Below are positions 1 through 34,554 of a stretch of DNA of 34,554 nt, piece after piece. The stretch covers positions 1 through 34,554 of the forward strand of contig JAJPHM010000044.1 of assembly GCA_021325295.1 (NCBI GenBank), written 5' to 3'. The translations under genes and the position numbers were made by a program. This DNA is from Nitrososphaeraceae archaeon. GTDB lineage: Archaea > Thermoproteota > Nitrososphaeria > Nitrososphaerales > Nitrososphaeraceae. The notes below the pieces were generated by a model that had not been told where the DNA came from, did no database searches, and saw only the letters and a list, made by a program, of their open reading frames with translations. Position 1 is the first letter of the stretch. Every line of letters starts with the position of its first letter.

Positions 1-1
1 A

Positions 2-223
2 GGCAAGACAGTTGCACCTCAAATACATGCATCAAAAGGTACAGAGATATTTACGCCAGAATTCAGCGACAAGTATATCCTGGATGTTATTGTGCCGGAT
101 TCAAAGGTAGATGAAATCATCAGAGTTGTCAGAGCAAGTTCTAGATTTGGCAAAATATTCATCTCACCAATAACCAGAGCAGTGGACATCGCAACAGGCA
201 ATGAAGATGAAAGAGCAATATGA
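2..223 (+). CDS. P-II family nitrogen regulator, C-terminal part (5' end outside window)
   Basis: The window opens inside an open frame of 73 codons ending in TGA. The translation contains the typical P-II C-terminal half, with a YILDVIVPD strand, a helix (VDEIIRVVRASS) and the GKIFISPI segment, followed by an ITRAVDIATGNEDERAI tail. P-II proteins are small trimeric sensors of ATP/ADP and 2-oxoglutarate that control ammonium transporters and nitrogen enzymes by direct binding. The T-loop and the N-terminal half lie upstream, so neither a covalent modification site nor the GlnB/GlnK subtype can be judged. A partner ammonium transporter, if there is one, would also be upstream. Family identity is secure and subtype is open. 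Confidence 0.88.
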   Translation, partial: GKTVAPQIHASKGTEIFTPEFSDKYILDVIVPDSKVDEIIRVVRASSRFGKIFISPITRAVDIATGNEDERAI

Positions 224-325
224 ATAACGTCAAGCAAACTGGCATGATGGAAACGACATTGGTTCTGTCATGCAAATATACCGTTGATGTTATTATTGCA
301 GATTCATTGCACACAAATCAACAGC

Positions 326-333
326 TTTTATAC
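326..333 (+). promoter_or_regulatory. Candidate TATA box of the dCMP deaminase gene
   Basis: TTTTATAC lies about 37 bases before the ATG at 367. A start site about 26 bases downstream would give a leader of roughly ten bases, which fits short-leader archaeal mRNAs. The call rests on position and base pattern only. Confidence 0.4.
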
Positions 334-366
334 TGACATAGCTGTTAGTAATCAGAGAAAGTCAAT

Positions 367-888
367 ATGCAAAGGCCTGATTGGGACCATTACTTTATGC
401 TCCAAGCCGAAATTGCAAAGCTGCGCTCAAACTGTTTAACAAGGCACATAGGTGCTGTGATTGTAAAGGACAACAGGCAGATAGCGACAGGATATAATGG
501 TACGCCTCCAGGTATTAAGAACTGTTTTGAGGGGGGCTGTCCTAGGTGTATAGAGCGGGTAAACGGCAAGATAAAGTCCGGCGAGGGCCTTGACAGATGC
601 CTCTGCACACACGCAGAGGCAAATGCTATTATGCAATGTGCATTATTTGGAAACGCAGGTAGCACAAAAGGGGCAACACTTTACAGCACGTTCGCTCCAT
701 GCATAGAATGCAGCAAGATGGCGATCAGTGTAGGCATATCAAGAATAGTTGTGCTGACAGACTATCCGGAGGATGGAACAGGCCTATTGAGTAACGCAAA
801 GATAAGCCTAGTCAGGCTGGACGCAGACAAGCTAAAGCCTTGGATTTCTCAGCTCTATCATGATTCTAATTCTAATCCTGCCAAATAA
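367..888 (+). CDS. Deoxycytidylate (dCMP) deaminase family protein
   Basis: This 173-residue protein carries the zinc-dependent cytidine/deoxycytidylate deaminase signature. The HAE motif (CTHAEANAI, near residue 82) supplies one zinc ligand and the catalytic Glu, and PCIECSKMA (near residue 117) supplies the two Cys ligands. The upstream CLTRHIGAVIVKD and TGYNGTPPG segments are typical of the dCMP deaminase/ComEB branch, which makes dUMP for thymidylate synthesis. An insert holding extra Cys residues (CFEGGCPRC, near residues 55-63, and a CLC before the HAE motif) is common in this branch and may bind a second metal. The ATG follows a candidate TATA box with a short leader. It appears to be a single-gene unit, because the next gene runs in the opposite direction. 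Deamination of free deoxycytidine is a less likely alternative. Confidence 0.88.
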   Translation: MQRPDWDHYFMLQAEIAKLRSNCLTRHIGAVIVKDNRQIATGYNGTPPGIKNCFEGGCPRCIERVNGKIKSGEGLDRCLCTHAEANAIMQCALFGNAGSTKGATLYSTFAPCIECSKMAISVGISRIVVLTDYPEDGTGLLSNAKISLVRLDADKLKPWISQLYHDSNSNPAK

Positions 889-993
889 TGTGGTAGGTGA
901 AATATTGCCAAATTCGGCGCGACCTAGAATTACAACTTCTCAAAGGTAAATCTTACTCGAGAAAACTAATGGAATTAGGGGGCCGGTTATGTA

Positions 994-1236
994 TTAATGA
1001 CATCCTGATCTATCTAGCTTCATGAGCGTTCTCTCTATCAATAATTGGGCAGCCCAATCTCCGGATAGAGTCCTAAGGCAAGATGATAACTGATCCACAG
1101 TTAATGATTGGCTAGAGAGTTGTAAGCCCATTTTTGTCAGGTGATCAAATAGTACCTCGCTGCCCCTTTTGCCAAGAATAGAAGCTGCCTCTTGAAAGGC
1201 TTTTGCAAGTGGATGCCCGCTTTGATACTGTGTCAT
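994..1236 (-). CDS. Small helical protein, possibly a NitrOD5-like output domain
   Basis: This 80-residue soluble protein is predicted to be mostly helical, with no Cys pairs and no membrane segment. I chose the ATG at 1236 over a TTG six codons upstream because the ATG version starts cleanly and an AT-rich TATA-like element lies about 21 bases before it. The pattern of residues 20-75 (ILGKRGSEVLFDHLTKMGL, a short gap, then a helix ending AAQLLIERTLMKLD) recalls the small helical output domain called NitrOD5 in Nitrososphaera-type archaea, in which a ligand-free helical bundle ends a sensor or stands alone. That assignment is from memory of the pattern and is weak. It lies just downstream of the TrmB-type regulator on the same strand, 127 bases away, so cotranscription is possible. 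Confidence 0.6.
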   Translation of the reverse strand: MTQYQSGHPLAKAFQEAASILGKRGSEVLFDHLTKMGLQLSSQSLTVDQLSSCLRTLSGDWAAQLLIERTLMKLDRSGCH

Positions 1237-1363
1237 ATCATGTTGTCTCCACAATTAAAATGGAACAACTTTTGCATTGAATTATACTGTCTTGAAATTG
1301 AAGTTGACATGATTAACTGTTACCCACATTTCCTATTGCTCTTTTTGCCAGCAGCAGTACTGG

Positions 1364-2218
1364 TCATGTCATCCTTTCAAACAAGTACAGAAATGTACCA
1401 ATCATTGCTTCATTATTAGTATAGAATCCAGAGAGATTTTTTGGGTCCTTGGCCTCTATAATAATCAGCATTTCCTTTTCATCGAATATTACAAAATTAA
1501 GAGGTATAGGAGCTGCAATATTCAGAGCCAGTAATTTGCTTCCTGCTTCTCCAAGGTCAATCCTGGATTGCGTCTCTGGCATCTTTAACCTAACAGAGAC
1601 TTTGTTTTGGGTGAGCTTTAGAAGGTCGTCTGTTATTTCACTATGGTACAAGGTTGATAGCATTTTCTGGGTAAAGAATGCATCAACTTCCTGTTCAGCT
1701 GTAGAGATACTTCTTTTCAAGCGAGTCATAATGGATTCAGCGCTTAGTATTTGGTACTGGTTGGCTTCCATATCTTCAAATTCTGAAGTTATTTTTGAAA
1801 TCCTGTCAAGCTTGTCTTGACAATCTCTCTTTGTCTGAAGAACACCTTTTAGCATCTCATATTTTGACTGCACTAGGTGGTCAACTACATCATCAAAAGA
1901 CAGAGCAGAATATTTTTGTGGCTTTGAAAATGTAGTCACAGCCACGCCCTTTGCCAGCAATTGCGATAGATAACGGTATGTATCGGTGCGTTGAATCTTT
2001 GTATATCTTGATATGTCACTTGCTGTGCTGGCTCCATGAGTCATCATATAGACCAGAATTCTCGCCTCATTTGTACCAAGATCCAGTTTCTTCAGTTCAT
2101 CGATAAGCTCTTCGTACACTTGTTCTTCTTCCATGCTCAACGAGGTTCTTAATTCCTCCGCTGTTGCACTTGATTGCTCTAATTTTGTGTTTATTGCCAA
2201 AGTTTCCTTGCCTGCCAT
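1364..2218 (-). CDS. TrmB-family transcriptional regulator, divergent from the archaellum operon
   Basis: The 284-residue protein has a TrmB-type winged helix near residues 40-105 (LGTNEARILVYMMTHGASTASDIS, given here in part, then RTDTYRYLSQLLAKGVAV), a coiled coil (about residues 125-155) and a C-terminal effector/PLD-like region. TrmB proteins bind DNA as dimers and usually respond to a small ligand, often a sugar, but this C-terminal part is too divergent to name one. I prefer the ATG at 2218 to a TTG at 2263, because the extra 15 residues look uncharacteristic. The gene is transcribed away from the archaellin gene across about 400 bases of repeat-rich DNA, so it is the obvious local candidate for archaellum control. 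That role is inferred from position only. Confidence 0.82.
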   Translation of the reverse strand: MAGKETLAINTKLEQSSATAEELRTSLSMEEEQVYEELIDELKKLDLGTNEARILVYMMTHGASTASDISRYTKIQRTDTYRYLSQLLAKGVAVTTFSKPQKYSALSFDDVVDHLVQSKYEMLKGVLQTKRDCQDKLDRISKITSEFEDMEANQYQILSAESIMTRLKRSISTAEQEVDAFFTQKMLSTLYHSEITDDLLKLTQNKVSVRLKMPETQSRIDLGEAGSKLLALNIAAPIPLNFVIFDEKEMLIIIEAKDPKNLSGFYTNNEAMIGTFLYLFERMT

Positions 2219-2326
2219 TTTAATGACACTACAACGCACGGTAACAGAACATTGATTATTCAATAGTTGTATGTAATTTCAAATACTTTGTAGCTGTTAT
2301 CTTGACTGACAAAGAAGCGGCATTAT

Positions 2327-2359
2327 ATCTCATGCTATCTCAACTATCTCACAATCTCA
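2327..2359 (+). repeat. Cluster of four ATCTCA direct repeats
   Basis: ATCTCA occurs at 2327-2332, 2337-2342, 2346-2351 and 2354-2359, with a spacing of 8-10 bases, about one helical turn. A fifth copy (TATCTCA) is at 2404-2410, and ATTCTCA variants occur at 2444-2450 and 2492-2498. Phased short repeats in a divergent promoter region suggest cooperative protein binding. Confidence 0.6.
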
Positions 2360-2485
2360 TATTTTCCTTTTTACAAATTAAAACAAGAGATCAAGTGATA
2401 ATCTATCTCAAATTGTAAGTGATACTTCTCTTATGAAAACTCGATTCTCATTCTCAACAGCAAGCCCAATCACGAAATGTGCCGT

Positions 2486-2518
2486 CTCTTGATTCTCATC
2501 GAGGCAAGAGTATGAGAA
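2486..2518. repeat. Overlapping inverted repeats in archaellin control region
   Basis: CTCTTG (2486-2491) pairs with CAAGAG (2505-2510), and TTCTCAT (2493-2499) pairs with ATGAGAA (2512-2518). The two stems interlock, so only one could form at a time in RNA. Confidence 0.45.
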
Positions 2519-2530
2519 GGTTAATGAGAT

Positions 2531-2560
2531 GGCAGATAAGGCAACCCTGCCATATCTGCC
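2531..2560. repeat. Nested hairpin upstream of arlB
   Basis: GGCAGATA at 2531-2538 is exactly mirrored by TATCTGCC at 2553-2560. Inside it, after one A-A mismatch, GGCA (2540-2543) pairs with TGCC (2548-2551) around a four-base loop. The result is a 12-bp stem with a single mismatch, ending 57 bases before the archaellin ATG. It could be an operator or a leader RNA structure. Confidence 0.65.
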
Positions 2561-2563
2561 ATG

Positions 2564-2577
2564 GTAGAATATTCTAC
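2564..2577. promoter_or_regulatory. Perfect 14-bp palindrome, candidate operator
   Basis: GTAGAATATTCTAC is a perfect palindrome centred between 2570 and 2571, 40 bases before the archaellin ATG. Its length suits a dimeric winged-helix protein such as the divergent TrmB-type regulator. That pairing is inferred. Confidence 0.55.
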
Positions 2578-2617
2578 ATGCTAGTTGATTTATGCAAAGT
2601 CTATCCAGAAGCGCTTA

Positions 2618-3310
2618 ATGGCCGAAAATAAAAGGTTCAGAATAGGAGCCAAAAGACGAGGAATTATAGGCATTGAGGCAGCTATCGTTTTGATAGCGTT
2701 TGTTATCGTAGCTGCTGCCCTATCGTTCGTTGTTCTTAACATGGGCTTCTCTACAACACAGAAAGCAAAGACAACAATCGGATCAGGACTGCAAACATCA
2801 AGTAGCGTCGTATCAGTGTCAGGCACAGTGGTAGGACACCTAAACTCTACAGCAGCCGCACTCGACGTTATAACATATCCGCTGAAGGTCGCATCGGGTA
2901 GCGAGTCAGTGGATCTTGAGAAAAGTGCTGTGGCAATCAAGTATCTGTCCCATACGATCTCATACGACAACATCTACAACGGCACTCTAAGCGACAAATC
3001 CTATGGATCACTCTCAGCCGCACTAGCTCAAGCAAAGACCAATGGTCTCATCGACCAAAACCCACTTGCAACTTCAGGCGCCAAGAATCCATCAAAGACA
3101 GTAGCTATTATCTACTGGAGCACAAACACAAACAACAACAATGTTTTGGACAAATCTGAAACAGCAGTACTTGCAATAGTCTTCCAGAACAGCGATATGC
3201 CAAAGGCACTTGATGAGGTCACAACAGAGGTTACGCCAAGCATTGGTGCACCATTGACTGTGACAAGAGACATCCCAACACTGACAGATTCGTTCCAAGA
3301 CTTGACTTAA
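2618..3310 (+). CDS. arlB: Archaellin (archaellum filament protein)
   Basis: Starting at the ATG at 2618, the product has 230 residues. It opens with a class III (type IV prepilin-like) signal peptide of 15 residues ending K-R-R-G, followed by the hydrophobic helix IIGIEAAIVLIAFVIVAAAL that forms the filament core. A prepilin peptidase (ArlK/PibD type, not in this window) would cut after Gly15. The C-terminal part is a Ser/Thr/Asn-rich beta domain with N-X-S/T sites (NST, NGT) that could be glycosylated. An in-frame TTG at 2585 would add 11 residues before the signal peptide and is less likely. Only one archaellin gene is present here, whereas many archaea carry several in tandem. It is the first gene of the archaellum operon, followed after 15 bases by the next gene. 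Confidence 0.92.
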   Translation: MAENKRFRIGAKRRGIIGIEAAIVLIAFVIVAAALSFVVLNMGFSTTQKAKTTIGSGLQTSSSVVSVSGTVVGHLNSTAAALDVITYPLKVASGSESVDLEKSAVAIKYLSHTISYDNIYNGTLSDKSYGSLSAALAQAKTNGLIDQNPLATSGAKNPSKTVAIIYWSTNTNNNNVLDKSETAVLAIVFQNSDMPKALDEVTTEVTPSIGAPLTVTRDIPTLTDSFQDLT

Positions 3311-3325
3311 TCGAGGTGCATTTTA

Positions 3326-3745
3326 ATGAACCTCACCCCCTTTTCTTTTTTTCAAGGCTCAACTAAGGTACGTGTAGGTATTGCAGCCGGAGGTTCAGCT
3401 GCGTATTACGGATGGTTGTATTTCTCTTCTCCCAGTACGATTACTAGATTAATCAATATCAATTTCAGTGCATCAGATCCTCTGTCATCGATCAGAGGAC
3501 TGGATCCATTATTGTATATCCCACCTGTTATGATTGCAGGCGGCTTTTCAGCTTTGCACTTGCTATCTAAAAGAAAGTTCTTGCAAGGTCAAAAGCCAGC
3601 AAAAAGTAATCAAGGTGATGCAGATGTAACGACCGGCAAGGTATTATCATCTGGAATTTCTGCTCGCCTCACTGGTGGATTGATAAAGAAACTTTTTTTT
3701 TTCAACGTGGCCAGTCGCAAATTTCTGGAGAATCTAACAATATGA
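3326..3745 (+). CDS. Small membrane protein of the archaellum operon, unknown family
   Basis: The gene encodes 139 residues and is preceded by a Shine-Dalgarno-like GAGGTG. The protein has two predicted hydrophobic segments, near residues 17-33 (VGIAAGGSAAYYGWLYF) and 60-78 (LLYIPPVMIAGGFSALHLL), followed by a basic cytoplasmic-type tail. I recognise no family. Its stop overlaps the next start as ATGA (3742-3745), so translation of the arlCDE-like gene is probably coupled to it. Crenarchaea carry a membrane protein, ArlX, at this place in the operon, as an anchor with a soluble helical part. Here a small membrane protein plus a soluble ArlCDE-like protein might share that job, but that is inference. 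A run of ten T near the 3' end makes the reading frame vulnerable to slippage. Confidence 0.75.
   Translation: MNLTPFSFFQGSTKVRVGIAAGGSAAYYGWLYFSSPSTITRLININFSASDPLSSIRGLDPLLYIPPVMIAGGFSALHLLSKRKFLQGQKPAKSNQGDADVTTGKVLSSGISARLTGGLIKKLFFFNVASRKFLENLTI
3693..3702 (+). repeat. T10 homopolymer inside the small archaellum membrane-protein gene
   Basis: Ten consecutive T encode the KKLFFFN stretch, 14 codons before the stop. Slippage by one base would change the last residues and move the stop away from the coupled ATGA junction. Confidence 0.8.
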
Positions 3746-4803
3746 GCAAGAAGACAAGTCCTGCACCCGCTGGCGAGCCAGCTGTTGTGCCACAACAAAA
3801 TGAGCAAAAGAAAGATGACATAAGCCAGGTACAGCCGACAGCTCAGGGCAATCTGACTGCAATAACCGATCTAATAGAGAAGAAAACGACCGTGGTAACA
3901 GAAGAGGTAACGATACTCAAGAAAGAAATTGAGTCTTTTAAGGATAACATTGAACAGATAAAATCAGAGCTAAAGCAGGCGACATCTACCTTCGAGTCTT
4001 CACTGGTTGAGCTCAAATCGTTTCAGGCAGAGATGATAAATCCCATAAACTTCATGAGAAAATACATAGAGACACTTGAGATAAAGAATCTGTCCGATCC
4101 TGCCAATACACTAAAGCCGGTAGAGAATTTAGCCAACATAAGTAATAATCCATCTAAATCGGCAGCATCGGGTACTGCCATTGCACAGACTCACGAAGAA
4201 GCCCAGAATTATCAAAACAGGGAGTCGGGTATCAAGCAATTTACTGCAGATCATCGCCAGCCATCTGCAAAACAGAGTAGAACGTTTGTGGAAGACGATG
4301 ACGACAGCAATGGCAATTTCTCATCAGAAAAATATCAAGACTATCAAATGGAAGCTAGACCTGTTTCACATACAATGGCACGTAAAAATATAATGCCTCT
4401 ACAGAGACAAGCTACCAACAATCTTGGACAACACAGCCAGATGATAGCAGAGTCAGTCAGACTTCTTACACCAGGAAAAATAATGTCAATCGTTTCCATG
4501 GTAGATGAGATTCTGGCAACAATGGGGCCCGACGGTATTGAGCTTATTGTGGAGCAGTACAGGGCACTTGGTATGAAGCCAGAAGAGGAGAGGCTCATCT
4601 ACGGTGTTCTTCGAATGCTAAATGAAACAAAGTTACTGACTGATGATATCATTGCAATGTTTTATCGGTTCGGCCAAGTCCTTGGAATAAACGATGAAGA
4701 AGCGGAGCTTCAATACATGAAACTGATTGCCAGCAGAAGAACCGGTAGTAGAAAAAGCAATCCTGCAAACGGCAGGAAAAACCCGGTTGATGGAGACAGG
4801 TGA
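3742..4803 (+). CDS. ArlC/D/E-like archaellum motor accessory protein
   Basis: The product is a soluble 353-residue protein with no membrane segment. It starts with a Pro/Gln-rich segment, then a coiled coil (about residues 35-115, many Lys/Glu/Ile heptads), a polar probably disordered stretch (about 130-225) rich in Asn, Ser and Gln, and a helical C-terminal domain (about 240-330) containing LTPGKIMSIVSMVDEIL, EEERLIYGVLRMLNETKLLT and GINDEEAELQYM. In euryarchaea ArlC, D and E are cytosolic proteins that form the ring under the motor and receive the chemotaxis signal. A single protein with coiled coil plus C-terminal domain at this operon position fits a merged ArlCDE. The identification relies on context and architecture more than on a strong motif. 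It is translated in coupling with the preceding membrane protein. Confidence 0.7.
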   Translation: MSKKTSPAPAGEPAVVPQQNEQKKDDISQVQPTAQGNLTAITDLIEKKTTVVTEEVTILKKEIESFKDNIEQIKSELKQATSTFESSLVELKSFQAEMINPINFMRKYIETLEIKNLSDPANTLKPVENLANISNNPSKSAASGTAIAQTHEEAQNYQNRESGIKQFTADHRQPSAKQSRTFVEDDDDSNGNFSSEKYQDYQMEARPVSHTMARKNIMPLQRQATNNLGQHSQMIAESVRLLTPGKIMSIVSMVDEILATMGPDGIELIVEQYRALGMKPEEERLIYGVLRMLNETKLLTDDIIAMFYRFGQVLGINDEEAELQYMKLIASRRTGSRKSNPANGRKNPVDGDR

Positions 4804-4813
4804 ATAATTCACA

Positions 4814-5299
4814 ATGGGCTCATTTATGATAAGCGAAGGCATTGTCCTGATTGCGGCAGTGATCATTGCAGCTGGATTCTCTGTTGTAGTTCTTAACCAA
4901 ATGGGAATCTTTCAATCGACATTTAGCACTGCGTCTTCAGCTGAAAGAGATATTGCTCTGACAAAAATTAAGACAGTGTATGCGACCAACACCTCATCAT
5001 CAGAAGTTGAGGTATGGGTCAAAAATGTTGGCTCGAATCAAATAACTTCGTTAGACAAAATGGACGTGTACTTTGGAAAACTATCGAGCTTGCAACTTAT
5101 TCCCTATGTTGCATCTGGATCTACTAGCCCTTCATGGAACTATACCAATACAGGGTCCTCTAGTACTGTCTGGCAGATGACTGATACTCTTCAAATCAAG
5201 ATTGCATGCGGATGCACAATCACACCAAACGTCTCATATGGAATAACAATCGCGACGCCAAATGGAGTTAGTGATGATTATGTATTCTCGGTATCATAG
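4814..5299 (+). CDS. arlG: Archaellum stator protein ArlG
   Basis: This 161-residue protein has one N-terminal membrane helix (ISEGIVLIAAVIIAAGFSVVVL cut short here, about residues 6-27) without a prepilin cleavage site, followed by an extracytoplasmic beta domain with the ArlF/G-type pattern VEVWVKNVGSNQI. ArlG forms filaments capped by ArlF and links the rotating motor to the S-layer as part of the stator. A Cys pair (IACGCTI, near residue 136) is an odd detail that could make a vicinal disulfide or bind metal. It follows the arlCDE-like gene after ten bases. The split between G and F is made by order (G before F, as in Sulfolobales) and by the SEGIV start typical of ArlG. Confidence 0.8.
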   Translation: MGSFMISEGIVLIAAVIIAAGFSVVVLNQMGIFQSTFSTASSAERDIALTKIKTVYATNTSSSEVEVWVKNVGSNQITSLDKMDVYFGKLSSLQLIPYVASGSTSPSWNYTNTGSSSTVWQMTDTLQIKIACGCTITPNVSYGITIATPNGVSDDYVFSVS

Positions 5300-5332
5300 T
5301 AATATGTACAACCAAGGAGAGACCGACAAGAG

Positions 5333-5881
5333 ATGGGAATAGCTGCAGCTCTATCTGGCGGCATAATTATGATGATGGCAGTTATCGTGTTTGGGATATC
5401 TCTTCCGACGATGGTTAGTGCCAACGAAAAATTGAATCGAATTTCACGAGATGAAATGGATATGCACGATTCTATTGAAAAAACCAGTATAGCGATCTCT
5501 TCCATACAAGCAAATTTAGTTAGTAATACAATTCAGTTAACTGTTCAGAATACAGGACTTACAAAACTCTATGATTATTCGAAATTCACTATATTAGTCA
5601 CATATAACGGCAGCTCAAGCAACAATATTCTCAATGGCAATGCGGTCACACAAGTAACAGAGCAATTTACCTACGCAGGGATATCATCTAACACACCTTC
5701 AAATGGTCATTGGGTCATATCGACTTTCGTAAATGATGCCGTAGATCCACAAATCCTCAATCCTGGAGAATCGATGCAAATAACATGCAAACCAAGTGAG
5801 TTTATCCAACAAGGCAACATAATAGCAATTGTTTCAACAGACAATGGCGTGATATCCACCAGCAGTATAGGAGTAGTGTAA
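5333..5881 (+). CDS. arlF: Archaellum stator protein ArlF
   Basis: The 182-residue product opens MGIAAALSGGIIMMMAVIVF, a single membrane helix typical of ArlF, followed by a helical stalk and an Ig-like beta domain exposed outside (pattern QLTVQNTGLTKLYDYSKFTIL). In Sulfolobus, ArlF binds the S-layer and anchors the archaellum stator. A Shine-Dalgarno-like AAGGAGA lies upstream (about 5314-5320). It sits between arlG and arlH, four bases before the arlH start. ArlF and ArlG are related, so the two names could be swapped; the N-terminal pattern and order favour this assignment. Confidence 0.8.
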   Translation: MGIAAALSGGIIMMMAVIVFGISLPTMVSANEKLNRISRDEMDMHDSIEKTSIAISSIQANLVSNTIQLTVQNTGLTKLYDYSKFTILVTYNGSSSNNILNGNAVTQVTEQFTYAGISSNTPSNGHWVISTFVNDAVDPQILNPGESMQITCKPSEFIQQGNIIAIVSTDNGVISTSSIGVV

Positions 5882-5885
5882 GCAG

Positions 5886-6593
5886 ATGGTATTGGAATCA
5901 ATATCTACATCCAACGAGGAAGTCGATAGACAGCTTGGTGGAGGGCTTCCTATTCCATCTCTCATTTTAATTGAAGGAGAGCACGGAACTGGCAAGAGTT
6001 CAATGGTTGCACAGTTCATTAGGGGTTTGCTGAATGGAAACAAGAAGGTACTTTTTATAACTACCGAGAGCGGGATAAAAGAATACATTGAAAAGATGAA
6101 AATGATCACATATGATTTCAGGCGCGACTTTCTTCAAAATAGGCTGTCAATCTTACCTGTAAATGTAGATGGATTATCGTGGTCCCCCAAGCAATCCAAA
6201 TTACTGTTACCTGTAATAGGAAGATTCATCAGCGTAAATTCCAAGAAGGCAGAGGTAACGGTAATTGATTCTCTTTCCGCCCTGACTTTGTATTCAGATT
6301 CAAATACAATCTTGGATTTTTTTACAAAATGCAAGAATTTCGTTTCCAAAGGTATGACAGTGATAATCACGATGCACCCAAAAGCAGTACCGGAAGATGT
6401 GGCAATGAGAATAAGGTCAAGTTGTGACGGCTACATGCGAATAACCCCTACTACAATCGCAGGCAGAAGTGTAAAGGTAATGGAAGTAGTAAAGCTCATT
6501 GGGTCTTCTTCGCAGGTAAGTTCACAATTTAGCTTCGATGTCGACCAATCTTTTGGAATAAAGATAGTGCCTCTGTCAATGGCAAATGCATAG
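5886..6593 (+). CDS. arlH: Archaellum motor regulatory ATPase ArlH (KaiC-like)
   Basis: The protein has 235 residues and a RecA/KaiC fold. The Walker A motif GEHGTGKSS lies near residues 31-39 and the Walker B strand VTVIDSLSAL near residue 125. ArlH binds nucleotide, forms a ring with ArlI below the membrane platform ArlJ, and is thought to switch the motor between assembly and rotation. The Walker A lysine is present. The ORF begins four bases after arlF. The length is normal for the family. It is clearly distinct from free-standing KaiC-like proteins by its operon position and single ATPase domain. Confidence 0.9.
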   Translation: MVLESISTSNEEVDRQLGGGLPIPSLILIEGEHGTGKSSMVAQFIRGLLNGNKKVLFITTESGIKEYIEKMKMITYDFRRDFLQNRLSILPVNVDGLSWSPKQSKLLLPVIGRFISVNSKKAEVTVIDSLSALTLYSDSNTILDFFTKCKNFVSKGMTVIITMHPKAVPEDVAMRIRSSCDGYMRITPTTIAGRSVKVMEVVKLIGSSSQVSSQFSFDVDQSFGIKIVPLSMANA

Positions 6594-6598
6594 AATAG

Positions 6599-6703
6599 AT
6601 GGGAGAGATAAAAAAATTGAACAAAATTTCCAAACATCCCTCGTATGGCTTTTGGCTAAACGATGTGCTCATGCAACCTTGCAGGAGGAATAGCAGATGC
6701 TGA
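6599..6703 (+). CDS. Possible 34-codon micro-ORF between arlH and arlJ
   Basis: In an otherwise tight operon about 100 bases separate arlH from arlJ. An ATG at 6599 opens a basic 34-residue frame (MGEIKKLNKISKHPSYG and on to a Cys-Arg-rich end) whose stop lies just inside the arlJ start. No clear Shine-Dalgarno site precedes it. It may act only as a translational coupler for arlJ, or be chance. Confidence 0.3.
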   Translation: MGEIKKLNKISKHPSYGFWLNDVLMQPCRRNSRC

Positions 6704-8259
6704 GAAGTAAAAAATCAAAAGAAGCAGACATGATAGGAGTTGTATCTGCAGATATCAGCGGAAAATCAAAAAAGACTGCACTTCCAAGGCAAGTAGACGA
6801 AACAATCGTCTATTTTGCGCTGTTTTTATTGGGAATTTCTACCGGCCAGATCCAGCCCACAGATCTGATAAAGACCGCCGGTGCTGCCAAGCAATATGGT
6901 TACTATTCTGAGATCTTTTCAAAAATAAATCTCCTAGGAGTCAAGTGGCAGTATGGATTAGCAAGGGCATGTGAAATGATTTCATCAGAAGTAAAGGACG
7001 GCGAGTTTAAGTTATTGTTAATGAAATTGGCGCAGGTGCTTAGGCTTGGCGAAGACCTGCGAGTGTTCTTTGAGCAGGAATCGCAAGCCGTCATGAACGG
7101 ATACATTGCAGCGTACGAAAGATCAATGAGGTCTATGGACATGCTTCTCGAAATGTATTCAACTATGATGTCGACGTCATCGTTTCTTGTAGCATCCATG
7201 GCGCTTCTTACAATGATCTCAGGAGGAGGTAATGCCTCGCAAATGGTGATAACTGTTACAATAGCAATCACAATTGGGCTTGCAGCCTTCATGTTTATGG
7301 CATACTACTTCTTTCCAAAAGACCGGATTATGGTAAAGAGCGGAAATCCAGAAGTTGCAAAAATAAAGAAAATGGTAATCATGTCATTGGGATCTGGAGC
7401 AGGCATCGGTGCTGTCTTATTCTTGCTTAATGTACTGCCGACGCCAATAATAATCTCGATAGCTGGTGGACCGTTGATTGTCCCCGGTCTACTTGCCCGA
7501 AAGTTAGATGCAAAGGTCAGAAAGTTAGACGATTACTATCCGGCATTTGTCAGACACATCGGAGATGTCTATTCTACCGTCGGCTCGCTCGGCCAATCCT
7601 TAAAATCAGTCCTCAGAAGCGATTTTGGAATTCTATCAAAGTATATCGAAGCAACTGCAAATAGAGTGATGAGCAGAATAGGAATTCAGGATGCGTTTGA
7701 TTTATTTTCACAGGATACTGGCAGCATATTGATTTCTTCAGGCAATACCGCTATTGCAAACGCCATGATGAAGGGCGCAGACATGCTTGCAGTAGGATCA
7801 AAGTTGTCAGATATTACTACAAAGTTCCTTGAAATCAGACGGAAGAGATTGCAGACTGCAAAGGCATTCGAGTCTACAATCATGATAATGCATGTATTAA
7901 CACTGGCAGTCTTTAGCCTAATTAACAGACTGCTTCATTTTCTTGCACAATTCTTTGACATGCAGAAAACAGTAGGTGAAAATGCTGGAAACTTTATTGC
8001 ATTCAGTCCAGGCGATCCTGCATTGATGGGCAGCATTCTTGCTGTACTGGCAATAGTCCTATCAGCGATAAATGCCATGGCATTAAAGGTCTCCCAAGGG
8101 GGGCTTTTCCACACTATCTGGTTTAACATGGCCATACTGCTTATCGCAGGAGGAATAGTAGTATTTGCAGTGGATGCATTTCTGGACAATATGATAGGGG
8201 GCATTCTCAACATTTCACAGCTTGTTCAGACGACATCTTCAGGAGCGGGAAACAGCTAG
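6697..8259 (+). CDS. arlJ: Archaellum membrane platform protein ArlJ
   Basis: The 520-residue protein belongs to the TadC/GspF-type platform family. A soluble N-terminal domain (about residues 1-150, including a LAQVLRLGEDLRVFFEQE helix) precedes two hydrophobic hairpins near residues 165-205 and 225-265. A second soluble domain follows (YYPAFVRHIGDVYSTVGSL, about 285), then further membrane segments near 395-415 and 445-505. ArlJ is the only polytopic core component and couples the ArlI ATPase to the filament. A strong GGAGGA lies eight bases before the ATG. Here arlJ precedes arlI, the reverse of the usual H-I-J order. Its stop is 16 bases before the arlI start. Confidence 0.9.
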   Translation: MLRSKKSKEADMIGVVSADISGKSKKTALPRQVDETIVYFALFLLGISTGQIQPTDLIKTAGAAKQYGYYSEIFSKINLLGVKWQYGLARACEMISSEVKDGEFKLLLMKLAQVLRLGEDLRVFFEQESQAVMNGYIAAYERSMRSMDMLLEMYSTMMSTSSFLVASMALLTMISGGGNASQMVITVTIAITIGLAAFMFMAYYFFPKDRIMVKSGNPEVAKIKKMVIMSLGSGAGIGAVLFLLNVLPTPIIISIAGGPLIVPGLLARKLDAKVRKLDDYYPAFVRHIGDVYSTVGSLGQSLKSVLRSDFGILSKYIEATANRVMSRIGIQDAFDLFSQDTGSILISSGNTAIANAMMKGADMLAVGSKLSDITTKFLEIRRKRLQTAKAFESTIMIMHVLTLAVFSLINRLLHFLAQFFDMQKTVGENAGNFIAFSPGDPALMGSILAVLAIVLSAINAMALKVSQGGLFHTIWFNMAILLIAGGIVVFAVDAFLDNMIGGILNISQLVQTTSSGAGNS

Positions 8260-8275
8260 AAGATAGGTGGAAGAG

Positions 8276-9964
8276 ATGGCAGAGCAGATTACCCAGTCAA
8301 ATGAAAAGAACGCTGCTATAGATCAGAAACTTGCAGAAGCTATGCAAAAGACCCCGTATCTTGGAGACTATATATCAGCCTTTATTCAACGTGGAAATCC
8401 ACCTCCAACATTCTATGAGAAGATTGACTCTAGTCTCAAGAATCTGAAGAAGCCGAACTTGGTATATCCAATAAGTGAAAATACGTTCATTCATATCAAT
8501 GCCTTTGCATCAGATAATGATGGATACTTTGAGTATCAGGTAATAGGGCCACCAGAGCCGGATGGCAGGCTGATTTCTGCGGTAGATAAAATGTTCGCTG
8601 TTTACGCAGGATCTTGGAAGCCACCAGACGAACTTCAAGAAAGGTTCGCCCTGGTAGGCAACTTTTTGGAAAAAATATGTGTCAAATCAAACAGTCCTGT
8701 ATCGTATGACAAGATCGATATAAAGAAGGCCAAGCAGATTGCAGTATACGAGAAGGATTATGAAAATCTCAAGTACCATTTCCTAAACAAACGTGTAGGA
8801 TTGGGTATACTGGATCCTTTCCTTACAGATCCACATCTTGAGGATATATCCATTGTTGGTGCAGGCAATGTATATGTCGTCCATAAAATATTTGGATCTC
8901 TGAAATGCACTGTCTGGCTTACCTTTGACGATATAGATGAGATGGTGATAGGCATGTCGGAGCAGTTCGGCAAGACTATCTCTCATGCAAAGCCACTTGT
9001 TGATGCGACGCTGCCAGAAGGCTCCAGAATCAACATAGTGTTTGGAAAGGATGTAAGCAAACGCGGAACAAATGCGACCATTAGAAGATTTGCAAGCGTG
9101 CCATTATCGATCACACAGATCATTAACTCCAAAACTCTGGATGCCCGTGAAGCGGCATATCTGTGGATGGTAGTGGGAGAGGGGTTGAGTGCATTCATAA
9201 ACGGAGAAACAGCGTCAGGTAAGACCACTACAATGATGGGCATAACATCATTTATCCCCCCTACCTGGAAGGTCGTAAGCATAGAAGATACTCCAGAGAT
9301 TACGCTTCCTCACAAGAACTGGATAAGTGAAGTTACGAGGGATACAGGGAGCCCATCGTCCAGTGTTTTGATGTTTGACCTGCTCAAAGCTGCATTAAGA
9401 CAGAGGCCTAACTACATATTGGTAGGCGAGATCAGGGGTGCCGAAGCCAACATTGCTTTCCAGGCAATGCAAACCGGTCACCCTGTCATGAGCACTTTCC
9501 ATGCAGCGCAAATGTCGTCTCTTATTCAGAGGCTGACTGGCGAGCCAATGAAAATTCCAAAGCCAAACATTGAGAATCTGAATGTCGCGCTATTCCAAGC
9601 GGCAGTTCAAGGAAAGGATGGCAAGCCGATTAGACGAGTCCTGTCCATTAATGAAATTGTGGGCTATAACGGCATTGCAGACTCTGTAATGTTTATCCCT
9701 GTCTTTACCTGGGATCCTTCAAGTGACACTGTAACATATAGAGGCAAAGGCAGCAGCAACCTGTTTCTCACAAAGATTCTCCTGAAGAGGGGTCTTGCAA
9801 GAAAGGACGAGGGAAGCCTATACGAAGAACTTGAGTTGCGCACAAAGATCTTGGAACTGATGATAAAGAAAAAGATATTCAATTACTATGATGTCTATGA
9901 TCGTGTAGTACAGGCCAAGGAAATTGGCCTAGCGGCGTTCAAAAAGGAACTTGAGACACTATAG
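8276..9964 (+). CDS. arlI: Archaellum assembly and rotation ATPase ArlI
   Basis: This is a type II/IV secretion-type ATPase of 562 residues. An N-terminal domain precedes the hexamerising core with Walker A GETASGKTT (near residues 310-318), the Asp box around VVSIEDTPEI, Walker B YILVGEIRG (near 380) and a His box (TGHPVMSTFHA). ArlI hydrolyses ATP both to export/assemble archaellin and to rotate the filament. I chose the ATG at 8276 because GGTGGA sits six bases upstream; a GTG three codons earlier is the alternative. Its stop TAG is followed directly by the reversed stop of cheR, leaving no space for a terminator between the two operons. Confidence 0.93.
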   Translation: MAEQITQSNEKNAAIDQKLAEAMQKTPYLGDYISAFIQRGNPPPTFYEKIDSSLKNLKKPNLVYPISENTFIHINAFASDNDGYFEYQVIGPPEPDGRLISAVDKMFAVYAGSWKPPDELQERFALVGNFLEKICVKSNSPVSYDKIDIKKAKQIAVYEKDYENLKYHFLNKRVGLGILDPFLTDPHLEDISIVGAGNVYVVHKIFGSLKCTVWLTFDDIDEMVIGMSEQFGKTISHAKPLVDATLPEGSRINIVFGKDVSKRGTNATIRRFASVPLSITQIINSKTLDAREAAYLWMVVGEGLSAFINGETASGKTTTMMGITSFIPPTWKVVSIEDTPEITLPHKNWISEVTRDTGSPSSSVLMFDLLKAALRQRPNYILVGEIRGAEANIAFQAMQTGHPVMSTFHAAQMSSLIQRLTGEPMKIPKPNIENLNVALFQAAVQGKDGKPIRRVLSINEIVGYNGIADSVMFIPVFTWDPSSDTVTYRGKGSSNLFLTKILLKRGLARKDEGSLYEELELRTKILELMIKKKIFNYYDVYDRVVQAKEIGLAAFKKELETL

Positions 9965-10837
9965 CTAGGCTTTCTGGTAGATTCTCTCTCTAAGATAGAT
10001 TGACCTGAACTTGCCAAGCAATTTGCCCATCAACACTTCTGATTGGCCGATCGCAAGGTAGCCATGTGGTTTTAGAGCTTTATGGAACTTGTCGATTAGT
10101 TTTTCTCGACTTTCTCTATCAAAATATATCATTACATTTCTGCACAGTATCATATCAAAGTCTGTCGCTGGAGGTTCTGTCTTGGTAAGATCTGCTACAT
10201 GGAAATCAACAGACTTTCTGATATCTTCGCTAACTTGGTAGAACCGTGCGGTACTAGAATGGGGGACTTTAGGCGATACTCTTTGAAAATACCTTGACAG
10301 CAGATTCTGTGTTACATTTTTGAGACTAGTTTCTTCATAAATCCCTTCTTGCGAGATACCTATAGAACTAGAATTAATGTCAGTTGCAAATATGCCAAGC
10401 CTGCAGGAAGACAAGTTCATGGCATTTTGATCAGCATTTAACAATTCCCTGACAAGAATGGCAATGCTGTAAGGTTCTTCGCCTGTAGCACTGCCAGCGC
10501 ACCAGATTTTTATTTCGGGCGTCTGTGAACCAGTCAGACGACAATTATCAATTATCGAAGGAAGTATATTGATCCTGAGCCGCTCGAAGAATGACGGGTC
10601 TCTGAAGAATTCGGTTACTGTGATCGAAAATGACGAAATCAACTCTGTAAATTCATTCGGATCTTTTGACAGCAGCTCAGCATACTTTTGATAATTCGGT
10701 ATTTTTCGCAATCGCATTCTGTGCTCTAATCGCCTTCGTATGAATGGAACCCTGTATTTCTGCAACCCTTGCTCAAAGAGTTTGTTCAAAATTGCGAATA
10801 GATACGGATCTTCAATGGTTTCTTGTTTCAGAGTCAC
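9965..10837 (-). CDS. cheR: Chemotaxis protein methyltransferase CheR
   Basis: The 290-residue product has the CheR layout: an N-terminal helical domain (about residues 1-80) with RRRLEHRMRLRKI, and a SAM-binding domain with EIKIWCAGSATGEEPYSIAI and the MILCRNVMIYFD motif. CheR methylates glutamates of receptors in adaptation. The start is a GTG overlapping the CheD stop as GTGA, so it is the last gene of the chemotaxis operon and probably translated by coupling. The only receptor of the operon with a full signalling hairpin is the soluble MCP encoded upstream, so that protein is the likely substrate. Confidence 0.92.
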   Translation of the reverse strand: MTLKQETIEDPYLFAILNKLFEQGLQKYRVPFIRRRLEHRMRLRKIPNYQKYAELLSKDPNEFTELISSFSITVTEFFRDPSFFERLRINILPSIIDNCRLTGSQTPEIKIWCAGSATGEEPYSIAILVRELLNADQNAMNLSSCRLGIFATDINSSSIGISQEGIYEETSLKNVTQNLLSRYFQRVSPKVPHSSTARFYQVSEDIRKSVDFHVADLTKTEPPATDFDMILCRNVMIYFDRESREKLIDKFHKALKPHGYLAIGQSEVLMGKLLGKFRSIYLRERIYQKA

Positions 10838-11364
10838 AGGATTATGTCCTTGCTCCCTTTCTTTCTTACAATAACCTGTCCAGTATTTACGTCAAGTCTT
10901 ACCCATCTGCCTTGAGCAGAACCCACGTCCTGTCCTAAGACTGGTATCTTTCGCGATTCGAGCAATAGCTTGATTTGCTGCAAATTGCGCTGGCCAATAT
11001 CGAAAAATACATCTTCACGTTTGTTTTCATTTGAAAACATTCTTGCCCCGCCTGCGATCTTGGAAGCCACTCGAGTAAGATTGGCGCCTCTACCTATCAT
11101 TTCGTCAATAAGTATGTTGAGCGCATGATCTCCGTACTTTGCTTGGTAATCATGTTCAGGAGGAGACTTGCCTTGACTGTCTGGAAGCATTATATGCGCC
11201 AAACCGCCAATTTTTTTGACAGGATCGTGGATACAGAGTGCGATGCATGATCCAACAAAGGTTGTCAGCATTGCATTTGATGAGTCAGTAACGTGCAGCG
11301 AACCCATCTTGACCTCTATCTCTGTTATCCCTCTCTGTCCTATCAAATCGGTTCTATTCTCCAT
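10834..11364 (-). CDS. cheD: Chemoreceptor glutamine deamidase CheD
   Basis: The 176-residue protein carries the CheD Cys-His pair: Cys in the FVGSCIALCIHDP motif and His in GGLAHIMLP, with conserved KIAGGARMF and GRNL-like segments. CheD deamidates receptor glutamines and, in Bacillus and archaea, binds CheC. I prefer the ATG at 11364 (MENRTDL) over 11382 because it overlaps the CheC gene by only 11 bases. It lies between cheC and cheR in an overlapping series, which fits stoichiometric synthesis of a CheC-CheD pair. Confidence 0.9.
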   Translation of the reverse strand: MENRTDLIGQRGITEIEVKMGSLHVTDSSNAMLTTFVGSCIALCIHDPVKKIGGLAHIMLPDSQGKSPPEHDYQAKYGDHALNILIDEMIGRGANLTRVASKIAGGARMFSNENKREDVFFDIGQRNLQQIKLLLESRKIPVLGQDVGSAQGRWVRLDVNTGQVIVRKKGSKDIIL

Positions 11365-12007
11365 TTGATTTATTGGCATCAAATGACATTGCTAGCTTTA
11401 GGGCATCGGTTATGCCGATAAAAATCAAAATCTTTATTCTTATACCTGATGCCTCCCCAATAAACTGGGCTTCTGCGATTATCATTTGGTCTTCTTGGGA
11501 TGAGATATCTCCTATGGGAAACTCGATAATCCCCTTGAGATTATCCATTGCAAATCCAGGAGTTGAACAGGTCAGCCTGAAACCCGTATTCTTTGAGATG
11601 GCGTTAAGAAATGAACCGGCGAACAAAATATTTCCTACTTCTGAAATAGAAGACCTTCCAAGACCATCTATTTCTTTTATATTGTCATTTCCAAGCAGTC
11701 GTCTGGCAAGCTGTCTTGCTTCGTCATAGGTGAGAAACATCATCATACCTGCAGTAATGTCACCTCCTGATTTCAGATATACCGCACACACTTCCCCGCT
11801 AAAAATACCGACTAACTGATCCAAGAATTGCGGCTTTGCTTCATTGAGCCTTCCAAATGAGTATTGATATTCTTCGCCAGTAAGCATTTCAAGTGACCTG
11901 GATGTTCCCGCCACTATATGGGATATAGTATTTCGGAGCTTTTCCAAGCTGGACTCAGAAATCTTTGGATTTGGAAGCTTGCTGCTATTCTTTATTGATA
12001 TTTCCAT
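11354..12007 (-). CDS. cheC: CheY-P phosphatase CheC
   Basis: The 217-residue protein belongs to the CheC/FliY/CheX family. One phosphatase signature is visible, S-x3-E-x2-N in SSISEVGNILFAG (near residue 120) followed about 23 residues later by the expected Pro. The first-half site (around LRNTISHIVAGTSR) lacks the E-x2-N pair, so probably only one active site works. CheC removes phosphate from CheY and is stimulated by CheD. It is encoded between cheA and cheD, with six bases between it and cheA. FliY is unlikely, since there is no bacterial flagellar motor. Confidence 0.88.
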   Translation of the reverse strand: MEISIKNSSKLPNPKISESSLEKLRNTISHIVAGTSRSLEMLTGEEYQYSFGRLNEAKPQFLDQLVGIFSGEVCAVYLKSGGDITAGMMMFLTYDEARQLARRLLGNDNIKEIDGLGRSSISEVGNILFAGSFLNAISKNTGFRLTCSTPGFAMDNLKGIIEFPIGDISSQEDQMIIAEAQFIGEASGIRIKILIFIGITDALKLAMSFDANKSNGE

Positions 12008-12013
12008 CCCTTG

Positions 12014-13807
12014 TCATCTCATCTGAAGTTGCATCAGGTCAAGTATCAGCGCAACCTTTCCATCTGACAGAATTGTCGCATCTGACGGTACATTTGAAGA
12101 AAGGTCGTATCCCGTTTTATCAATATGCTTTATTACAATGTCTTGCTTGCTTTCAAACGAATCAACAATCATGCCAATGGGTTTGCCGGCCTTTTCAGCT
12201 ACTATAACCGTTAACTTGTTTGTGTTGTCACTTGTGCTGTTGTCAGTATTTATTTGAGCAGGTGACTTTTGTGTCTGAAGCACATCTGCAGCATGAACAA
12301 GAGGAATAACCTTGCTTCTGAATATGATTACAGGTCTGCCCTGAATTGTCTTTACCTGATTTTGATCGACTTGAATAGTTGCTAGAACATCGGATAGCGG
12401 TATAACATATTTTTCACTTCCAACTTTCACAAGCAAGCCTCCAATTATTGCTAGACTCAGAGGTATAGTCAAGGAGAAAGTGGTTCCAAGATTCTTTTCT
12501 GTCCTGATCTTTACGGTTCCTCCTACGGATTTAATTTTATCAATTACTACATTAACTCCTACTCCTCTGCCAGAGATATCTGTGACTTTCTGTGCTGTGG
12601 AGAGTCCAGACGTTCCTAACAGATCCATAATTTGCTCTGAAGACATGGCATCAGCATCTTGTCTGCTTATGATGCCTTTTTCTACCGCCTTCTCCTTGAC
12701 CTTATCTAGGTCTATACCTCTTCCATCATCTGAAACTTCTATCGAGACCTTATCTCCGACCCTGTGTGCCTTGAGCTTGATTGTGCCGGAACCGGGTTTG
12801 CCAAGAGCCTCTCTATCCTTTGGCATCTCTATTCCGTGATCTACTGCATTTCTTAGAATATGCAGCAGCGGGTCAGTTATTGCATCAAGGACAGTCCTGT
12901 CCAATTCTATACCTGTTCCTTCCATTTCCAGTCTCACTTCTTTTCCTTGATCTGCAGATATATCGCGTACCATTCTCGGGAAGCGGTCAAAAATTTGTTG
13001 GATAGGTACTAGCCTGATCTTCATTGTGTGGTTTTGGAGAGCATTTATCAGTCTCTCAAGATTTCTAAGCTCCTGTTTGTATTCCTTTAGATTGGAGTCC
13101 AAGACAACCTGTTCAAGTCGCATTCTTGCAATCATGATTTCCCCGACAAGGTCAACCAACGAGTCCAAGTCCTCCATTCTGACTTTTACTGATTGAGTAT
13201 TGATATGAGCAGATGTGTCAAGCCGGCCGCCATAGTTCGTAGAGGATTGAAACGATGGCTGAGTTGCAAAATTATTATCAGCCGATTGGGCCGCTGGGGA
13301 CTCCGGCCTTTGGTCGTATTGCTGATCGTTTTGATGTATAGATTCCTGATTATTGCTTGTCGTCTGTCCACTGGTTAGCGTCAGTGCAGCGTCAGGGGGC
13401 AGATTCTGTTTGCTTTCTGTCTTGTCTGATTCAGCTTCTGCAACTTTCGCAAATTCTTCTGTGAATTTTATCAAATCGACAGAACATTTCTCATCATTTA
13501 CCATCTTCTCCAAAAGGTCAAAAGAATAAAAGAAAAAGTCAGTAGACTGTGACATCAGACGAAGCTGTCCATTTCTAAATTTGTCAAATAAATCCTCTAT
13601 TGCTCTGCAAATCTGTCTGATCTGCTCATATCCCATAGTTGCAGCCATTCCCTTCAGCGTGTGGGCAGACCTGAATGCCGAGTCCAGACACTCTTTGTTT
13701 TCGGGGTTTTGTTCGAGTTGAAGCAGGGCCTGATTTAGATTCTGTATGTGCTCGTTGGCCTCTTGCACAAACATATCTCTGTACTTTGAAAGGTCATTAC
13801 CCGACAT
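12014..13807 (-). CDS. cheA: Chemotaxis histidine kinase CheA, apparently without P2
   Basis: The 597-residue product begins with an Hpt (P1) domain with phosphorylated His49 in the AFRSAHTLKGMA motif. A Gln/Asn/Ser-rich linker (about 135-205) follows, then the P3 dimerisation helices, the P4 ATPase with LRNAVDHGIE, DDGRGID and GRGVGVNVV boxes, and a C-terminal P5 CheW-like domain. No folded CheY/CheB-binding P2 domain is visible in the linker. CheA takes signals from receptors through CheW and phosphorylates CheY and CheB. The ATG at 13807 gives an 11-base overlap with cheB; an in-frame ATG at 13822 is the alternative. Confidence 0.93.
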   Translation of the reverse strand: MSGNDLSKYRDMFVQEANEHIQNLNQALLQLEQNPENKECLDSAFRSAHTLKGMAATMGYEQIRQICRAIEDLFDKFRNGQLRLMSQSTDFFFYSFDLLEKMVNDEKCSVDLIKFTEEFAKVAEAESDKTESKQNLPPDAALTLTSGQTTSNNQESIHQNDQQYDQRPESPAAQSADNNFATQPSFQSSTNYGGRLDTSAHINTQSVKVRMEDLDSLVDLVGEIMIARMRLEQVVLDSNLKEYKQELRNLERLINALQNHTMKIRLVPIQQIFDRFPRMVRDISADQGKEVRLEMEGTGIELDRTVLDAITDPLLHILRNAVDHGIEMPKDREALGKPGSGTIKLKAHRVGDKVSIEVSDDGRGIDLDKVKEKAVEKGIISRQDADAMSSEQIMDLLGTSGLSTAQKVTDISGRGVGVNVVIDKIKSVGGTVKIRTEKNLGTTFSLTIPLSLAIIGGLLVKVGSEKYVIPLSDVLATIQVDQNQVKTIQGRPVIIFRSKVIPLVHAADVLQTQKSPAQINTDNSTSDNTNKLTVIVAEKAGKPIGMIVDSFESKQDIVIKHIDKTGYDLSSNVPSDATILSDGKVALILDLMQLQMR

Positions 13808-14978
13808 AATGTTGCACCCCATTTTCTTGTTTCATTTCGTGAAAATTTTGTTTTTCCAATTCATTTACGTAGCGAATAATAGTCTGTCCTATCATTTCAG
13901 TCGGCAGCATCTCATCTACTGCACCAATATCATAAGCTGCCTTTGGCATGCCAAACACAGCAGATGTTGCCTGGTCTTGAGCAATGGTCTTGCCACCTCT
14001 CATTTTTATCATCTTCATACCAAACGCCCCATCCTGCCCCATTCCAGAAAGTAGCACTCCAATGGCGTTTGAACCAAAAACATCAGCTGCACTTAACATA
14101 GTAACATTTACAGAAGGTCTGACACCTTGTCTCTTGCCTGATTTATCCAGCTTTATCCTTCCTTCAGGCGTGAGTTTAACATGGTAGTCTCCTGGAGCTA
14201 TGTACGCTGTACCATATTCAAGCGGATCATTTTCTCTTGCTTCAGTCACTCTAATTTCTGAAATTTCGTCCAAGTGCCGTGCAAAGACCTTGGTGAATGG
14301 TGCGGGCATGTGTTGTACTATAATAATTGCAGCATGGAGACCCGGAGGAAGACTGGAGAATATTTCAGTAATTATTCGTGGTCCACCAGTTGAAGATCCA
14401 ATTATGATAACATTTCTTACTTTTGAAAAATGTAGATTTTGACTGTCCACATGACAGATTTCGATAACTTTCTTTCCTTTTCTTTTGGCAGGTATGAGCG
14501 TATGAGGATCGACTTTTGCGGCAGTTTCAATGGCGGATATTAGTTTCTCCTTTATCTGACCGGTTCTATCTGAATTATTCTCACCGCTATCTGTTGGGAC
14601 CAACGGAATTGGAATAAAGTCTAGTGCTCCCCTATCAAGACAATCAAATACTATGCTATTGCCGTCAAGTTTTCGGTCTGAAGGCGAAATACCCTCTCCA
14701 TAGCTGCTGACAACAATGATGGGTAATGGATTGCAACTAGCTATGACTCGTTCGATAAAGGTAATTCCATCAACATTTGGCATCTCCAAGTCAAGTAATA
14801 CCACGTCAGGCCTGATTAGACCAATTTTATCAATGGCCTCTTTACCATCACGTGCTGTCCCACACAACTCAAACTTGTCAATAGACCTGATAATATCTGA
14901 TAGGTATTCTCTTACTAATCGTGAATCATTGACAACCATGACTCTGATCCTTCTGTTCTCCAAGACCAAGTCGATCAT
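13797..14978 (-). CDS. cheB: Receptor methylesterase CheB
   Basis: This 393-residue response regulator has a receiver domain (about 10-125) with phospho-acceptor Asp63 in VVLLDLEMPN, a linker, and a methylesterase domain with catalytic Ser in GSSTGGPR, His in VQHMPAPF and Asp in GMGQDGAFG. One residue of the usual acidic pair at the receiver N-terminus is Asn (VVND instead of VVDD), a possible change in metal binding. CheB removes receptor methyl groups or deamidates them when phosphorylated by CheA. Start and stop overlap cheY (four bases) and cheA (11 bases). Confidence 0.92.
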   Translation of the reverse strand: MIDLVLENRRIRVMVVNDSRLVREYLSDIIRSIDKFELCGTARDGKEAIDKIGLIRPDVVLLDLEMPNVDGITFIERVIASCNPLPIIVVSSYGEGISPSDRKLDGNSIVFDCLDRGALDFIPIPLVPTDSGENNSDRTGQIKEKLISAIETAAKVDPHTLIPAKRKGKKVIEICHVDSQNLHFSKVRNVIIIGSSTGGPRIITEIFSSLPPGLHAAIIIVQHMPAPFTKVFARHLDEISEIRVTEARENDPLEYGTAYIAPGDYHVKLTPEGRIKLDKSGKRQGVRPSVNVTMLSAADVFGSNAIGVLLSGMGQDGAFGMKMIKMRGGKTIAQDQATSAVFGMPKAAYDIGAVDEMLPTEMIGQTIIRYVNELEKQNFHEMKQENGVQHYVG

Positions 14979-15361
14979 CTGCTCCGCAATAGTCTGTTTA
15001 TCACGGTAGCAACCATTCCACGGTCAAATGGTTTGACCACATAATCCTTAGCTCCAAGCTTTATTGCCTCCTGGACAGTATGCTTTTGTTCAACAGAAGT
15101 AACCATCACCACTTTAGCCCCTGGATTTATCTGTAAAATTATCTTAAGTGCTTGGATTCCATCTGTTCCTGGCATGTTGATATCCATGGTAATGATATCT
15201 GGCCGGTACTTCTGGTATGCATCTATGGCTGCCGCTCCATCCGATGCTTCGTAAATATTTTGGAATCCATTGGCGGCAAGAATGTCTTTAAGTACCGCCC
15301 TCATAAAGGAGGCATCATCAACTACCAGTACCTTGGCCGTACTTCTATCTAGTATGGACAT
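14975..15361 (-). CDS. cheY: Chemotaxis response regulator CheY
   Basis: The product is a single receiver domain of 128 residues with the acidic pair Asp15-Asp16 (VLVVDDASFMR), phospho-acceptor Asp60 (IITMDINMPG), a Thr in MVTSVEQ and Lys in VVKPFD, so all catalytic residues are present. I chose the ATG at 15361 because the longer frame (15412) would add 17 basic residues that lie wholly inside cheW. The result is a 17-base overlap with cheW. CheY-P would act on the archaellum motor; in euryarchaea this needs the adaptor CheF, which I do not find here. Confidence 0.93.
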   Translation of the reverse strand: MSILDRSTAKVLVVDDASFMRAVLKDILAANGFQNIYEASDGAAAIDAYQKYRPDIITMDINMPGTDGIQALKIILQINPGAKVVMVTSVEQKHTVQEAIKLGAKDYVVKPFDRGMVATVINRLLRSR

Positions 15362-16034
15362 CTGACTTTGGCTCCTGTATTTTCGCACTGCCTTTTGCTT
15401 CGACCATCTCATTTCCTGCAGTTCCGGCTGTTGTGTTGGAATCTGCTTTGCCGTTTAATGCGAAATTGAAATCCTTGCTGCCAACTGTCCCATCTTCTGC
15501 GCCATCCTTGTCCATTTCTAGTAAAAGTTCCAAGTCGATAATGACATACAACTCGTCGTTTTTCTTTACGATGCCTTTGATATATGGCGCCGTTTCGCAC
15601 AATACTGTTGGAGCAGGTTCAATATCAGACTGCGAGATTTGAGTGACTTCATCAACTCCGTCTACCAGTAGCCCGATGGTACTTTTTCTCACCTGAGCAA
15701 CAATTACCTTGTCATTACCGTCAGTATCATATCCTTTTGTAAGGTTACCGCCGGTTTTAAAACCTAGAAGTCTCTTTGTATCAATAAGCGTTATTATCTT
15801 GCCCCGCAGATTCATTACTCCAATTACGTGAGCAGGTGCGCCAGGAACCCGGGTAATGTTATCTTTAGAAGCTATTTCACGTACCTGTTCGACATTGACG
15901 CCATATGTCATTCCTTTTTTTGTGCTAACATCATAAATGGTGAATAAGACTATCTTGCAATTGCAGCCCTCCACTTTTGTTACAAATGATTTTTTGGGCG
16001 AATACTGGTGATCTGGATCTATTTGAGTAGTCAA
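15345..16034 (-). CDS. cheW: Chemotaxis coupling protein CheW with a long C-terminal tail
   Basis: The 229-residue protein has a CheW domain from about residue 25 to 172 ([44 protein letters not shown]). It bridges receptor tips and CheA. A polar tail of nearly 60 residues (about 172-229, rich in Gly, Asp, Lys, Thr) follows the domain and is predicted disordered, longer than in usual CheW proteins. The ATG overlaps the MCP stop by four bases. The tail overlaps cheY at the DNA level by only 17 bases, so it is not just a product of overlap. Confidence 0.92.
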
Positions 16035-17302
16035 GATTCGCTCTTTCCTCCGCTTTGGTCAGCAGTAAATGAATGAATTTGAGCATCCGAGACTACACTT
16101 TGCTGACCAAAGTGATCCTTTTGTTTTAATTGAGTAGAATCAGCGCTCTGCCTTTCTATTGTCGAGTAGCTTGGTGGCAGCTTGAATCCAGATAGCATTT
16201 CCTGCAATGATTTGCCGAGACCTTCGAAGGCATGGATAGCATTGGTTATCTCCTGCATGCTTGCGGCCTGCTCTTCTGTTGCAGCGGCACACTCCTCTGT
16301 CGCTGCTGCGTTTTCTTCTGCGACAGATGCGATGCCGGTAGCCCTTTTGCTTACTTCGGCTACGGCTGTCACCTGATTCTGTAGCAAAACATTTACCTCT
16401 TTTATTGTGTCATCCAAAGATTGAACTTTCTTTGCGATATCATTTAGCGCCATAAGGGCTTTGTTGATGATTATTTTGCCTTCCACAATTTCTTTCAGCC
16501 CCTGCTCTATGGTCAGAGCAGTTTGCTTGGCGTCCTGTTGAACTTTGCCAATGAGTATTTCTATTTCTTCAGAAGACTTGGATGAACCCTCTGCCAAGTC
16601 CTTAATTTCATCTGCCACCACTGCAAAGCCCTTTCCTGCCTCGCCTGCTCTGGCTGCCTCTATGGCCGCGTTTAGAGCCAGTAGATTTGTCTTTCTGGCA
16701 ATCTTCCTGATGACATCCAAAACAGAAGATATCTTGTCGCACTGAGCGGCCAGGCCCTGAATGTTCTCTGTGGAGGTATGGGAAACATTGATGATGCTTT
16801 CAATTTTTTCCTGCGCCTTAGTTGCAGATTTTGAGCCCAAGGCAGAGGCCTTCCCTACTGCAGTAGAAACAGCTGCAGTCTTGAGCATTTTGGAAGCAAG
16901 ACTTTTCATGCTCCCATTAAGATCCTCCGTAAGCTTGTTTATTGCGTCAATTTCCTCAGCCTGCTGCTGAGATCCCTTGGCTATCTGTTGAACTGTCATT
17001 GAGATTTGCTGTGCAGAAGTATTTAGTTGCTCTGTGGAACCTGCAAGCCCAGATGAGGAAAGAATTATGTCTCTTGATGCAGATCTTCCTCCAAAAATTA
17101 GTTCTCTAAAATTTGATATTACACTATCAAGATTCTTTTGCAGTTCACCAATTTCATCGTCAGACTTTTCAAAATCCAGTTCTTTACTGAGATCCCCTCT
17201 TTCCAACGCTTCAAGCAGTTCGCTAATCTGGGAAATCCTTTTGTAATTCGAATCTTTAATTGCTACTAACTTTTGGTGGTCGTCTTTTTCCGCCCTAGCC
17301 AA
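16031..17302 (-). CDS. Soluble methyl-accepting chemotaxis protein
   Basis: The product is a 423-residue receptor without membrane segments. Residues about 20-65 look like a HAMP-type unit ([33 protein letters not shown], cited in part). The methylation and signalling helices follow, with the conserved tip [20 protein letters not shown] and [14 protein letters not shown] near residues 205-240 and Glu/Gln/Ala-rich heptads ([20 protein letters not shown]) that are the likely CheR/CheB/CheD sites. No sensor domain is fused, so input must come from another protein, perhaps the Cache protein encoded just upstream. The only usable start in this frame is a TTG at 17302, ten codons after an in-frame stop; that start is uncertain. 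Gap to the upstream gene is seven bases. Confidence 0.88.
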
Positions 17303-17309
17303 TGCATTT

Positions 17310-18428
17310 TCAGCTCTGTCTTTTTTCTTCGTTTGTCAGCAGTTTCTGTATAAGAAGCGAGTGCCAGCCAGAAGAATATGTTTCGTATCCTGGTGAGAAT
17401 GCATGTGCGATACAGCATTCAGTGTTTTCATAATTTGTGATCATAAAGCCCTTCTTTTCTGCAAACAGAGACTCGCGGCCATAAAACTCAATATGACCTT
17501 CCAGTACTTTTTTGCGAGAATCTGCAAGCAACAAGCCGTCGTTGTCTACTATGCATATTCGCGTATTGGCCTTTTCTTCATCACTGATTGGAGTATTTTC
17601 AATTATTTTCTGGGCTAGAGCTTCCCAGTTGAAGATCACGCCAAGAACCCCGCATACTTTTCCCTCCTCGTTTAAAATAGCACTTGAAAATACAATGGCA
17701 AACTGGTTATTGACAAGTGAGCATCTATGAACAGACTGAAAACCAAATGAATTTTCCGAATTTGACTCAACTGCAGAGCGAAACCAAGCGGTTTCGATTT
17801 GGTTTTTGCCCACAGATGCATATTGATCAGGTTTGCCATTAGCTATGACATTACCTGACAGATCGCATAACACAAGGTCAAAGTATACTGTATATGAATC
17901 AAGTATGACTCCCAGTCTGCGCGAAGCATAATCAATACTGTCTTTGTTTTGGCCAGCGAGGGCATTCACAAGACTTGTGTCTTTTGCCCACCAACGTACA
18001 TCACATGAGCGTTCGTACAAACTTCTATCGATCAAGTCGATATTGGTAAGTGCCAGATCAGAAAGTCTTACGCCTCTAATACTTGTAATCTGCTTTTTGA
18101 TAATCTCCTTCATCTCTGCGATAGTACCAAGACTTTCATGTTTCAAATTTTCAGTAGTATCTTCGATTTTCTTGGATAGCTTGCTCATTTCTTCAGCTAC
18201 AACACTAAACGTCTTGCCTACTTCTCCAGCTCTGCTTGCCTCTATCAGAGCATTTATTGAAAGAACTTGAGTTTCACCATTTATACGCTCAATTTGATTT
18301 ATTGCAGATTCGGTCTTTTGAGCCAAAACCTCTGTTAATTCTGCTACTTTTTCTAGCGAAAATGTGGATTTGGTACTCTCACTATTCTGCATATCCTTAT
18401 GGTGCTGCTGTTGCTCCTGCAAGGTCAT
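17310..18428 (-). CDS. Cache-type sensor with a truncated receptor tip at its N-terminus
   Basis: The 372-residue protein has no membrane helix. Residues about 20-95 resemble a shortened MCP hairpin tip ([20 protein letters not shown], then [14 protein letters not shown]) with only a few heptads on each side and no Glu-Gln methylation pairs. Residues about 130-365 look like a double Cache/PDC sensor ([20 protein letters not shown] start, [42 protein letters not shown], and a [12 protein letters not shown] end). The order is the reverse of ordinary receptors, where Cache comes first and outside the membrane. It is the first gene of the chemotaxis operon, with a leaderless-type promoter. It probably joins CheA/CheW arrays with the soluble MCP, as an inference. 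Confidence 0.82.
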
Positions 18429-18451
18429 GGCACAATAACTATTGGCGCCAA

Positions 18452-18459
18452 CTTATAAG
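18452..18459 (-). promoter_or_regulatory. TATA box of the chemotaxis operon (leaderless start)
   Basis: On the minus strand CTTATAAG is centred about 27 bases before the ATG at 18428, so transcription should begin at or next to the start codon. GCACC just upstream could be the BRE. This is the best promoter candidate for the whole chemotaxis operon. Confidence 0.6.
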
Positions 18460-18549
18460 GTGCAGTCTGTACCTGTTTCTACATAAAGATTCAGAGATTA
18501 AATAACTAGATACTAACGCGTCTTTCAAATTTGCATAATCTACATGTAG

Positions 18550-18954
18550 TTAATTAGGCGAATACTTCTTTAATAATGGATTTGCACATGCTTCGACATA
18601 GGAAGCAGGGTCTGCACAGCTCTTTACCAGCAGGGGCATGGTATAGTCACACATAAGATGGCTCATATTTTCATTATTTCCAAGACACCTGACTATTTCT
18701 TCCGTAGCACTCTGATTATATGAATATGCCAGTACTTGTTCAGGATTCATTTGCTGTACCTTTGTGGTTGAATCCTGTGCATGTGCCTCTGGGGGCTGCA
18801 TAAGTATTGAACCGGGGATAGCAAGATTGATCTTGGCATCGTTTCCTAATGGATTATCGCTGGTAGCTGCTTTAGTCATGATTAATGCTATCCCTAGAAC
18901 CGCTACCAGTGTTCCTCCCATTATGATCGTCCCGAGCCGAATTTCATCGACCAT
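18550..18954 (-). CDS. Membrane-anchored extracytoplasmic protein with four Cys, unknown
   Basis: The protein has 134 residues: one N-terminal membrane segment (about residues 7-26, LGTIIMGGTLVAVLGIALIM), a polar linker with Pro and Gln, and a helical C-terminal part with four Cys (RCLG, LMCDY, KSCAD, EACAN) that could form two disulfides outside the cell. No family is recognised. It is separate from the chemotaxis operon by about 120 bases and has its own TATA-like element (near 18984-18992). Thaumarchaea encode many such anchored small proteins. Envelope or redox function would be a guess. Confidence 0.7.
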   Translation of the reverse strand: MVDEIRLGTIIMGGTLVAVLGIALIMTKAATSDNPLGNDAKINLAIPGSILMQPPEAHAQDSTTKVQQMNPEQVLAYSYNQSATEEIVRCLGNNENMSHLMCDYTMPLLVKSCADPASYVEACANPLLKKYSPN

Positions 18955-19376
18955 ACTCAGAGTAGCGCTGCATCTCGACCGAAGATAGTATATCTAGATT
19001 GCATTAATGATTGAGAACAATTTTATAAAAACTATCCCTAAAATGCAATTGCGAAAATTTATTTCGATATTGAGAGCATTGTAGTTAAGCTTCCACTCCA
19101 TGTATAATTTATCATAAGCTTTGGTCTGAAGATATATCTAAAGCAGACATAGTGATTGTTCTTATGTCTAAATGCTTTTGCAACTGCGTTTCAGCTTTGG
19201 TATTGCATCATGTTAAACTACATCCATAACTAAAAATAACTGCATGAGACAATGTTTGTGTCATATTGATTGTTACGCAATGAGGGCGATATCTAACCTC
19301 TCCACATTTCCCATTAATTGGTTGGCGATATATAATGCCCGCACTGTGTTATTCGCATGCGATGATATTAATTTAC

Positions 19377-19424
19377 AAGTAAAGGTTACGTATCAGCGAT
19401 ACGTATTGACAACACGTTTTACTT
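19377..19424 (+). repeat. Nested inverted repeat before the four-helix membrane protein
   Basis: TACGTATC (19387-19394) and GATACGTA (19398-19405) form an eight-bp stem with a three-base loop. AAGTAAA (19377-19383) and TTTACTT (19418-19424) flank it as an outer pair. The structure ends 27 bases before the ATG and is followed by T8. Confidence 0.6.
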
Positions 19425-19438
19425 AAGTAGCCGACGAC

Positions 19439-19446
19439 TTTTTTTT
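19439..19446 (+). terminator. T8 tract after the hairpin, possible attenuator
   Basis: Eight T residues follow the nested inverted repeat and end five bases before the ATG at 19452. T-tracts end transcription in archaea, so this may be a leader terminator. It could equally be part of an AT-rich promoter. Confidence 0.35.
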
Positions 19447-19451
19447 GATAT

Positions 19452-20159
19452 ATGGAAAACACTGATCCAAACAGACATCAACAAATACAGTCAAGCCTCG
19501 CTGCAATTGTTGAAAGCTCAGATAGGTGGTTGGTACGTCTTCAAAGACGAGAGCGTCGGGTGAGGCTGGCCAGTTCATTCTTGACAGCAAGCCTTCTGTT
19601 CTTGCTGGTTGGAGTAATTTCCCTAGTTTTCCAAATCGTACAGGGCCATCTATATGAATACTTTCAACAACCAAATCCAACCATGACTAATCCGCCATCC
19701 AAATTGGTGATTGCATTTGCAATTGCTGGAGGTAGTGCTCTTATTGCAGCGCTTGTAAGCGGCTTTGCAACATATTTCTTGTTAAAGCGAAAGCATGATT
19801 CACGGCTAAAGTCATTATCCTCAATGGTAACTGAAATGAAAAACAAGATAGATGCCGCAACAAAGGCCAATGGTCAAGGGATAACGGAGAATGCGCTCTC
19901 TACAGCAGACAGGATTATGGCATTGCTTCCCCAATTAATAAGAAACAGAAAACAGGATTCCCTCCTCTTCGGTGCCGTTGCGTTTGTTATTGCAGGCGTT
20001 ATAGCCAAAAATCCTGTAGTGGCCATAATCGCCGGAGTCCTTGTTTGGCTATACTTCAGATACTGGACAAAGAGGATCTATGATCAAGAGATATCAAAGT
20101 TTGAAGAACAGAAAAGAGTCTTTGAGCAGCAAAAACACGATTTCTTGGACAGTTTGTGA
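19452..20159 (+). CDS. Four-helix membrane protein with C-terminal coiled coil, unknown
   Basis: This 235-residue protein has predicted membrane segments near residues 42-64, 84-110, 168-185 and 187-205. A basic coiled-coil linker lies between helices 2 and 3, and a charged C-terminal coiled coil (EEQKRVFEQQKHDFL) follows helix 4. N and C termini would both be cytoplasmic. I do not recognise a family. Its stop overlaps the next start as GTGA, so the winged-helix protein is translationally coupled to it. A membrane protein coupled to a small DNA-binding protein suggests signal transfer from membrane to gene control. That role is not proven by any motif. Confidence 0.75.
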   Translation: MENTDPNRHQQIQSSLAAIVESSDRWLVRLQRRERRVRLASSFLTASLLFLLVGVISLVFQIVQGHLYEYFQQPNPTMTNPPSKLVIAFAIAGGSALIAALVSGFATYFLLKRKHDSRLKSLSSMVTEMKNKIDAATKANGQGITENALSTADRIMALLPQLIRNRKQDSLLFGAVAFVIAGVIAKNPVVAIIAGVLVWLYFRYWTKRIYDQEISKFEEQKRVFEQQKHDFLDSL

Positions 20160-20437
20160 TTTTGTTGGAAAAGCCTGACCTATACGTGGTGGCTCGTTTC
20201 CTAGATATAATGTACAGCAACGGCTCCTCAATGAAAAAGACCAATATCCAGATGCTTGTCGGTGTCAATTATCCACGCTTCATGGAATACCTTGAATGGC
20301 TAATAAAACACGAGCTTGTAGCGTCAAGCGTTGACGAAGATGGAATAGAGAGAATAAAGCTTACACCCAAGGGCATCGAATCGTACCACAGATTCGTAGA
20401 TTGGATAAAAGAAACACTGGACAGGGTGAAGATTTGA
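20156..20437 (+). CDS. Small archaeal winged-helix protein
   Basis: The 93-residue product starts at a GTG overlapping the upstream stop. It is predicted as a single winged helix: a first helix (VARFLDIMYSNGSSMKKTNIQ, cited as its core), a recognition helix region around YPRFMEYLEWLIKHELV, a beta wing ending IERIKLTPKGIESYH, and a C-terminal helix. This layout resembles the archaeal HTH_45-type proteins (PhiH1-like), which are abundant in Thaumarchaeota. It probably binds DNA as a dimer. It is coupled with the membrane protein gene in one operon, followed by a T-rich probable terminator. Confidence 0.8.
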   Translation: MILLEKPDLYVVARFLDIMYSNGSSMKKTNIQMLVGVNYPRFMEYLEWLIKHELVASSVDEDGIERIKLTPKGIESYHRFVDWIKETLDRVKI

Positions 20438-20496
20438 ATGGCCTATGTCAATTTGAAGGCTGCGCCTCCATCTTCATCCCTTTAAAGTGCTGTCAT

Positions 20497-20509
20497 TATT
20501 TTCTTTTTT
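20497..20509 (+). terminator. T-rich terminator candidate after the winged-helix gene
   Basis: A T-rich stretch (TTATTTTCTTTTT) lies about 60 bases after the stop at 20437. It fits archaeal T-tract termination. Confidence 0.45.
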
Positions 20510-20617
20510 CAGCTAACATTGCCTGCTCATGACTGATATTTTGGTTTGCATTTGTAGATTGGAAGATCCAGAGAATTTATGCTCTCGACTGAAATGTTGT
20601 AAAGGAGCGATTGTCGC

Positions 20618-23254
20618 CTACCGGATCTGTCTTTCAAGCCTGTCCATCTTTTGGACAATCTCCAAGTTCTTTGACTTTATCCTATCCATCTCCTCTCTCA
20701 GATAAGACAGTTCCTTAGGTTTTGTTGAAGCATCTCTGATTAAGTTTATGCATTCTTCCGCGACTCTCCTTACTCTATGATCCAAGTCATGCTCTGCGAC
20801 CACAGTCATGTCTGCTATGGCTTTCATGTCCTCTGCGTCAGCAAATGCCCTACATGCATTAATCCTAACTCGGAACCATTTATCGAAAAGAAGGGTCTTC
20901 AGATGGTCAACCACTACCGCATTTCCATTGGCGAATTTTCCAAGCGCAAAAGCTGCAGCCTCTCTTATTCTGGTGGGGTTTCCATACATGCTTTTTTCGA
21001 TAAGGAGTGTTGCAATTTCCCTGTTTTCCTGGAATTCTTTCAGACCTGCTATTGCCCCCTGGGCTACCACATCCTGAAAGCTTGGTATATCAATAGCTTT
21101 TTTCAGGACAGGAATGACCTCGGCATATTTTGTTTTACCCATTGCTGTGGCTGCTTCGCTCTGAACAAAATAGCTACCATCATTCAATAGAATGGCCTCG
21201 AGTATGGCTAGTACTTCCTTTCTTCCTTTAAATTCGGCCGACGTTTTGACTAGAGCTCTTCTTATCTTTGGATGGCTTGCAGCAGAAAGGCATTTTTTCA
21301 ATGCCTCAAGTGCAGAGTCTGTCTTGATAGATCCAAGTGTCTTGGCTGCTTCTGCTGATACTCCCCAGAACTTGTCTTCAAGTACAGCCTGCTCAAGTGC
21401 CTCCACCACGTCATCAGAAGAGTACTCTTTGAGAGCACGGGCAGCTTCAACTCGCTCCACTACAGTGCTTCCATTTTGTAACTGGAAGACAAGCATCTCT
21501 TTTGGTATCTTTAAGGAGATCTTTCTCAACACCTTAAACAGCGGATCTATGGAGAACCACTTTACGCTAAAGCCCTTATGTACAGGAATATGAAACATAG
21601 TTTCTTTGTCAGATATCCGAAGTACAAAAGTCTGTTCATTTTCACCAAGGCTGTCCCCCGACAGAACCATCTTTATGTCCAAGCAGAATTCAAACAGGCG
21701 TCCGGATTGAACCTGTTCAATCTTTACCTTGGCTACTTTGCCATTTGAAGAATTCGAGTCCTCAGAGAACTCTACCTTGAGTTCAGGATGCCCTGCCGCA
21801 AAGATCCACTGGTCAAAGAACTGCTGCAGGCTTGTGCCAGATTCTAATTCCATTATTTTGCGCAAATCGTCTGTTTCGGTGGTGCCGTTGGAGTACCTCT
21901 GAAGATACGTCTTGAGTGCCCTCCTAAAGTACTTGTCTCCAACAAGATGGCGCAGCATATGAAGAACACACCCTCCTTTTTCGTATGAATGTCTATCAAA
22001 TAGATCATCTGGATGCTTGTAGACATTTGTTACTATGGGCCTGGTATATCTGTTACTGGCCTCTTCAAAATAGTCGTCTGCAGTTTGCATTACATAGTAT
22101 AGAAATTCGTCTGCTCCTCTGCTTGCTTCCCAATACAGGGCTTCGCAGTATGTTGCAAATCCCTCGTTGAGCCAGATGTGCTGCCAATCACGGCAAGTCA
22201 CAAGGTCACCGAACCACTGGTGCGCCAGCTCGTGCGAGATAAGGTGGTCGCTTGTAAAATCAAGATGAGCTCTTTTATCATGAATCGTATCAGAGGTGAG
22301 CGTGGTACAGCTAGAGTTCTCCATCCCACCATATACAAAATCCTCGACAGTCACTTGGGAATACTTGGTATAAGGATAGCTAACCCCGAGATATTCTTCA
22401 AAGAACCTTAACATTTCTTTTGTATGTTCAAACGACCTTGGCGCATCGGTTTTTCTCTCTTCCGGAAAATAATAATAGAGCATCAGGCTACTGCGATATT
22501 CTTCTTTCATTTCTTCAAACCTGCCTATTACAACTGATGTGAGATATGCAGGATGCGGAGCAGGTTCTGACCATGTGTATATCTTCTTTTTCCCTTTTAC
22601 TCCACTTGTGCTTTCGATGATCTGATCTTTTTTGTCTGCAATCTGCTCTGTATTTACAAGAGTCCCATTTGAGATAGCAATAAACTCGTGCGGCACTGCA
22701 ATCGAAATCTCACTTGAAAATTTTACCTGCGGATGATCGATGCATGGAAACCAAAATCTTGATTCAGTAGTTTCTCCCTGTGTCCAAGCCTGAATCTGTT
22801 TTCTTGGATATCCTTCGTCGGGCCTGATAAAATGAAAACCTTTCCTTGGCTTTGCCGAATAGGATATCATAATTTCCAAGGTTTGACCTTCAAGCAGTTT
22901 CTCTTTCTGTATGTCTTTTCCTGAAAGTTTGATAATCAACTTGTCATCACGGGTGTGAAAGGAGAGGGCATGAGTATCTTTGCCATACAAACTTGACACA
23001 GAGTCTATCTGAAGCTCAGATGCATCAAGGCGGATTTCGTTATCCGTTATGTCGCGTAAAACTGAAATGCGTAGCGACTGCTTGCAGTTTATGGTGCCTG
23101 AAGAAAAGTCCGGTTCTATGAACAGGCGCATATGGGTGATTGTAAAGGGCAAGGATGGTGCATAATGAGGCTTGCTTCCGGGAAGTTCAAATTTCTTTTC
23201 ATGAGTTTCCTGAGCTGCTGTATCACTTGCTTTCTTTTCTGCAGCTGGCAACAT
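20618..23254 (-). CDS. M1-family zinc aminopeptidase with C-terminal HEAT-like repeats
   Basis: The 878-residue protein has an M1 beta-saddle (about 30-230) and a thermolysin-like domain with the substrate-binding GGMENSS motif (about 313) and the zinc site HELAH (about 340) followed by NEGFA. A YEKGG segment with the catalytic Tyr comes later. The C-terminal third (about 590-845) is built of HEAT/PBS-lyase-like helical repeats (KAAKTLGSI-type units such as AAEAAKTLGSIKTDSALEAL), ending in a short coiled coil. It removes N-terminal residues from peptides made by the proteasome, as tricorn-interacting factors do in other archaea. The HEAT array replaces the usual M1 C-terminal domain and may hold a partner protein. 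The start is an ATG with an AT-rich TATA element about 30 bases upstream. Confidence 0.9.
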   Translation of the reverse strand: MLPAAEKKASDTAAQETHEKKFELPGSKPHYAPSLPFTITHMRLFIEPDFSSGTINCKQSLRISVLRDITDNEIRLDASELQIDSVSSLYGKDTHALSFHTRDDKLIIKLSGKDIQKEKLLEGQTLEIMISYSAKPRKGFHFIRPDEGYPRKQIQAWTQGETTESRFWFPCIDHPQVKFSSEISIAVPHEFIAISNGTLVNTEQIADKKDQIIESTSGVKGKKKIYTWSEPAPHPAYLTSVVIGRFEEMKEEYRSSLMLYYYFPEERKTDAPRSFEHTKEMLRFFEEYLGVSYPYTKYSQVTVEDFVYGGMENSSCTTLTSDTIHDKRAHLDFTSDHLISHELAHQWFGDLVTCRDWQHIWLNEGFATYCEALYWEASRGADEFLYYVMQTADDYFEEASNRYTRPIVTNVYKHPDDLFDRHSYEKGGCVLHMLRHLVGDKYFRRALKTYLQRYSNGTTETDDLRKIMELESGTSLQQFFDQWIFAAGHPELKVEFSEDSNSSNGKVAKVKIEQVQSGRLFEFCLDIKMVLSGDSLGENEQTFVLRISDKETMFHIPVHKGFSVKWFSIDPLFKVLRKISLKIPKEMLVFQLQNGSTVVERVEAARALKEYSSDDVVEALEQAVLEDKFWGVSAEAAKTLGSIKTDSALEALKKCLSAASHPKIRRALVKTSAEFKGRKEVLAILEAILLNDGSYFVQSEAATAMGKTKYAEVIPVLKKAIDIPSFQDVVAQGAIAGLKEFQENREIATLLIEKSMYGNPTRIREAAAFALGKFANGNAVVVDHLKTLLFDKWFRVRINACRAFADAEDMKAIADMTVVAEHDLDHRVRRVAEECINLIRDASTKPKELSYLREEMDRIKSKNLEIVQKMDRLERQIR

Positions 23255-23279
23255 TTTCCATACATGACAGATAAATGAG

Positions 23280-23290
23280 GTTTAATAAAG
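23280..23290 (-). promoter_or_regulatory. TATA box candidate of the aminopeptidase gene
   Basis: CTTTATTAAAC on the minus strand is centred about 30 bases before the ATG at 23254, which would give an almost leaderless transcript. Confidence 0.45.
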
Positions 23291-23375
23291 TAAAGGTCGT
23301 TCAATTTAACAAGCAAATCAGAAATGGAGCTTGTTTGCATATCAAACCATGATTTTTTTCATCTTTGCCGGGTGT

Positions 23376-25328
23376 CTAGATCCTCTCAAGAGACGAGGGA
23401 TTGTCAACTGATGACAGATCTTCCTGACTGAGGTCATCGCCTGCAATTTTAGCTCTTACAAGCCTTCGAATAATCTTGCCTGTCCTTGTTCGGGGAAGAT
23501 CGGCCGTGAATCTTATCTGAGGTCGTGCAAAAGTGCCAACAGCTGACTCAACAAGCGAGGATATCTCTTTTTCAAGGACTTCCCTATTCAGTGTGCAGCT
23601 CTCTTTCAAGACAACACATGCCACTATAGCTTCTCCCCTCAAATTGTCTGGAACACCTACTGCTACCGCTTCTGCCACAGCATGGTGTGCTGCGATGGCT
23701 GATTCTATTTCTGCAGTCCCTATTCTGTGCCCGGAGCATTTTATTACGTCGTCAGCTCTGCCGCGCATATACCACAGTCCGCTGGAATCGAGAAGAACGA
23801 TATCCCCATGGTACCAGATGCCTCTGAATTTAGACCAGTATGTTTCAATGAACTTTGAATGATTATTGAGCAACCCTCTTGTCATAGATGGCCAAGGCTT
23901 CTTTATGACAAGGTATCCTTCGCCTTCGCTGACTTTGTTTCCGAATTCATCAAAGATATCCGCATCAAACCCCGGAACAGGACAGCCCACGGTACATGGT
24001 TTTAGCGGCATTATTGGCACAGCACTAAGTATTGCTCCGCCAGCTTCTGTCCCGCCTGAGAGGTTGATAACAGGGCACTTCTTATTGCCGACCTTCTCAA
24101 AATACCATATCCATGCCTCCTTGTTTATTGGTTCCCCTGTTGTAGCCAAGATTCTCAACGAAGAAAGGTCATGGAGTGATGGCTCGACGTTGTATTTCAT
24201 AAACATACGTATAGCTGTGGGGGCAATGCCAAAGATTGTAACTCTGTGTCTGTCTATCAAATGACACCACCTGTCAGGCGCAGGATAATCTACTGCACCG
24301 TCATAAACAACTGCTGTTCCTCCAGCTATTGGGCTTCCGTATACTACCCAAGTCTGGCCAGTTATCCAGCCAATATCTGCATACCAGAAGAGCGTATCAT
24401 CTGGTCGCATATCCACAAGATATGCAGCCTGTTGTGCCGCTATCACAGTAAATCCTCCATGAACCTGAACTGTTCCTTTTGGTTGACCGGTTGTACCTGA
24501 TGTATATAGAATAAAGAGTGGGTCCTCCGAATCCATGGGCTCTGTCATGCAAAGCTTGCCGCGGCCGCGCCAAGCAAATTCTTCATAAGTTGTGATATCT
24601 ACTCCAGTTTTGGCCTGCATGTTTTGAAGACTGTCTCTGACTCCACCTTTTGCCGCCACTACAACTTTGGAGACATACGTTCCTTCAATAGCTTTCAGCC
24701 AGCGCTTACTGAGATCAATCTCTGTGGATCGACGACTTATCCTGTCAGATGTTATCAGAAGCTTTGCCTTCGAGTCTGCAAGCCGGGAATGCAGTGCCTG
24801 TTCTCCAAATCCTGAAAATACAGTTACATGAACTGCGCCTATCTTTGAACAGGCAAAAATTGCAAAAAATGCTTCCGGGATCATGGGCATATATATCCCG
24901 ATGGCATCTCCTTTCCTGACACCCGTATCAATCAGCGCTCCAGCTAGGGCTGTTACTTTAGCATCAAGGTCGCTATAGGAAACTTTGGTTTCAATGCCTT
25001 GTTCGTTTTCGAAAATATACGCAAGCTTGTCGGGCGATTTCTTGGCATGCCTGTCTATTGCGTTGCTCACTATATTGCACCTGCCGTTTAGAAACCATCT
25101 TGTCTTGTAAATTTGGTCTGGATTATCGTAAACACTGTCATATTTTCGGAACCATTCAAGACCCATGTCCTCGTTTATTGCATTCCAGTACCATTCCATG
25201 TCCCTGGTTGACCTGTCAACCAGTTCTGCATAGTCGGTTATGCCATATTTTTTCATAAAACGAGAGATATTGCTTGCCGTTGCATGCTGCTCAGAAGGCA
25301 TGTACATAAAATCGTCTTTTTCAGGCAA
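23376..25328 (-). CDS. AMP-forming acyl-CoA synthetase (Acs-like, Trp-pocket residue replaced)
   Basis: The 650-residue protein has the ANL-superfamily motifs: the P-loop YTSGTTGQPKGT (about 274), YADIGWITGQTWVVYG, TTGEPINKEAWIWY, and the C-terminal TRTGKIIRR with the catalytic Lys that can be acetylated. Overall it aligns with acetyl-CoA synthetases. In those enzymes a WWQTETGG stretch closes the acyl pocket; here the matching segment is SGGTEAGG (about 424), so the pocket-blocking Trp (Trp414 in Salmonella Acs numbering) is Gly. That opens the pocket and suggests a substrate larger than acetate, such as propionate or a hydroxy acid. It converts an acid plus CoA and ATP to acyl-CoA, AMP and PPi. 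It has its own divergent promoter. Confidence 0.88.
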   Translation of the reverse strand: MPEKDDFMYMPSEQHATASNISRFMKKYGITDYAELVDRSTRDMEWYWNAINEDMGLEWFRKYDSVYDNPDQIYKTRWFLNGRCNIVSNAIDRHAKKSPDKLAYIFENEQGIETKVSYSDLDAKVTALAGALIDTGVRKGDAIGIYMPMIPEAFFAIFACSKIGAVHVTVFSGFGEQALHSRLADSKAKLLITSDRISRRSTEIDLSKRWLKAIEGTYVSKVVVAAKGGVRDSLQNMQAKTGVDITTYEEFAWRGRGKLCMTEPMDSEDPLFILYTSGTTGQPKGTVQVHGGFTVIAAQQAAYLVDMRPDDTLFWYADIGWITGQTWVVYGSPIAGGTAVVYDGAVDYPAPDRWCHLIDRHRVTIFGIAPTAIRMFMKYNVEPSLHDLSSLRILATTGEPINKEAWIWYFEKVGNKKCPVINLSGGTEAGGAILSAVPIMPLKPCTVGCPVPGFDADIFDEFGNKVSEGEGYLVIKKPWPSMTRGLLNNHSKFIETYWSKFRGIWYHGDIVLLDSSGLWYMRGRADDVIKCSGHRIGTAEIESAIAAHHAVAEAVAVGVPDNLRGEAIVACVVLKESCTLNREVLEKEISSLVESAVGTFARPQIRFTADLPRTRTGKIIRRLVRAKIAGDDLSQEDLSSVDNPSSLERI

Positions 25329-25498
25329 TCTGGTAATGAAGCATTTGTCGCTGTTCTTTAATTTACTTAACTGATTTTACGGCCATCTGGCTTTTGGTAA
25401 TGCCCTATTGCACTTGCTTTGACACCAATCTTCTATTTTGATGGCTGATGCTATTGCATTCTTTCATCAGATTGGCATTCTACGGGAAAAGATAAATC

Positions 25499-26242
25499 AT
25501 GTGCTTCTTTCAAGTTTCCTGCCCAGCATTGGTAATCGAGGAAGTGCGTTATGACTTTGCAGGTTTTCCAAAGTATGCCGATGATTTCCTAAGGGACCTG
25601 CTGAGGCTTATGATAATTTCTAAATTGAATTCTCCTCTGAAAAATAAGGTCTCCAAAAACTCTTTTCTTAGCATGATAAGTATGATAGAAGGATCAGAAG
25701 CACATGTAGTGAAATATGCTCAGCCGGTACTGTATGTCAAATATCGAGGCGTAGAATTTACTGACCAGAGGATTACATCTCAGTTTGTCAGGTTAAATGA
25801 GCATGTTATAGATGTTACCATGGAATCTATTTTTGCAGAATTTGTGAAGAGCTTTGATAGCATGGCATCAACTGCTGAGAGCAGGGTCAGGTGGGGAGTG
25901 CTTAAGACAAACCATGAAAAGGAGCAAGACCAAACATCAGAAGAAATTGTATCTAGCAGGGTTGATGCCGAGATGCTCTTTGCATCTCTTAATTCTTTCA
26001 TTGAATCAGTCATCCGGCTGACCTATCTTGACCCAAAGACCCATCCCGATGGACTCATGGGAACGAAAGTTGCGATAAAGAATGCCCTAGTCACAAGGAA
26101 ATCTATACATATAGAAATTCTAGTGGGCGAGGACCTGAATATCCTGCGCCTTAACCCGGGCAGGCGCAAAAATGCATCATCAATACTTTTTGGAAGCTCT
26201 GAACCAGCAAAAGCAATAATATCTTTGATGAACCAGAGCTAG
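25499..26242 (+). CDS. Unrecognised 247-residue soluble protein
   Basis: The frame has good coding character but no family that I recognise. The protein appears soluble and mixed alpha/beta, with no Cys pairs or membrane segment. A first domain (about 10-120) has the strand pattern AHVVKYAQPVLYVKYRGVEF and long helices. A Ser/Glu-rich linker (about 125-155) leads to a helical part, then a C-terminal beta segment (SIHIEILVGEDLNILRL) and a basic loop. It stands alone, divergent from the acyl-CoA synthetase. I considered CheF and reject that, because I see no matching motif. Confidence 0.6.
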   Translation: MCFFQVSCPALVIEEVRYDFAGFPKYADDFLRDLLRLMIISKLNSPLKNKVSKNSFLSMISMIEGSEAHVVKYAQPVLYVKYRGVEFTDQRITSQFVRLNEHVIDVTMESIFAEFVKSFDSMASTAESRVRWGVLKTNHEKEQDQTSEEIVSSRVDAEMLFASLNSFIESVIRLTYLDPKTHPDGLMGTKVAIKNALVTRKSIHIEILVGEDLNILRLNPGRRKNASSILFGSSEPAKAIISLMNQS

Positions 26243-26547
26243 TACAATATGACAAAATGTGATGCACCTAGACACACAAATCTGATTAGAGGCAGGTTAG
26301 TGAGTTGTCACAGTATGCCGCCATCTGTATATTGGTTCATCAGTAAATGCAGTCCGGGGTTTTCTACTGATGTGTGTCTCAGCCGAGGTGCATTTCCTCA
26401 TCTCGCTGAATAGGCGATCGGTGCAGGTTAGTGTCATCACGAGTCAGGCACATGAACCATTACCTTATTTCATGTAGCCACAGCTACCTGTGCTTGGCCA
26501 CCACAATTAAAAGTTACTATTGATTCAGGCAACGAGATAAAAAAAGG
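26243..26547. other. Roughly 300-base gap with repeats, no gene seen
   Basis: No ORF is credible here. The gap includes the 11-base direct repeat GCAGGTTAGTG at 26292-26302 and 26423-26433, an eight-base inverted repeat CATCAGTA/TACTGATG at 26338-26345 and 26365-26372, and a small stem GTAGC/GCTAC at 26474-26487. It lies between two convergent genes, so promoter elements are not expected. A small RNA is possible. I find no tRNA or RNase P pattern. Confidence 0.45.
26539..26545 (-). terminator. T7 terminator after the aTrm56 gene
   Basis: On the minus strand seven T residues start two bases after the TAG stop (26548-26550). This is a typical archaeal T-tract terminator for the MBF1-HflX-Trm56 unit. 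Confidence 0.5.
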
Positions 26548-27135
26548 CTAGCCGCTATTATCGGGAGTAACTTCAGATACTTTCTTTCCAATTGGAGTTG
26601 GAATAATCCTAAGCCTTGCATCAGAAAAATTCTTGGCCAGTTCTTCTCCGCCAAAAATTCTATCAAGAAAGACAGCCAGCGCTGCCACCTCGGAATGAGG
26701 CTGGTTGCCTATCGCAATATTAAAGTCTGCAATGTCAAAGGCTTCTCTTGGAACTTTCTCAGCGCCTATGACCACAAGAATGGTGCTCTCGTTCTTCAAC
26801 TGGTCAATTGCTTCGTTAATATTGATGCCGTACATGGTAAGATGAACAACCTTGCCGGAAGGATTTTCTGTTTTCCAGCGCCGCGCCAAGTCTTTCCAGC
26901 TCTTTACAATCTTTACTCTGAACTCCTGCCTTCCCCACCTGGTGCAGACGCTGTCAATAGTGTCTTTAATGGATGGGTCCACCTCTGTCATGTAGATACA
27001 TTCTGCCCCAAATGCCCTCGAGACAAGAGCTGCGTGTGTAGTCATACGATCGTCTCTCACAGGTCTGTAGCCTATTCTTAGCACAGAAACCTGCAGGCCG
27101 CCTTTTCTCTTGCCGTCATCTTTATTCCCTTTCAT
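26548..27135 (-). CDS. tRNA (cytidine(56)-2'-O)-methyltransferase aTrm56
   Basis: The 195-residue product is a SPOUT-fold methyltransferase with the aTrm56 pattern: VLRIGYRPVRDDRMTTHAA at the start, the knot strands VVHLTMYGININEAI, ILVVIGAEKVPREAF and ADFNIAIGNQPHSEVAALAV. It methylates the 2'-OH of C56 in the T-loop of archaeal tRNAs using SAM; Pyrococcus-type enzymes act without a guide RNA. The length is normal. It overlaps hflX by four bases, indicating cotranslation. The N-terminal basic stretch (about residues 1-13) is an extension before the conserved core. Confidence 0.9.
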   Translation of the reverse strand: MKGNKDDGKRKGGLQVSVLRIGYRPVRDDRMTTHAALVSRAFGAECIYMTEVDPSIKDTIDSVCTRWGRQEFRVKIVKSWKDLARRWKTENPSGKVVHLTMYGININEAIDQLKNESTILVVIGAEKVPREAFDIADFNIAIGNQPHSEVAALAVFLDRIFGGEELAKNFSDARLRIIPTPIGKKVSEVTPDNSG

Positions 27136-28292
27136 ACACTTTCTTGTCCTGCTGGCTGTTGCTCAGTATATGTACATCTATGTGCATCTGACTGTACACC
27201 ATGCGGCCTCGGGTTCTCAAATACCATCGCACTGACAAATCGTTTCAGAGATTCTATGTTGAAGCCGGTCTTGGCAGAGATTGGCAGAACTCGCTTTGAT
27301 ATGACGATTCCTGCAGTTGCAGCCTTTTCTAAAGCATCCTCTGCTGAAATCAGATCTACTTTATTCAAAAGATAAATGATTCTTGTTTCCGGGACTTCAA
27401 ATTCATTTATTACCTGCAGCGAGCTTGCAAGCTTTCTCGATATCTCCTCCACCGATTCACTTGCATCCAAAACCAGTAGAACCAGATCCGCATAAGCCAG
27501 CTCATCTAACGTAGATTTGAATGCATCAATCATATATGCAGGAAGTTTGCTTATGAACCCAACTGTATCTAGAAGTAAAGCCCTTTTGCCGTTAAAGTTA
27601 ACTGATCTTGTAGAGGTGGACAGTGTGGTAAATACCCCTTGTCCTGTAGCCTTTGACTCATTGACAAGGGTATTAAATAGCGTAGTCTTGCCGGCCGAAG
27701 TATATCCTGCCAGCGAGATTGTCGGTAAGCCTTCCTTTGTACGGTGTATCCTGTAAAGCCTCCTCCGAGTCTCTTCACTTTCCAGTTTTTTCTTTAGAAT
27801 CGACGCCCGTCTTTTGATGTCGAGAAAATAGACGTCGGCCTGATACTTGCCAAGTCCAAAAAATCCGGGCTGCTCGCCTCGCTTCGCCAGTCTGACTTTT
27901 TCACGTGCACGAGCCATTTCGTATCTGAGCTGGGCAAGCTTGATCTGTGTCCTTGATTCTGCTGTGCTTGCTCTCTTTTCAAATATGTCCAGTATCAGCC
28001 GCTCTCTATCAATCACGCCAACCTTGCAAAGGCTGGCAAGGTTGTACATCTGTGTAGGTTTGAGCACCTCGTCAAAGATAATGACCTCTGGCTTTACAGT
28101 TTCAACCATCTCCTTTACCTCTTGTGCCTTGCCTGCTCCAATTCCGTACTTTGACTTTGTAATGTGCTTCTGAGTAACTATCTTTGCAACCGAGTAGTGT
28201 GCCGCATCTGCAAGTGAGATTGCCTCCTTTACTGCCTGGTCTTCAGGATAGGTGATAAGAATTGCTTTGGTGAGATTGATACCGGCTGGCAT
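27132..28292 (-). CDS. hflX: Ribosome-associated GTPase HflX
   Basis: This 386-residue protein has an N-terminal HflX nucleotide-binding-like domain (YGIGAGKAQEVKEM, IIFDEVLKPTQMYNL), a helical hairpin (IKLAQLRYEMARAREKVRLA, EQPGFFGLGKYQ) and a GTPase domain with G1 GYTSAGKTT (about 196), G3 LLDTVGFI, G4 NKVD and a G5-like SAKTG. HflX binds the large ribosomal subunit and rescues or splits stalled ribosomes. It lies ten bases downstream of the MBF1 gene and overlaps aTrm56. The three genes form a translation-related operon. Confidence 0.93.
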   Translation of the reverse strand: MPAGINLTKAILITYPEDQAVKEAISLADAAHYSVAKIVTQKHITKSKYGIGAGKAQEVKEMVETVKPEVIIFDEVLKPTQMYNLASLCKVGVIDRERLILDIFEKRASTAESRTQIKLAQLRYEMARAREKVRLAKRGEQPGFFGLGKYQADVYFLDIKRRASILKKKLESEETRRRLYRIHRTKEGLPTISLAGYTSAGKTTLFNTLVNESKATGQGVFTTLSTSTRSVNFNGKRALLLDTVGFISKLPAYMIDAFKSTLDELAYADLVLLVLDASESVEEISRKLASSLQVINEFEVPETRIIYLLNKVDLISAEDALEKAATAGIVISKRVLPISAKTGFNIESLKRFVSAMVFENPRPHGVQSDAHRCTYTEQQPAGQESV

Positions 28293-28302
28293 CCCAGCAG
28301 AC

Positions 28303-28731
28303 CTACTCGGCGTCCTTGGCTGAATCGTCGCTTATGCTCGTATACAGCTTTATTCCAAGAAATCTCTCTAATTTCTTTGCCATTGCCTCATCAGGCTTTA
28401 ATGCACCTGTTTCAAACTTTCTTAAAAGGCCGGCTTTTTCAAGCATTCTTGCCCCAAGTTGTTCATGCGTTAGCCCTTTCTTCATCCTTGCCTCTCTTAT
28501 AAGCGCAGGAAATTGTGGGGACAATATGGTTTCATCAGCCATTGTAATCTTGTTGTCATGTCTTTTTGACTGTACGGTCTTTTTTTTCTGCGCTACAGGT
28601 GCAGCCTTGTAGGGTTTGCCATGCTTTGAGCAGGACAAGCACACATTAAAGATAGAGCCGTCGATAACCACCGCCTTTTTTTCCGAGGTCTGGCGGCCGC
28701 AAAGCTCGCAGTAGAATTGTGAAATCGACAT
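28303..28731 (-). CDS. Multiprotein bridging factor MBF1 homologue
   Basis: The 142-residue protein from the ATG at 28731 has an N-terminal zinc ribbon (CELCG near residues 8-12, CLSC near 33), a basic linker (about 45-65), and a Cro/XRE-type helix-turn-helix (LIREARMKKGLTHEQLGARM, about 77-125) with the usual KFETGALKP end. Archaeal MBF1 binds the small ribosomal subunit and acts on translation more than on transcription. A longer frame from 28848 adds 39 Cys-rich residues that do not look like MBF1, so I reject it. It is the first gene of the MBF1-hflX-trm56 unit. Confidence 0.9.
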   Translation of the reverse strand: MSISQFYCELCGRQTSEKKAVVIDGSIFNVCLSCSKHGKPYKAAPVAQKKKTVQSKRHDNKITMADETILSPQFPALIREARMKKGLTHEQLGARMLEKAGLLRKFETGALKPDEAMAKKLERFLGIKLYTSISDDSAKDAE

Positions 28732-28860
28732 AGCCTGAATTGAACTCTCCGGCACGCCAGATAGGTACAACTTGTTAATTAACTGTTCTGCAACCTTGCA
28801 GGTCAGTAAGCAAGAAACCGGCCAGCAACATTCAACCTTCATGACCAATAAATATGGAAC

Positions 28861-30489
28861 TCAGACAGAAATGACGGGAAGTGTAAACGAAAAGGTAGCT
28901 CCGCCGTCGCTATTATTTTCGCCGTGTATTGTGCCCCCATGTGCTTCTATGATCTTTTTGCACAGAAAAAGACCAATCCCTGTTCCCTTTTGCCTGTTTG
29001 ATTTGGTCACAAATTTCTGGAATAGCTTGTCCCTAATTGATTCGTCTATTCCTTTCCCTGTATCCTTTATTTTTACCTCTATTGCGTCTTTCAGGTCGCC
29101 GCTCTGGCTCACAACCACAGTTATGCTGCCAGAATCAGTAAAGTTGATCGAATTTTCAAGTAAGTTAGTTAGAACCTGATTGATCCTTTGGCTGTCGATC
29201 AATATTTCCAGATTGGTGGTTGGTAGATGGAGATCAAGCTCAATTTTCAGGTCAGGCTTTGATATCGCTCGGTGTCTTGCGTCTCTTACCGCATCAGCCA
29301 AAAGCTTACCCAGATCCACCTTTTCCTTCTGCAGCACAAACGAATTGCTCTCGATCCGGCTTATATCAAGGATATCGTTTGTGAGCCTGTTGAGGCGCCT
29401 TGCGTTCCTCGCAATAATATCTATTCTTTCCTTCAGCCTCTTATCTGTGACCTCATCAGCTAGGCTCTCTGCGGTGAGAAGAAGCGGAAGAATCGGAGTG
29501 CGCAGCTCATGAGCTGCCACATTGATAAACTCCTCCTTTATCTTGTCCATCTCCTTCAACTGTTCATATAGCTGCTTTTGCCTCCATAGCGATTCAAAGA
29601 GGGTAATGTATGATTGGACGGTCGGCACGCTGTTTGAATATTTGGAGAAGCTCAAAGCTGACCTCAGATCAAACGCGGTATCATTTCTCAGCTCAGAAGT
29701 GAAAACATGTTTTCTGTCTGAAATCAGCACAGTGGTAAACAGTGGTTCGTGGTCCCTGATTTCTATGCTACTGGAAGATTCTCTGATTTTGCCTACTATA
29801 CCCAAGTTCTCGTTATTTACCGGGCAGAGTATTCGCACTTTAGCACCCTTTTTTGAGGCCTCACCGAGGTAATTGATAATTCCTGATGAGAAAACTCTGA
29901 TGAGGGCCCTTGCTGACGGGAGCAAATACATTACTTCTTTTGTCGCAGATTTGGCTACCCACTTGTATATCCTTATGGCTTCGTCGTTATTTTTTATAAT
30001 TCTGCTCTCCTCAATCTCTTCGCCCTTTTCTAGTTCATTCAATCTGTCATTAGCTAGAACTGCGGCATCCCAGTCACGCATAAACTGATTTTTGGCAGCT
30101 TGAACTACATGCGCATCAGACGAGGCTATCCACAAGTCGTCACCTTCAGCATCGTCCACAGTCTGAAGTGGCTTGCCGTCGACTACGGGCTCAACTATTG
30201 AAAAGTATGCAATGCTGTCATCGTATATGACACACCTTTTGAGAAATTCTCTATCTATGTGCCGGATATCTGCACCAGCCTTGATGAGTTCCTTTACCGG
30301 TCCAACTATCTCGTTTTCAACATTGGTGAGAATCTTTGAGCTGCCGCCGTTCTTGACCTTTCCTTCAACAATGCCAATAAACGGCCTGTAGCTTTTGGCT
30401 AGCTCCTCCCCTGAAACGCAATACAGAGAGTGCTTTGCTGCAGCTGATTTGCCATATGCCTCGGCGATTGCCTGTTTTCTGCCTTTAAT
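28861..30489 (-). CDS. Sensor histidine kinase whose start codon is unclear
   Basis: The kinase core is complete: HisKA with phospho-His in NVAAHELRTPILPL, N box LLENSINFTDSG, and the ATPase boxes KDTGKGID and GTGIGLFLCKK. Coding sequence runs back without a stop to 30531. Two PLD-like repeats of the type seen in thaumarchaeal sensors are visible upstream (KELIKAGADIRHID...LWIASSDAHVVQAAK, and PSARALIRVFSSG...KVRILCPVN). No ATG, GTG or TTG occurs in frame before a GTG at 30159, which would cut through this sensor region. A TATA box at 30519-30526 predicts transcription from about 30497, so I place the start tentatively at ATT 30489 (542 residues). It follows the PhoU-like gene by about 130 bases and may share phosphate signalling with it. 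Confidence 0.72.
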   Translation of the reverse strand: MKGRKQAIAEAYGKSAAAKHSLYCVSGEELAKSYRPFIGIVEGKVKNGGSSKILTNVENEIVGPVKELIKAGADIRHIDREFLKRCVIYDDSIAYFSIVEPVVDGKPLQTVDDAEGDDLWIASSDAHVVQAAKNQFMRDWDAAVLANDRLNELEKGEEIEESRIIKNNDEAIRIYKWVAKSATKEVMYLLPSARALIRVFSSGIINYLGEASKKGAKVRILCPVNNENLGIVGKIRESSSSIEIRDHEPLFTTVLISDRKHVFTSELRNDTAFDLRSALSFSKYSNSVPTVQSYITLFESLWRQKQLYEQLKEMDKIKEEFINVAAHELRTPILPLLLTAESLADEVTDKRLKERIDIIARNARRLNRLTNDILDISRIESNSFVLQKEKVDLGKLLADAVRDARHRAISKPDLKIELDLHLPTTNLEILIDSQRINQVLTNLLENSINFTDSGSITVVVSQSGDLKDAIEVKIKDTGKGIDESIRDKLFQKFVTKSNRQKGTGIGLFLCKKIIEAHGGTIHGENNSDGGATFSFTLPVISV

Positions 30490-30518
30490 GAGTCGGATAA
30501 ATGAATTACAAAAGTCTT

Positions 30519-30526
30519 CTTTATAA
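30519..30526 (-). promoter_or_regulatory. TATA box of the histidine kinase gene
   Basis: TTATAAAG on the minus strand is a near-perfect archaeal TATA box. A start about 25-27 bases downstream falls at 30495-30498, next to the ATC and ATT codons of the kinase frame. Confidence 0.6.
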
Positions 30527-30620
30527 CTTTGTCAGAGACATTCAAGTTGACATACATGCATTGTCAGTGAGAATGCAGCCAGAAAGAGTCGAATATCTTG
30601 CATGTCAGAGAGATTCTGCC

Positions 30621-31688
30621 CTACCTCTTCAGAATCTGCTGCACAGTCATATTCAAGACAATTTCTGCAATATCGCTGGCATATTCCGCAACACGTCGTA
30701 TATTTTCTGTAATCATCTTGACTCTGTAAAGCTCATTGATGTGATGCAATTTGTTCAGTGTCTGCAATACAGACTTTTCCAAAGCATCTATTTTGCGGGC
30801 CTTCTCGATGGCCATATCGGCAGCGTTATAGTCTTGCTTGAACATTGAGAGACAAGCATCATCTAGTACCTCCAGAGCGAAATTGCTCATTACTTCGATC
30901 CTTTCTACAACGTCCTTGTTGAGTGGTTTTTGCATATCTATAATATCCCTGGCAATAACTGTGGAGTGATCGGCTACCCTCTCAACCGACTTAGCGATAA
31001 GTCTGTAACCCAGACAGTTTCTGGATTCCCTCAGACCTATCTCTTTCAAAAGGTAGTCATTTTTTATGGCTATTTTGAGTTGCCTAATAATGTAAAAGCT
31101 GAACCTGTCAACTTCATCGTCTGACTTGACAACCTCTTTTGCCAGCTCGACGTTGTTTTCCTTCAAAGACAATATTGTATCCCTGTGCATAGATTTTGCT
31201 ATCAGCAACATCCTCTTGAATGCAGCGTCTACCGAGAGATCATGCAGATTGATTAGAACCTGAAGAGTAATACCGCCCGCAGAATCTGCGATTATTTCAG
31301 TGCCCATAAGTATACGTCTTACAACATCCTTGATAACTTCCCTCTGTTCTGGCAAAAGCCGGCCTTCTCTCGGTATGACGTTTATGACATTGAATCCGAG
31401 GAAATAGATTGCAATCAACTTGCGGGCGAGGAAATATGGATTGTTGTTCTTCATAACCTCAATTACTGCCTCTTTCTGCTCTCTGGATATACGCTTGGTG
31501 GAAGGCAGGATCTGGAGGGCAGAATTTTCCTGCCTTGCAATTGTGACGTAGTCTCCCTGCTTTATTCCCATTTCCTGTATCCATTTTTTTGGTAGGGAAA
31601 CAATGTATGAAGAACCACCTGTATACTGGATCTTTCTTGTCTCTTCCTGAGGGTCCTGATCGCCTGCACGGAATTCCTGACTATTCAT
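30621..31688 (-). CDS. AbrB-PhoU fusion regulator (phosphate-type)
   Basis: The 355-residue protein starts with a SpoVT/AbrB DNA-binding swapped-hairpin domain (RKIQYTGGSSYIVSLPKKW, with GIKQGDYVTI, about residues 18-60). Helical PhoU domains follow (about 120-355, with repeated E/D metal-binding motifs such as KSDDEVDRFSFYIIRQ and RVADHSTVIARDI). PhoU-type proteins control phosphate transporters and PhoR-like kinases; in archaea this fusion is taken as a phosphate uptake regulator. The ATG has a TATA box 27 bases upstream, so its mRNA is likely leaderless. Next downstream is a histidine kinase with its own TATA box. Confidence 0.88.
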   Translation of the reverse strand: MNSQEFRAGDQDPQEETRKIQYTGGSSYIVSLPKKWIQEMGIKQGDYVTIARQENSALQILPSTKRISREQKEAVIEVMKNNNPYFLARKLIAIYFLGFNVINVIPREGRLLPEQREVIKDVVRRILMGTEIIADSAGGITLQVLINLHDLSVDAAFKRMLLIAKSMHRDTILSLKENNVELAKEVVKSDDEVDRFSFYIIRQLKIAIKNDYLLKEIGLRESRNCLGYRLIAKSVERVADHSTVIARDIIDMQKPLNKDVVERIEVMSNFALEVLDDACLSMFKQDYNAADMAIEKARKIDALEKSVLQTLNKLHHINELYRVKMITENIRRVAEYASDIAEIVLNMTVQQILKR

Positions 31689-31710
31689 GCCAATATCTGA
31701 CTGTACGATT

Positions 31711-31719
31711 CTATATATT
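31711..31719 (-). promoter_or_regulatory. TATA box of the PhoU-like gene (leaderless start)
   Basis: AATATATAG on the minus strand is centred 27 bases before the ATG at 31688, the same geometry as at the chemotaxis operon promoter. Confidence 0.6.
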
Positions 31720-31730
31720 CACAGCTCTGG

Positions 31731-31738
31731 CTATATAG
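31731..31738 (+). promoter_or_regulatory. TATA box of the PUA-NAC operon
   Basis: CTATATAG is followed by a predicted transcription start near 31760 and a leader of about 55 bases to the ATG at 31815. The minus-strand promoter of the PhoU-like gene lies just to its left. Confidence 0.5.
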
Positions 31739-31745
31739 TTAGAAG

Positions 31746-31769
31746 CGGTAAGCTATCTTTATCTTACCG
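31746..31769. repeat. Inverted repeat over the PUA-NAC transcription start
   Basis: CGGTAAG (31746-31752) and CTTACCG (31763-31769) form a seven-base perfect inverted repeat with a ten-base spacer. It lies over the predicted start site, a position suited to a repressor operator. Confidence 0.5.
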
Positions 31770-31814
31770 GCAGAATGAAGTTATTTCGAAAAGCCGAAAA
31801 AGTGCAGGCAAACC

Positions 31815-32303
31815 ATGAAGCCACTTCCACTGGACCCTCGAGACAAAATAGCCCATCATGTAGATGTGATCTTTGGGCATGGAACATCATCAGCACTAGC
31901 GTCAGAACCGGAACTCCAGTTTGAATATTCAAGAAGAACAGGCAGGATAAAGAACTTTAGTATAGGTTCTTGCCTTGCAGCTACACTAAGAACGGACGGA
32001 GGACTTGCACTCACAATTCATGGGGCCAAATACTTTCTTTCGACCAGCAAGCAATTTTTGAATAATTGCGTTATTCCGATGCAGGAAGCAGAGCCGTTTA
32101 TCAGTGAAGGTAGGTCACTTTTCTGCAGGCATGTGGAATGGTGTGGTCCAAATGTACACGCAGGGTCAGATGTTGCAGTGATTTCAAAAGATAACAGGGT
32201 GCTTGCAGTAGGAATAGCCCTTGTTGACTCGACACTCATGCGGGATTATCAAAAGGGAGTAGCGGTAAAGGTCAGAGAAGGATTAAAAAGTAGAACAGAG
32301 TAA
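31815..32303 (+). CDS. PUA-domain RNA-binding protein
   Basis: This 162-residue protein has an N-terminal alpha/beta part (about 1-75) and a C-terminal PUA domain (about 80-160: NNCVIPMQEAEPFISEGRSL in the lead-in, then VHAGSDVAVISKDNRVLAVG and the ending GVAVKVREG). It resembles the C-terminal region of archaeal tRNA-guanine transglycosylase and free-standing PUA proteins that bind tRNA or rRNA. No catalytic domain is present. It lies eight bases before the alpha-NAC gene, so both form one operon tied to protein synthesis. Confidence 0.82.
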   Translation: MKPLPLDPRDKIAHHVDVIFGHGTSSALASEPELQFEYSRRTGRIKNFSIGSCLAATLRTDGGLALTIHGAKYFLSTSKQFLNNCVIPMQEAEPFISEGRSLFCRHVEWCGPNVHAGSDVAVISKDNRVLAVGIALVDSTLMRDYQKGVAVKVREGLKSRTE

Positions 32304-32311
32304 GAAATCGT

Positions 32312-32650
32312 ATGATGCGTGGCGGCAATCGTGAAATGAGGCGCATGCTTGACAAGATGGGCCTTGAAATGAGAGACCTTGGCAATATCGAAGAAGTCAT
32401 AATAAAAACCGAAACCAAGGAGCTGTACCTGGTACACCCTCAAGTGGTAGAAATGAAGGGGAAAGATAGCACCATTTTTCAGGTTGTTGCCAGCAGCATT
32501 GAGGAGAGGCAACGAGAGACACCTTCACTCAAAGAAGAAGACATTGCGCTTGTGATGCAGCAGGCAGGAGTGTCAAAAGAAAGGGCAATTCAGGCTTTGA
32601 CTGAATCAAAAGGCGACATGGCACAGGCTATATTGAGCCTTACGACCTAA
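32312..32650 (+). CDS. Nascent polypeptide-associated complex, alpha subunit (archaeal NAC)
   Basis: The 112-residue protein has a NAC domain (about 5-60, MLDKMGLEMRDLGNIEEVII and the KTETKELYLVHPQV strand pair) and a UBA domain at the end (about 75-112, EEDIALVMQQAGVSKERAIQ and DMAQAILSLTT). In archaea it forms a homodimer that binds ribosomes near the exit tunnel and nascent chains. The length is typical. It is cotranscribed with the PUA protein. Confidence 0.94.
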   Translation: MMRGGNREMRRMLDKMGLEMRDLGNIEEVIIKTETKELYLVHPQVVEMKGKDSTIFQVVASSIEERQRETPSLKEEDIALVMQQAGVSKERAIQALTESKGDMAQAILSLTT

Positions 32651-32715
32651 CTCATGATAACTCAATCGATGTCTGGTTCAGATGAACCTGTTGGTTGGAA
32701 CCGTCACCCAAAAAG

Positions 32716-32722
32716 TTTAAAA
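32716..32722 (+). promoter_or_regulatory. TATA box before the RuvC-like gene
   Basis: TTTAAAA is centred about 25 bases before an ATGATG at 32744-32749. That spacing predicts a leaderless transcript starting at that ATG, not at the GTG of the downstream frame. Confidence 0.55.
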
Positions 32723-32790
32723 GGAATTTTTACCGAGTGTAAGATGATGGAACGCCCCTGATAGGCGAACCGTTACAGCACAGGGTCACG

Positions 32791-33405
32791 GTGGCAACAC
32801 TTCACGGTCGACCATATTATAAAATCACAGCCGCGTTGAGATTGATGGACATGCAGTTTGACTCGCTGTCGCCTGAAGAAGCGGCAGCATCTGATGCCAA
32901 GGTGATCATTACCACAAAGGACGAAGCAAAGATACTTCAACAGAAAAATGTCATGCTGGACACAGAATTTGATAAATACCCCGCCATAACAAAGGCAAAA
33001 ATCCTCAAAGGCATAGCCGGCACATATGCTGATGATATGCTGACTGTTGGAATAGACCCAGGAAAGAGGATTGGAATATCAATAATCTATCTGCAAAACG
33101 AAATTGAAAGCGTTGTCGAATCTTCACCGGAAGATGCAATAGAGCAGATTTCGGCAGTTCTTGCAGGGATTTCCGCAGGAAAAAAGCTGGTCAGAATAGG
33201 AGATGGAGATATGACGATGGCAAGGTTGATGGGAAATATGATAAAATCAAGGTTTAAAGATACTGTAAAAGTCGAGATTGTAGACGAGCGAGGAACTTCG
33301 CAGCCCCAAAACACCGAAATAAACCGGCGAGGAGCAAGAGATAGATCATCAGCCAGAGTCATAGCATTCAGGACAGGAAGAGCTTTCTCGAATCGCTTGT
33401 CCTGA
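32791..33405 (+). CDS. RNase H-fold / RuvC-like protein, thaumarchaeal
   Basis: From the GTG at 32791 the product has 204 residues. The core has the RNase H-type first strand LTVGIDPGKRIGISIIYL with an Asp at the catalytic place. A later strand VEIVDERGTS follows, then a helix with NRRGARDRSSARVIAFRTGR that matches the C-terminal acidic/basic helix of YqgF/RuvC-like proteins. A nuclease role in RNA or DNA processing fits the fold but is not proven. The first residues MATLHGRPYYKITAALR form a separate small domain. The preceding bases read open and protein-like back to 32743 in the same frame, while the only ATG lies in another frame, so the true 5' end may be altered by a one-base change. Confidence 0.72.
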   Translation: MATLHGRPYYKITAALRLMDMQFDSLSPEEAAASDAKVIITTKDEAKILQQKNVMLDTEFDKYPAITKAKILKGIAGTYADDMLTVGIDPGKRIGISIIYLQNEIESVVESSPEDAIEQISAVLAGISAGKKLVRIGDGDMTMARLMGNMIKSRFKDTVKVEIVDERGTSQPQNTEINRRGARDRSSARVIAFRTGRAFSNRLS

Positions 33406-33424
33406 TCATTTACCAGCCAAGTAT

Positions 33425-33443
33425 TCTTAATTTATTTTTATTC
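33425..33443 (+). terminator. T-rich terminator candidate after the RuvC-like gene
   Basis: A T-rich stretch begins about 20 bases after the TGA at 33403-33405. The 218-base gap to the next start contains nothing else that I can name. Confidence 0.4.
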
Positions 33444-33623
33444 TCCAGTGCCAATAACTATTACCTAACCAGATATTTTCTATTATTGTCAACATAGCCA
33501 AACATATGCATGAAAAGGCCAAGTTTCAAGATAACAGGTAGTCGAGCAATAATTTTCTGAAGATGGTAGAAGAGTCTGACAGAGCTTTTGGTGCTTGTGC
33601 TTATAGGTCTTGAAGGGAAGGAA

Positions 33624-34376
33624 ATGACCGGAGTGGAAATGTCTTTTCCAAAAGGCGGCAGCAATGTCAAAGCTTTGGTCGTCACCGTGCATGATGCATG
33701 CCCTGCACTGGCTCCAAGAGTATTCAGGCTAGCCAACGAGCTTGAAAACATGAGCATACCATACAATATTGCCCTTATTCCATTTTTCAACGAACGGCAA
33801 GATCTTCCGAGATTTCCGGATTTTGTGGAAAGGATCAAGTCGTTGAAGGCAGAGGTCGTATTGCATGGATTGTATCACCAAGACAAGAGTGGCAAGTTTG
33901 ACGACTTTCATACTATAACAAAAAGGGTCGCAGAAGAAGAAGCCAGGGCCGCTCTTGAAATATTTATGGAGATTGGAATAGCGCCGAAGGTGTTCATACC
34001 ACCTGCATGGAAGCTCAATAGAGTCTCAATTGAGGTGCTTGCAAAACTTGGCTTTGTACTTGCTGAAGAGCAGGAAAAATATATACTGATATCAAAAAGG
34101 GATTGGAGAAGAGTAAAAGTTTCAAAGGTTCTGAACTGGGATTCGACAGGACATCCAGCCAAAAATATTGGAAATATCGACAGATGCAAGAGGCAATTTA
34201 CGCGCTTGGTAAAGAAGAAGCCTCCATTCGTTAGAGTAGCCTTGCATCCAAATGATCCACACAAGGCATTGCACGACCAAGAGCAAATGATTTCTCAATT
34301 TATTGGAATGGGCTACCGTCCCACGAAATATTCAGGGATTGTGGCGATGCTGCAGAATTTACAACGCAGCCGCTAG
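33624..34376 (+). CDS. DUF2334 polysaccharide deacetylase-like protein
   Basis: The 250-residue protein from the ATG at 33624 has the NodB-like deacetylase pattern of DUF2334: VTVHDACPAL (Asp and His near the start, about residue 23), the VVLHGLYHQD motif (metal His pair, about 83-90) and the PPAWKLN segment. Such enzymes remove acetyl groups from cell-surface sugars, but the substrate of this branch is unknown. No signal peptide is visible, so it acts inside the cell or at its inner face. GAAGGGAAGGAA sits just before the ATG and decides the start over a TTG at 33588; another ATG at 33639 is possible. Confidence 0.82.
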   Translation: MTGVEMSFPKGGSNVKALVVTVHDACPALAPRVFRLANELENMSIPYNIALIPFFNERQDLPRFPDFVERIKSLKAEVVLHGLYHQDKSGKFDDFHTITKRVAEEEARAALEIFMEIGIAPKVFIPPAWKLNRVSIEVLAKLGFVLAEEQEKYILISKRDWRRVKVSKVLNWDSTGHPAKNIGNIDRCKRQFTRLVKKKPPFVRVALHPNDPHKALHDQEQMISQFIGMGYRPTKYSGIVAMLQNLQRSR

Positions 34377-34449
34377 ATAACTAAAGAAAAATAGCAGAGC
34401 AGGTAAGCAAACAGATGACAGAAGGGCCTTGAAGGCTACTGTTGACGGC

Positions 34450-34554
34450 TTATTTATTCATCCTCAGCACGTCTACCTGACCGCTATGCAGCCAGTCTTT
34501 TAGCTCTTCATGAGAAGGCTTTGCATCATGCTTGCCTGCCAGATGCAGATGCAA
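34450..34554 (-). CDS. C-terminal end of an unknown gene, cut by the window edge
   Basis: On the minus strand an open frame of 34 codons runs from the window edge to TAA at 34450-34452. Its end reads KPSHEELKDWLHSGQVDVLR. It reads like protein, but is too short to name. It is convergent with the DUF2334 gene, with 73 bases between their stops. Confidence 0.45.
   Translation of the reverse strand: MHLHLAGKHDAKPSHEELKDWLHSGQVDVLRMNK

Follow-up and report, generated by a model that had tools for sequence, protein, structure and literature searches.

The protein encoded at positions 17310–18428 on the minus strand of the window (the whole 34,554-nucleotide stretch of archaeal DNA analyzed here) appears to represent a family of permuted, adaptation-less cytosolic dCache chemoreceptors, which would control CheA together with a neighboring MCP in a soluble array. 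We assign this reading a probability of about 0.6. In this 372-residue protein, referred to here as tip-Cache and encoded by the first gene of a che operon, a short MCP signaling tip precedes a soluble dCache sensor. Since cytoplasmic receptors as a class are already well known (PMC3964821), with a share of 23.3% among the chemoreceptors retrieved in one survey (PMC7390727), what is new is the combination: the mini-tip, the tip-first order, the soluble dCache domain and the division of labor. In the literature covered on cytoplasmic Cache receptors, on sensors placed behind the hairpin and on chemotaxis of ammonia oxidizers, a coverage that was incomplete and did not include the main review (Collins 2014), we found no description of a tip-first dCache layout.

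Domain organization of tip-Cache

A preliminary description of this DNA had proposed an MCP-like tip at about residues 20–95, followed by a Cache sensor, and both domains were recovered above their Pfam cut-offs. First, MCPsignal matched residues 26–98 (positions 18135–18353, minus strand; E-value 1.4e-12, 48.2 bits against a cut-off of 34.6), the match spanning only positions 31–94 of the 172 in the profile. Second, dCache_1 matched residues 147–347 (17388–17990, minus strand; E-value 1.1e-13, 51.7 bits against a cut-off of 45), an assignment that was also obtained by Foldseek. Among the aligned homologues, MCPsignal was detected in all 11 and dCache_1 in 10. Every significant match in a sequence search of the PDB was to an MCP tip and fell in the N-terminal part of the protein, and the rest of the Pfam and NCBIfam matches, considered as other family assignments, were either chance matches or matches to the MCP tip.

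The protein was also expected to lack a membrane helix and methylation heptads. No membrane helix or membrane-like element was present in either the sequence or the AlphaFold model, a search for a hidden membrane helix or a signal peptide gave none, and a scan of the whole protein found no methylation consensus sites. Because methylation helices with consensus sites are absent and the profile is only partially covered, we filed tip-Cache as an MCP-tip protein and not as a full MCP, although it probably works like one. The usual, but not absolute, placing of dCache_1 outside the cell between two membrane helices does not apply to it. Three outcomes had been named in advance as speaking against the proposal (a hidden membrane helix, no MCPsignal or Cache match, and homologues that are never near chemotaxis genes), and none of them appeared.

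Predicted structure and conserved positions

Structure prediction of the protein alone, one of the checks suggested earlier, yielded an unbroken tip-to-Cache helix and a dCache fold. The AlphaFold model, a monomer built from an alignment of 26 homologues (mean pLDDT 89), consisted of a helix at residues 25–67, a turn and a helix at residues 72–147, which together form a hairpin, and then two alpha/beta modules. The second helix (17988–18215, minus strand; block pLDDT about 86–97) was predicted to run as a single element from the second tip arm into Cache alpha-1, and each tip arm comprised approximately six heptads judging from sequence and prediction. When the model was compared with the PDB by Foldseek, the top matches were the solved dCache domains of DctB, Tlp3, PctA and CtaA, with a probability of 1.00 and an identity of 11–18% in most of these rows. 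The characteristic features of dCache_1, a long N-terminal helix and two PAS-like modules, were thus present according to both Pfam and Foldseek. The linker between tip and Cache had the same length in 38 of 54 sequences and differed by −5 to +4 residues in the other 16. This variation counts against the favored reading. A strict helical phase of this linker was considered as evidence for coiled-coil signaling and dropped, as some of the deviating lengths correspond to neither whole nor half heptads.

Counting residues over the family showed that the tip keeps the counterparts of Tsr N381, V384(I), E385, R388, F396 and V398, and that the tip residues are conserved in both archaea and bacteria. 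In the two alignments used (A1 and A2), N59 and G68 were invariant, and E63 and R66 were nearly so. The conservation table and the same alignments revealed a family-specific invariant stretch, RxLYERxxDVxWWAxD, at the end of Cache alpha-1 (R135–D150; 17979–18026, minus strand). Among the family-specific residues, those with the highest conservation (R121, R135, L137, E139, R140, D143, W146, W147, R171, I175, Y179 and Y182) gathered at this end of alpha-1 and in the following helix. Based on this pattern, we take the region to be a putative ligand site or signal relay, two roles that conservation does not separate. Amino-acid sensors of the dCache_1AA type have a conserved arginine two residues before the pocket tryptophan. 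In the rows checked in alignment A1, the corresponding position (two before W215) was T, S or E and not R. Amino acids are not favored as the ligand of tip-Cache because this residue, one position of the motif, looks absent.

The che operon and its soluble MCP

The order of genes on the minus strand was tip-Cache, a soluble sensorless MCP, cheW, cheY, cheB, cheA, a cheC-like gene, cheD and cheR. The operon was compact, with 7 nt between tip-Cache and the MCP gene and a 4-nt overlap of cheW with the MCP stop. The MCP (423 residues; 16031–17302, minus strand) had a weak HAMP match at residues 21–64 and MCPsignal at residues 158–327. Apart from the weak HAMP, Pfam revealed no sensor domain in it, and no hydrophobic segment was found; the earlier view of the next gene as a sensorless soluble MCP therefore held. 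A consensus scan identified three clustered methylation sites in its C-terminal arm (residues 325–348; 16259–16330, minus strand) and one site in its N-terminal arm. The remaining genes, all on the minus strand, were cheW (15345–16034), the sole stand-alone CheW of the genome; cheY (14975–15412), with a receiver domain; cheB (13797–14978); cheA (12014–13822), with Hpt, H-kinase_dim, HATPase and CheW domains; the cheC-like gene (11354–12007), whose CheC score of 20.4 bits lies under the curated cut-off of 22; cheD (10834–11382); and cheR (9965–10837). An archaellum gene cluster occupied positions 2585–9964 on the plus strand, containing the genes for archaellin, the KaiC-like FlaH and the T2SSE ATPase FlaI, and their neighbors.

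Throughout the source genome (G000; 2.69 Mb, 99.7% complete), tip-Cache and the soluble MCP were the only two MCPsignal proteins, and CheW domains occurred only in cheW and cheA. The chemotaxis system of this motile ammonia-oxidizing archaeon seems to have no membrane receptor. Loss of a receptor in an assembly gap was considered, and both the completeness of the assembly (99.7% in 79 contigs) and a second genome argue against it: G011, which belongs to the same family and is closed in a single contig, likewise encodes just two MCPsignal proteins, a soluble MCP (395 residues) and tip-Cache, separated by 6 nt.

Generality of the pairing among archaea

To place these observations in a wider context, we surveyed 398 sampled genomes from the phylum, 50 of which contained CheA and 24 tip-Cache. 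Of the 26 genomes in the archaeon's order that have CheA, 24 carried tip-Cache; it was absent from all 24 CheA-positive genomes of the sample outside this order and from every CheA-negative one. Thus, the link of tip-Cache to the Che system is general among the relatives of this archaeon. The two CheA-positive genomes of the order without it were G341 and G394. G341 is a 98% complete ammonia oxidizer whose sole MCPsignal protein is a sensorless membrane-stub MCP (L147); therefore, tip-Cache is not strictly required and the pair is not obligatory.

On the other hand, the pairing with a soluble MCP is local and not general. Only G000 and G011 showed a soluble sensorless partner. In 13 of 26 archaeal genomes, a classical MCP was located no more than 1.5 kb from tip-Cache. 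Five genomes (G147, G238, G318, G353 and G095) contained a membrane-stub MCP with two hydrophobic segments close together, those scanned having HAMP and MCPsignal only. G025 and G031 encoded a membrane dCache MCP, and in both the interval from tip-Cache to cheW contained no soluble MCP. Members of genus g20 had one membrane-stub MCP and one membrane dCache MCP, those of genus g36 mostly a soluble MCP with a C-terminal PAS domain, and some relatives paired tip-Cache with several MCPs. In seven genomes, tip-Cache is the only recognizable sensor joined to an MCP tip. Five soluble archaeal MCPs (L152, L154, L155, L156 and L158) had their signaling hairpin near residues 160–168, and the two scanned (L152 and L155) had a C-terminal PAS domain, which is another sensor-behind-tip layout.

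The preliminary description had regarded the two neighboring proteins as a two-part receptor and suggested counting how often their genes are adjacent elsewhere. For G000, the idea fits and is plausible, strengthened by the count of two receptors: both MCPsignal proteins of the genome lie in one operon, and methylation consensus sites occur in the MCP alone. It does not extend beyond G000 and G011 as far as the soluble partner is concerned. The same adjacent pair was found in G011, but not in G025, G031 or most others, and in bacteria the majority of copies are remote from che genes.

It is also conceivable, though we regard it as unlikely, that tip-Cache is a modulator or decoy, whose mini-tip would compete for CheW and CheA or cap arrays, ligand binding to Cache freeing or hiding the tip. 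The tip is indeed far shorter than that of receptors with a known role in controlling CheA, one tip is altered in the fused proteins described below, and an add-on regulator would be sensible in the many bacterial hosts that already have full receptor sets (several CheW copies each). Against this reading, no other recognizable sensor carries an MCP tip in G000 and G011, and tip residues are conserved across phyla.

Bacterial homologues

Full-length homologues were found in alpha- and betaproteobacteria (some on plasmids), Kuenenia, Nitrospira, Methylacidiphilum and others, where public records label them only as 'methyl-accepting chemotaxis protein'; the bacterial counts are lower bounds, since most of the 80 loci from the wide genome scan were ordinary MCP tips. 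CheW domains were present in all 23 bacterial carrier genomes checked. Most bacterial copies had no Che relative within approximately 6 kb when compared with the Che proteins of this archaeon; exceptions near CheW genes included Nitrospira and a second copy in Azospirillum. Among the bacterial rows of the tree, the Kuenenia copy, which is 49–50% identical, came closest to the archaeal sequences. It is flanked by a histidine kinase and a receiver protein (L053:3014-10973), and an ORF that by eye resembles an ammonium transporter follows after about 2.5 kb. Two copies on Methylobacterium plasmids (L023 and L024) were directly upstream of EAL or GGDEF genes. In addition, contigs of Opitutia and Planctomycetaceae (L075:2569-7866 and L077:1711-7695) contained divergent double-Cache proteins of 719–786 residues directly after CheA-CheW, the tip of which was degenerate and not detected by Pfam.

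Such neighbors in Kuenenia and on the Methylobacterium plasmids, together with the many bacterial copies that are orphans, could suggest that Cache senses for another output, such as c-di-GMP or two-component signaling, and that its position in the archaeal che operon is a lineage-specific coincidence. We consider this improbable, and less likely than a modulator, given how closely its presence follows that of CheA within the archaeal order, the presence of CheW in every bacterial carrier tested and the fact that the MCP tip is the only output domain of the protein.

Tandem copies and fusion in genus g36

Six g36 genomes (G154, G190, G214, G244, G295 and G357) encoded two tip-Cache units in one ORF of 710–723 residues (among L040–L051), and in the two such ORFs scanned by Pfam both MCPsignal and dCache_1 were detected twice. 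In G095 (L046), two separate tip-Cache genes stood side by side. In the tree, the first halves of the fused proteins were joined by copy a of G095 (SH-aLRT 98) and their second halves by copy b (SH-aLRT 92), which indicates that tandem duplication preceded fusion; the arrangement in G095 likely represents the earlier stage. In all five fused proteins aligned, the tip asparagine was lost from the first half, which counts against the favored reading, and the second half keeps it. A single chain with two tips would be expected of a dimeric working unit, and the grouping of the G095 copies with the two halves agrees with this.

The lost asparagine, together with the lack of an adaptation region, HAMP and membrane anchor, might also be read as the mark of a receptor in decay, a truncated MCP that is being lost, but this is very hard to reconcile with full-length copies in archaea and several bacterial phyla that share the same domain order and invariant tip and Cache residues.

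Discussion

We favor a chemoreceptor in which an N-terminal mini MCP hairpin continues, in the predicted structure, through its second arm as one helix into alpha-1 of a soluble dCache domain. As for ligand, docking and array membership, which we infer, the protein would act as a dimer whose Cache domain binds a small molecule in the cytoplasm, and binding would displace the alpha-1 helices and, with them, the tip, which would sit with CheW, CheA and the neighboring sensorless MCP in a soluble array and alter CheA activity. CheR, CheB and CheD would act on the MCP only, so that adaptation would be supplied in trans. Extracellular Cache domains signal only via a C-terminal membrane helix, and the usual Cache receptors are principally extracellular (Upadhyay 2016, PMC4822843). 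In tip-Cache, the C-terminus of Cache is the end of the protein, and only the N-terminal helix can carry the signal.

The sensor fold is common to tip-Cache, the transmembrane dCache_1 receptors PctA, Tlp3 and CtaA and DctB-type sensors, and the MCP hairpin is common to tip-Cache and the transmembrane dCache_1 chemoreceptors. In contrast with these receptors, the sensor of tip-Cache is cytoplasmic and C-terminal to the tip, and membrane helices, HAMP and a methylation region are missing. TlpD of Helicobacter pylori, a CZB protein, is similar to tip-Cache in being soluble with its sensor behind the signaling hairpin; however, TlpD has a full-length signaling bundle and a zinc-binding CZB domain, where tip-Cache has a mini-tip and dCache. 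In the cytoplasmic cluster of Rhodobacter sphaeroides, TlpT is adapted and TlpC has no obvious adaptation sites (PMC6829392). This resembles the pair in G000, with two receptors, one of them adapted, in a soluble array, which for G000 is a putative one. R. sphaeroides differs in having a membrane array alongside, and neither TlpT nor TlpC is described as a tip-Cache protein in that report. MtpA of Methylobacterium aquaticum is a cytosolic receptor without a membrane region, for which only the MCP signal domain was reported (PMC10613068); we compared it by description only, and the genus Methylobacterium also carries tip-Cache genes. Finally, an engineered single-chain Tsr~Tsr works, and natural soluble single-chain MCP signaling domains have been mentioned (PMC4692393). 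They provide a precedent for the fused tip-Cache-tip-Cache proteins of g36, although they join full MCP signaling domains and, as described in that paper, none of them carries a Cache sensor.

A broader and more tentative proposal, to which we give somewhat less than even odds, is that the whole chemotaxis input of this archaeon would be a split cytosolic receptor: an unmethylatable sensing unit and a non-sensing adapting unit, with the tips as their only link, in a soluble array of CheA and CheW. The family of sensing units would be widespread and tip-first, would signal through the N-terminal helix of Cache, and would have become a single-chain dimer by duplication and fusion in one archaeal genus.

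If this is true, sensing and adaptation would be divided between two small, soluble proteins in a system where almost every component is present as a single copy, and the old question of whether unlike receptors lend adaptation to each other would become testable with a minimal set of proteins. A Cache domain would signal from the cytoplasm via its N-terminal helix, and motile ammonia oxidizers would derive their sense of direction from inside the cell and not from outside.
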